NCBI RefSeq assembly: GCF_013166655.1 | Contig: NZ_JABKCA010000048.1 | Coordinates: forward strand, 1 to 43,990 | Origin: Lentimicrobium sp. L6 | Lineage (GTDB): Bacteria > Bacteroidota > Bacteroidia > Bacteroidales > UBA12170 | DNA: 43,990 bases | Direction: 5' to 3' | Translations under genes and position numbers: made by a program | In this document: piece by piece, positions 1 to 43,990 of the stretch | Layout: each line of letters opens with the position of its first letter | Numbering within the stretch: the stretch's first letter is position 1 | The notes under the pieces: model-generated | Databases searched by the model: none | The model's input: only the letters and a program-made list of their open reading frames with translations | What the model was told of the DNA's origin: nothing

Positions 1-317
1 GCTAAAGCCCTTTGCTGAAAAATCTAATATTCTATAATTCACCGATTACACTTCGTCGTGTTTGGGAGAGACCACCCCGCCTAATTCCAAAGTTATTATT
101 GCTTAATAGCAATTTAACTATGAAAAGGCTAAAAAAAACATTGCTCCCCATAATTTTTAATGTGACCCGAAATAACCAGCGGAAAACATTTCCGCTTGAG
201 CAATGTCTATTTGTCCAGAGTCCTAAGCTTCGAACTTCCGTATTCCTGCTTCTCTATTCAAACTTCCAGCTTCCCACAATTTAGCATTTCTTAAACATTC
301 TTATAACAAGTCCTCAG
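1..317. other. Gene-free left edge with hairpins
   Basis: I see no convincing gene here. A 90-codon open frame on the plus strand has no start signal, low complexity and no recognisable family. What stands out is a group of inverted repeats between 98 and 206, described in a separate entry. The right end leads into the kdsD promoter. Any gene lying to the left is outside the window. Confidence 0.5.
98..206. repeat. Cluster of nested inverted repeats
   Basis: Three perfect inverted repeats lie close together. ATTGCT (98-103) pairs with AGCAAT (108-113) around a 4-nt loop. AGCGGAAA (178-185) pairs with TTTCCGCT (189-196) around a 3-nt loop. An outer pair, ACATTGCTC (138-146) with GAGCAATGT (198-206), encloses the second hairpin. 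No U-tract follows, so this is not a standard terminator. It could be a structured RNA, a REP-like element or the end of a mobile element; the sequence alone does not decide. Confidence 0.5.
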
Positions 318-347
318 TTTGTTTTCGAAAAATAGCACGTATCTTTG
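318..347 (+). promoter_or_regulatory. Promoter of kdsD
   Basis: TTTG at 318-321 and TATCTTTG at 340-347 match the Bacteroidota -33 (TTG) and -7 (TAnnTTTG) elements, with 18 nt between the TTG and the -7 box. The promoter lies inside the longest possible open frame (from 319). Translation therefore must start downstream, which supports the ATG at 370. Confidence 0.75.
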
Positions 348-369
348 CATATTCAAATCATGCATAATT

Positions 370-1335
370 ATGAAAGCAAATCAGGATATCAAAAAAATTG
401 CTCAGAAAGTATTTGAGCAAGAAGCACAAGGTATACAAAACTTGTCGAATCAACTTACCGAAGATTTTGCGAAAGCTGTAGAAGCCGTATTTCTTTCAAA
501 GGGAAGAGTGATAGTGACTGGAATTGGTAAGAGTGCCAATATTGCGCAGAAGATTGTTTCTACCTTGAATTCTACAGGAACACCTGCCATTTTTATGCAT
601 GCAGCGGACGCTATTCACGGCGATTTGGGGATTATCTTAAAAGATGATGTGGTATTGGCCATCAGTAAAAGTGGAGATACTCCAGAGATTAAAGTCTTAT
701 TACCGCTGATTAAATTCCGTGGAAATACCATCATTGCCATCACTGGAAATACAGATTCTTATTTGGCTCAAAAAGCTAATTTCGTTTTAGACGTTACTGT
801 AGAAAAAGAGGCTTGTCCTAATAATTTGGCACCCACTACTTCTACTACTGCACAACTCGTTATGGGAGATGCCCTAGCTGTGGCCTTACTCGAAATGAGA
901 GGGTTTTCCACCGAAGACTTTGCAAAAGTACATCCCGGAGGAGCGCTTGGAAAGAAATTATACCTTAAAGCTGAGGATATCTTTAATAATAATGAGAAAC
1001 CTATGGTGAATTCTGGTACTTCTATTTCGGACGTGATAGTAGAAATGACCACAAAGAGGCTTGGAGCTACTGCTGTAATTGATGATGGGGAAATCAAAGG
1101 AATGATTACCGATGGTGATTTACGTAGAATGTTGCAGGTTCAGGTGGATTATTCAAAGTTAATTGCGGCAGAAATTATGAATGTCGCTCCTAAGACCATT
1201 GCTCATGATACTTTATTGGTAGATGCCTTAAATATGATGCGTATGAATAATATCACTCAGGTTTTGGTGACCAAAAATGGCGAATATGTAGGTGTTATCC
1301 ATCTTCATGATATTTTAAAAGAAGGGATTCTTTAA
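370..1335 (+). CDS. kdsD: Arabinose-5-phosphate isomerase (KpsF/GutQ family)
   Basis: Predicted to interconvert D-ribulose 5-phosphate and D-arabinose 5-phosphate, the first step towards Kdo for lipopolysaccharide; cytoplasmic. The 321-aa product has the usual family architecture. An N-terminal SIS sugar-phosphate isomerase domain carries GIGKSAN near residue 51, followed by ISKSGDTPEI and the linker HPGGALGKKL. A pair of CBS domains fills roughly residues 205-321. The start is ATG 370 rather than the in-frame codon at 319, because the -7 box at 340-347 lies between them. The DUF5686 gene begins 5 nt after the stop and is probably co-transcribed. lptB and lptC elsewhere in the window act later in the same envelope pathway. 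Family assignment is secure; the exact sugar specificity is inferred. Confidence 0.93.
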   Translation: MKANQDIKKIAQKVFEQEAQGIQNLSNQLTEDFAKAVEAVFLSKGRVIVTGIGKSANIAQKIVSTLNSTGTPAIFMHAADAIHGDLGIILKDDVVLAISKSGDTPEIKVLLPLIKFRGNTIIAITGNTDSYLAQKANFVLDVTVEKEACPNNLAPTTSTTAQLVMGDALAVALLEMRGFSTEDFAKVHPGGALGKKLYLKAEDIFNNNEKPMVNSGTSISDVIVEMTTKRLGATAVIDDGEIKGMITDGDLRRMLQVQVDYSKLIAAEIMNVAPKTIAHDTLLVDALNMMRMNNITQVLVTKNGEYVGVIHLHDILKEGIL

Positions 1336-1340
1336 CATCC

Positions 1341-3809
1341 ATGTCATTTAAAAAACCATATCTTTTATTGCTACTTCTATTGTTATTGATTCCTCTGTTT
1401 TCTTTGGCTCAATTAACAAAAATAATGGGAGTGGTTAAGGATGCTCACAGTAAAGAGCCCATCCCTTTTGCCAATGTGTATTTTAAAAATACCACTATTG
1501 GTGTGTCTGCTGGTTTTGATGGAGAGTTCTCCCTAGAAGTAGATATTCCTTCCGATACTTTGGTGGCTTCTTCTTTGGGATTTCATAATGATTATAAAAG
1601 AATAAAAAAAGGCTCTTTTCAGAAGCTTGAATACTTCTTAGAACCCTCAGAGTTTAGTCTTAATGAAGTGGAGATATTTGCGGAATCTGACCCCATGGTT
1701 ATCCTTTTTAATAAAATCATTAATCATAAAGAAGAGAATAATCCTAAAGAGTATGAGTTTCTCGAATACAGACTTTATAATAAAGTTCAAGTGGATGCCA
1801 ATAATGTGAACGACAGGTTTCAAAAAAACAGACTCCTCAAAAAATTTCAAGTGGTCTTTAATTATATAGATACTTCTACTGTAAATGGAAAAGCTTACTT
1901 GCCTTTGTTTTTAACGGAAACAGTAAGCCGAGTTTATCGTCGTGCCAGTCCTAGTTCTACTCGTGAAGTGATTTTGGGTTCTCAGATGTCTGGTTTCGAA
2001 AATGAAAGTCTCAGTCAGTTTATGGGAGGCTTATACCAAGAAGTAAATGTCTACGATAATTATATCTCCATTTTCGATAAAAACTTTATCAGCCCCATTT
2101 CAAATAATGGAAGGTCTACCTATGATTATATCATATTAGATACCACCATGATGGGCTCGAAATCTTGTTTCCATTTAATGTTTAAACCCAAGCGAAAACA
2201 GGAGTTGACTTTTGTTGGAGAACTTTGGATTCATGATACTACTTTTGCTGTTGCACGAGTAGACATGAAAGCTGCTGTAGATGCCAATATCAATTATATT
2301 AATGATATTGCCATGAGTTTGGAATATGATTTGGTAGAAGATAAATGGGTGCTTTCCAAAGATAAGATTGTATTGGATTTAAACATCATTGAGAATACCA
2401 TGAAGGTGCCTGGTTTCTATACCAGCCGAACCAGTTATTATTCCGATTTTAAATTCAACCAACAGCCAGCAGATAGTATTTTCTCTAGTCCTGTTCATGT
2501 GTTGTTGACAGATCGGGTGGATCAAAAAGATGAAAGCTATTGGAGTCAGAATCGTGATGTTCCGCTCACTAGAAATCAGCAAGGGATTTATGAGATGGTA
2601 GATTCTGTAAAGAGTATCCCACTTTTTCGCACCTATGTGGATGTGATGTATATGCTCACCAGTGGCTATCTGAAATGGGAAAAATTTGAGTTTGGGCCCA
2701 CCTATAAAACCATTAGCTATAATACCATAGAAGGATTTCGCATGAGGTTGGGAGGAAGAACGAGTAACGATTTCTCAACGCGCTTAATGCTCCATGGTTA
2801 TGCCGCTTATGGATTTAGAGATGAACAAATAAAAGGTGGAGGAGGCTTTTTGTATATGATCAAGAAGAATCCTTATCGTAAAGTTGGTGCTGATTTTAAA
2901 TACGATTTAGAGCAATTGGGTCAACGGAGTACTTCTTTTTCAGAAGATAATTTCCTGACTTCCATTTTCCGAAGAAGCCCCAATGATAAGCAATCTTTAG
3001 TGGAGGGTTATAAATTATTTTATGACCATGAGTGGTTTAATGGTTTCAATACTAAATTGACTTTTAATCAGCGAAAAATGTATCCGGTAGGCGGGGCTAC
3101 TTTTGAGATTAAAGATGGTGATGGGTATGCTGAGGTGGCTGCTATTAAAACCTCGGAGATTAGTGTTAAAGTGAGGTTTGCCTATCAAGAACGTTTTTTG
3201 ATGGGGGAGTTTGAACGGGTTAGCTTAGGAACTAAGTATCCTATTTTTGAGCTCAATGCCACTTATGGAATCCCCGGTCTTTTTGCTTCCAATCAAGAAT
3301 ATTTTAGAATGATATTCCAAACCAAACAATGGTTTAATGTGGGGAGTATTGGCTGGAGTAAATATGTGATAGAGGGAGGTAAGTTATGGGGAACCGTTCC
3401 TTATCCGCTTTTAGAAGTAGCCCCAGGTAACCAAACTCTAATCAGCGACCAATATGCCTATAACCTGATGAACTATTATGAGTTTATCAATGATGAATAT
3501 GTAAGCATTTTCTATACCCATCACTTCGATGGTTTGTTCTTTAACCATATTCCCTTACTCCGTAAGCTAAAATGGCGCGAGGTAATCCATGCCAAAGGAA
3601 TCATAGGAAATATTAGTGAGGCTAATGCGGAATTCTCAGTCTTCCCATCCTATTCTTATTCACTAACCAGACCATATTACGAAATGGGTGTTGGTATTGA
3701 AAACATCTTCAAAATAGCCCGTGTGGATTTTATCTGGAGAATGAATCATTTCGATCATCCTAATGCACAGAAATTTGGTATTTTCTTTGCCCTTGAGTTT
3801 AGTTTTTAG
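1341..3809 (+). CDS. DUF5686 / carboxypeptidase-regulatory-like outer-membrane protein
   Basis: An 822-aa exported protein. A leucine-rich signal peptide (about residues 1-23, ending SLAQ) is followed by a carboxypeptidase-regulatory-like beta-sandwich (about 27-110, with GVVKDAHSKEPIPFANV). This fold is also found at the N-terminus of TonB-dependent receptors. The long remainder resembles DUF5686, a Bacteroidota family predicted to form an outer-membrane barrel. It is rich in alternating aromatic strands and ends in Phe (ALEFSF), as barrel proteins do. The gene follows kdsD by 5 nt, so the two probably share a promoter. No experimental function is known to me. A transport or envelope-assembly role is only a guess from the fold and the LPS-related neighbours. 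Confidence 0.8.
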   Translation: MSFKKPYLLLLLLLLLIPLFSLAQLTKIMGVVKDAHSKEPIPFANVYFKNTTIGVSAGFDGEFSLEVDIPSDTLVASSLGFHNDYKRIKKGSFQKLEYFLEPSEFSLNEVEIFAESDPMVILFNKIINHKEENNPKEYEFLEYRLYNKVQVDANNVNDRFQKNRLLKKFQVVFNYIDTSTVNGKAYLPLFLTETVSRVYRRASPSSTREVILGSQMSGFENESLSQFMGGLYQEVNVYDNYISIFDKNFISPISNNGRSTYDYIILDTTMMGSKSCFHLMFKPKRKQELTFVGELWIHDTTFAVARVDMKAAVDANINYINDIAMSLEYDLVEDKWVLSKDKIVLDLNIIENTMKVPGFYTSRTSYYSDFKFNQQPADSIFSSPVHVLLTDRVDQKDESYWSQNRDVPLTRNQQGIYEMVDSVKSIPLFRTYVDVMYMLTSGYLKWEKFEFGPTYKTISYNTIEGFRMRLGGRTSNDFSTRLMLHGYAAYGFRDEQIKGGGGFLYMIKKNPYRKVGADFKYDLEQLGQRSTSFSEDNFLTSIFRRSPNDKQSLVEGYKLFYDHEWFNGFNTKLTFNQRKMYPVGGATFEIKDGDGYAEVAAIKTSEISVKVRFAYQERFLMGEFERVSLGTKYPIFELNATYGIPGLFASNQEYFRMIFQTKQWFNVGSIGWSKYVIEGGKLWGTVPYPLLEVAPGNQTLISDQYAYNLMNYYEFINDEYVSIFYTHHFDGLFFNHIPLLRKLKWREVIHAKGIIGNISEANAEFSVFPSYSYSLTRPYYEMGVGIENIFKIARVDFIWRMNHFDHPNAQKFGIFFALEFSF

Positions 3810-3870
3810 TTAACAACTAACGACTAAAAACTAACAGTTAACAGTGAACACTAATAGTTAAAAGTTAGTG
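3810..3870. repeat. Degenerate TTAAC/GTTAG-type tandem repeat
   Basis: Directly after the DUF5686 stop, short words such as GTTAACA, ACTAAC and AGTTAAA recur with a period of about 10-11 nt on both orientations. The tract is too degenerate to be one clean hairpin but can fold in several ways. It might end transcription; there is no clear U-tract. Confidence 0.45.
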
Positions 3871-4421
3871 GTTTAAATTAAATAATAGGGCTCCAAAACC
3901 TAAGAGGGTTGAGCCTGTCTATTATTCTGTCGTAGATTGAGTAAATGAAAACTAAACTTGGTCTAATGTAAGGGATGATAGCCATTAATGGGATAGCGTC
4001 ACTGGAGAGCTGGAGAGTTAGAGAGCTGGAGAAAGTTCAAGCTTTAAAGCTAGTCCATACCGCAGCGTCAAGTATTCAAGGTAAATCAATCCGTGCAAAT
4101 CCATTAAATCCGTTTTATCTGCGTTCCATTTTCTTTGCGATCTTCGCGATTTTCCTTTGCATTTTCTTTGCGTGAAAATACAATATATAGGAGCTAGATA
4201 GTTGGAGTGTGAATGAATGAATGAATGAATGAATGAATTGGAGAGCTGGAGAGATAGTGAACTGGCGAGCTAGAGAAATAAATCAGTGAAAATCCGTGGA
4301 CTTCTAAGAATAGATCAGTGTAAATCAGTCAAATCAGTTGTCCGCATTCTGTGTTAGTATAAAAAATCATAAATCCACCCATCGAAATTATTATTCCCCT
4401 AACAGGCTATCATTTAATTTA
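3871..4421. other. Gene-free region rich in degenerate phrase repeats
   Basis: No credible gene: the only open frame (3975-4175) is built from low-complexity repeats. The stretch holds several copies of GGAGAGCTGGAGAG-like words (4003-4034 and 4238-4275). It has a run of 'aatccgtg / aatcagtg' words (4084-4115 and 4281-4345), and TTTGCGA/TTCGCGA words (4130-4172). The same word families reappear at 5160-5600 and 12205-12350, so they look like a genome-wide intergenic family rather than decayed genes. Confidence 0.5.
4211..4238. repeat. GAAT microsatellite, seven copies
   Basis: Seven perfect tandem copies of GAAT, 28 nt, lie about 200 nt upstream of lptB. A tetranucleotide run of this length could change copy number by slippage. 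It lies outside any gene and well upstream of the lptB -7 box, so any effect on expression is speculative. Confidence 0.85.
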
Positions 4422-4429
4422 TAAATTTG
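4422..4429 (+). promoter_or_regulatory. -7 element upstream of lptB
   Basis: TAAATTTG matches TAnnTTTG and ends only 4 nt before the lptB ATG at 4434. Transcription would start at or next to the start codon, so the mRNA would be leaderless or nearly so. I see no good -33 TTG at the right distance. Confidence 0.6.
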
Positions 4430-4433
4430 TACC

Positions 4434-5159
4434 ATGATATTAAGAACTGATAACATCATCAAGAAATATGGCAAGCGCACCGTGGTAAAAGGGGTGACAG
4501 TGAATGTGCAACAAGGTGAGATAGTTGGGCTTTTGGGTCCAAATGGAGCAGGGAAAACCACTAGCTTTTATATGATGGTAGGATTGATTAAACCCAATGA
4601 TGGAGCTGTTTATTTAGATGATCAAGAGATTACCAAGGAGCCTATGTATAAACGGGCACAGCTGGGAATAGGATATTTAGCCCAAGAAGCCAGCGTATTC
4701 CGTACCATGAGTGTAGAGGATAATATCAGTGCAGTATTGGAGTTTACCAAGCTCAATGCTAATGAAAGAGAAGAAAAACTCAATTCTCTACTCGATGAAT
4801 TCGGATTACAGCATATCAGAAAAAGCCATGGTATTCAATTGTCGGGAGGAGAGAGAAGAAGAACAGAAATAGCCAGATGTTTAGCCGCAGATCCTAAATT
4901 TATTCTTTTAGATGAGCCATTCGCAGGAGTAGATCCTATTGCTGTAGAAGATATCCAAGCCATCGTTAGTAAGTTGAAAGAAAAGAATATTGGCATACTG
5001 ATTACTGATCATAATGTACATGAGACCTTGAAGATTACCGATAGGGCCTATTTACTATTTGAGGGTTCTGTTTTAAAAAGTGGAACAGCCGAGGAATTGG
5101 CTTCAGATGAGCATGTGAGACGGGTTTATCTAGGTAAGAACTTTGAGTTGCGTAAGTAG
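4434..5159 (+). CDS. lptB: LPS export ABC transporter ATPase LptB
   Basis: ATPase of the Lpt machine that pulls lipopolysaccharide out of the inner membrane; works at the cytoplasmic face with LptF/G, which are not in this window. At 241 aa it has the family's normal length. Visible motifs are Walker [10 protein letters not shown] (residues 35-43), the ABC signature LSGGERRR (about 136-143), Walker [13 protein letters not shown] and the switch histidine in ITDHNVHE. The [11 protein letters not shown] and [13 protein letters not shown] context is typical of LptB rather than of other ABC ATPases. The gene stands alone between two long gene-free stretches, with a near-leaderless promoter. Its partner lptC is in another operon at 15.9 kb. 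Confidence 0.93.
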
Positions 5160-5779
5160 GGGTGTGGTCACAAAGACACTAAGGCACAAAGGATTGTAAT
5201 GATAGAATGGTAAAATACAGGAATGATAGAATAAATGCTTTTTCTAAGTTTTGGTAATTTTTCTTACTGTTCTTTACTTTCTCAAAAAACATCACGCTAA
5301 GCCACAAGTTCATAAAGGAACTTCCTATTTTCTTTATTCACTCATTCCCCCGCCTCTCCAGCTCTCCCCATCGATTTAAAACCAAATTCCTATACTTATA
5401 CTCAACCTTAAACTTTAAACTTGGAACATGGAATATATTCTACCGAAACCCCTCCTCCCCAATCCACCCAGTCTCCCAGTCTCCTCCTCACCCCTTCGAT
5501 TTGAGACCTAATTTCTATACATATACTCATCATTGAACTTTAAACATTGAACTTTAAACTTTAAACATATTCTACAGAAACCCTAATCTCCAAACATACC
5601 AGTTTGCTTATCGCCAGCTCGTCACTACTTTGCTACCCTCCTCAAAAGATTTCAACACATTCTTGATAAATTGATTTTGAAATTTTCATAATATCTTCTA
5701 TATTCGCACATTAGCTAATCAAGCTCGATTCTTAACATAAACATTACATTGGAATACCTATCCAAAAAACCTATTTGTT
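5160..5779. other. Gene-free region with phrase repeats and a 125-nt-period duplication
   Basis: No gene is visible in the roughly 730 nt between lptB and the T9SS cargo gene. It contains words like 'cacaaagacactaaggcac' (5169-5187), a CT-rich tract (5350-5370) that is the reverse complement of the GGAGAGCTGG words upstream of lptB, and the imperfect direct repeat annotated at 5371-5591. A region with a possible -7 element follows at 5780. Confidence 0.5.
5371..5591. repeat. Imperfect direct repeat, period 125 nt
   Basis: Unit 1 (about 5371-5460) and unit 2 (about 5496-5591) share the same order of words: TCGATTT, then CTATAC and TATACTCA, then AACTTTAAAC, then ATATTCTAC and GAAACCC. Unit 2 has an extra internal duplication of the AACTTTAAAC word. 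Each unit is preceded by a CT-rich tract. The repeat is non-coding in all frames as far as I can see. Confidence 0.7.
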
Positions 5780-5787
5780 TATGTTTG
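5780..5787 (+). promoter_or_regulatory. Possible -7 element of the T9SS cargo gene
   Basis: TATGTTTG matches TAnnTTTG, about 100 nt before the ATG at 5891. There is no good -33 TTG at the expected spacing. A weaker alternative, TATATTCG at 5699-5706 with TTG at 5677-5679, is spaced correctly but has one mismatch. Either would give a leader of about 100-180 nt. Confidence 0.35.
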
Positions 5788-5890
5788 CTCTATATTAATT
5801 AGAGAGAAATTTCTGGAAGAACTCACCAAAATTAACCGCTGTTTACGCAGCCGGATTTTCAATTAACGTATATACTTAAAATACTTATTT

Positions 5891-8800
5891 ATGAAAAAGA
5901 TTTATTTTTTATTGTTGTTTGTTGGGTTTGCTTTTGCTGGTTTTGGGCAGGATGTGTTATACTCTCAAGATTTTGAGACGGATTTAACTGGTTATTCTCA
6001 TACTCCTTCGCAAACACCAAGTAGTGATCCTGGAGATCAATATTTTCATAGGGCAGAACCATCGAATGGTGATATTTATGAGGGATCAGTGGGGCCTTAT
6101 ACAAATGTTACAAATAGCTGGTTGTTTGTTGGTTCAAACCCTAATACTATTAACAGTGGAAGCCCTGGGGAATTATTATTTTCATCTATCAGTATCTCTG
6201 GGTATGATAATTTTGAGCTTTATGCAGACTTTGGTGCAGTACCTAGTGATTGGGATGAGGCAGATGATTTGTTTGTAGAATATCAAATTGATGGAGGAAC
6301 ATGGAATACATTGTTTAGCTTTGCTGCTGGAGGAGATGGTACTAATGAACCTATTTCGCTGACTGGAAATGCATCTAGTGGAATTAATACAGTAAATGGG
6401 ACAACCCTTACATATGCCCTGACAACAATTGCGACGAATAATTTCTCTGGTACAGGGACTTCGATGAATATAAAAATTGTTTGTGACGCCAATGCGAATT
6501 ATGAAGCTTTTGGGGTGGATAATATTATTTTAAAAGGAACGGCTTTTGGTGGAGGAAATGATACCGACGCAGAAGCATATACCACAGGATCTCAACCTGG
6601 GGCTAATAGTATTAGTTCATTAGATGATACGTATGCTGAAAGAGTAAGTGTCTTCAATATGTATATTGGTGATGGTGGAGATACCGACGGATTACCAACC
6701 CATATATCAAAAGTAAGAATTAAACCACATACTACTAACACAGCAGATTGGACTGATCATATTCAGGGAGCTGTATTAAATGATGGTAGCTCTGATGTTA
6801 CTGCAACAGTAGATATAACAGATACATATATAGATTTTACAATTTCTTCAGGTAATCTTGATATTGCAGATGGAGATTTTGAAGAGTTAACCCTTTCTAT
6901 TTATTTGAATGCATCTGGATTATCCGATGGCGAAATTCTCTCATTTATGGTGGATGCAGATAATCATGGGTTTACTTCTGATGCTAGTGGAACCGGTTTT
7001 ATGGCTACTTTTAGCGGTGGTGATTTTAACTCTAACGATTTTACTATCGACGTTGACGCTACTCAGTTTACTTATAACCAACAGCCAAGCGATGTAAGTA
7101 TTGATGTTGCTATGAACCCAGCTGTTGAGGTTGCTTTTACAGATGAAAATGGAAATGTGGATGCAGATGAAAATGGAGGAGGCTCCACTGTAACTATGAC
7201 CACTACTGGAACATTTTCTGGTTCAGCAATAACAAGTTTAGATGCAAGTAACGGGGTAGCAACTTTTAGTAATCTTAAATTTTCTACTGAAGCTATAGGA
7301 AGAACTATTACTGCTGCTGATACTGATGGAGGTGAAATTTCATCTTTAGAAAGTAGTACTTTTGATATCACAAATTCTGGTGATGGAAGTATGAGTAATC
7401 CTTACTCTTGTGCCGAGGCAATTGCTTTAAGTAATTCTGGAACTAGTGATAAATGGGTAAAAGGCTATATTGTAGGAAATATTGTTTCAGAAACAAATGT
7501 GAATATCGAGGCTCCTTTTTCCAGTAGCACAAATATTGCTATTGCGGATGATGTGGATGAGACAAATCATTTGAACATGGTATACGTCCAACTTCCAGAC
7601 AACGGTCTTCGAGAAATCTTAGGTTTATCCAATGTTCTTCTTAATGAAGGAGTACTGATAATACTTAAAGGTGATCTTCAGGCTTACTTTGGAACTCATA
7701 TCGGCTTAAAAAACACAGACGATTATAAATGGGTTGCAGATTGCATTGTCTCTGGAAGTGGCAACTGGAGTAGTAGCTCTACATGGGGCCATGGAGTGCC
7801 AGGGCAGCATGATGATGTTATTGTTCAAACAACTGGAGCTTTAACTGTAGATGTCAATGGTGAATGTAATACAATAACTCTTAAATCTGACGCATCAGGT
7901 GATGCATCATTAACTGGGCAAGAGAAATTATCTTTCACTAGTACTACAGTTGAAAGATATATAACTCCCTATACTGGTAACAGTGATGGTTGGCATTTTC
8001 TATCATCTCCAGTTCATAATATGACCATTTCGGGGTCTGATTTTGTAAGTGGAACGTTTGATTTGTACAGATGGGGAGAAACTACTGTAGCAGATGAGAA
8101 ATGGCTTAATTATGAGGGTGGAACATTTGGTCAAACTGAATTTCAAAATGGTTTAGGCTATTTATTTGCTGATAATACAGGTGGTGTTTTTGAGTTTATA
8201 GGTAGTTTAAATTCTAGCTCATATATTGTAGGTGTTAATGGAATACCATTAACCTATACTGCTGGAGAAGGAGATGGTTGGAACTTAATAGGAAATCCAT
8301 ATTGTTCAGGACTAGATTGGACAGCTTTGGATAATTCTGCAGGAAATATTGGAGGTGCATTTTATATTGTAAATCCTGCCGATGGTACTTATAAGTCATC
8401 AAATGGAGCAGCTGTTAGTGATTTTCCTAATGGTCATATTCCTCCACATCAAGGATTCTTTGTACAAGTAAGTGCAGCTTCCTCGATAGGTATTGCGACA
8501 GATGATCAGGTACATACCACAAATCAGTACGAGAAGTCATCAAATGCTTTTGAAGAGGTTTTAGTTGTAGATTTAGTTGGTGATAACTCATCTAATAAAA
8601 CATACTTCCAGTTTAGAGATGATGCCACTGAGGAATTTGATTTCCATGCTGATGCATACAAACTCTTCGGTTGGGCAACCATCCCACAAATCTATTCTGA
8701 AATAGACGGTATACAGTATTCAATAAATTGTTTAAACCATTCCGAAGAAACGATTACAGTTCCTCTTGGTTTATATCTTCAAGAAAACGAAGAACTAACA

Positions 8801-9214
8801 TTAGATTTCTCAGGAATGGATTCTTTCTTTAATACGGTAAGAATTAATTTAGAAGATTTGGAGACAGGAATCATGACTAATGTTCGTGAGAATCCTTCAT
8901 ATACCTTCCAAGCCACCACAGAAGACAATGCCAATCGTTTCCTATTACATTTTAATGGCGTAACCGCTGTTGAGGAATTAAGTGAAGAAAATGCACCTCA
9001 GGTTTATGCTGTGGAGGATGTAGTTTATATCAATCATGCTCAAGATTTAGATGCGGACATCTTTATCTATAATACTAATGGACAGTTGGTGGGGCAAGCT
9101 CAAATGAGTAAGGAGAGTATGAAACGCATATCTGTAAACGGAAGTACAGGTATTTACTTGGTGACTATCCAGAGTGAAGATGTCGTATATACTAACAAGG
9201 TTTATAAGAAATAA
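5891..9214 (+). CDS. Secreted multidomain protein with T9SS type A sorting domain
   Basis: An 1107-aa protein exported through Sec and then the type IX secretion system. The signal peptide is residues 1-20 (ending GFGQ). Residues about 21-215 look like a beta-jelly-roll module (SQDFETDLTGY to GVDNIILKG). An all-beta region and an Ig-like module (about 390-490, with FTDENGNVDADENGG) follow. Next is a DUF6359-like OB-fold (about 505-620, NPYSCAEAIALS and KWVKGYIVG), then a region with GNWSSSSTWGHGVPG. The C-terminal 75 residues form the T9SS type A sorting domain, with DADIFIYNTNGQLVG and GIYLVTIQ and a final KVYKK. No catalytic domain is recognisable, so it may be an adhesin or surface-layer component. 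The PID-CTERM-like gene follows 68 nt later. Confidence 0.85.
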   Translation: MKKIYFLLLFVGFAFAGFGQDVLYSQDFETDLTGYSHTPSQTPSSDPGDQYFHRAEPSNGDIYEGSVGPYTNVTNSWLFVGSNPNTINSGSPGELLFSSISISGYDNFELYADFGAVPSDWDEADDLFVEYQIDGGTWNTLFSFAAGGDGTNEPISLTGNASSGINTVNGTTLTYALTTIATNNFSGTGTSMNIKIVCDANANYEAFGVDNIILKGTAFGGGNDTDAEAYTTGSQPGANSISSLDDTYAERVSVFNMYIGDGGDTDGLPTHISKVRIKPHTTNTADWTDHIQGAVLNDGSSDVTATVDITDTYIDFTISSGNLDIADGDFEELTLSIYLNASGLSDGEILSFMVDADNHGFTSDASGTGFMATFSGGDFNSNDFTIDVDATQFTYNQQPSDVSIDVAMNPAVEVAFTDENGNVDADENGGGSTVTMTTTGTFSGSAITSLDASNGVATFSNLKFSTEAIGRTITAADTDGGEISSLESSTFDITNSGDGSMSNPYSCAEAIALSNSGTSDKWVKGYIVGNIVSETNVNIEAPFSSSTNIAIADDVDETNHLNMVYVQLPDNGLREILGLSNVLLNEGVLIILKGDLQAYFGTHIGLKNTDDYKWVADCIVSGSGNWSSSSTWGHGVPGQHDDVIVQTTGALTVDVNGECNTITLKSDASGDASLTGQEKLSFTSTTVERYITPYTGNSDGWHFLSSPVHNMTISGSDFVSGTFDLYRWGETTVADEKWLNYEGGTFGQTEFQNGLGYLFADNTGGVFEFIGSLNSSSYIVGVNGIPLTYTAGEGDGWNLIGNPYCSGLDWTALDNSAGNIGGAFYIVNPADGTYKSSNGAAVSDFPNGHIPPHQGFFVQVSAASSIGIATDDQVHTTNQYEKSSNAFEEVLVVDLVGDNSSNKTYFQFRDDATEEFDFHADAYKLFGWATIPQIYSEIDGIQYSINCLNHSEETITVPLGLYLQENEELTLDFSGMDSFFNTVRINLEDLETGIMTNVRENPSYTFQATTEDNANRFLLHFNGVTAVEELSEENAPQVYAVEDVVYINHAQDLDADIFIYNTNGQLVGQAQMSKESMKRISVNGSTGIYLVTIQSEDVVYTNKVYKK

Positions 9215-9282
9215 TAAGACCACTTAGTAGCGCAAATAGAAATATGCTTTTAAAGTGGATGAAAACGAATAAAATTTGAAAA

Positions 9283-9510
9283 ATGAAAAATATATTTAAA
9301 ACATTAGCCATTGGTCTTATTATGGTTGCCGCATTTTTAATCACGAGTCCTGTTCAAGCCGATCCTCCAGGAATGCCTGGTGGTCATGGAACCAATGGTG
9401 ATGCTCCTCCCGGCGGTGGCGCTCCTATTGCTTCTGGTCTAACTATTTTGGTGGCTTTAAGCGGGGCCTATGCAGGTAAGAAGGTTTTTACTTCCCAAGA
9501 AGAAAAATAA
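9283..9510 (+). CDS. Small exported protein with PID-CTERM-like tail
   Basis: A 75-aa protein in three parts. An N-terminal signal peptide (about residues 1-26, ending PVQA) is followed by a Gly/Pro-rich linker (PPGMPGGHGTNGD, PPGGG). The C-terminus is a motif APIASG, one hydrophobic stretch (LTILVALSGAYAG) and basic KK before an acidic end. This layout matches the small Bacteroidota proteins I know as PID-CTERM sorting-domain proteins, where the motif is usually P-I-D-G; here Asp is replaced by Ala-Ser. The tail probably serves as a membrane or sorting anchor. Function is unknown. It follows the T9SS cargo by 68 nt on the same strand and may share its transcript. Confidence 0.7.
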   Translation: MKNIFKTLAIGLIMVAAFLITSPVQADPPGMPGGHGTNGDAPPGGGAPIASGLTILVALSGAYAGKKVFTSQEEK

Positions 9511-9513
9511 AAA

Positions 9514-9545
9514 TAGAGGCGAAGAAAGAATAACCTAAGCCTCTA
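9514..9545 (+). terminator. Weak hairpin after PID-CTERM-like gene
   Basis: TAGAGGC (9514-9520) pairs with GCCTCTA (9539-9545) across an 18-nt loop, starting 4 nt after the stop codon. AT-rich sequence follows, without a true U-tract. The position suits a terminator; the structure is weak. Confidence 0.35.
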
Positions 9546-9612
9546 AATTATTAATGAATAAAGGAATACCAGCTGGTATGGATCTTATGATCTGTACTGG
9601 CTGTATTATTTT

Positions 9613-9696
9613 GAAGAATTGTAAGGAAAAGTAAAGGGTTGTAAGGAAGGGTATGGAATTGTAAAGAGTAGTAAGGAATTGTAAAGTGTAGGAAAA
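9613..9696. repeat. Purine-rich degenerate tandem repeat (AATTGTAAGGAA-like)
   Basis: About seven copies of a 10-14-nt word resembling AATTGTAAGGAA or AGTAAAGG lie in a row, almost all purine plus T on this strand. Non-coding in all frames that I checked. Confidence 0.6.
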
Positions 9697-9745
9697 AGCA
9701 CTTATTCTATCATTTTTTCATTAACTTATTCAAGCATTCAACTTT

Positions 9746-10612
9746 CTAAACCTTCCGATAATTCTTATACTCCCCAATACGAATCCCAGTTAAGTTCTCC
9801 AGGTGATAAAGAAACCAGTTTTTTAATCCGAAATTCTTTTTCGTAGGATCGAAATCAAAGCTCCAGTTTAATTTCTCTATTCTATTCTTCATCACCTCAG
9901 GCTGCGTTCCATCGAAGAGTTTTAAGCTATCTATTTGGCTATAATCAAATTGTCCTTGAGGTTGGTTTTTGGCCACATAATCATCCGAATGCCAAAGACT
10001 GAGGAAGTTCTTTATTTTGGCAGATTGCATCTCGGGAGGCTTCACCCAGCCATAATGATATATATAGGCATCTATTTCTTTTACCTGGAGCTTTTGTCCA
10101 TTATTTCTGAAGCCTTGTGCATCTTTATAAGACTGGAAATTGGGATTATTTTTAATCACTCGTATTTCTCGTCTATACCATTTTCGGCTGTCTCCAACAA
10201 AATCATAGGAACCATAAAAGTGTAGGTACTTGAAGAGCAATCCTTCAACTTCACCATCCTCTTTATATTTATTCATAGCAGATTTTATGGTCTTATGATA
10301 TTTCTCATGAACCACTTCATCGCCTTGAATATAGAAACCCCAATCGCTGTCTTTGCTCACATGGGCTAATGCCTTATTGGTTTCCTCTGCCAGAACTCTA
10401 CCACCTTCTCGTAAACTCAAATCCCACTCGGTTTCAATAATTCTGATCTTACCCGATGGAATATCCTGAATAAGTTTTAAAGTGGCATCCTCCGATTTTC
10501 CAACGGCAACCACTACTTCATCGCAAAGTGGTAAAATACTTTGGATGCTTTCTACAATAGGATAATCGTAGAGTACTGCATTTCTGATGAAGGTAAAACC
10601 GCTGACTTTCAC
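9746..10612 (-). CDS. GT2-like glycosyltransferase
   Basis: A 288-aa putative GT-A fold glycosyltransferase. The N-terminus (SGFTFIRNAVLYDYPIVESI) and the stretch DEVVVAVGKSEDATLKLI are typical of a GT2-like family that begins MKxSGFTFIRNA. Near residue 95 the sequence YIQGDEVVHE sits where GT2 enzymes carry DxD/DGDE; the first Asp is replaced by Gln. Later motifs are GLLFKYLHFYGSYD and IDAYIYHYGWVKPPE. The start is GTG at 10612, chosen because it aligns with the family's normal first residue and no ATG lies nearby. Sugar donor and acceptor are unknown. It lies 140 nt downstream of purB on the same strand. Confidence 0.75.
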   Translation of the reverse strand: MKVSGFTFIRNAVLYDYPIVESIQSILPLCDEVVVAVGKSEDATLKLIQDIPSGKIRIIETEWDLSLREGGRVLAEETNKALAHVSKDSDWGFYIQGDEVVHEKYHKTIKSAMNKYKEDGEVEGLLFKYLHFYGSYDFVGDSRKWYRREIRVIKNNPNFQSYKDAQGFRNNGQKLQVKEIDAYIYHYGWVKPPEMQSAKIKNFLSLWHSDDYVAKNQPQGQFDYSQIDSLKLFDGTQPEVMKNRIEKLNWSFDFDPTKKNFGLKNWFLYHLENLTGIRIGEYKNYRKV

Positions 10613-10642
10613 TTTTGTTTGAGGTGTATGATATTATGATGG

Positions 10643-10740
10643 CTGTCTGAACATCGTAGGTAATATCGTTTTTTTTTGATTCCTTTAGAGTAGGGGCAAA
10701 CAAAAAAAACTGAGTCTACGCTATCTAGAAATTCAGACAG
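10643..10740. repeat. Inverted repeat between purB and glycosyltransferase
   Basis: CTGTCTGAA (10643-10651) and TTCAGACAG (10732-10740) are perfect 9-nt inverted repeats. Just inside them CGTAG (10655-10659) pairs with CTACG (10716-10720). The enclosed sequence is about 55 nt with A/T runs. This could form a two-helix stem in the purB-to-glycosyltransferase transcript, or be a small mobile-element remnant. There is no terminator U-tract. Confidence 0.55.
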
Positions 10741-10752
10741 TTATATTTTTTA

Positions 10753-12105
10753 TTAGAAATTGATGATTCCGGTATAATTAGAAGGTGTAATTCTTTTCAA
10801 TTCCTCCTTTACAGCATCCGAAACTTCAAGATTCTCAACAAAAACAGCTATGCTTTCTGCGTTTATCTTTTCGTTGGTACGGGTTAGATCTTTTAACGCC
10901 TCATAAGGATTTGGATAGTTTTCTCTACGCAGAATAGTCTGGATAGCCTCAGCAACTACAGGCCAGTTGTTTTCTAAATCAGCAGCTAATTTGGCTTCAT
11001 TAAGAATCAATTTACCTAATCCTTTTTGTAAAGATAGAATGGCAATAATCATATGTCCTAGAGGTACTCCAAGATTACGGGTTACTGTAGAATCTGTTAA
11101 GTCTCTTTGTAAACGAGAAACGGGCAGTTTTGCTGCCAAGTGCTCCATAATGGCATTAGCTAGTCCTATATTTCCTTCAGAGTTTTCGAAGTCAATAGGA
11201 TTTACTTTATGCGGCATAGCTGAAGAACCAACTTCTCCTTTTTTAATCTTTTGCTTAAAATAATCCATGCTGACATAAGTCCAGATATCACGGTCCAAAT
11301 CCATCATGATATTATTGATTCTTTTCAAATTATCGAAAAAGGCAGCCATATAGTCGTAATGCTCAATTTGAGTGGTATTTTGTAGACGAGAAAGCCCTAG
11401 CTTTTCAGCAACAAATTTATTTCCAAATTCTACCCAATTAATCTGAGGATAAGCCACATGATGTGCATTGAAATTACCTGTAGCACCACCAAACTTGGCA
11501 GCATAAGGGATTTGTTCAAGCATTTTAAATTGATTATCTAAACGCTCCACAAAAACATAAATCTCTTTTCCTAAGCTAGTTGGAGAAGCTGCTTGTCCAT
11601 GAGTACGAGCCAACATGGGAATGTTTTTCCAATCATTTGCTCTACTCATTAATAGTTCTCTAAGTTCATTTAAAGCAGGCATAATCACGGCTTCAAATCC
11701 AAGTTTTAAGCTTAAAGGAGTAGCGGTATTATTAATATCTTGACTGGTGAGTCCAAAATGGATAAACTCTTTATATTGGCTCAGGTTTAAGGCATCGAAT
11801 TTTTCTTTTAAGAAATACTCCACAGCTTTTACATCGTGATTCGTTATGGATTCAATATCCTTAATTCTTAAGGCATCACTACTTTTAAATGCTTCATAAA
11901 TAAGGCGTAAATCCTTAAAAAGATTAGAATTAAAATCTTTCAATTGAGGAAGAGGGATTTCGCATAGGCTAATGAAGTATTCCACCTCTACTTGAACGCG
12001 ATATTTAATCAAACCTTCCTCAGAGAAATACTCCCCTAATTTTTCTGTTTTACTTCTATATCTTCCATCAATAGGAGATATGGCATTAAGAGCTGTAAGT
12101 TCCAT
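10753..12105 (-). CDS. purB: Adenylosuccinate lyase
   Basis: Cytoplasmic enzyme of purine synthesis that removes fumarate from both SAICAR and adenylosuccinate. At 450 aa it is close to the E. coli-type PurB. The fumarase/aspartase-superfamily signature GSSAMPHKVNPIDFENSEG lies near residue 295, with the catalytic serine in the SSAMPHK loop. The N-terminus SPIDGRYRSKTEKLGEYFSE, the stretch FGLTSQDINNTA and the motif MLARTHGQAASPT are also typical. The ATG at 12105 is preceded by a good -7 element at 12122-12129. No other purine gene is nearby; the downstream glycosyltransferase is probably unrelated. Confidence 0.95.
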   Translation of the reverse strand: MELTALNAISPIDGRYRSKTEKLGEYFSEEGLIKYRVQVEVEYFISLCEIPLPQLKDFNSNLFKDLRLIYEAFKSSDALRIKDIESITNHDVKAVEYFLKEKFDALNLSQYKEFIHFGLTSQDINNTATPLSLKLGFEAVIMPALNELRELLMSRANDWKNIPMLARTHGQAASPTSLGKEIYVFVERLDNQFKMLEQIPYAAKFGGATGNFNAHHVAYPQINWVEFGNKFVAEKLGLSRLQNTTQIEHYDYMAAFFDNLKRINNIMMDLDRDIWTYVSMDYFKQKIKKGEVGSSAMPHKVNPIDFENSEGNIGLANAIMEHLAAKLPVSRLQRDLTDSTVTRNLGVPLGHMIIAILSLQKGLGKLILNEAKLAADLENNWPVVAEAIQTILRRENYPNPYEALKDLTRTNEKINAESIAVFVENLEVSDAVKEELKRITPSNYTGIINF

Positions 12106-12121
12106 TTTTTCAAAATTTTTG

Positions 12122-12129
12122 CAAAGATA
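12122..12129 (-). promoter_or_regulatory. -7 element of purB
   Basis: On the minus strand TATCTTTG matches TAnnTTTG and lies 16 nt before the purB ATG, giving a very short leader. A matching -33 is not clear. Confidence 0.6.
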
Positions 12130-12395
12130 AAGAAATGGTCAGATTTTTTTAATTAAAGTTTGAAGTTTCGTTTTTGAATCGTGTAAACATATGAGATTGT
12201 TATTTTAATGAGCAGGAGAGTTGGAGAAAGGGAGAAAGGCGAACTGGTGATTGGGAGAAATGGAATTGGTGTTAATTGGCTTCATCTGTGAGAATTCATG
12301 AATATCTAAGAAATAATCAGTGTTCATCCGCAAAATCAGTGTTCTATCTTCTTTGGATGAATCTTATGATGAGACGACTAGTTCGGGGTTAATAA
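12130..12395. other. Divergent intergenic region with phrase repeats
   Basis: Between the purB and coaX promoters. No gene. Words like GGAGAGTTGGAGAAAGGGAG (12213-12232) and 'aatcagtg ... tcatccgc' (12317-12343) repeat the families seen at 4.0-4.35 kb. Confidence 0.5.
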
Positions 12396-12423
12396 TTGTT
12401 AAGAATAGCAGTCATTATCTTTA
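12396..12423 (+). promoter_or_regulatory. Promoter of the coaX-lptC operon
   Basis: TTG at 12396-12398, 17 nt of spacer, then TATCTTTA at 12416-12423, one mismatch from TAnnTTTG. It lies 43 nt before the coaX ATG and probably drives all five genes through 17729. Confidence 0.6.
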
Positions 12424-12466
12424 GGTTGACATAAAATCAAGTAGTTTTGGCCTTTAATTAACATTC

Positions 12467-13198
12467 ATGGATTATAAACTGGTATTAGACTTCGGCAATA
12501 CATTAAGGAAAGCAGCTGTTTTTCATGGCGATAGCTTGGTGGAATTACAATCTACCAGCTCAGATATTGTCACAATTATAGAGCTATTTAGACAGAAGTA
12601 TCCGCAAATGAATAGCGCTATTTTGAGCACGGTAGTTCATATCGATTTGCATCTTCTACATTATTTAAAGCAAAATTTCCAATTTCTGTTATTCGATCAT
12701 GAAACTAAGATACCCATTAATAATGCATATAAAACTCCTGTAACTCTTGGTAAAGATAGGATTGCTGCGGCTATTGGCGCTTTTAAATGTTTTCCCAATC
12801 GGAATGTGTTAATTATTGACGCAGGAAGTAGCATAACATATGAAATCCTTACAAAAGATGCTAATTATCTTGGAGGAGCTATTTCATTGGGAATTCATCT
12901 TAGAGCTAAGGCATTAAATCATTTTACGGATCAATTGCCATTAGTTGAACCTAGATTACAAGTAAAATTAGTTGGAGATGATACAGAATCTTGTCTTCAA
13001 AGTGGAATTGTGAATGGTGCCATAGCTGAGCTAAGTACCATGATACAAGCATATGAGAATCAATTCTCAGATTTAAAAATTATTTTAACAGGTGGAGATG
13101 CTATTTATTTTGAAAAAAGCCTAAAATATGACATCTTTGCAAGCGAAAATTTAGTGCTCGAAGGCTTAAATTATATACTGGACTATAATGATCTATAG
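12467..13198 (+). CDS. coaX: Type III pantothenate kinase
   Basis: First step of coenzyme A synthesis: phosphorylates pantothenate with ATP, in the cytoplasm. The 243-aa product has the ASKHA-fold CoaX motifs in order: DFGNT at residues 8-12 (phosphate-binding loop), GKDRIAAAIGAF near 98, IIDAGSSITYEI near 122 (usually DAGTAxT), GGAISLGI, and LTGGDA near 205. The ATG at 12467 follows a good promoter by 43 nt. The 3' end overlaps the next gene by 11 nt, so translation is likely coupled. I know this coaX-outer-membrane protein-TPR-lptC order from other Bacteroidota; the reason for pairing CoA synthesis with LPS export is not known to me. Confidence 0.93.
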   Translation: MDYKLVLDFGNTLRKAAVFHGDSLVELQSTSSDIVTIIELFRQKYPQMNSAILSTVVHIDLHLLHYLKQNFQFLLFDHETKIPINNAYKTPVTLGKDRIAAAIGAFKCFPNRNVLIIDAGSSITYEILTKDANYLGGAISLGIHLRAKALNHFTDQLPLVEPRLQVKLVGDDTESCLQSGIVNGAIAELSTMIQAYENQFSDLKIILTGGDAIYFEKSLKYDIFASENLVLEGLNYILDYNDL

Positions 13199-14468
13199 AA
13201 AAAAACTACTATTTGTGTTGACCATCTTGCTAGGAATGGCTTCATTTGGCTATTCTCAAGGGACTGTAACTTCTCCTTATTCTTTTATTGGATTAGGTGA
13301 TAGCTATGCTAAGGGAAACATTAGAGCGCTTAGCATGGGAGGTGTGGATATTGCACTGAGAAGCCCCATGTATATCAATATGATGAATCCAGCTGGATTG
13401 TCAGGTATTGATAGTCTTTCATTTGTTGGAAGTGTGGGCGTGTCCATGAATAATTCTACCTATCGTACCAACGATTTGGAAAGTTCATTCTCCTCTGCAA
13501 ACATCAATCATCTGGCATTTGCATTTCCTGTAACACGATGGTGGAAAACTGGAGTTCTTCTGCTTCCATATTCTAGTGTGGGATATGAGGTAAACGACTT
13601 TGATGATATTGATAATGTGGGGCGTGCAGAGTATTTGTATGATGGCGATGGCGGAATGGACGCTATTTCTTGGTCTAATGCTTTTTCCGTTAACAAGAGA
13701 TTGGCATTTGGTATCAACTCTTCTTATTATTTTGGTAAATTAGAGCATTCAAGAACAGTGAATTTCCCTGATTCGGCTTATATCTTTAATTCATTAGTAA
13801 AAGAATCTGTTCATTTAAATGGATTATTCTTTGAATTGGGTATGCAATATCATTTGCCTTTGAATGCCAATAATACTTTAGGATTTGGATTGACTTACGG
13901 AAACGAATCTAAATTAAATGCAGAAACAGATTATGCAGCAGTTACCTATTTGGGTGATGACACTTATAACAATAATACAGTAGATACAATTCGCGTTTGG
14001 GAAAAAGAGAAAAACAGCGTTAGGCTTCCTTATTCCTTAGGTTTTGGAGTCAGTTGGGTAAAGAAGGATAAATTGACAGTAGCTGCTGATTTTCGTTTTG
14101 AGAATTGGAAAGATTTCAAATATTTGGATAGTCAACTTGATTTAAGTAATAAATTAAGAGCAAATATTGGAGCGGAATTTATCCCTGAAAGCAACAACCT
14201 ATCTGCTTATTGGAAGATGGTTCATTATCGTATGGGATTTAGATATGAGCATCTCGGCATGAAGTTTGCTGATAGTGAAATGAAAGAGTATGCTTTATCT
14301 GTCGGATTTGGCTTACCTTTGCGAAAGAGTCAAACCTTTGTTAACTTAGGTTTCGAATTGGGACAAAATGGGACGGTAGAAAAAGGACTCATCCAAGAAA
14401 GATTCTTTAGAGTAATGTTAGGAGTTTCGATAAAAGAAACCTGGTTTAGAAAAAGTAAATATTTATAA
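13188..14468 (+). CDS. Putative outer-membrane beta-barrel protein in coaX operon
   Basis: A 426-aa exported protein with a signal peptide of about 24 residues (ending FGYSQ). The rest is aromatic-rich, alternating beta-strand sequence, typical of an outer-membrane barrel distantly like the FadL/OmpP1 group. An N-terminal part (SPYSFIGLGDSYAKGNIRAL followed by MGGVDIALR and NPAGLSG) is of the kind that precedes such barrels. The start overlaps the coaX end by 11 nt. The last residues (RKSKYL) do not include the usual terminal Phe, which makes the barrel call less firm. Ligand unknown. Its place before a TPR protein and lptC suggests an envelope role. Confidence 0.72.
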   Translation: MIYRKKLLFVLTILLGMASFGYSQGTVTSPYSFIGLGDSYAKGNIRALSMGGVDIALRSPMYINMMNPAGLSGIDSLSFVGSVGVSMNNSTYRTNDLESSFSSANINHLAFAFPVTRWWKTGVLLLPYSSVGYEVNDFDDIDNVGRAEYLYDGDGGMDAISWSNAFSVNKRLAFGINSSYYFGKLEHSRTVNFPDSAYIFNSLVKESVHLNGLFFELGMQYHLPLNANNTLGFGLTYGNESKLNAETDYAAVTYLGDDTYNNNTVDTIRVWEKEKNSVRLPYSLGFGVSWVKKDKLTVAADFRFENWKDFKYLDSQLDLSNKLRANIGAEFIPESNNLSAYWKMVHYRMGFRYEHLGMKFADSEMKEYALSVGFGLPLRKSQTFVNLGFELGQNGTVEKGLIQERFFRVMLGVSIKETWFRKSKYL

Positions 14469-14481
14469 AAAATAGAGTATC

Positions 14482-15888
14482 ATGAATGCAAAGATCCTAT
14501 ACACGGCAATAGCAGTTTTAATTGGCCTTTCAAGTTTTGCCAGTTCTAACAGCTATAATTTTGAGGAAAACCTGAATACCAATAATAGTGAATTATTTGG
14601 GGATGGTAAATACGGTGAAGATAGTGCAACCTGTATTGTTAATCTTTCTTTATACAGAGAATATTTTAAGCAATGGAAGTCTACTGGTTATAAAAGTGAA
14701 GCTATTAATGATGCCATCAAACCTTGGAGAAAAGTATATAATGGCTGTCCTATGGCTTCTCAGAATATGTATTTGGATGGTGTTAAAATGATGGAATTTA
14801 GGTTCAATAAAGCACCGGAAGAGCAAAAGCAAGCCTATGTGGATTCTATTGAGATGATATATTTACAACGCTTAGAAAACTTCCCAACAAGAAAAGGACA
14901 AAGCCAAAAAGGTGACCTTTATGGAAGATTAGGTGTTGAGTTGATGCAGAAATCTCCTGAAAATGCGGAGAAAGCATATAATTATTTAAAAGAATCTGTT
15001 GCTTTGGAGCAAGGGAATTCTTCTGTATCAAATTTGGTTTATTATTTCCGTGCTACCATCAAGATGGTTAAAATGGGAAAAGCTGAAGAGACACTTGTTG
15101 TAGATACTTACGATGAATTAAGTACTTTGATTGATGAAAATATTGATGCCAGTGCAGATGACCCTAAATTATTAGCACGATGGGAAAATGCAAGAGGTAA
15201 TGTAGAAAAGACTTTTGAGCCTTATGCTACTTGTGATGCCTTAGTTGGAATTTATGCAAAGAAAATGGAAGAAACACCAGAAGATATTGACCTTTTGAAA
15301 AAAGTAACTAAAATCTTGAAAAAGAAAAAGTGTACTGATTCTCCATTGTTTTTTACAGCTACTGAAAAACTATACACTCTAGAGCCAACACCAAATGCAG
15401 CTATGCTCATGGGTAAAATGCTAATTGCTAAAGAGAACTATACTGATGCTGCTGTATTGATGGAAGAAGCTGTTGGAATGATTGAAGACCCAAGAGAACA
15501 AGCGGACATCTTAAGTGATTTAGGGAAAATCTATTATAAGTTAAATCAATACCCTAAAGCTAGAACTTATGCCCTTAAAGCTTTAAAATTAAACCCTAAA
15601 GACGGTATGTCTTATGTTTTAATTGGTGATATGTATGCTGCTTCAGCTGACCAATGTGGAGATAATGATTTAACTAAGAAAACAGCTTATTGGGCTGCTG
15701 TAGATAAGTATTATCAAGCTAAAAAAGCGGATCCAGAATTAGCAGAGCTTGCTAACAAAAGAATAGCTACTTGGTCAAAATACTTCCCTCAGGTGGATAA
15801 AATCTTCTTCCACGACTTGGTAGAAGGTGCTCCTTATAAAGTTGAATGCTGGATTAACGAAAATACAACTGTGAGAGCAGCTAAATAA
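14482..15888 (+). CDS. Exported TPR-repeat protein
   Basis: A 468-aa protein with a signal peptide (about residues 1-22, MNAKILYTAIAVLIGL to FASS), so probably periplasmic. The body is all helical. Tetratricopeptide-like pairs are clearest at about residues 295-400, for example LMGKMLIAKENYTDAAVLM and DLGKIYYKLNQYPKARTYAL. Four or more cysteines in pairs (ATCIVN, GCPM, ATCDAL, KKCTD) could form disulfides. It is 13 nt after the barrel gene and 6 nt before lptC. It probably acts as a protein-protein scaffold in envelope assembly; no specific partner can be read from the sequence. Confidence 0.8.
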   Translation: MNAKILYTAIAVLIGLSSFASSNSYNFEENLNTNNSELFGDGKYGEDSATCIVNLSLYREYFKQWKSTGYKSEAINDAIKPWRKVYNGCPMASQNMYLDGVKMMEFRFNKAPEEQKQAYVDSIEMIYLQRLENFPTRKGQSQKGDLYGRLGVELMQKSPENAEKAYNYLKESVALEQGNSSVSNLVYYFRATIKMVKMGKAEETLVVDTYDELSTLIDENIDASADDPKLLARWENARGNVEKTFEPYATCDALVGIYAKKMEETPEDIDLLKKVTKILKKKKCTDSPLFFTATEKLYTLEPTPNAAMLMGKMLIAKENYTDAAVLMEEAVGMIEDPREQADILSDLGKIYYKLNQYPKARTYALKALKLNPKDGMSYVLIGDMYAASADQCGDNDLTKKTAYWAAVDKYYQAKKADPELAELANKRIATWSKYFPQVDKIFFHDLVEGAPYKVECWINENTTVRAAK

Positions 15889-15894
15889 ATGTAA

Positions 15895-16473
15895 TTGAAT
15901 ATACTAAAAACATATCGTTTTATCGCGAAAAGCATGGCCAGTATTTTTATACTGGCTATGCTTTTTTCTTGTGAGAATGAGATGGCTACCATCCAAAATC
16001 TTACCAGTCAGGATACTTTGCCAGCTGAATCGGCCAAAAATATAGTGGTGCATTTTTCTGATTCAGGCCATTTAAAGGTAGTTCTGAAAAGCCCACAATT
16101 ATTAAAATATTATGGGGATGATCCCTATATGTTATTCCCCGATGGAATACATGTGTTTTTCTACGATTCCATTGATGCTCTGACCTCGGAAATAGAATCG
16201 GACTATGCCATTAGTTATGAAAAGAAAAAGATGATGGAAGTTCGTAAGAATGTCATTATCTACGATCATAAAAAAGGTAAAGAACTTCTCACAGAAGTGC
16301 TTTATTGGGACCAAGCTAAGCAGAAGGTGTGGAACGATGCTTTTGTTACCATTAAAGAAAATGGAAGGATCATGCACGGTGATAGTATGAGAGCCAGTGA
16401 GAATTTAGACCATTTTGAATTGTTTCAGGTTCGCGCTACTATTGATATTGTTGAAGAAGATACCATAAAATGA
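15895..16473 (+). CDS. lptC: LPS export protein LptC, predicted lipoprotein
   Basis: Bridge component of the Lpt pathway that receives LPS from LptB2FG and passes it to LptA. A 192-aa LptC-family beta-jellyroll, with strands such as GHLKVVLKSPQLLKYY, EVRKNVIIYDHKKGKELLTE and IMHGDSMRASENL. The start is uncertain. TTG 15895 gives a proper basic signal segment (MNILKTYRFIAK) before lipobox LFSC (Cys 26). ATG 15934 would leave a signal with no positive charge. I prefer the TTG, which follows an in-frame stop directly. A lipobox is notable because enterobacterial LptC is a bitopic membrane protein. It overlaps the next gene by 4 nt (ATGA). Confidence 0.85.
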   Translation: MNILKTYRFIAKSMASIFILAMLFSCENEMATIQNLTSQDTLPAESAKNIVVHFSDSGHLKVVLKSPQLLKYYGDDPYMLFPDGIHVFFYDSIDALTSEIESDYAISYEKKKMMEVRKNVIIYDHKKGKELLTEVLYWDQAKQKVWNDAFVTIKENGRIMHGDSMRASENLDHFELFQVRATIDIVEEDTIK

Positions 16474-17729
16474 TGAATGACTATTATATCATACTGTGGA
16501 GTTTGCTTTTTTCTGCTTTGTTTAGTGGATTAGAAATAGCTTTTGTAAGTTCTTCTCGCTTAAGAATGGAGATTGAGAAGAAAGGAAGTTCCAAGCCTTG
16601 GTTATATGCCATATATAAGCATCCAAACAAACTCATTGCCACTTTGCTTTTGGGTAATAATGTATCCTTGGTTTTTTATGGATTTGCTGCAGCAAAGATT
16701 TTACAGCAACCATTGGTTGAAATGCTTGGGCCACTTGGGAGTAATGATTTTATGATTCTTTTGGCTCAAACTATTATTTCTACGATAGTTATTTTAATTA
16801 TGGCTGAGTTTATTCCTAAAGTTTTATTCAGTGTTAATCCTAATAGGATTTTGAGATTCTTCACTATCCCTATTTTTGTTCTGTATTATCTATTAACGCC
16901 TATTGTGGTGTTTGTGTATTGGATGGCCTCTGCAATTCTACGATTTGGATTTGGTTTAAAGTTAAGAGAAGAAGAAGAGCAATTTTCGTCTATCGAGCTC
17001 AATGAGTTGGTGCAGGATATAAATGAGGCTGAAGAAAGTTTGAGTATTGGAGAGCAAGAGAAAGAGATTTTTAAAAATGCTATTGATTTCCGTACCGTAA
17101 AAATTAGAGAATGCATGATCCCCCGAACAGAGGTTCAAGCGGTGGAAGTGACTGAGGATTTACTGATAGTAAAAAATCTTTTTGTGGCTAGCGGTCACTC
17201 TAAAATAATGGTTTATCGTGATAATATTGATAATATTATAGGGTACATACATAGCTTCGATTTGTTTAGAAAGCCTGAGGATCTTGGGAAGATTCTGAGG
17301 CCAATTGATTTTATACCTGAGACTATGATGGCACATTTGGCTCTTTCTTTATTCATTAAAAAGAATAAATCGATAGCTGTAGTTGTTGATGAGTTTGGAG
17401 GAACCAGTGGTATCGTTTCCATGGAAGATATTATGGAGGAGATTTTTGGCGAAATTCAAGATGAACATGATAAAGAAATGCAAATAGAGCGTAAAATCAG
17501 TGAGAAAGAATACCTGTTTTCTGCACGAATTGAAATAGATCATATCAATGAAAAATATCACTTGAGAATTCCAGAAGGCGAAGACTATGAAACTCTAGCT
17601 GGCTATATTATCATCAATAGTGGAAGTATCCCCCATCCAGGCGAAGAAATAACTATTAAGGACTACTGTTTTAAAATAGTGAAAGCGACTGAAAACAGAA
17701 TTGAAGTGATTAAAATGACCTTAAAGTAG
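16470..17729 (+). CDS. CNNM/CBS/CorC-domain membrane protein (hemolysin family)
   Basis: A 419-aa protein of the CNNM-CBS-CorC_HlyC family, whose members are linked to magnesium or cobalt transport. The N-terminal CNNM domain has about four membrane segments (around residues 3-25, 60-80, 90-115, 125-150). A CBS pair follows (DFRTVKIRECMIPRTEV near 208, and VVVDEFGGTSGIVSMEDIM near 307). A C-terminal CorC/HlyC domain spans about 345-415 (YETLAGYIIINSG). It starts within the lptC stop codon region (4-nt overlap). The Bacteroidota gliding protein GldE belongs to the same family, but nothing here supports that specific role. Convergent with prfB, with 128 nt between. Confidence 0.87.
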   Translation: MMNDYYIILWSLLFSALFSGLEIAFVSSSRLRMEIEKKGSSKPWLYAIYKHPNKLIATLLLGNNVSLVFYGFAAAKILQQPLVEMLGPLGSNDFMILLAQTIISTIVILIMAEFIPKVLFSVNPNRILRFFTIPIFVLYYLLTPIVVFVYWMASAILRFGFGLKLREEEEQFSSIELNELVQDINEAEESLSIGEQEKEIFKNAIDFRTVKIRECMIPRTEVQAVEVTEDLLIVKNLFVASGHSKIMVYRDNIDNIIGYIHSFDLFRKPEDLGKILRPIDFIPETMMAHLALSLFIKKNKSIAVVVDEFGGTSGIVSMEDIMEEIFGEIQDEHDKEMQIERKISEKEYLFSARIEIDHINEKYHLRIPEGEDYETLAGYIIINSGSIPHPGEEITIKDYCFKIVKATENRIEVIKMTLK

Positions 17730-17857
17730 TTGATTTAACCGATGTTTTGTTTTTAGCTTTGTCTAAAGCAAATATCTTCTTCCTATTCAGTTGCCAAAGC
17801 ACATTAATTTCAAAGTGTAACGAGAAACCTTTAATCATTATTAGGCTGTTATTACCA

Positions 17858-18968
17858 TTAAATTCCCTTTTGTTCAGTATGTGAAGAACCATATTCCATT
17901 AAATAGGCTTTGATAAATCCGTTTAAATTACCATCCATTACCGATTGGACATTGGAAGTTTCATAGCTGGTTCTTAAGTCTTTTACTAACTTATAAGGAT
18001 GCATTACATAATTACGAATCTGTGATCCCCATTCTATTTTCTTTTTCGTATTTTCTATGGCATCTAAGGCTTCTTGCTTTTTTCTCAACTCAATCTCATA
18101 GAGCTGTGATTTGAGCATCTGCATGGCTTTCTCTCGGTTTTGGCCTTGCGAGCGGGTTTCTTGACATTCTATAATCAATCCACTTTCTGAGTGTTTTAAA
18201 CGTACTGCTGTTTCTACTTTGTTTACATTCTGGCCACCAGGACCGCTAGAACGGAAAGTATCCCAAGAAATATGTGCAGGATTAATAGCGATCTCTATGG
18301 CATCGTCAATAATAGGATAGGAATATACCGAGGCAAAGGAAGTGTGTCTCTTACCAGCAGAGTCGAATGGAGAGATTCTAACTAGGCGATGTACGCCATT
18401 TTCTCCTTTTAAATATCCATAGGCAAAATCGCCTTCAAACTCCAAGCTTACTGTTTTAATTCCTGCAACATCGGCTTCTTGATAATCAACGGTTTTTACC
18501 TTAAAGCCATTATCCTCTCCCCAACGGATATACATTCGCATGAGCATCTCGGCCCAGTCTTGGCTTTCTGTTCCGCCAGCACCCGGATTAATTTTCAAGA
18601 TGGCTCCCATCTTGTCTTCTTCCGAGCTGAGCATGTTGAGGAACTCTAAATCCTCAATCAACTTTAAGCAACTTTGATACTGCTCGTCCAACTCCTCTTC
18701 TATGGATTCTCCAGCTTGTAGAAACTCGAGCATGACTTCTAGGTCGCCATGTGATTCTATGACCTCCTCAAAATCTGTGACCCATTTCTTTAGGCTTCGT
18801 AATTCTTTCAGTATTTTCTCTGCTTCTTTGGCATTGTCCCAGAAATCGGGTGCCTGTGTTCTTTCTTCCGTTTCTATGACTTCGATTGTCTTTCTATCAA
18901 TGTCAAAGATACCTCCTCAAAGCATCTATTCGAGCTTTTAATGCTTTTATATCATCCTGTAATACCAT
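17858..18968 (-). CDS. prfB: Peptide chain release factor 2, +1 programmed frameshift
   Basis: Terminates translation at UGA and UAA. The gene is split into two frames. From ATG 18968 there are 21 codons ending at an in-frame TGA (18905-18903). A +1 shift at CTT-TGA then continues in the frame DIDRKTIEVIE through to 17858, giving about 369 aa, the normal RF2 length. The RF2 stop-codon recognition motif SPF is in RISPFDSAGKRHTSF, and the peptidyl-transferase motif GGQ is in SSGPGGQNVNKVE. An upstream AGGAGG spaced as in the E. coli site supports true autoregulation: low RF2 favours the shift. The start overlaps the recX 3' end by 17 nt, so the two are co-transcribed. Reading only the ATG at 18733 would lose the first 78 residues. 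Confidence 0.93.
18902..18917 (-). promoter_or_regulatory. prfB +1 frameshift site
   Basis: On the minus strand the sequence reads AGGAGG TAT CTT TGA C. The internal Shine-Dalgarno-like AGGAGG (18917-18912) lies 3 nt before the slippery CTT (18908-18906) and the TGA stop. This is the same arrangement as the classical RF2 site. The ribosome slips from CUU to UUU and reads GAC next. Confidence 0.93.
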
Positions 18969-19437
18969 GATTTTCTATCTGTTCGTTAATGATTTCTGTT
19001 TCATAGCCTTTTGATGATAAGAATTTTAGAAGTTTCATTTTCTTTTCAAAATCATTTTGAGCTATAACAGTCTGGGACTTTTTTTGTAATAATTCCTGCA
19101 AATTTAGTATATATTTCTCCTCATCAATTTCTAGTAGTGCTTTATTTATAGAATATGTGGAAATTTGACGTGATTGTAGTTCCATTTTTATCTTATATCG
19201 TCCCCATTTCTTGATATTTACTTTGCCTTGCACAAATGCTTTGGCATATCTTTCTTCATTAAGGAAGTTCTGTTGAATAAGTTCTGAAATCACTTCGTCT
19301 TGAATGTCTTCATCAATATTCCATTCTTTTAATTTCCTTTCCACTTCCCAATGACATCGTTCTTGGTAGGCACAGTATTTTGCTGCTTTCTCCAAGGCTA
19401 GTTTAAGATCAATAATAAGAGGCTTTTGAAAATTCAT
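18952..19437 (-). CDS. recX: Recombination regulator RecX
   Basis: Small cytoplasmic protein that binds RecA filaments and limits recombinase activity. The 161-aa product is all helical with the RecX pattern of three-helix repeats. It shows YCAYQERCHWEVERKLKEW near residue 21, then ELIQQNFLNEERYAKAFVQG and KVNIKKWGRYKIKMELQSR. The C-terminal repeat is present but diverged. No recA lies in the window. The ATG at 19437 follows a good -7 element. The 3' end overlaps the prfB start by 17 nt. Confidence 0.88.
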   Translation of the reverse strand: MNFQKPLIIDLKLALEKAAKYCAYQERCHWEVERKLKEWNIDEDIQDEVISELIQQNFLNEERYAKAFVQGKVNIKKWGRYKIKMELQSRQISTYSINKALLEIDEEKYILNLQELLQKKSQTVIAQNDFEKKMKLLKFLSSKGYETEIINEQIENHGITG

Positions 19438-19451
19438 GAAATAGATTTATG

Positions 19452-19459
19452 CAAAAGTA
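19452..19459 (-). promoter_or_regulatory. -7 element of recX-prfB
   Basis: On the minus strand TACTTTTG matches TAnnTTTG and lies 14 nt before the recX ATG. No convincing -33. The divergent nadB promoter would be in the remaining 180 nt, where I see no consensus match. Confidence 0.55.
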
Positions 19460-19640
19460 GGAATTTCTACAGATCGTGATTCACTTAAATCTGAAAAAAA
19501 CTAGGGAGGAATGATTTTGGTTTTTGTCATTTCACTAATTTAGCCATTCTTACATCTATTGCCTATCTTCTGCGATGATGGAGTGATGTAATGAGAATAT
19601 TATATATAGACTAATCATTGGTGTCTTAAATATTGTTTTT

Positions 19641-21248
19641 ATGCGTAAAGAAATAGATTTTTTAGTGATAGGCTCAGGAATAGCCGGATTGTCTTATGCT
19701 TTAAAAGTAGCTGAAAAAGGAAGTGTGCTTATTGTGACCAAAAGCAAATCAGATGAGACGGCTACCAAGTATGCCCAAGGAGGTATAGCTGCGGTTATGT
19801 ATAATCCTGATTCTTATGAAAAACATATCGAAGATACTATGAATGCTGGTGATTACCTGAGTGATCCAGATGTAGTGAGGATGACCATCACTGAATCAAC
19901 AGCTAGAATTAAGGAGTTGATAGATTGGGGAACCCAGTTCGATAAAAATTCACTAGGAGAGTACGAGTTGGGCAGAGAAGGAGGACACAGCGAACACAGA
20001 GTGTTGCATCATAAAGACAGCACTGGTTTAGAAATAGAAAGGGCTTTATTAGAAAAAGCTCAAAATCATCCCAATATTGAAATATGGGAGAACCATTTCA
20101 CAATTGATATTATCACTCAACATCATCTGGGTATTCGTGTAAGAAGAAAGAGAAAAGATATTCATGTTGATTTAAAAAGGGATAAACAAACCACCGATGT
20201 GGAATGTTATGGAGCTTATGTTTATAATCCTCAAAAAGATAAAATACATACTGTTCTTGCTAAAATCACTATGGTAGCCACTGGAGGTCTTGGAAATTTA
20301 TATGCCAGCACCACCAACCCAGAAATAGCAACAGGAGATGGAATTGCCATGGTGTATAGAGCCAAAGGAGACGTGGAATCCATGGAGTTTGTTCAGTTTC
20401 ATCCTACGTCTTTATTTAATCCAGGAGAGAAACCAGCTTTTCTAATCACCGAAGCCTTAAGAGGTTTTGGTGGGATTTTAAAGGATAGTGAGGGAAGGGC
20501 TTTTATGGAAGACTATGATAAACGCGGCTCTCTTGCTCCTCGAGATATTGTGGCTCGTGCCATCGATAATGAATTAAAACATAGCGGTGAAGAACATGTG
20601 TTTCTCGATTGTACGCACCTTTCTAAGGAATCTTTAATGAATAGTTTTCCTAAAGTATATGCTAAATGTTTAGATTTGGGAATGGATATTTCTCGAGATC
20701 AGATTCCCGTGGTTCCTTCGGCTCACTATAGTTGCGGAGGTATAAAAGTAGACAAAAATGGAAAATCTTCCATTAAAAACCTATATGCTTCTGGAGAATG
20801 TGCGGCTACCGGATTGCATGGTGCTAATCGCCTGGCATCGAACTCACTTTTGGAGTCTGTAGTCTTTAGTCATCGTGCTGCTGTTGATAGCAAATCTCTC
20901 ATCGATCAAGTTTCGTTTTGCGAAGGTATTCCAGATTGGAACGATGAAGGAGTGATAGATAATGAAGAAATGGTATTGATTACTCAGAGTACCAAAGAGC
21001 TACAATCAATGATGAGTAATTATGTGGGTATTGTAAGAAGTAATGTGAGATTAAAGAGGGCTCTTGATCGATTAGAAATTATATATCGTGAGACAGAATC
21101 TTTATTTGATAGGTCAAGCCTTTCCATTGAGATTTGTGAACTAAGAAATCTAATAAATGTAGGATATCTAGTTATTAAAATGGCTCAGATGCGAAAGGAA
21201 AGTATAGGACTCCATTTTAGTATAGACTATCCTAGAGAAAAAGCTTAG
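19641..21248 (+). CDS. nadB: L-aspartate oxidase
   Basis: First enzyme of de novo NAD synthesis, oxidising L-aspartate to iminoaspartate with FAD. The 535-aa product is the standard length. The FAD-binding GxGxxG motif is GSGIAGLSYAL at residues 11-21. Other succinate-dehydrogenase/NadB-family motifs are KYAQGGIAAVM, MEFVQFHPTSLFNP, the active-site region DKRGSLAPRDIVARAID, HYSCGGIKVD and GLHGANRLASNSLLES. A C-terminal helical domain is present. nadA and nadC are not nearby. The stop overlaps the convergent FadL-like gene by 4 nt, leaving no room for a conventional terminator between them. Confidence 0.95.
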   Translation: MRKEIDFLVIGSGIAGLSYALKVAEKGSVLIVTKSKSDETATKYAQGGIAAVMYNPDSYEKHIEDTMNAGDYLSDPDVVRMTITESTARIKELIDWGTQFDKNSLGEYELGREGGHSEHRVLHHKDSTGLEIERALLEKAQNHPNIEIWENHFTIDIITQHHLGIRVRRKRKDIHVDLKRDKQTTDVECYGAYVYNPQKDKIHTVLAKITMVATGGLGNLYASTTNPEIATGDGIAMVYRAKGDVESMEFVQFHPTSLFNPGEKPAFLITEALRGFGGILKDSEGRAFMEDYDKRGSLAPRDIVARAIDNELKHSGEEHVFLDCTHLSKESLMNSFPKVYAKCLDLGMDISRDQIPVVPSAHYSCGGIKVDKNGKSSIKNLYASGECAATGLHGANRLASNSLLESVVFSHRAAVDSKSLIDQVSFCEGIPDWNDEGVIDNEEMVLITQSTKELQSMMSNYVGIVRSNVRLKRALDRLEIIYRETESLFDRSSLSIEICELRNLINVGYLVIKMAQMRKESIGLHFSIDYPREKA

Positions 21249-22687
21249 AAGGAAACAGAGAAGCTAAAGTAAAAACCCAAAGAGGAATAGCTGTATTTCA
21301 TATTGTTTTTTCTGCTGCCTTGCAGGGCTAATTTGGTGTCTTGGTTATAAGCAACAGGTTCCGAGAAATTGATAAACTCGGTTTGGTTTTGTTTGAAGCC
21401 ATATGAATGTTGAAGTCCGACAACGAAGGCTGCTTTATGGTATTTGAAGTTCACACCTCCAGTGAGGTGAAATAAATCCACATTTAAATTCTCAAATCCA
21501 TTCGATTCCCAAAACTTCGGATTATAACCTTGTATATATGGGTTGAAGTCGGTTCTGAACCCTGCAAGAAATCCCAAATTTTCCTTAAGGAAAAGTTTGT
21601 ATCCAACAGCAAAGTTGATGATTTGCCTGTTACCGAAATTATAAGCCGAGAAATCGCTTCCTAATGTGCTTTTATCGGAAGTTTTTCTGCTTGGATCTAT
21701 AGATTGATATTCTTTAATTGCCATGAAATATTCCATGGTAAAATAGTATTCGCTCCTGCTTTTTGTGGGAGAAAATCTAAGGCCAACAGAAAGAGATAAA
21801 GGATCTTGCATTTTAAAATATACATATTGAGGATACTCATTATGATAAAAATCATCTATAAATTGCCCATCATGAAATATATTGCTTTGACTGACTGTTT
21901 TATTGACATCTGCATCACCAAATAATCTTATTGAGGGCAAGGTGAGGCTTAGTCCTGAACTCCAATTTTTGGCTTTATATAATATGCCTAATTTCCCAAT
22001 CAGTCGCCAATTATATGCTTTTAGTTTTTCATATGACTGCCAATTGCTAGAAACCCTTGGAATAGAATCTGTAATAGGATTGTTATCAACGGGAGTGATG
22101 TTTGCTGTGGCAGAACGAAAATAATTTAAGCTTTGAACACTTATGTTAATGCTACATCCGATAGACCACTTTTCGTTAAGCCTAGTTGACCAACCAAAAC
22201 TTCCCCAATAATCATCAAATTTGCTATTCAAATCAAAAAGACCAGTGTATTCCTCTTTAAACATTTGATTGGAGATGTTGGTATTGCTGAGTCGTACCCT
22301 ATTATAGATGGAGGTTTGTGTGCTATTTTTATTAAAAACAGCAATTTGAAAACTGGTATGTTTAACTCTTTTTGATTGAAAAAGATAAGAAGCAAAACGA
22401 GGAAACACCTTAAAAACCCAATTCTCCATTTCGGTACCTTCACCCAAGGGGTTGGTGTATTTTTTATATTCTAAATTAAAAAGGCTAGCATTTAAATCTA
22501 TTCGCGATTCTTCAATATCAGCAATCCCAGCTGGATTATAAAATATGGCAGTAATTTCTGCATTGCCGCCAACCACTGCGCCAGAAAGCAAAGAAGCTTC
22601 TGTATTAAAACTATTTGTCCAATAATTCCCAGGCTGAGCCAAAGCAAGAAGAGGGAATCCAAATAGAATAAATAGAAGCTTTCGCAT
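21245..22687 (-). CDS. FadL/OmpP1-like outer-membrane protein
   Basis: A 480-aa exported barrel-type protein. A signal peptide (about residues 1-18, MRKLLFILFGFPLLALAQ) is followed by a region with NSFNTEASLLSGAVVGGNAE and AIFYNPAGIADIEES. The FYNPAG motif is typical of the plug or hatch of FadL-family channels. Alternating aromatic strands fill the rest and it ends FSFSVSF with a terminal Phe. FadL proteins carry hydrophobic substrates across the outer membrane; the substrate here is unknown. It has its own -7 element at 22707-22714, although the epimerase-like gene lies 37 nt upstream. Confidence 0.8.
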   Translation of the reverse strand: MRKLLFILFGFPLLALAQPGNYWTNSFNTEASLLSGAVVGGNAEITAIFYNPAGIADIEESRIDLNASLFNLEYKKYTNPLGEGTEMENWVFKVFPRFASYLFQSKRVKHTSFQIAVFNKNSTQTSIYNRVRLSNTNISNQMFKEEYTGLFDLNSKFDDYWGSFGWSTRLNEKWSIGCSINISVQSLNYFRSATANITPVDNNPITDSIPRVSSNWQSYEKLKAYNWRLIGKLGILYKAKNWSSGLSLTLPSIRLFGDADVNKTVSQSNIFHDGQFIDDFYHNEYPQYVYFKMQDPLSLSVGLRFSPTKSRSEYYFTMEYFMAIKEYQSIDPSRKTSDKSTLGSDFSAYNFGNRQIINFAVGYKLFLKENLGFLAGFRTDFNPYIQGYNPKFWESNGFENLNVDLFHLTGGVNFKYHKAAFVVGLQHSYGFKQNQTEFINFSEPVAYNQDTKLALQGSRKNNMKYSYSSLGFYFSFSVSF

Positions 22688-22706
22688 TTAAGTTATTTTT
22701 AGAACA

Positions 22707-22714
22707 CAAAATTA
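22707..22714 (-). promoter_or_regulatory. -7 element of the FadL-like gene
   Basis: On the minus strand TAATTTTG matches TAnnTTTG, 19 nt before the ATG at 22687, in the short gap after the epimerase-like gene. It suggests independent transcription. Confidence 0.5.
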
Positions 22715-22724
22715 GTAAAATAGT

Positions 22725-23603
22725 TTAGTCTTCTATTTTAATGGAGTAGGAAGCTGTATATGCTTTCCCTGCTTCTAAACTAAGTATGGCTTCTTTTTCA
22801 GCAAATATTTGATTGGTATCGGAAGAATCGGCATATCCCAGCCAGGATTCAATACAAATAAATGGAGCTTTTGGCTTTGCCCATATTCCAAGTGATGGAA
22901 AATCCTTAAATTTTACCGTTAGCTGCGGGCCACGGTTTTTGTGACTCAAACTCACTTGTCTACTCTTTAAATTCTTAAAAATTATTGCGTCATTATTAAA
23001 TAAATCTAGATGTAGATTTAGTTTATTAGTCTGGTTCATGACTAAATCACCCTCCTCTTTTATCATTCCATTTTTATCTAAATTCCAAGTGTTTAGATAT
23101 TCCTTATGCTCAAATTCTAAAAAATAATCGTCATATTTTTCATTTTCTTTTAGTGGGCAATTAAAAGCCGGATGTCCACCTAAGGAGAAGTACATGGTTT
23201 TGTCATCTTTATTGATGATTTTATGAGTGATTTTCAGTGTTTTATCGAGGAGTCTAAAACTAATTTGGAAGTCGAATTCAAAAGGATAGTAATTTAGTGT
23301 AATTGGGCTGGACGAGAGTTGGAGCTTTAAATCAGTCTTGTTGTATTCAACTAATTTCAATTGATCGTTTCTTCTGATAAAGCCATGACGAGGAAGATGG
23401 TATTCTTGTCCTTCGAAAATGTATTTATCTTCTTTTAATCCTCCAACTATAGGGAATAGGATCGGAGCGTGATTCCCCCAAATATCAGGATCAGCCTGCC
23501 AGATATATTCAATATTGCTTTTTTTTGATTGTAGGTGACAAAGTTCAGCGCCAATGGCATTCACACCTATGTGAAGGTGTTCGTTTTCTAAATAGTATCT
23601 CAT
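22725..23603 (-). CDS. Aldose 1-epimerase family protein (LacX/YeaD-like)
   Basis: A 292-aa mutarotase-fold protein predicted to bind an aldose or sugar phosphate in the cytoplasm. Family features are GVNAIGAELCHLQSKKSN at the N-terminus, HAPILFPIVGGLKED, the active-site histidine motif LPRHGFIRR (near residue 74), and the second histidine in SLGGHPAFNCPL (near 148). The C-terminal stretch CIESWLGYADSSD is also typical of the LacX-like subgroup. Length is normal. The substrate cannot be read from the sequence. No sugar operon surrounds it, so a general housekeeping role is possible. Confidence 0.88.
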   Translation of the reverse strand: MRYYLENEHLHIGVNAIGAELCHLQSKKSNIEYIWQADPDIWGNHAPILFPIVGGLKEDKYIFEGQEYHLPRHGFIRRNDQLKLVEYNKTDLKLQLSSSPITLNYYPFEFDFQISFRLLDKTLKITHKIINKDDKTMYFSLGGHPAFNCPLKENEKYDDYFLEFEHKEYLNTWNLDKNGMIKEEGDLVMNQTNKLNLHLDLFNNDAIIFKNLKSRQVSLSHKNRGPQLTVKFKDFPSLGIWAKPKAPFICIESWLGYADSSDTNQIFAEKEAILSLEAGKAYTASYSIKIED

Positions 23604-23638
23604 TGTATTAAATTTTTTGTGGAGATCTAATTTAGGAA

Positions 23639-24825
23639 TTATTTTTGAATGATCAGTTTCTTTGTGATGACTCCTTTTTCAAATTCAATGGCTAAAAAAT
23701 ATAATCCATTTTCAAAGCCGCTAATATCAAGTTGGTAGTATTGTTTTATAATATCACCACTTATCATCAAGTTCTGTCCCAACTCATTTAGTATTTTTAT
23801 ATTCTTTATTTGGTGCTCAGCTTCTATTTTTAATATACTTGCAGCGGGGTTGGGATATATAGAAGTATTAATCTCTAGTTCATTGGTACCCCAAACCATC
23901 ATAGCACAAGCCACATTTGAAGGTTCAGATTCGCCCGCTTGACTATACACGGCGGTAATTTCATAGCAAATATCCTCTGGGCCTATATTATCATCGTAAT
24001 ATATAGTATCAAAATAAGGTTCTGAATTTATTAATTCCCCTTCTCGGTATATATTATAGTGTAAGAGTTCCTTATTGTCATAAATGGATGGAGGAGTCCA
24101 GTTTAAAACTGCAGTGCTTTGATTAGAACCAGTCCTGAAAGCAATTAACTCTTTTGGTGGGTTAGGAGATTCACTATAGCCAGCATCTAGACAGTTTTCT
24201 TCAGAATCGGAATCCCAAGAGTGCTCGCCACCATCTTCGGTATAAACTCTCCTCAAACAATAAGTAAAGTATCCTGGGTCAACATTTTCATATAAAAAAG
24301 AGGTGTCAGGTTAAGGAACGAACATCAAAAGTTCATCGTTTTTATAGATATTGGTTCCAATACATTCGTAATCATCTTCTTTTGATGAAATGGGATTCCA
24401 AGTGAATAAAAAATCATTACCAAAGTCTTCAATTTGAACATTCTCGACTCCTTGGAAGGACCCAGAAGGGAGGTAAATAAAATCAAAATACACGGCATCA
24501 GACGAACCTAAACTATATATTGCTGCTATTTTTATTGTATATATTTGGTTTGGAATAAATAAAGGAAACCAAACACTATTTTCTTCAAGGTAATATCAGT
24601 TTCCCCAAATGTAATCATCAATAAATATTTCATCCATCCAGATTCGATAAAACATAAAATCATTTTGAGATTCATTTACAGTGTCCCAACTTATGAACCC
24701 AGTTGGGGTAACATAAAGATTGGTTGGAGCTTCAAAATCATCTTGTCCTTTATTTTGAGCAACTCAAAAAATGATTGAGAAAAAATGAAAATCAAAAGAA
24801 ATAATCTGATAAGTGGTGTTTTCAT
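23639..24825 (-). pseudogene. Decayed T9SS cargo with fibronectin-III-like modules
   Basis: A broken gene for a secreted protein of about 395 aa. From ATG 24825 a signal peptide is readable (MKTPLIRLFLLIFIFSQSFF). The frame is then lost by what looks like a 1-nt deletion around 24767. In the next frame the protein continues (VAQNKGQDDFEAPTNLYV) with two in-frame stops, TGA at 24598-24596 and TAA at 24313-24311. Two or three fibronectin-III-like modules are visible (for example FLFTWNPISSKEDDYECIG and TAVLNWTPPSIYDN). The end is a T9SS type A sorting domain (SIYPNPAASILKIEAEH and ISGFENGLYFLAIEF). All lesions are in one otherwise continuous frame, which fits decay rather than separate genes. 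Confidence 0.82.
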
Positions 24826-24972
24826 AATGCATAAATTGTAAAAATGTGGTCAAGTACCCAATAAAATAATAAACTGTAAAGTTAATAATAAATAGACATA
24901 AAAACAGTTATAAAGGTTTCGTTTGAAATTAATATATATTTTGAAAACATTTCATAGCTTAAATTATAATCA

Positions 24973-24980
24973 TATTTTTG
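24973..24980 (+). promoter_or_regulatory. -7 element of the DUF4956-VTC-CotH operon
   Basis: TATTTTTG matches TAnnTTTG and lies 24 nt before ATG 25005. It overlaps the alternative TTG start at 24978, ruling that start out. No clear -33. Confidence 0.6.
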
Positions 24981-25004
24981 CAAAAATTATGTAAACCCTA
25001 TTTT

Positions 25005-25688
25005 ATGGAAAATAAGTGGAATCTCTTTGAGAAGTTTTTGATCACAGAAAATGTGAACTTATCAGTCAATGATTTTTTAGTGAGCTCAGTTCTTATCATC
25101 ATTATGAGTTGGTTATTGTCTTTAACCTACCAAAAGGTAGCTAAGACTCTGTCAAATAGAAAAGACTTTGGCGCGAATTTTATGCTTTTGGCTTTTACAA
25201 CCATGTTGATTATTACTATCGTAAAATCTTCACTAGCCTTATCATTAGGTTTGGTAGGTGCGCTTTCTATTGTTCGATTTAGAGCTGCTATTAAGGAACC
25301 AGAAGAATTAGCTTATCTATTCTTTGCCATTGCCATGGGATTAGGACTTGGTGCCAATCAAGTATATATTGTAGCTACAGCTTTTGGTGTTTTAATGGTG
25401 ATCTTATGGTCTCGTTTCTTCTTAAATGGACGCGATGAGTCACAAAATCTTTTCGTTACCTTAAATACTGAAGGTAATTCAGATGTGAAACTTAAAGAAG
25501 TTCAGTCCATTATGAAAAGCCATTTTAATAAGTTTCAGCTCAAGCGCTACGATGAAAATCAAGATACTTTAGAAATTTCCTTTGTTGCTGATATTAAAAA
25601 ATCTGAAAAATTAGAAGCTTTCCGCACTGAAGTAAGAACTAAATACCCAGAATTGAATATATCTTTCTTAGATAGTAAAGCTTATTAA
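25005..25688 (+). CDS. DUF4956 membrane protein
   Basis: A 227-aa inner-membrane protein of the DUF4956 family. About four membrane segments lie at residues 24-42, 59-73, 76-90 and 103-135. The loop GALSIVRFRAAIKEPEE (85-101) is the family hallmark. A soluble alpha/beta domain (about 145-227) follows. The start is ATG 25005 because the longer frame begins inside the -7 box. The stop and the next start share one base (TAATG), so translation is coupled. In many bacteria I recall this family next to VTC-type tunnel enzymes and CotH kinases, as here. It may be the membrane anchor or channel for the neighbouring polymerase; biochemical function is unknown. Confidence 0.88.
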   Translation: MENKWNLFEKFLITENVNLSVNDFLVSSVLIIIMSWLLSLTYQKVAKTLSNRKDFGANFMLLAFTTMLIITIVKSSLALSLGLVGALSIVRFRAAIKEPEELAYLFFAIAMGLGLGANQVYIVATAFGVLMVILWSRFFLNGRDESQNLFVTLNTEGNSDVKLKEVQSIMKSHFNKFQLKRYDENQDTLEISFVADIKKSEKLEAFRTEVRTKYPELNISFLDSKAY

Positions 25689-26401
25689 TGGCCTTAAGTA
25701 AAGAATATACGGAGTTAAAAACCAGTCGATTCGAGCGTAAGTTCGTCATTGAGAGAGGTGGTGTGCCTTATGTAGAGAAAATTGTAAAGATGAATCCTGG
25801 CGCCTTTCGACCTGCTTATTACGAGCGTCAAATTAATAATGTCTACTTCGATACTGAAAATCTTCGTAATTATTACGATAATCATTTTGGCAAAAGTAAA
25901 CGAGTGAAAGTGCGAATTAGATGGTATGGTGATACTTTTACCAAAGTAGAATCTCCTATCTTAGAATTTAAATTGAAGACTGGAGCTGTTGGCAGGAAAT
26001 TGTCTTTCAAATTAAATTCATTTAATTTTCATCGAAATATAACAAAACAAGAAATTCAAAAGTTATTTAGTTCATCGGATATTCCGGCATGGGTAGTGGA
26101 TGAGCTCTTGTATTTAACACCAACTCTTTTGAATACTTACAAGAGAAAGTATTATAAATCATTTAATAAACATTATAGATTTACCATTGATCATACGATG
26201 GCGTTTTATAATTTCAGTTCTAAAAACAGAGGGTTTTTGGAAATGGTTAAGCAAAAAGACATTACTGTACTGGAATTGAAATATGATATGCAGTATGATA
26301 CTACAGTTGGTAATGTGACTAAATATCTGCCTTTTCGATTAGGGAAGTTTTCTAAATATGTATTTGGTATAGAGGTTTTTAATTATCATTTAGCAATATA
26401 A
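25688..26401 (+). CDS. VTC/polyphosphate-polymerase-domain protein
   Basis: A 237-aa member of the tunnel-fold superfamily related to the catalytic domain of yeast Vtc4, which makes polyphosphate from ATP. The basic and acidic tunnel residues are in the expected order: RFERKF (14-19), NNVYFDT (50-56), VRIRWY (75-80), LEFKLK (92-97), KRKYY with Arg 153, RFTID (164-168) and VLELKYD (194-200). The set looks intact, so catalysis is plausible, but substrate and product are untested. There are no membrane segments, so it would sit on the inner face, probably with the DUF4956 protein. Coupled to that gene by a 1-nt overlap; the CotH gene starts 3 nt after its stop. Confidence 0.88.
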   Translation: MALSKEYTELKTSRFERKFVIERGGVPYVEKIVKMNPGAFRPAYYERQINNVYFDTENLRNYYDNHFGKSKRVKVRIRWYGDTFTKVESPILEFKLKTGAVGRKLSFKLNSFNFHRNITKQEIQKLFSSSDIPAWVVDELLYLTPTLLNTYKRKYYKSFNKHYRFTIDHTMAFYNFSSKNRGFLEMVKQKDITVLELKYDMQYDTTVGNVTKYLPFRLGKFSKYVFGIEVFNYHLAI

Positions 26402-26404
26402 AAT

Positions 26405-29400
26405 ATGCAAAATCATACCCATATCATACATTCTTTTAAGTGGTATTTTAATATAGCATTTTTTGCTATTTCTATTTGGTTTGCTTCTTGTCAATTTCAG
26501 GATACTAATGATGGATTAAGACCTGAGATTTATTGTTCTGTCGATTCTGCCGCTTTAGATGAGGATAATGTTTTTTGGTATGATTCAGGCATGCCCTTGA
26601 TAAATCAAAACATGAAGCTTGGAGGATTTTTGTCTTCAAAAGAGAGTCATTCAGGAGTGCACAGTGTATTATTGACTAAAGAAAAAGCTTATGGATTAAG
26701 TACTGACTTTGAAAATATAAAAGGAGATGAGCGATTTTTGATAAGTGTTTGGCGGAAGGGCAATTCAGCAGAATCTGCTCTTGTTGTCCAAGGCGATATT
26801 GTAAGAAGTTTGTGGATCGGTCAAAAAGAATCAATTGAAAAAGACGAAAATGATTGGGAGAAAATTGAGATTGAGGTTCAGATTCCTCCAAATATTTCTC
26901 TTCTGAAAGTTTATGTGTGGAATATAAATGGCGATTCTGTATATTTTGATGACCTGAGGATAAAAGAATTAGGAGTGGTTAAATACCCCGATTTTAAAGA
27001 TGATGAAAAGGTACATTTGTATTTCTCTGATTCTAAGATGAAGAAGTTCAATGAAAAGCGTTATAATGCTTTTATGAGTAGAATCCATTTTAGTGACGGA
27101 GAATGGATGAAAGGAGTTATGTCAGATGAAAACAGGGTCATGCCAATTAAGGCTCGCCTTAAGGGGGATTGGCTAGACCATTTGGAAGGACAAAAGTGGT
27201 CGTTTAGAACAAAAATGAGAGATGATTATACCTTTAAAAGAATGAGAGTCTTTTCATTACAAAACCCTGTTACACGGTACTTTGTACATGAGTATTTTGC
27301 CCACCAATTGTTTAATCAAGAAGATGTTTTAACTACAAGGTATGGGTTCACTCCTGTTTATTTAAATGGTCAGAGTATAGGTATCTATGCTTATGAAGAG
27401 CATTTTGCTAAACAATTAATCGAATATAATTTGCGACGTGAAGGGCCTATCTTAAAGATTGATGAAAACCCTTTGTGGAGAGAGCGACAAAAGGAAATGA
27501 CTACCGATCTCATATATAATTATCCATATTATGAGGCAGCTAAAGTTGGTGCCTTTGGCTTGAGTAAAACCTTGGCCAAACCTAATTTAAAAAGCCAATT
27601 TGAAATTGCACATAGTTTAGTATATCAATATAAAAATTTATTAAGTCCAGTAGAGGAATTGTTTAATGTTGATGTATTGGCCAGATACTGGGCATTAATT
27701 GATATCACAAATGGTAGACATGGTATTGTTTGGCACAACCAACGACTTTATTTTAACCCAGTTATTTGTAAGCTAGAGCCTATTGATTTTGATAATTTCA
27801 CTGATTATTATGATGAGGAAGAAGAACCAATTTTATCTGCATTTATCATGAATAAAAACTGGATAGGGGAGTCTGAACATCAGATGTTAAAGCATATTTT
27901 TACTTCTAAAGTATTTCTCGATAAATATCTATTCTATTTAGAGAAATATACTGATCCCATATTCTTGCAAGAATTTATTGACAGTGAATTGGAAGAAACA
28001 AGTCGCTACACGAAATTAATTGCAGAAGAGTTCACTACTTATGATTTCGATCCTCATTTTATCATGAGAAATGCTGAGATTTTGCGTCCCCAATTGCCTA
28101 AGCTTAGGGATAGTATAGAATCTGGAGTTTATGATAAAACCGAGCTAATTGTAGAAAATGTAAAGGGAGATACCACCTATTTACCTGCTGTTATACCTTT
28201 TTTTGTTAATGCATATTATTCCCAAGAACAATTGGGTATCGCTAATATTAAAGTTGAGAATTTCTTTGGTAAAGAAATTGAAGTGCTAGGTTTGGCAGAT
28301 GAAAACAGTAAAATGCTTTATTTGTTCGAATCACCTTTTTATGTTCAAGCTTATCAAGGTAATATGGCTGATACCACTATTGAGTATAGATATACCTCTA
28401 ATGCTAACCAGTTGGCCTATCGTGTGATAGGACATGAGGAGATTCTGTTCTCAGAACTCTCGTTGTTTAGAAAGAATACAAATCCTAGTCCATATCAGGA
28501 ATTATTGAGGAACTTTAACATAGAAACTTGTGAGTTATTTGAAGACAGAGGAGATTCGTTAATAGTTAGAGGAATTCATGAATTAACAAGCAAAGTTTTA
28601 GTACCTAAGGGTAAAGTAGTAGTTTTTGAAGCAGGAGCTCAAGTGAATATCCTAAATGAAGGAACCATTATTTCGCATTCGCCTGTATATATGCTAGGGA
28701 CGAAAGAGCAGCCTATTAAAATATACTCAACTGATACTACTGCAAATGCATTTATTGTGCTACAAGCAAATAAAAGAAGTCTATTGTCTCATGTGGTTTT
28801 CGAAGACTTAAACACACTTGAGTATGATGGTTGGAACCTAACTGGAGCAGTTAATTTTTACGAATCAGATGTTGATATTACAAATTGCAGCTTCCTTAAA
28901 AATCATTGTGAAGATGCGTTAAACATCATACGATCCGATTTTCATGTGACCAAATCTAAGTTTGAAGATATCTATGCCGATGCTTTTGATTCTGATTTTT
29001 GTACAGGTTTATTAGATTATTCAAGCTTCGACAGGGTAGGAAACGATGCCATCGATTTTAGTACCAGCCAAATTTATATAGAAAATTGTGAAATCACCAA
29101 TATCCAAGATAAAGGAATTAGTGGAGGTGAAGGTTCAACACTTTGGGTGAAGAATACTAATATTACTAATTGTAATATTGGAGCTGCTTCTAAAGATCTA
29201 TCTCATGTTAGTATTGAGAATGTAAATATCGAAAATTGTTATTATGGTTTGGTAGCATTAAGAAAGAAACCAGAGTATGGTACAGCAGTTTTTGATACCA
29301 AGAAACTCAAGCTCGTGAATTGTCAGGTTAAGCATTTAATAGAAAAGAACTCAGTGTTGAATTACAACGGTAGAAAGATAGAGGGAACCCGTGAAAAGGT

Positions 29401-29419
29401 TGCTGAAATGTTTTATTAA
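26405..29419 (+). CDS. CotH-kinase lipoprotein with C-terminal beta-helix
   Basis: A 1004-aa predicted lipoprotein: signal segment ending FASC with lipid-anchoring Cys 29. A carbohydrate-binding-like beta-sandwich may span about 50-200. The CotH kinase domain follows (about 210-560), with LKGDWLDHLEGQKW (near 249), VYLNGQSIGIYAYEEHF (near 318), WHNQRLYFNP (near 443) and the metal-binding motif LEPIDFDNF (near 457). Residues about 740-980 are a right-handed beta-helix with repeats such as VDITNCSFLKNHCEDALNI and IYIENCEITNIQDKGISGG. CotH proteins are atypical protein kinases known from spore coats; the target here is unknown. It ends the operon and overlaps a convergent micro-gene by 4 nt. Confidence 0.88.
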   Translation: MQNHTHIIHSFKWYFNIAFFAISIWFASCQFQDTNDGLRPEIYCSVDSAALDEDNVFWYDSGMPLINQNMKLGGFLSSKESHSGVHSVLLTKEKAYGLSTDFENIKGDERFLISVWRKGNSAESALVVQGDIVRSLWIGQKESIEKDENDWEKIEIEVQIPPNISLLKVYVWNINGDSVYFDDLRIKELGVVKYPDFKDDEKVHLYFSDSKMKKFNEKRYNAFMSRIHFSDGEWMKGVMSDENRVMPIKARLKGDWLDHLEGQKWSFRTKMRDDYTFKRMRVFSLQNPVTRYFVHEYFAHQLFNQEDVLTTRYGFTPVYLNGQSIGIYAYEEHFAKQLIEYNLRREGPILKIDENPLWRERQKEMTTDLIYNYPYYEAAKVGAFGLSKTLAKPNLKSQFEIAHSLVYQYKNLLSPVEELFNVDVLARYWALIDITNGRHGIVWHNQRLYFNPVICKLEPIDFDNFTDYYDEEEEPILSAFIMNKNWIGESEHQMLKHIFTSKVFLDKYLFYLEKYTDPIFLQEFIDSELEETSRYTKLIAEEFTTYDFDPHFIMRNAEILRPQLPKLRDSIESGVYDKTELIVENVKGDTTYLPAVIPFFVNAYYSQEQLGIANIKVENFFGKEIEVLGLADENSKMLYLFESPFYVQAYQGNMADTTIEYRYTSNANQLAYRVIGHEEILFSELSLFRKNTNPSPYQELLRNFNIETCELFEDRGDSLIVRGIHELTSKVLVPKGKVVVFEAGAQVNILNEGTIISHSPVYMLGTKEQPIKIYSTDTTANAFIVLQANKRSLLSHVVFEDLNTLEYDGWNLTGAVNFYESDVDITNCSFLKNHCEDALNIIRSDFHVTKSKFEDIYADAFDSDFCTGLLDYSSFDRVGNDAIDFSTSQIYIENCEITNIQDKGISGGEGSTLWVKNTNITNCNIGAASKDLSHVSIENVNIENCYYGLVALRKKPEYGTAVFDTKKLKLVNCQVKHLIEKNSVLNYNGRKIEGTREKVAEMFY

Positions 29420-29583
29420 AAAGGCATAATATGGGGGTAGTAATATACTGCTACCCACCCTGTAATTCCTAGAATCACTCCCATAAAGAAAAAGAAAAAG
29501 GCCAAAATAGCTTTCTTTTTGTAAATACTATAAGCTCCTAATAAAAAGGAGATTAAAGCGTATATGTACATTCCTATAATCAT
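29416..29583 (-). CDS. 55-aa two-helix membrane protein coupled to yaaA
   Basis: A short open frame of 55 codons plus stop, starting MIIGMYIYALISFLLGAYSI. It has two hydrophobic helices (about residues 3-20 and 25-48) separated by the basic turn YKKK. The C-terminus is rich in Tyr (WVAVYYYPHIM). The start codon overlaps the yaaA stop as ATGA, with AGAGG just upstream, a strong sign of coupled translation. Its stop overlaps the convergent CotH stop by 4 nt. I do not recognise the family. Hydrophobic composition, exact packing and start overlap make a real gene likely. Confidence 0.68.
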   Translation of the reverse strand: MIIGMYIYALISFLLGAYSIYKKKAILAFFFFFMGVILGITGWVAVYYYPHIMPF

Positions 29584-30347
29584 CCTCTTGTAAATGTTAG
29601 TTCGGTTTCGGTACTCAGCTCTGCATTAAAGAAATAGCCTTCTTTGTCGAAGTGTTTTAATTCTTCAGGGTTTTGTATTTTGTTCTCGATGATATAGCGG
29701 CTCATTAATCCTCTGGCTTTTTTAGCAAATATTGCAATCACTTTATAAGAATCACCTTTGGCTTCTTTAAAAATCGGAGTAATGATAGGGCTTTTAATTT
29801 TCGAGGTATTAACTGATTTGAAATACTCATTCGAAGCTAAATTCACCAAAACACTTGTTCCACTCTCTTCTATTGCTTTTTGTATATTCTTGGTGATTTT
29901 ATCTCCCCAAAACTCATATAGATTTCTAAACTTTTCAGTATGAAGTTTGGTTCCCATTTCAAGTCGATAGGGTAGAATCATATCATAAGGCCTCAAAAGT
30001 CCATATAAGCCAGACAGCATCCTCATGTGTTCTTGGGCATAATCGGCATCTTCTTGGCTAAGAGAATAGGCATCTAGCCCATTATAGACTTCTCCTTTAA
30101 ATGCATAAAGTGCCTGTCTCGATTCTCCCTTTATAAAAGGAGCTTTCCATTGCGCAAATCGATCGTAGTTTAAATAAGCAATTTTTGAGCTTACGCCCAT
30201 TAGTTTAGCAATATCATCAGCTTTATATTTCTTTAAAACTTTGACCAATTGCTTGCTTTCTTTTAGGAAAGGGATATTTGATTGGCCTTGAACTGAAATA
30301 GGGCTTTCATAGTCTAATGTTTTTGCAGGAGAAATAATAAATAACAT
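29580..30347 (-). CDS. yaaA: Peroxide stress protein YaaA (UPF0246)
   Basis: A 255-aa cytoplasmic protein of the YaaA family, which in E. coli lowers free iron during hydrogen peroxide stress and binds DNA. The N-terminal hallmark ISPAKTLDYESP (residues 5-16) is clear. MLSGLYGLLRPYDMILPYRLEM (in two parts around 108-130), LVNLASNEYFKSV and ELKHFDKEGYFFN are also conserved. Length is normal. It starts 2 nt after the ABC permease stop and its own stop overlaps the 55-aa membrane-protein gene, so it lies in a compact minus-strand operon. Why it sits with an ABC exporter is not evident. Confidence 0.92.
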   Translation of the reverse strand: MLFIISPAKTLDYESPISVQGQSNIPFLKESKQLVKVLKKYKADDIAKLMGVSSKIAYLNYDRFAQWKAPFIKGESRQALYAFKGEVYNGLDAYSLSQEDADYAQEHMRMLSGLYGLLRPYDMILPYRLEMGTKLHTEKFRNLYEFWGDKITKNIQKAIEESGTSVLVNLASNEYFKSVNTSKIKSPIITPIFKEAKGDSYKVIAIFAKKARGLMSRYIIENKIQNPEELKHFDKEGYFFNAELSTETELTFTRG

Positions 30348-30349
30348 AA

Positions 30350-31573
30350 TTAAAAATCTTTTTTAAGTCTTTTGTTGAAAACAAAAATAGCAATTATACT
30401 GCTCAATATGGAGAAGAGTAAAAGCATCAGAGTATTTTGCATAATACCCATCAATCCAACATCTCTACCCAGTACATCATAGAAGCCATCTATAGCCCAA
30501 TAATTAATGGTAAAATGGGCTACAGTTTTTATGATTTCAGGAAATAGAAATAATGGCATCATACTGCCTCCCAAAGCTGACATTACCAAGATGATGATTA
30601 AGCTTAAGCTTTCAACTTGTTTTTGACTTCTAGCTAAGGAGGCAATGAGGATTCCAAATCCACTAACGGCCATCGCGGTGGCAAAAACAAGTAAAATCAG
30701 TCCGGAGAAGTTTCTAAAGATGTCTAGACCGAAAGCTAACCAAGCAAACAGAACTAATATGCTCATTTGTATCATGGCAAAAACAAAACCACTTCCGAAT
30801 TTACCTAAGATAATCTGCCATGGTTTAATGGGAGAGTAGAGGATTCTTTTTAAGGTGCCTGTATCTCTTTCTTTGATAATGGAGCTCCCCATTCCTGTAA
30901 TGCTGAAGAGGAGCATCATAACCGAGGTTCCTGCGAATGCTTGTATCAAACCCCAAGGCATGTCTTCTTTTACTGAAACGGCTCGTGATTCTATGGAACT
31001 TGTTCCCACACTCGTTTCTTCTTGGTCTGGACTGAATTGTTGATCTATATCATCATGGATTTCAGCTATCATTTCTTCGGGCATTTCATCTCCATATTTA
31101 TCATTAATAAAAGAATGGACTTGGCTTTTACTTCCTTGCTCTCCTAAAAATGGCATAAGAGTAGACATGAGTGCTTTTTGAGTCAGGCCCATCTCCAATT
31201 CTCTTGACTCATCATAAATGAATTCTACTGGAGTAGATTTTCCTTGATTGATAGAATCCTCAAACCCTTTATAAATCAGAAGGGCAGAAGGGAAGTCTCC
31301 ATTGATGACCAATGTTTCTGCTTCGCTTAATGGTTTTATAGTTAATTTGAGGCCTTTTTCGGCTTCTAATTCAGATAATAAATCATGACTTAAAACGGAC
31401 TGATCATCATCGCAAAATAATAAGGATTGGGCTCTGTCTTTTGAGGAGCTTTGAAAGCCACCATAGACCAAGGAAAATAATGCAATGAGTACTATTGGAA
31501 GTAGAAAGGATAATAATAATCCTTTTTTGTCTTTAAATGATTGTAATAAATCTTTTCTGGCTATCTCAAACAT
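30350..31573 (-). CDS. ABC-2 type exporter permease
   Basis: A 407-aa membrane permease of the ABC-2 (NatB/YhgE-like) group. One membrane segment lies near residues 22-42. A large extracytoplasmic domain (about 45-205) precedes five or six segments from about 210 to 400. The motif SSIIKERDTGTLKRILYSPI (near 230-250) is the cytoplasmic coupling loop typical of this family. It is 1 nt downstream of the ATPase gene, its obvious partner. Substrate unknown: drug, sodium and lipid exporters all share this form. Confidence 0.87.
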   Translation of the reverse strand: MFEIARKDLLQSFKDKKGLLLSFLLPIVLIALFSLVYGGFQSSSKDRAQSLLFCDDDQSVLSHDLLSELEAEKGLKLTIKPLSEAETLVINGDFPSALLIYKGFEDSINQGKSTPVEFIYDESRELEMGLTQKALMSTLMPFLGEQGSKSQVHSFINDKYGDEMPEEMIAEIHDDIDQQFSPDQEETSVGTSSIESRAVSVKEDMPWGLIQAFAGTSVMMLLFSITGMGSSIIKERDTGTLKRILYSPIKPWQIILGKFGSGFVFAMIQMSILVLFAWLAFGLDIFRNFSGLILLVFATAMAVSGFGILIASLARSQKQVESLSLIIILVMSALGGSMMPLFLFPEIIKTVAHFTINYWAIDGFYDVLGRDVGLMGIMQNTLMLLLFSILSSIIAIFVFNKRLKKDF

Positions 31574-31574
31574 A

Positions 31575-32501
31575 TTAATCCCTTAATTTATTACCGGTTA
31601 GCTTTAAAAATATCATCTCTAAATTTACTTTCTGTATCTCAATTTGATTCACTTTTATCTCGTTTTGACTAAAGGATTGCAATAAATGCACCAAATCTTC
31701 ATTGGCGTTTTTGGAGGAGACAAATAATTGTTGATTTTGGAAGTAGAAGGAGTTGGACGAGGAAATGGAGTTAGAAAGTAGGGCCTCGTCCACTTTTTTC
31801 TCAAAGCTAATCACTAGTGTTTCCTCCATCTTTAAATGCTCTTTTAACTCTTTCTGGCTTCCTTCTGCAATTAATTGACCATGGTCAATAATGCCTATTC
31901 TGTCCGAAAGGCGTTCTACTTCTTCCATATTATGCGAGGTGTAAAATATGGTTTTACCTTGTTGATGGAGCTTCTCAAATATCTCATAAGTAAAAAGCCT
32001 ACTTTGCGGATCGATACCTACCGTAGGTTCATCCATGAATAGAATTTCTGGATCATGGAGTAGAGCTGCAGCTATATTAATCCGCCTTTTCATTCCGCCA
32101 CTATATGAACTTATTTTTTGATTTCTAGTGTCGTATAAATCCAGAAACCGCAATATCTCATGAATTTTATCAGTCAAAATATTGGATGAAACCTGATTGA
32201 TTTTTCCCCAGAATTTTAAATTCTCAAAAGCAGACAGATCTTCATATAAGGCTATTTCTTGTGGAATAACTCCAATGGTTTTTTTGATATCTTGCTTTTG
32301 TTTAAGACTATTGAAACCAGCAATTTCTACTTCTCCACTACTTGCTTTTGTAATATTTGAAATGATATTAATACAAGTAGTCTTTCCTGCTCCATTAGGC
32401 CCCAAGAGGCTGTAAAACTCGCCTTTTTTGATATGTAAGCTTAACTTATCCAGAGCGGTAAAGTCTCCAAATTGTTTACTGATTTCTTTTATCTTAATCA
32501 T
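31575..32501 (-). CDS. ABC transporter ATP-binding protein
   Basis: A 308-aa ATPase that powers the permease encoded just after it. Motifs are Walker [10 protein letters not shown] (about residues 34-42), Q-loop VIPQEIALYEDL, signature SYSGGMKRRINIA, Walker B ILFMDEPTVGIDPQ and H-loop FYTSHNMEEVE. A C-terminal extension (about 215-308) is like the CcmA/DrrA/NatA-type exporter ATPases. The start overlaps the DUF493 stop by 1 nt (TAATG). The substrate cannot be predicted from sequence. Confidence 0.92.
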   Translation of the reverse strand: MIKIKEISKQFGDFTALDKLSLHIKKGEFYSLLGPNGAGKTTCINIISNITKASSGEVEIAGFNSLKQKQDIKKTIGVIPQEIALYEDLSAFENLKFWGKINQVSSNILTDKIHEILRFLDLYDTRNQKISSYSGGMKRRINIAAALLHDPEILFMDEPTVGIDPQSRLFTYEIFEKLHQQGKTIFYTSHNMEEVERLSDRIGIIDHGQLIAEGSQKELKEHLKMEETLVISFEKKVDEALLSNSISSSNSFYFQNQQLFVSSKNANEDLVHLLQSFSQNEIKVNQIEIQKVNLEMIFLKLTGNKLRD

Positions 32502-32788
32502 TATAATGCCATTTTAAATCCAGGTACAACTTTTAAATCATTATATACTTGGGTTAATATTTCTTGGCTTATAATTTTAACATTAACCGAATAGCTTGTA
32601 TAGGTTCCTTTGCCGCTTGGTTTATGACTCCATTTACCAAAACTAATATTTAGGTTTTTTAAAACAGGCTCTAAAAGGTCAATATTATCTTGATTGTTTT
32701 CTTGAGTAGTCATGATTACCTTTAAATCAAATTTCACAGGAAACTTTACCTTTTCTTCTTTCTTTGGGCCTTTGCTTTGTAATTTCAT
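32501..32788 (-). CDS. DUF493 (YbeD-like) family protein
   Basis: A 95-aa protein with the ferredoxin-like alpha/beta pattern of the YbeD/DUF493 family: KFPVKFDLKVIM near residues 15-26, then GTYTSYSVNVKI and a C-terminal IL-QVYNDLKVVPGFKMAL-like end. The E. coli relative is a small regulatory-type protein of unsettled function. It lies 56 nt after the AlbA-like gene and overlaps the ABC ATPase start by 1 nt, so it may be regulatory for that operon, though this is only inferred from position. Confidence 0.8.
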   Translation of the reverse strand: MKLQSKGPKKEEKVKFPVKFDLKVIMTTQENNQDNIDLLEPVLKNLNISFGKWSHKPSGKGTYTSYSVNVKIISQEILTQVYNDLKVVPGFKMAL

Positions 32789-32844
32789 TCTTAATTATTT
32801 TAAATATATTTGTAAGGTTCTACATTAGAGACTAAATACTGTTA

Positions 32845-33516
32845 TCACTTCCATATGGATTCAACCTTTTCAAATTGTTTTTCATTGAGTTGATAAAAAT
32901 AACCTTTTTCGGAGATTTTTAGTTCTATTATTTCCAATAGTAGGAAATCGAGTAGGAGCTGATTGGTTTTTTTTGGTGTGAGTTTCAATTGTTTTCTCAA
33001 CTGACTCCAGCTGATTGGTTGTTTCTCGTTTATCTGGTTCAGAAATTCTTTTTCTATATCTGTATAATTGATTTTCACAGGGCGAGCATTTCTCTTTTGT
33101 TGCCATGCTTTAATAAACATTCCGTTGGCTAATATATTCTGATCATTTAGTCGTATGAAAACTTTAAAGGCACCATTTTTATCAGGTGCAGAAACCAGCT
33201 CTTCTTCTGTCTTTTTAATGGAGACTTCCAAAATGAGCTTACCTAGAACATTCCATTCTTTGAACTTTAAGGGAACTTCGGGTTTGCAATACATCTGGGC
33301 AGCTGCTTGAAGCATATGGAATTCCTCCTCTGATCTTACTCCTGCCAATGCTCCATTGTCTTTAACTCCAATTAAAAGTTTTCCACCATTGGTATTTGAA
33401 AAAGCCGAAAGTGTGCGGGCAATCTTTTTCGAGTCAGATACCTCAAATTTAAAGTCTTGAGTTTGATGTTCGCCTTGTTCAACAAGTTTTTCGATATAGG
33501 ATTTTCTGGAATTCAT
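32845..33516 (-). CDS. AlbA_2/Schlafen-like ATP-binding protein
   Basis: A 223-aa protein beginning MNSRKSYIEKLVEQGEHQT. The AlbA_2 (Schlafen) domain spans about residues 14-140, with EHQTQDFKFEV, IARTLSAFSNTNGGKLLIGV and the loop DNGALAGV. The C-terminal third (about 155-223) looks like a winged helix (WSQLRKQLKLTPKKTNQLLLD). The usual C-terminal ATPase of larger relatives is missing, so this is a short form. The ATG at 33516 is chosen because the alternative TTG at 33525 lies inside the -7 box. Role unknown: DNA- or RNA-binding regulation is a guess. Confidence 0.78.
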   Translation of the reverse strand: MNSRKSYIEKLVEQGEHQTQDFKFEVSDSKKIARTLSAFSNTNGGKLLIGVKDNGALAGVRSEEEFHMLQAAAQMYCKPEVPLKFKEWNVLGKLILEVSIKKTEEELVSAPDKNGAFKVFIRLNDQNILANGMFIKAWQQKRNARPVKINYTDIEKEFLNQINEKQPISWSQLRKQLKLTPKKTNQLLLDFLLLEIIELKISEKGYFYQLNEKQFEKVESIWK

Positions 33517-33522
33517 GGATAG

Positions 33523-33530
33523 CAAAAATA
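33523..33530 (-). promoter_or_regulatory. -7 element of the AlbA-like gene
   Basis: On the minus strand TATTTTTG matches TAnnTTTG and ends 6 nt before ATG 33516, implying a leaderless or nearly leaderless transcript. It separates this gene and the following operon from psd. Confidence 0.6.
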
Positions 33531-33584
33531 ATAAAATTCACCCCAAGGGATTTAACTAAAATGTTAGAAAAACAAAAAAAGGAT

Positions 33585-34241
33585 TTAGAATTTGGCTAGA
33601 ACAGTTCTTCCACCCACCACTTTTTCATCGACAGAAACCAAAGGTTTGGCTGTGATAGGTAAGTATAAATCTACTCGGCTACCAAATTTGATAAAGCCAA
33701 CTTCGTCGTTTTGATTTACCTCTTGTCCGACTTTGGCATAACAAACTATTCTTCGAGCTACTGCTCCGGCAATTTGTCTAAGCATAACCAATTGCTTGTT
33801 TTCATTTTCTATACAAACGGAAGTGCGTTCGTTCAATAAAGATGATTTTGGATGCCAAGCTACTAGATATTTACCAGGATGGTATTTGTAATATCTTACT
33901 TTTCCTTTGAATGGGAACCAATTGATGTGAACATTGTATGGCGACATGAAAACACTTATTTGTAGGCATTTTTCCTTAATGTATTCATCCTCAAAAACTT
34001 CTTGAATGATCACAATTTTTCCATCAGCTGGCGACATGATATGGCCATCTTTAGAAATAAATTCTCTATTTGGAACACGGAAAAAACGAACAATTAGAGT
34101 GTAGAAAATAATCGCGGCTATGCCTATAGGTACTTGGTACCACCAGATCTGGGGTCCAAAATATAACAATGCAAAAGCTAGCAATGCTACTATAAAAAAT
34201 GAATTTCGTATTATGTTTTTTCCTTCTCTATGGAGTTTCAT
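33585..34241 (-). CDS. psd: Phosphatidylserine decarboxylase proenzyme, short form
   Basis: Makes phosphatidylethanolamine from phosphatidylserine at the inner membrane. The 218-aa form belongs to the short PSD group. Two hydrophobic segments lie near residues 12-50. Then come IMSPADGKIVIIQEV, MSPYNVHINWFPFKG (the conserved His region) and the self-cleavage site GS at 187-188 within FIKFGSRVDLYLP. The serine becomes the pyruvoyl cofactor and leaves an alpha chain of about 31 residues. The gene is 9 nt after cdsA, which supplies CDP-diacylglycerol for the same pathway. No pssA is visible here. Confidence 0.92.
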   Translation of the reverse strand: MKLHREGKNIIRNSFFIVALLAFALLYFGPQIWWYQVPIGIAAIIFYTLIVRFFRVPNREFISKDGHIMSPADGKIVIIQEVFEDEYIKEKCLQISVFMSPYNVHINWFPFKGKVRYYKYHPGKYLVAWHPKSSLLNERTSVCIENENKQLVMLRQIAGAVARRIVCYAKVGQEVNQNDEVGFIKFGSRVDLYLPITAKPLVSVDEKVVGGRTVLAKF

Positions 34242-34250
34242 TCGATTCTA

Positions 34251-35072
34251 CTAAGCCAGCAAATATAGTAAAAATACATAAAAAGGTATAGAAAATATAG
34301 CTGCATCAAAGCGATCTAAGATTCCACCGTGCCCAGGCATGATGTTGCCACTATCTTTAACTTTGGTTTGGCGTTTCAGCATACTTTCCACTAAATCACC
34401 CAAAGTTGCTGTTATTACGATAAATAGCGCGATAATAACCCAGATCCAAGGCGTAAATATTCCAGAGTAATAACCAATAAACCATGCAATAATCATGGTA
34501 GCAATAGCTCCTCCGATACTTCCTTCCCAAGATTTTTTTGGGGAAATGCGCTCAAATAAACGATGATTTCCAAAGCTAATTCCGCTTAAATAGGCAAAAG
34601 TATCGCTTGACCACACCAAAACGAAGAAGCTAATAAGTAATAATGGTTCGGTTTGATTTTCGCCAATCATTCCCATATTGGCAACTATATTGAATAAACC
34701 AAAGGGAATGGCAATATAGATGAGTGATAATACTTTTATACCTAAATCTTCGAATGGACTCTCGGTTCTTTGGAATAATGAACTAATGAAAAAGATGAAA
34801 GTAAGAGGAATGATAGCGTATAGCATTTTTACTTCTATCCAGCCGTTGGCATAAGAACCAATGAGTAAATAAATCAAACTACCCATGAAAATGACAGAGC
34901 TTGTTTGGATTGGACTACCTTGTTTTTTGAACATACGAGTATATTCAAAAAGAGCGATGGCATTAAAAGCAAAAAACACAATAAAAACTGCGATAGGGTG
35001 ATATAGGATGCTTCCGATGATTAGTGAAGCAAATACAGCTCCTGCTAAAGTTCTTATGATTAGATTTTTCAA
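34251..35072 (-). CDS. cdsA: Phosphatidate cytidylyltransferase
   Basis: Makes CDP-diacylglycerol from phosphatidate and CTP in the inner membrane. The 273-aa product has about eight membrane segments. Its C-terminal signature comprises DLVESMLKRQTKVKDSG and PGHGGILDRFDAAIF. GISFGNHRLFERISPKKSWEG near residue 172 (read in two parts) is the other conserved block. It begins 3 nt after the LUD gene stop and ends 9 nt before psd. Both sit in the rsfS-ftsH operon. Confidence 0.93.
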   Translation of the reverse strand: MKNLIIRTLAGAVFASLIIGSILYHPIAVFIVFFAFNAIALFEYTRMFKKQGSPIQTSSVIFMGSLIYLLIGSYANGWIEVKMLYAIIPLTFIFFISSLFQRTESPFEDLGIKVLSLIYIAIPFGLFNIVANMGMIGENQTEPLLLISFFVLVWSSDTFAYLSGISFGNHRLFERISPKKSWEGSIGGAIATMIIAWFIGYYSGIFTPWIWVIIALFIVITATLGDLVESMLKRQTKVKDSGNIMPGHGGILDRFDAAIFSIPFYVFLLYLLA

Positions 35073-35075
35073 ATT

Positions 35076-35723
35076 TTATTCCATTAAATCGTCAATAAAA
35101 AATACGAAAAGCTCTTTTGGCCCATGGGCTCCCATAACCAAGGTTTTCTCAATATCAGCCGTTCTACTGGCTCCAGTTACCATGGTCATCATCGATGGCA
35201 AAACGCCATTATAACGCTCGCGCATGCCAATAATCGCATCACTAGTTTCAGGAACTAATTGAGAAGCATAGGCCACAATTAGATGAACCTCTGGCCAGCT
35301 GTATAATTTACGGCCAGAACTTAATGAGGAGGACATTAAAGCAGAACCAAATCGGGCGATTAGGAATTCGCATTCTGTGAGTCCCGATTTGCAATCTTTT
35401 AGATCTTCATCTTTTGAAAGATATTCTATTTTTGCTAGATCTAGGTGCTTTCTTAAATCTTGATGTTTACAAAATAGAGGACCAATATTCTCTTCTTTTA
35501 GTAATAAGGAGAGGATATCGGTCAGTTCTTTTTCATTTTCACAAAAGATGAATTTCCCACCTAATGCAGATAATTCTTGAGCAAATTGTAGATCGATGGA
35601 TTCTTCGAGAGGCTTCATGATAGGCTTCTCCAAATTTACTGATACATAAGGATTGTCTAATTTGGTCATTAAACCATTTCTAACTTCCTTTAGAATCTTT
35701 TCCCTTGAGGTAATCTCGTCCAT
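35076..35723 (-). CDS. LUD-domain protein (LutC/YkgG-like)
   Basis: A 215-aa cytoplasmic protein of the LUD family. Members include LutC, a subunit of an iron-sulfur L-lactate dehydrogenase complex. Features are an N-terminal helix (SREKILKEVRNGL), the alpha/beta region SGLTECEFLIARFGSALMSS, the stretch PEVHLIVAYASQLVP and the C-terminal TGASRTADIEKTLVMGAHGP, the family's strongest block. lutA and lutB are absent. Placed between ftsH (18 nt) and cdsA (3 nt), it probably has a role other than lactate use; which one is unknown. Confidence 0.85.
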   Translation of the reverse strand: MDEITSREKILKEVRNGLMTKLDNPYVSVNLEKPIMKPLEESIDLQFAQELSALGGKFIFCENEKELTDILSLLLKEENIGPLFCKHQDLRKHLDLAKIEYLSKDEDLKDCKSGLTECEFLIARFGSALMSSSLSSGRKLYSWPEVHLIVAYASQLVPETSDAIIGMRERYNGVLPSMMTMVTGASRTADIEKTLVMGAHGPKELFVFFIDDLME

Positions 35724-35741
35724 CTTTATAAACTTAAATCT

Positions 35742-37784
35742 CTATACTTTTTCTTCTTTAGGCTCTTCAACTTTAGCCTCAACAGTTTCTTCTTTTACTG
35801 CTTCAGTAGTGGATTCATTTTCGTTTCCTCTGTTAATCATGAGATGATCTTTACCTTCATCCCAAGAGCGAGAACCGAAAATTTTCTCCAAATCTTCACG
35901 GAAAATAACTTCTTTTTCCATTAATACATTGGCTAGCATGCTAAGCTTGTCTTTGTTTTTATCTAAAAGATCTAAAGCTCTTTTATAAGCCTCCTCTATT
36001 AATTTACTAACTTCAAAATCAATGACCTGAGCTGTTTTTTCACTATAAGGCTTCTGGAATTGATATTCTTGTTGTCCTGAAGAATCATAATAAGATATGT
36101 TTCCAAGCTTATCATTCAATCCAAAGAATGCCACCATATTAAAGGCTTGTTTGCTTACTTTCTCCAAATCGTTTAAAGCACCAGTAGAAATTTTATTGAA
36201 GATGACTTGTTCAGCAGCACGGCCTCCTAATGTGGCACACATCTCGTCCATCATCTGTTCTTTAGTTGTGATTTGTCGTTCTTCTGGAACATACCATGCA
36301 GCGCCTAAAGCTTTACCGCGAGGGACAATAGTGACTTTTACTAATGGGTGAGCGTGTTCCAATAACCAACTTACAGTAGCATGACCAGATTCGTGATAAG
36401 CAATCACTTCTTTTTCCTGTTTGTTGATGATTTTGCTTCTTTTCTCCAACCCACCAATTATTCTATCAATAGCATCGAAGAAATCTTGCTTTTCTATTTG
36501 TTTCTTATCTTGTCGAGCAGCAATTAATGCAGCTTCATTACAAACATTGGCAATATCAGCACCTGAAAAACCAGGGGTTTGTTTGGCTAACATCTCAATA
36601 TCCACATGAGAACCAATTTTTAAAGGTTTGGTATGAACTTCAAAAATAGCTCTTCTTTCTTCTAGTTCTGGAAGTTCCACATGGATTTGTCTATCAAAAC
36701 GACCTGCTCTTAATAAGGCAGTGTCTAAAATGTCGGCTCTATTGGTGGCGGCTAAAATGATAACTCCAGCATTACTACCAAAACCATCCATCTCTGTTAA
36801 AAGCTGATTTAATGTATTTTCCCTTTCGTCGTTGGCTCCAGTCATGGCATTTTTTCCTCTAGCTCTACCAATAGCATCAATCTCATCAATGAAAATGATA
36901 CAGGGTGCTTTTTCTTTGGCTTGCTTGAAGAGGTCACGAACTCTAGAAGCTCCCACACCTACAAACATCTCTACAAAATCAGAACCTGAAAGAGAGAAAA
37001 ACGGTACTTTAGCTTCACCAGCGACGGCTTTGGCTAACAGTGTTTTACCAGTACCTGGGGGGCCAACAAGTAGCGCTCCTTTTGGAATTTTACCTCCAAG
37101 TTCAGTGTATTTTTTGGGTTTCTTGAGGAAGTCTACAATTTCCATTACTTCTACTTTTGCTTCTTTTAAACCAGCAACATCTTTAAAGTTAACGGATACA
37201 GAACTTTCTTTATCAAAGAGCTGAGCTTTTGATTTGCCAATATTGAAAATTTGGCCTCCTCCAGCACCGCCTTTGCTCATCATTCGCATAATAAAGAACC
37301 AAACCCCAACGAGTAAGAGGATAGGAAAGACCCATCCGAAAATATCTTTACCCCAATCTTGACGGGTTTCGTTTCGAATAAAAATCGGTTCAGGGGAATT
37401 TTTTTGAGCTTCCTGAACTCTTTTTTCAAAAGATTCTATGCTGCCAATCTGATAAGAAAAATCAGGCTTTTTGGTTAATGAGCCCCCTTCAGTTTTGATA
37501 TCGTAATTAGATTTCTTATCTGCTTTTACATATATCTCTGCGATTTCTTTATTGACAAGAATGATTTTTTCAACATCTCCATTGTTGAGCATGGTCTTTA
37601 CCTGACCCCAATCCGTTTCTTTAGAGATGGTATCATTTCCAAAGAAAGTTAAAGCTATAAAAATGACGGCCATAATACCGTAAATCCAATAAAAACTGAA
37701 TTTCGGTTTCCCTGGCTTCCCTCCTGGGTTTAGTGGGTTTTTGGATTGATTCTTCGGGTTTGTATTATTATTGTTATCTGCCAT
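35742..37784 (-). CDS. ftsH: ATP-dependent zinc metalloprotease FtsH
   Basis: Membrane-bound AAA+ protease that extracts and degrades membrane and short-lived cytoplasmic proteins. The 680-aa product has an Asn/Pro-rich N-terminus, membrane segments near residues 31-48 and 150-168, and a periplasmic domain between them. The AAA module carries Walker A GPPGTGKT (about 247) and Walker [13 protein letters not shown], followed by the second region of homology [20 protein letters not shown]. The zinc site is HESGH near residue 470. The acidic Glu-rich tail (about 655-680) is longer than in E. coli. It follows rsfS by 10 nt. Confidence 0.96.
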
Positions 37785-37794
37785 TCTGTCTAGG

Positions 37795-38178
37795 TTATTT
37801 TGTCATACTTTCTTGTACAGTAGTTATCTCGGCATCAGCCCACAAACCTTCTAGATTGTAAAATCTACGGCTTGTTTCTTGAAATACATGAACCACAACG
37901 TCCACATAGTCCATTAATATCCACTCAGCAGCTTGTGCGCCTTCTACATGTAATGGTCTGTCGTTCAGTTGTTTTTTTGCTTCCATTCCCACTGATTCTG
38001 CTATGGCTTCTACTTGAGTGTTTGAGCTTCCATGGCATACCACAAAGAAGTCACAAATTGCTGTAGGTATACTTCTTAAGTCAATAGTGGTTATTTCTTG
38101 TGCTTTTCTCTCTTGCATTCCGTCAACAACTGCCTTAACTAGTTGTTCTGATGTATGATTCTGAATAAATTTTATCAT
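37795..38178 (-). CDS. rsfS: Ribosome silencing factor
   Basis: A 127-aa protein of the RsfS/Iojap family, which binds ribosomal protein uL14 and blocks subunit joining when nutrients are scarce. Conserved blocks are ITTIDLRSIPTAICDFFVVC, SNTQVEAIAESV, EGAQAAEWILMDYVDVVVHVF (read in two parts) and the C-terminal RRFYNLEGLWADA. It is the first gene of the rsfS-ftsH-LUD-cdsA-psd operon, with its promoter and an inverted repeat immediately upstream. Confidence 0.93.
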   Translation of the reverse strand: MIKFIQNHTSEQLVKAVVDGMQERKAQEITTIDLRSIPTAICDFFVVCHGSSNTQVEAIAESVGMEAKKQLNDRPLHVEGAQAAEWILMDYVDVVVHVFQETSRRFYNLEGLWADAEITTVQESMTK

Positions 38179-38198
38179 TAAAAAATGTCTTTATAGTG

Positions 38199-38206
38199 CA
38201 AAAATA
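38199..38206 (-). promoter_or_regulatory. -7 element of the rsfS-ftsH-cdsA-psd operon
   Basis: On the minus strand TATTTTTG matches TAnnTTTG and lies 20 nt before the rsfS ATG at 38178. It directly adjoins and partly overlaps an inverted repeat. Confidence 0.6.
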
Positions 38207-38224
38207 ACCAATTTGATGGTTATT
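38203..38224. promoter_or_regulatory. Inverted repeat at rsfS promoter, possible operator
   Basis: AATAACCA (38203-38210) and TGGTTATT (38217-38224) are perfect 8-nt inverted repeats with a 6-nt spacer. They overlap the upstream half of the -7 box and fill the spacer to the expected -33 position, where a dimeric repressor could bind. No known factor can be named. Confidence 0.45.
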
Positions 38225-38481
38225 TATATAATTTATATCCCACTAACACAAAATCAGAGCCAAAGATTACGGTATCACTAAAATTTAACAGTTTTTTATT
38301 ACATGTTGGATAGCTGTTTTATTGCTATTGCTGCTAGCACCCTTAGAATCATGATGAAGTCTAAACATTCGTATCGTTTTTGTGGAATCATTTTTACCCA
38401 AAATCTAGTTAAATCTTCTTAAATAGAGCAGATTGGAGATTTTTTACTTATTTAAAACTAATCTAAATTAAAACTTATTTG
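38225..38481. other. Divergent intergenic region, no gene
   Basis: About 375 nt separate rsfS and the E1 gene. Apart from the two promoters and the inverted repeat I see no open frame or repeat worth naming. The sequence is AT-rich. Confidence 0.5.
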
Positions 38482-38489
38482 TAAATTTG
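38482..38489 (+). promoter_or_regulatory. -7 element of the E1 dehydrogenase gene
   Basis: TAAATTTG matches TAnnTTTG, 67 nt before the ATG at 38557, giving a leader of about 60 nt. No -33 TTG at standard spacing. Confidence 0.5.
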
Positions 38490-38556
38490 CTCCATAATTT
38501 ATCGCTAGATAACAACAAGTTTAGAATTTAAAAGGGTTTGAATTAAACGGATTAAA

Positions 38557-40599
38557 ATGACAAATAAAAAATACAGCATTAAGCATACGCCTAAAGAAAC
38601 TTTAGAGAACTGGTATTATTTAATGTATTTAGGCAGAAAATTAGATGAAAAAGCGCCAAATTATTTAAAACAAGCATTGGGATGGTCATATCATGCACCA
38701 TATGCGGGGCACGATGGAATTCAGTTGGCTATTGGTCAAATATTTGAAAAGAATAAAGATTACCTCTTTCCTTATTACAGAGATATGTTAACGGCTATTT
38801 CAGCTGGGATGACGGAAACAGAAATTATCTTAAATGGTATTTCTAAAGCTGATGATCCTTCATCAGGTGGTCGTCACATGTCCAACCACTTTGCCAAGCC
38901 AGAGTGGAATATAGAAAATGTTTCTTCCTGTACTGGTAACCATACTTTGCATGCAGTTGGAGTTGCTCGTGCCATTAAAACTTATGGCGAAAAAGCAGTA
39001 GCTATTAGTTCTCAAGGAGAAAGCTCTGTTTCTGAGGGTTATGTTTATGAGGCCATTACTGGTGCCGATAGAGAGCAATTGCCTGTTATTTTTGTTATTC
39101 AAGATAATGGATATGGAATTTCTGTACCTAAGAAAGACCAAACAGCCAATAGAAAAGTAATAGATAATTTCAGTGGCTATAAGAATCTTCATCTTATTCA
39201 TTGTAATGGTAAGGACGTTTTTGATTCCATGAACGCTATGCATGAAGCCAAGCAACATGCTTTAGAAACAGGAAACCCTGTGCTTCTTCATGCAAATTGT
39301 GTGAGAATGGGCTCGCATTCTAATTCTGATGATCATCTATTGTATAGAGATGAGCAAGAAAGAAATTATGTAAAGGAATACGATCCTTTGGCGAAATATC
39401 GTAGAATGCTAACTCGTTATAAAAGGTTTACAGAAGAAGAGTTAGCCGCCATTGAAGAAAAAGCAATTAAAGCAGTTAAGAAAGCTCATAAAATTGCCAT
39501 CACAGCAAAAGATCCAAGTCCAGATTCAATCCATGATTTTGTGACTCCAGAACCGGTGGTAAGTATAAAATATCCAGAGGGTCTGCATACTCAAAACTCT
39601 GGCAAAAAAATTAAACTTATTACCGCTTTAAATGAAACCTTAAAATCGGAATTCCGTCGTAATCCAGATACTTATATATGGGGTCAAGATATGGCCAATA
39701 AGGATAAGGGAGGAATTTTCAATGTCTCTAAAGGTTTACAGCAGGAATTTGGAGTAAAAAGAGTTTTTAATGCACCAATCGCTGAAGATTTTATTGTAGG
39801 TACAGCAAATGGGATGAGTCGTTATAATGATGATATAAGAATCGTTGTAGAAGGAGCTGAATTTGCAGATTATTTTTGGCCAGCTATGGAGCAATTGGTA
39901 GAGTCTTCCCATGATTATTATCGTTCAAATGGTAAGTTTGTTCCTAATGTGACCATCAGGTTAGCTTCGGGTGGATATATTGGAGGTGGATTATATCATT
40001 CTCAAAATATTGAAGGAACTTTGACTACCTTCCCGGGGATTAGAGTGGTTTATCCTGCTTTTGCAGATGATGCTGCTGGTTTACTAAGAACTTCAATACG
40101 TTCCAAAGGAATTACTCTTTTCCTAGAGCCTAAAGCATTATATAATGATCCAAAAGCAGAGGCTTATTGCCCAGATGATTTTGAAGTTCCTTTTGGAAAA
40201 TGCAGAATCAGAAGAGAAGGTACAGATATGACCATCATTACTTATGGAAATACTTTGCCAATGAGTTTAGAAGTGGCTGAAACTTTGCAAAAAGAGGATG
40301 GTGCTAATGTGGAAGTATTAGATTTACGTTCCTTATTGCCTTTAGATAAAGAAGGTATTTTGAAGAGTGTAAAGAAAACAAACAGAGTTTTGGTGGTACA
40401 TGAAGACAAAGTTTTTGGTGGATTTGGAGGAGAAGTTGCTGCTCAAATTTCAGCTGATGCTTTTGAGTTTTTAGATGCACCAGTAAAACGAATTGGAGCA
40501 GAGTTTACACCCGTAGGTTTTAATAGGATTCTTGAAAACGCCATTCTTCCCAATGCTAAAAGAATTTTAGATGCCTCGAGAGAATTATTAAATTACTAA
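38557..40599 (+). CDS. 2-oxoacid dehydrogenase E1, fused alpha and beta subunits
   Basis: A 680-aa thiamine-diphosphate enzyme with E1-alpha and E1-beta in one chain, as in branched-chain 2-oxoacid (2-oxoisovalerate) dehydrogenases of this phylum. The alpha half (about 1-330) has SGGRHMSNHF and the TPP/Mg region SSQGESSVSEG followed by VIFVIQDNGYGIS; the classical GDG is GES here. The beta half (about 350-680) has LITALNETLKSEFRRNPD, GQDMANKDKGGIFNV, NAPIAEDFIVGTANGM and VHEDKVFGGFGGEVAAQI. No E2 or E3 gene lies in the window, so they must be elsewhere. Substrate is inferred from family, not proven. fldA begins 16 nt after the stop. Confidence 0.88.
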   Translation: MTNKKYSIKHTPKETLENWYYLMYLGRKLDEKAPNYLKQALGWSYHAPYAGHDGIQLAIGQIFEKNKDYLFPYYRDMLTAISAGMTETEIILNGISKADDPSSGGRHMSNHFAKPEWNIENVSSCTGNHTLHAVGVARAIKTYGEKAVAISSQGESSVSEGYVYEAITGADREQLPVIFVIQDNGYGISVPKKDQTANRKVIDNFSGYKNLHLIHCNGKDVFDSMNAMHEAKQHALETGNPVLLHANCVRMGSHSNSDDHLLYRDEQERNYVKEYDPLAKYRRMLTRYKRFTEEELAAIEEKAIKAVKKAHKIAITAKDPSPDSIHDFVTPEPVVSIKYPEGLHTQNSGKKIKLITALNETLKSEFRRNPDTYIWGQDMANKDKGGIFNVSKGLQQEFGVKRVFNAPIAEDFIVGTANGMSRYNDDIRIVVEGAEFADYFWPAMEQLVESSHDYYRSNGKFVPNVTIRLASGGYIGGGLYHSQNIEGTLTTFPGIRVVYPAFADDAAGLLRTSIRSKGITLFLEPKALYNDPKAEAYCPDDFEVPFGKCRIRREGTDMTIITYGNTLPMSLEVAETLQKEDGANVEVLDLRSLLPLDKEGILKSVKKTNRVLVVHEDKVFGGFGGEVAAQISADAFEFLDAPVKRIGAEFTPVGFNRILENAILPNAKRILDASRELLNY

Positions 40600-40615
40600 A
40601 TTTGGAGATAGAGAT

Positions 40616-41119
40616 ATGAATAAGATAGGATTATTTTATAGTTTTAATACTAAGAACACAAGTACCGCTGCGGAAATTATTCTTAATGCCTTTGGCGAAA
40701 AAGCAATTGAAGCTGTTAATGTTGAGGAAGCTACCGAAGATGATTTTGATAAATTCAGTCATTTTATCTTAGGAGTGCCAACCTGGTGGGATGGAGAATT
40801 ACCTAATTATTGGGATGAATTCTTGCCTAGCGTTGAGGAAAACTCGTTGGAAGGAAAAACTTTTGCTATTTATGGAGCTGGAGACCAAAAAGGATATCCT
40901 GATAACTTTGTAGATGCCATTGGTGTTATGGCCGATTTTCTTGAAGTAAGAGGAGGAAGGGTTATTGGTTTTACTCCAAATGAAGGCTATATATTTGATC
41001 AGTCTCAGGCTTTAAGAGATGGTGTTTTTGTTGGTTTGCCATTGGATTTTGAAAACCAAGCAGGCAATGTTCAGGCTAGTGTGGAGGCTTGGGTGAAGCA
41101 GTTAAAGAAAGAATTTTAA
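40616..41119 (+). CDS. fldA: Long-chain flavodoxin
   Basis: A 167-aa FMN-binding electron carrier of the long-chain flavodoxin type. The 50s loop VPTWWDGELPNYWDEFLP with aromatic FMN contacts, the 90s loop GAGDQKGYPDNFVDAIGVM and the C-terminal VGLPLDFENQ-type end are standard. The phosphate-binding loop reads SFNTKNTSTAA, where T-G-N-T is usual; Lys replaces the Gly. FMN binding is still likely. It lies 16 nt after the E1 gene and may be co-transcribed. Redox partner unknown. Confidence 0.88.
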   Translation: MNKIGLFYSFNTKNTSTAAEIILNAFGEKAIEAVNVEEATEDDFDKFSHFILGVPTWWDGELPNYWDEFLPSVEENSLEGKTFAIYGAGDQKGYPDNFVDAIGVMADFLEVRGGRVIGFTPNEGYIFDQSQALRDGVFVGLPLDFENQAGNVQASVEAWVKQLKKEF

Positions 41120-41140
41120 TCATATTAAAAACAATATAAA

Positions 41141-41614
41141 ATGGATCAAATTAAGAAATTATTATTTGCATTAATGATGGTCATGTTTGTAGCTCCCGTT
41201 TGGAGTCAATCAATTGATGACATTATAGAAATAGAAAGATCAGTATTGAAAACTGAGAAAAAAGCTGCCGTAGCAGCCAATATGGTTTTTACTGATGCTG
41301 AAGCTGCTGTTTTTTGGCCGCTTTATGAAGAGTTTTCAGCTGAAGAGTATAAATTGCAAACAGAGCGCATCAAAATCATTAAGGATTATGCCGAAAACTA
41401 TAGTAACTTAGATGATGTGAAGGCGAATGAATTAATGACTAGAAACATCAAGCTAAAACAAGCTGTAAGTAAATTAGAAATGAAGTATTATAAGAAGTTT
41501 AAGAAAGTAATATCTCCTTCTAAAGCTACTCGCTTCTTCCAAATTGACAATAAAATAAATGCTTTAATAAATGCTGAGCTGGCATTAGAAATTCCTTTAG
41601 TGGAAACTAAATAA
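41141..41614 (+). CDS. Small exported helical protein
   Basis: A 157-aa protein with a signal peptide (about residues 1-22, ending PVWSQ). The rest is helical and charged (TDAEAAVFWPLYEEFSAEEY, then a long Lys/Glu-rich coiled-coil-like region). The motif FTDAEAAVFWPLYEEF and the later SPSKATRFFQIDNKI resemble periplasmic proteins of the Spy/CpxP kind in overall pattern, but I cannot assign a family with confidence. It follows fldA by 21 nt and is followed by a strong terminator, so it is probably the last gene of the E1 operon. Confidence 0.65.
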   Translation: MDQIKKLLFALMMVMFVAPVWSQSIDDIIEIERSVLKTEKKAAVAANMVFTDAEAAVFWPLYEEFSAEEYKLQTERIKIIKDYAENYSNLDDVKANELMTRNIKLKQAVSKLEMKYYKKFKKVISPSKATRFFQIDNKINALINAELALEIPLVETK

Positions 41615-41635
41615 AGGGTTTTAAAATAATTTTAG

Positions 41636-41670
41636 AAAGCAATATGGCTCAGGCTGTATTGCTTTTTTTT
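41636..41670 (+). terminator. Rho-independent terminator
   Basis: AAAGCAATA (41636-41644) pairs with TATTGCTTT (41657-41665) around a 12-nt loop, and the stem runs into eight T residues. It lies 22 nt after the preceding stop codon. Confidence 0.85.
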
Positions 41671-41685
41671 ATTTAGCTAAGATTA

Positions 41686-41693
41686 TATATTTG
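41686..41693 (+). promoter_or_regulatory. -7 element of trmB
   Basis: TATATTTG matches TAnnTTTG, 13 nt before the trmB ATG at 41707, directly after the terminator of the previous operon. Confidence 0.6.
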
Positions 41694-41706
41694 CAAAAAA
41701 AAGAAT

Positions 41707-42411
41707 ATGGCTCGCAAGAAACTAGAACAGTTTGCTGAAAATGCAGAAAATCCATTATTTTTTCAACCTTATTGGCATGAGGTGATAGCAGGAATTCCAT
41801 TAAAGGGAAAGTGGAGAGCCGGTTTTTTCAAGAATGATCATCCCGTTGTTTTAGAATTGGGTTGTGGTAAAGGGGAGTACACTGTGGGTTTAGCTCAAAA
41901 ATATCCCAATAAGAATTTTATTGGTGTAGATTTAAAAGGAGCCAGAATGTGGCGAGGCGCAACGGATGCACGAGAAGCAGGCTTGGGTAATGTGGCTTTT
42001 ATCAGAACTAAAATTGAGCAAATTCTACATTTTTTTGGTCCCAATGAAGTAGATGAGATTTGGCTAACCTTTTCTGATCCGCAACCAAAATACGAAAGAA
42101 GAAGACTCTCGTCTCCTCGTTTTCTGAATCTCTACCGTCAGATCTTAAAGCCCAATGGTATCATTCATATTAAAACAGATAGCAGAGAATTATTTGACTA
42201 TTCTATGGAGGTGATTAACTATTTTAAACTTCCTCTAGAATTTCATTCTTACGATTTATATCAGTCGGATTATGATGGTGATGCACCAAAAATTCAGACA
42301 TTCTATGAGAAGCAGTATTTAGCAAAAGGTATTCCGATAAATTATGCTTTATATTCATTAAACGAGGCTTATAACTCCAATGAATTAGATAAATTACCTT
42401 CTGATGAGTAA
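41707..42411 (+). CDS. trmB: tRNA (guanine-N7)-methyltransferase
   Basis: Adds m7G at position 46 of tRNA using S-adenosylmethionine. The 234-aa product has the SAM-binding motif LELGCGKGEYTVGLA (about 51-65), FIGVDLKGARMW, the TrmB motif TFSDPQPKYERRRLSSPRF and GIIHIKTDSRELFDY. Length is normal for the family. The stop overlaps the ATL gene by 8 nt, so translation is coupled. The surrounding region has no other tRNA modification gene. Confidence 0.94.
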   Translation: MARKKLEQFAENAENPLFFQPYWHEVIAGIPLKGKWRAGFFKNDHPVVLELGCGKGEYTVGLAQKYPNKNFIGVDLKGARMWRGATDAREAGLGNVAFIRTKIEQILHFFGPNEVDEIWLTFSDPQPKYERRRLSSPRFLNLYRQILKPNGIIHIKTDSRELFDYSMEVINYFKLPLEFHSYDLYQSDYDGDAPKIQTFYEKQYLAKGIPINYALYSLNEAYNSNELDKLPSDE

Positions 42412-42739
42412 ACTGGAGGAGCCTAGTTTTTTTGATAAGGTCTATCAAGTGGCACGCTTGATTCCCTATGGTCGGGTGACTAGCTATGGAGCAATTGCAA
42501 AGTATTTGGGTGCTGCGAGAAGTGCGAGAATGGTGGGTTGGGCCATGAATGGAAGCCATCAACAGGATGTGCCAGCTCATCGAGTTGTGAATAGAGCAGG
42601 GGTTTTGTCAGGTAAGCACCATTTTGGTCAAGAAAATTTAATGAAGGATTTGCTGGAGAGTGAAGGGGTGAAAGTGGATGGCGATCAAATTATAAACTTA
42701 AAAGAGGTGTTTTGGGATCCTAGTGAACATCTGCTTTAA
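42404..42739 (+). CDS. Alkyltransferase-like protein (MGMT family, no catalytic Cys)
   Basis: A 111-aa single-domain protein like the C-terminal DNA-binding half of O6-alkylguanine transferase. YGRVTSYGAIAKYLG (about 22-36), RMVGWAMNG and PAHRVVNRAGVLSG follow the fold's order. The active-site PCHR is PAHR here: Ala 58 replaces the methyl-accepting Cys. Such ATL proteins bind alkylated guanine and hand it to nucleotide excision repair rather than repairing directly. It starts inside the trmB 3' end. Whether TrmB and the ATL work together is unknown. Confidence 0.88.
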   Translation: MSKLEEPSFFDKVYQVARLIPYGRVTSYGAIAKYLGAARSARMVGWAMNGSHQQDVPAHRVVNRAGVLSGKHHFGQENLMKDLLESEGVKVDGDQIINLKEVFWDPSEHLL

Positions 42740-42991
42740 ACTGAAAATGGGCTTATTGTCATTTTTAAATGTCTATTCCTTATTCAGGGCAAATGCATTT
42801 GAATGTTTAAATTTAAACCTGCTTAGATTTCAGGAATATCAAAATGGGATATCCCCAGCAAAAGATAGATTCTCTTCTTTGTCAACCTTTGAGTTTCTTT
42901 TGTGAAACTTTGTGCAATAGCTTTATCACAAAGGAAGAGAGGATTTTACCAAGTGCCAAAAAGAAATAGGGTATGTTTGCTCAATTCCATT
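42740..42991. other. Gene-free region between ATL and barrel gene
   Basis: About 250 nt with no gene. A short open frame at 42723-42905 overlaps the ATL gene end and has no family. A small hairpin AGTTTC (42892-42897) with GAAACT (42904-42909) could end the trmB-ATL transcript but lacks a U-tract. 'ctttgtg' words recur. Confidence 0.4.
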
Positions 42992-43020
42992 TTGTCTCAT
43001 AAAAATCTTTAGTAACTTTA
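42992..43020 (+). promoter_or_regulatory. Promoter of the beta-barrel-like gene
   Basis: TTG at 42992-42994, 18 nt of spacer, then TAACTTTA at 43013-43020, one mismatch from TAnnTTTG. It lies 48 nt before ATG 43069 and overlaps the start of the longer open frame at 43021, supporting the downstream start. Confidence 0.6.
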
Positions 43021-43068
43021 TTGTCACTAATTCGTCTTAGAAGAAATCAAATCAACAAAATTAATATT

Positions 43069-43764
43069 ATGAGAAAATTATTATTCACTCTATTGATAGG
43101 ATTAATGGCCCATGGCTTATTTGCGCAGAAGTTTTATACTACCTCTGGCGGGGAGCTCATTTTATCCCTCGCCGAAATTAATTCTGGGGACGCGCCTACT
43201 CCACAAAATATAGTTCGTTTTTCACCATGGTTTAATGTTCAGAGCCTCGGAAATGTAGATTTTGGTGACCATGCCGGAATGTTTTTCGGATTGAATGTTA
43301 GAAATGTTGGTTTTATTGCCAAAGATAATTCCACACAAGTGAAAAAGAAATATCGTGTATACGATTTAGGTATTCCTGTTGGATTTAAGTTAGGAAATAT
43401 GGATTCGTTCTTTGTTTATGGAGGATATGAATTCGAATTGCCATTTAACTATAAAGAGAAGACTTTCGAAAATGAAGTAAAAACAGGGAAGTTTAATGTA
43501 TGGTTTAGTGATAGAGTCCCTACTTATTATCATTCGGTATTTGTAGGATTTCAGTTTCCCTACGGAGCTAATCTAAAATTCAAATATTACCTTACTCCAT
43601 TTCATAATGCCGATTTTGTAGAGAAAATAGATGGTGTAGATGTAAAGCCTTATGAAAACTTTGAAACTAATGTTTTCTATTTGGCATTAAGTTTTACCAT
43701 GTTTAGAAATAGTAAGGTTTATTATAAGAGTTCAAATAGTCATAGGGTGGTTGTGGAGTATTAA
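43069..43764 (+). CDS. Putative outer-membrane beta-barrel protein
   Basis: A 231-aa exported protein with a clear signal peptide (MRKLLFTLLIGLMAHGLFAQ, residues 1-20). The rest alternates hydrophobic and polar residues with many aromatics (YDLGIPVGFKLGNMDSFFVY; YHSVFVGFQFPYGANLKFKY) and ends in Tyr (VVVEY), which suits a small outer-membrane barrel. The 16-residue N-terminal extension of the longer frame has no signal character and overlaps the promoter, so ATG 43069 is used. I do not recognise a specific family. It stands alone between the ATL gene and a T9SS cargo, with its own terminator. Confidence 0.7.
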   Translation: MRKLLFTLLIGLMAHGLFAQKFYTTSGGELILSLAEINSGDAPTPQNIVRFSPWFNVQSLGNVDFGDHAGMFFGLNVRNVGFIAKDNSTQVKKKYRVYDLGIPVGFKLGNMDSFFVYGGYEFELPFNYKEKTFENEVKTGKFNVWFSDRVPTYYHSVFVGFQFPYGANLKFKYYLTPFHNADFVEKIDGVDVKPYENFETNVFYLALSFTMFRNSKVYYKSSNSHRVVVEY

Positions 43765-43845
43765 TCCTTGAAACGGCTATAGAGAAAGCTTCAATTCCTT
43801 TGGGATACAATTCCTGTTGGTGCTATAACAAGTTTCAGTTAAATA

Positions 43846-43886
43846 AAAGCCTTACTAGTCATACTAATAAGGCTTTGAGTTTTTTT
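43846..43886. terminator. Bidirectional terminator
   Basis: AAAGCCTTACTAGT (43846-43859) pairs with ACTAATAAGGCTTT (43863-43876) around a CAT loop, with one mismatch. On the plus strand GAG and seven T follow. On the minus strand the stem is followed by an AT-rich run. It lies between convergent genes, so it probably serves both. Confidence 0.82.
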
Positions 43887-43904
43887 GAGATATTGATTGA
43901 TAGA

Positions 43905-43990
43905 TTATTTTAATACCACCATTTTTTTAGAATCGGCCACTTGTCCATCTATTTTAATGGTGTACAGATAGATTCCATTTTCTAAATCGA
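43905..43990 (-). CDS. C-terminal end of a T9SS cargo protein (partial)
   Basis: The last 28 codons of a gene that enters from the right edge. On the minus strand it reads DLENGIYLYTIKIDG, then SKKMVVLK and a TAA stop at 43907-43905. GIYLYTI-type sequence followed by a basic end is the last part of a T9SS type A sorting domain. Nothing can be said of the rest, which lies outside the window. Confidence 0.8.
   Translation of the reverse strand, partial: DLENGIYLYTIKIDGQVADSKKMVVLK

Follow-up and report, generated by a model that had tools for sequence, protein, structure and literature searches.

A DUF4956, VTC and CotH gene trio in Lentimicrobium sp. L6, a free-standing branch of a bacterial module with a possible role in polyphosphate handling at the envelope

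The window analysed here is a stretch of 43,990 nucleotides from Lentimicrobium sp. L6 (assembly GCF_013166655.1, contig NZ_JABKCA010000048.1, positions 1 to 43,990 of the forward strand). Three of its genes are packed between positions 25005 and 29419, with a 1-nt overlap between the DUF4956 and VTC genes and a 3-nt gap between the VTC and CotH genes, and the open reading frame coordinates agree with this packing as given in the first-pass annotation. The genes, and the residues within them that are discussed below, are as follows.

25005..25688, + strand: DUF4956 membrane protein, 227 aa (ATG at 25005, stop at 25688; PF16316)
25275..25283, + strand: DUF4956 codons 91-93, Arg-Phe-Arg (SIVRFRAAIKEPEE), placed by arithmetic from the start codon
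25688..26401, + strand: VTC domain protein, 237 aa (PF09359)
25913..25921, + strand: VTC codons 76-78, with R76 and R78 corresponding to Vtc4 R264 and R266 by alignment
26273..26275, + strand: VTC codon 196, E196, corresponding to Vtc4 E426 by alignment
26345..26356, + strand: VTC codons 220-223, KFSK, with K220 and K223 aligned with Vtc4 K455 and K458
26405..29419, + strand: CotH/beta-helix lipoprotein, 1004 aa (PF08757 and PF13229)
26480..26491, + strand: lipobox F-A-S-C, residues 26-29, with Cys29
27155..28003, + strand: CotH domain, residues 251-533 (PF08757)
27719..27721, + strand: His439, at the aligned position where the Asp corresponding to D228 of B. subtilis CotH would be expected
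27791..27793, + strand: Asp463, the retained equivalent of B. subtilis D251 by alignment
28937..29335, + strand: beta-helix region, residues 845-977 (PF13229)

The domain identities assigned earlier hold as well, since all four domains score above their Pfam cut-offs: 62.3 bits against 30.6 for DUF4956 (E 6e-17), 92.8 against 23 for VTC (E 3e-26), a modest 36.8 against 23.8 for CotH and 38.3 against 25.9 for the beta-helix. The gene order of the trio is common to all four named relatives, in which the gaps range from -4 to +11 nt.

A profile of 10 VTC sequences matches Vtc4 in the PDB (3g3q, E 7e-14), and every one of the nine PDB matches with E no higher than 1 is a Vtc subunit. The tunnel residues had been described as apparently intact, and the alignment to Vtc4 together with conservation across 62 bacterial VTC proteins bears this out: R76 and K223 are kept in 62/62, R78 and E196 in 61/62 each, and K220 in 17 of the 18 members of the VTC clade to which the window protein belongs. 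In Vtc4, R264 and R266 are reported to be essential (PMC8749416), and E426N is reported as part of an inactivating triple mutant (PMC9911596). The protein is accordingly proposed, from its sequence, to adopt the triphosphate-tunnel fold and to be a putative polyphosphate polymerase. PPK1 is also encoded in the window genome, so that VTC would constitute a second, membrane-coupled polyphosphate route. A 787-aa frame around the VTC gene of another genome (G135) was considered as a VTC fusion and not accepted as one, since GC-rich DNA appears to have produced this long frame by chance; a tblastn search found no plasmid copies of VTC.

On profile evidence, the DUF4956 protein is MgtC-like. Comparison by hhalign of alignments holding only 15 and 4 sequences gave a probability of 96.8 and an E of 2.3e-10 over 191 columns, covering the membrane and C-terminal parts. 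Hydrophobic stretches predicted as helices come first, followed by a C-terminal domain with a beta-alpha-beta-beta-alpha-beta order and a ferredoxin/PII-like tail, both of low confidence; the model as a whole (pLDDT 61.8) is too weak to reveal a channel. R91 and R93 are invariant, the Arg-x-Arg being present in 57/57 aligned DUF4956 proteins versus 1/4 MgtC sequences, where R-G-R occupies the matching place (L163); the pair thus occurs outside DUF4956 as well. A phmmer search with DUF4956 alone returned just two matches (E 0.9 and 2). We propose DUF4956 as the membrane partner, or translocator, of VTC.

Hydrolytic tunnel enzymes carry an ExExK motif. Two residues before Lys18, position 16 of the bacterial VTC proteins is acidic in 60/62, whereas Vtc4 has Thr198, and in this respect the bacterial proteins are nearer to the hydrolytic enzymes. 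The VTC protein might then be a different tunnel enzyme, a triphosphatase or a nucleotide sensor, with DUF4956, in the manner of MgtC, sensing or regulating the homeostasis of phosphate or ATP and with CotH as a downstream target; the MgtC-likeness and the tentative PII-like tail of DUF4956 would fit such an arrangement. We consider it unlikely, because the PDB profile matches are solely to Vtc proteins, the residues of Vtc4 synthesis are retained and the genes are tightly linked to envelope genes.

The third protein runs from the lipobox through an N-terminal beta-sandwich and the CotH fold to a C-terminal right-handed beta-helix; the lipobox and beta-helix noted previously are confirmed by FASC with Cys29 and by PF13229. 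In the predicted structure (AlphaFold) the beta-helix is modelled well, and Foldseek gives six matches for it with E below 0.001, all of them GH87 glucanases. The kinase part mostly has a pLDDT below 50, and this part of the model was therefore set aside. A profile of 12 CotH domains matches B. cereus CotH (5jd9, E 1.4e-27); a PDB profile search with five full-length CotH rows and a phmmer search with CotH alone gave no match. The window protein shares with the spore-coat kinase CotH of B. subtilis and B. cereus the fold family and the Lys, Glu and D251 equivalents, the pocket residues Lys264, Glu332 and Asp463 all being kept and Asp463 being invariant in 12/12 aligned domains. It differs in being a lipoprotein, in its additional beta-sandwich and beta-helix, and in having His for D228. 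Among 32 CotH domains aligned with 5jd9, the D228 position, placed by the 23-residue spacing between D228 and D251, is His in 11/12 and Asp in 0/12 window-clade proteins, versus Asp in 18 of the 20 other CotH proteins of the fetched loci. The D228Q mutant of B. subtilis CotH is reported to be inactive (PMC7821199). The first-pass annotation had taken CotH here as a known kinase, which cannot be assumed when the clade has replaced this aspartate.

It is quite possible that the clade CotH is a pseudokinase serving as a glycan-binding surface scaffold, so that the trio would work without a kinase step; this concerns CotH only and is compatible with the other readings considered here. The His at the D228 position and the low Pfam score speak for it. 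A decayed pseudokinase, however, need not have kept Lys264, Glu332 and Asp463, and the strong conservation of the His within the clade also argues against decay.

The recurrence of these genes was examined in 247 genomes of the phylum Bacteroidota. VTC is present in 43, and DUF4956 is present in all 43 of those compared to 68/247 overall, which upholds the claim that the families are recurring neighbours; DUF4956 lies on the same strand within 1.5 kb at 45/49 VTC places. The hypergeometric P of about 1e-30 for this association overstates independence because the genomes are related. DUF4956 is not solely a VTC partner, since 25 of the 68 genomes that carry it have no VTC. Within two genes of VTC, an HlyD adaptor is found at 26/48 loci, a DUF2490-like barrel at 15/48 and CotH at 16/48, versus 1, 0 and 2 occurrences, respectively, among 350 farther genes of the same loci; at least one of the three is present at 44/48. 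Upstream of the trio, at a distance of one to three genes, three of the four named relatives encode a lipoprotein-type inorganic pyrophosphatase, and secreted calcineurin-type phosphatases (metallophosphatases) lie near L017, L150 and L154, and weakly near L148.

The window VTC belongs to a separate clade with reversed gene order. Bootstrap support in the VTC tree is unsettled and long branches meet, so the order in which the three clades branch was not used; L158 was left out of the window type on the basis of the tree. Among HlyD, DUF2490-like barrel and CotH, the partner in the window clade is CotH only: a HlyD or DUF2490-like gene is labelled in 0/18 of its loci, and CotH is missing beside 4/18 of its VTC genes. 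The linkage spans all three VTC clades, which rules out chance clustering; we found no point in support of neighbours with no joint function, and the likelihood of this is negligible.

The three families were earlier thought to recur together with no familiar joint role. The recurrence stands, and a published context does exist: the trio has been described as accessory to the Pel clusters of Gram-positive bacteria (PMC7112168, PMC12345266) and directly adjoins pel genes in streptococci, clostridia and bifidobacteria (PMC7112168). In S. intermedius (SIR_1592-1594; CotH, 'poly-phosphate polymerase' and DUF4956) the same three families lie side by side, and the window trio is likewise contiguous. 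Unlike that trio, it is in a Gram-negative genome that lacks PelG, is not adjacent to pelDEADAFG, and has a His-type CotH with a beta-helix where S. intermedius CotH has FN3. PelG, the pel gene searched, gave no match in the window genome (96.5% complete). It gave any match in 11 of the 247 genomes and a match over the cut-off in four, none of which has VTC; in two VTC genomes (G055 and G135) the matches are below the cut-off and on other contigs than VTC. A Pel locus is thus ruled out for the window genome and as a rule for the phylum sample. The trio here stands alone as a free-standing branch of a widespread bacterial module, and the separate VTC clade, reversed order and His-type CotH go beyond the first-pass annotation. 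The authors of a 2025 paper state that their own analyses found no synteny of the trio beyond the Pel locus (PMC12345266). In Bacteroidota it is free-standing, and at 44/48 loci a gene for an envelope protein lies no more than two genes away, so that the function is probably wider than Pel.

Published work on the S. intermedius pel cluster states that deletion of the neighbouring membrane-protein gene raised Pel, that deletion of the CotH gene lowered it and that aggregation changed, whereas no aggregation or Pel effect is reported for deletion of VTC (SIR_1593). As the three deletions differ in effect, the trio there does not act as a single linear pathway. These Pel phenotypes, the contiguity with pel genes and the structural match of the beta-helix to glucanases would suit a matrix-polysaccharide accessory module, in which the trio tunes exopolysaccharide production or retention and not bulk polyphosphate export, with a matrix or envelope component as the target of CotH and with DUF4956/VTC regulating phosphate or nucleotide supply. 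Genes for O-antigen ligase or MBOAT proteins near some loci (L114, L150) and glycosyltransferase-like genes identified by eye near L158 and L148 point the same way. The PelG counts stand against it, and the genes adjoining the window trio encode an aldose epimerase, YaaA and an ABC transporter by Pfam, with no glycan synthase seen among the open reading frames and Pfam matches of the window; we regard this explanation as doubtful.

We tentatively favor, as plausible rather than probable, an analogy with the VTC polyphosphate synthase-translocase of yeast, the module here being its envelope-directed bacterial counterpart. The yeast polymerase, which has the tunnel fold, is seated on a membrane channel, and its synthesis is reported to be coupled to translocation (PMC9911596). 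The two systems (Vtc4 with a Vtc1/Vtc3 channel in yeast) are alike in the tunnel-fold polymerase, its catalytic residues and its tie to a membrane partner. They differ in that the proteins here are separate and small, show no SPX domain in the window trio by Pfam, have an MgtC-like partner and belong to a bacterial envelope instead of a vacuole. VTC at the cytoplasmic face would build polyphosphate, the product that we infer, from the terminal phosphate of ATP; DUF4956 would anchor VTC and pass the chain through the inner membrane, perhaps via the invariant Arg pair; and the lipoprotein on the far side may take up or use it at a glycan surface. In the sister clades, the outer-envelope role would be filled by the HlyD adaptor or the DUF2490-like outer-membrane barrel. 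Gene linkage, active-site conservation, membrane and lipoprotein signatures and recurrent envelope partners are direct observations. The synthase-translocase reading draws on the fact that VTC never occurs without DUF4956 in the sample, on the retained Vtc4 residues, on the envelope partners and on the phosphate-active neighbours (pyrophosphatase, phosphatases) in relatives. Counted against it are the window clade's lack of HlyD and DUF2490-like genes and its four loci missing CotH, the Arg pair in one MgtC, the 25 DUF4956 genomes with no VTC, and the VTC deletion in S. intermedius, which has no reported effect where deletions of its neighbours act. The only PF00719 gene of the window genome also has no visible signal sequence, so a secreted pyrophosphatase was rejected as a component of the system in the window. 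The original idea of an envelope phosphate system thus survives in part, in its co-occurrence, its Vtc4-type site and its CotH lipoprotein, and CotH here can no longer be counted as an established kinase; phosphate-active and export genes accompany the trio in relatives and not in the window.

In NELoc-2 of C. perfringens, a gene for a 222-226-aa membrane-located 'tubulin' protein comes after each of two VTC genes, and CotH follows; from their size and place, our guess is that the 'tubulin' proteins are DUF4956. The available part of the published account does not treat these genes as a phosphate system. The free-standing module makes it testable whether a bacterial VTC-type synthase-translocase exports polyphosphate, and in what way exported proteins with a kinase fold operate when there is little ATP. 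A more speculative and rather improbable extension is that exported polyphosphate serves as an extracytoplasmic phosphoryl donor, with the CotH lipoprotein, whose His439 stands in for the usual catalytic Asp, drawing phosphate from it, perhaps through a phosphohistidine, to phosphorylate a surface glycan or protein, and with the lipoprotein pyrophosphatase and secreted phosphatases of relatives clearing or recycling what is left over. If true, this would let kinases work outside the cytoplasm without depending on ATP. The exchange of His for Asp in the clade CotH offers a precise target for biochemistry.

Three closely packed genes make up the trio in the window:

25005-25688, plus strand, DUF4956 membrane protein
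25688-26401, plus strand, VTC tunnel-fold protein
26405-29419, plus strand, CotH/beta-helix lipoprotein of 1004 aa

The close packing described in the first-pass annotation is borne out, with a 1-nt overlap between DUF4956 and VTC and a 3-nt gap between VTC and CotH. Because the flanking genes, aldose epimerase on the upstream side and YaaA with an ABC transporter on the downstream side, lie on the opposite strand, the trio is probably an operon of its own. In a draft assembly of 5.14 Mb and 195 contigs (completeness 96.5%), the window makes up contig 48. On the minus strand at 23639-24850, an apparent secreted-protein remnant has a 205-aa frame that seems to end in a T9SS-type sorting domain (by eye), and the DNA on its trio side resembles a broken continuation. 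The remnant, between aldose epimerase and DUF4956, seems to be an insertion in the window, since in the closest relative (locus L015) the aldose epimerase gene starts only ~276 nt before DUF4956.

A profile of 10 bacterial VTC sequences matches the yeast polyphosphate polymerase Vtc4 in the PDB (3g3q, E 7e-14), and Vtc subunits account for all nine matches with E of 1 or less. The tunnel residues, earlier judged intact, are indeed so: R76, R78 and E196 align with Vtc4 R264, R266 and E426, and are kept in 62/62, 61/62 and 61/62 bacterial VTC proteins, respectively. K95, R153 and K223 are each kept in 62/62; the Vtc4 tunnel is presumably lined by K281, R361 and K458. In 60/62 bacterial proteins an acidic residue, Glu or Asp, stands at position 16, whereas Vtc4 has Thr198 there (RQTTK). 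Polyphosphate synthesis by Vtc4 is described as needing R264 and R266 (PMC8749416), and an impaired R264A/R266A/E426N mutant as having been used for a cryo-EM structure (PMC9911596).

For DUF4956, sequence search gave no useful PDB match. Profile comparison with MgtC (15 vs 4 sequences) gave a probability of 96.8 and E 2.3e-10 over 191 columns, the similarity spanning the membrane part and the C-terminal part alike. R91 and R93 are invariant in 57/57 DUF4956 proteins. Since R-G-R also occurs at the corresponding position of one MgtC sequence out of four, the arginine pair, as aligned, marks the family without being exclusive to it. The AlphaFold model (pLDDT 61.8) may at most back the topology; its tail looks like that of PII-like SbtB, every match having E of 0.001 or higher.

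The recurrence of these families as neighbours, stated in the first-pass annotation, was confirmed for VTC and DUF4956 in a sample of 247 Bacteroidota genomes. VTC was found in 43 genomes, DUF4956 in 68 and CotH in 96, and every VTC genome has DUF4956 (43/43). A same-strand DUF4956 lies within 1.5 kb at 45/49 VTC places (coordinates transcribed by hand); the exceptions are two with a same-strand DUF4956 2.7-2.9 kb off, one 162-nt fragment, and one place on contig C19 of the window's own genome. CotH occurs somewhere in 42/43 VTC genomes, G238 being the exception (tables read by eye). VTC is present in 74/149 genomes of the window's order, and among 14 control genomes VTC and DUF4956 matches fall in the same three. 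DUF4956 occurs without any VTC in 25/68 genomes, including those of loci L130 and L133. In two of five fetched loci of VTC-less genomes a HlyD gene directly follows DUF4956, so DUF4956/HlyD may work with some other partner than VTC.

A short-type module in the window's own genome is apparently split: contig C11 (L013) carries CotH, DUF4956 and a DUF2490 barrel, and C19 (L014) carries VTC and another DUF2490 barrel. The DUF4956 on C11 may be the counterpart of the C19 VTC.

The VTC tree of 62 proteins contains a long-VTC group (25 rows, support 97/90), a short-VTC group (19, 100/100) and the window group (18, 99/98); bootstrap had not settled and the deep branching order was left unused. The neighbours of the VTC/DUF4956 pair differ from group to group. 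A HlyD adaptor is at most two genes from the pair in 26 of 48 loci, a DUF2490-like barrel in 15 and CotH in 16, against 1, 0 and 2, respectively, among 350 farther genes of those loci; none of the three is near the pair in 4/48. The count covers 48 of 49 VTC places (the 162-nt fragment and seven loci of DUF4956 without adjoining VTC excluded). As the HlyD and barrel profiles were seeded partly from counted neighbours, with Pfam checks on three HlyD and four barrels, the evidence lies in the near/far contrast and not in the raw count. HlyD accompanies the long-VTC group and the DUF2490-like barrel the short-VTC group; neither was found in the fetched stretches of the window group (18 rows).

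In the window group DUF4956 is upstream of VTC in 18/18 rows, whereas in the other groups VTC precedes DUF4956 except at L106 and L158. CotH adjoins or lies inside the pair in 12/18 window-group loci, is absent beside it in four (L151, L152, L156, L157) and is undecidable in two (L147, contig end; L154, fragments). These rows do not measure group frequency, since 12/18 loci were hand-picked from same-order VTC matches, mostly on match length. The DUF4956-VTC-CotH order is kept in 4/4 named relatives (three Bacteroidota MAGs and one record titled Verrucomicrobia), where the genes are spaced by -4 to +11 nt and VTC identities to the window's VTC are 87, 54, 51 and 50%. The record titled Verrucomicrobia (L018) has the same trio and similar-looking downstream genes as the Flavobacteriales MAG L016, which may reflect a wrong title, DNA transfer or misbinning.

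CotH had been annotated as a known kinase. The fold stands, a 12-domain profile matching B. cereus CotH (5jd9) at E 1.4e-27, but the catalytic residues are only partly kept. Two substitutions in B. subtilis CotH, D228Q and D251A, are described as abolishing catalysis (PMC7821199). The equivalents were placed in the alignment by the 23-residue spacing that the aligned Asp pair of 5jd9 shares with D228-D251. Of 12 window-group CotH, 11 keep D463, which corresponds to D251; the D228 equivalent is His in 11/12 and Asp in 0/12; the exception, Ser, is from L159, which has two CotH genes, one of them aligned. This position is Asp in 18/20 other CotH from fetched loci. A 12-domain alignment shows Glu332 without variation and Lys264 almost so. 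Since His occupies the D228 position while D463, Glu332 and Lys264 are kept, window-group CotH would have either altered chemistry or lost activity. In the boldest reading, which we rate as quite unlikely, an extracytoplasmic phosphotransferase using a catalytic His would draw its energy from polyphosphate.

The CotH beta-helix is modelled at pLDDT mostly >80. All six Foldseek matches of the protein model under E 0.001 are GH87 glucanases (matched region not specified); weaker matches include pectinases, alginate-active enzymes, phage tailspikes, toxin translocation components and carbohydrate-binding modules. The N-terminal sandwich may be a carbohydrate-binding-like part, a reading helped by PF02018 matches in L017 and the L154 fragment. 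At L154:8342-11017, a secreted phosphatase gene has on its two sides pieces that resemble the N-terminal part and the beta-helix of the window-type CotH, which reads as a possibly broken or rearranged CotH.

The trio is already in print. In streptococci and clostridia the pel genes are described as adjoining CotH, "a poly-phosphate polymerase", DUF4956 and DUF4832; bifidobacteria have a DGC/PDE gene where the others have DUF4832 (PMC7112168, 2020). A C. perfringens NELoc-2 table includes VTC and CotH genes (PMC2879425, 2010). In S. intermedius each trio gene was deleted singly (PMC12345266, 2025). Loss of SIR_1592, a membrane protein for which an MgtC and an ACT part are described, raised Pel and loss of SIR_1594 (CotH) lowered it, both mutants aggregating less in sputum medium; the SIR_1593 (VTC) mutant still aggregated, with no change reported there for that strain. 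The same source states that its authors' analyses failed to find trio synteny outside the Pel locus; if meant for all bacteria, this fails for Bacteroidota. PelG, the only Pel marker used, has no match in the window's own genome and is over cut-off in 4/247 phylum genomes, none of which has VTC. BT3498-99 of B. thetaiotaomicron, listed as DUF4956 and DUF2490 (PMC10434189, 2023), agree with the short-VTC-group neighbourhood. Open-access queries (without HlyD or DUF2490 as terms) found no description of a free-standing VTC/DUF4956 module or of its HlyD/DUF2490 links.

As the most likely reading, though at somewhat less than an even chance, we tentatively propose that a VTC-type synthase coupled to the MgtC-like DUF4956 membrane partner would supply clade-specific partners on the envelope side with a phosphate polymer, which is probably polyphosphate. 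The strongest points against a linear pathway are the lack of a reported phenotype for the S. intermedius VTC deletion and the VTC-less DUF4956 genomes. In L016 and L018 the gene directly preceding the trio encodes an inorganic pyrophosphatase; in L017 such a gene is three genes upstream. Each product has a lipoprotein-type N-terminus: one fits the strict motif, the other two read INAC and IYSC by eye, and the L016 frame is short. Calcineurin-type phosphatases with signal-like N-termini also occur close to the module, with two in L017, others in L150 and L154, and one match below cut-off in L148; those of L017 and L154 also end in a secretion-sorting domain. Neither enzyme was seen beside the trio in the window or L015, and no signal sequence is visible at the start of the only PF00719 protein of the window's genome. 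MBOAT, O-antigen-ligase-like and glycosyltransferase-like genes are near some modules (L150, L114, L158, L148), a possible polysaccharide link outside Pel.
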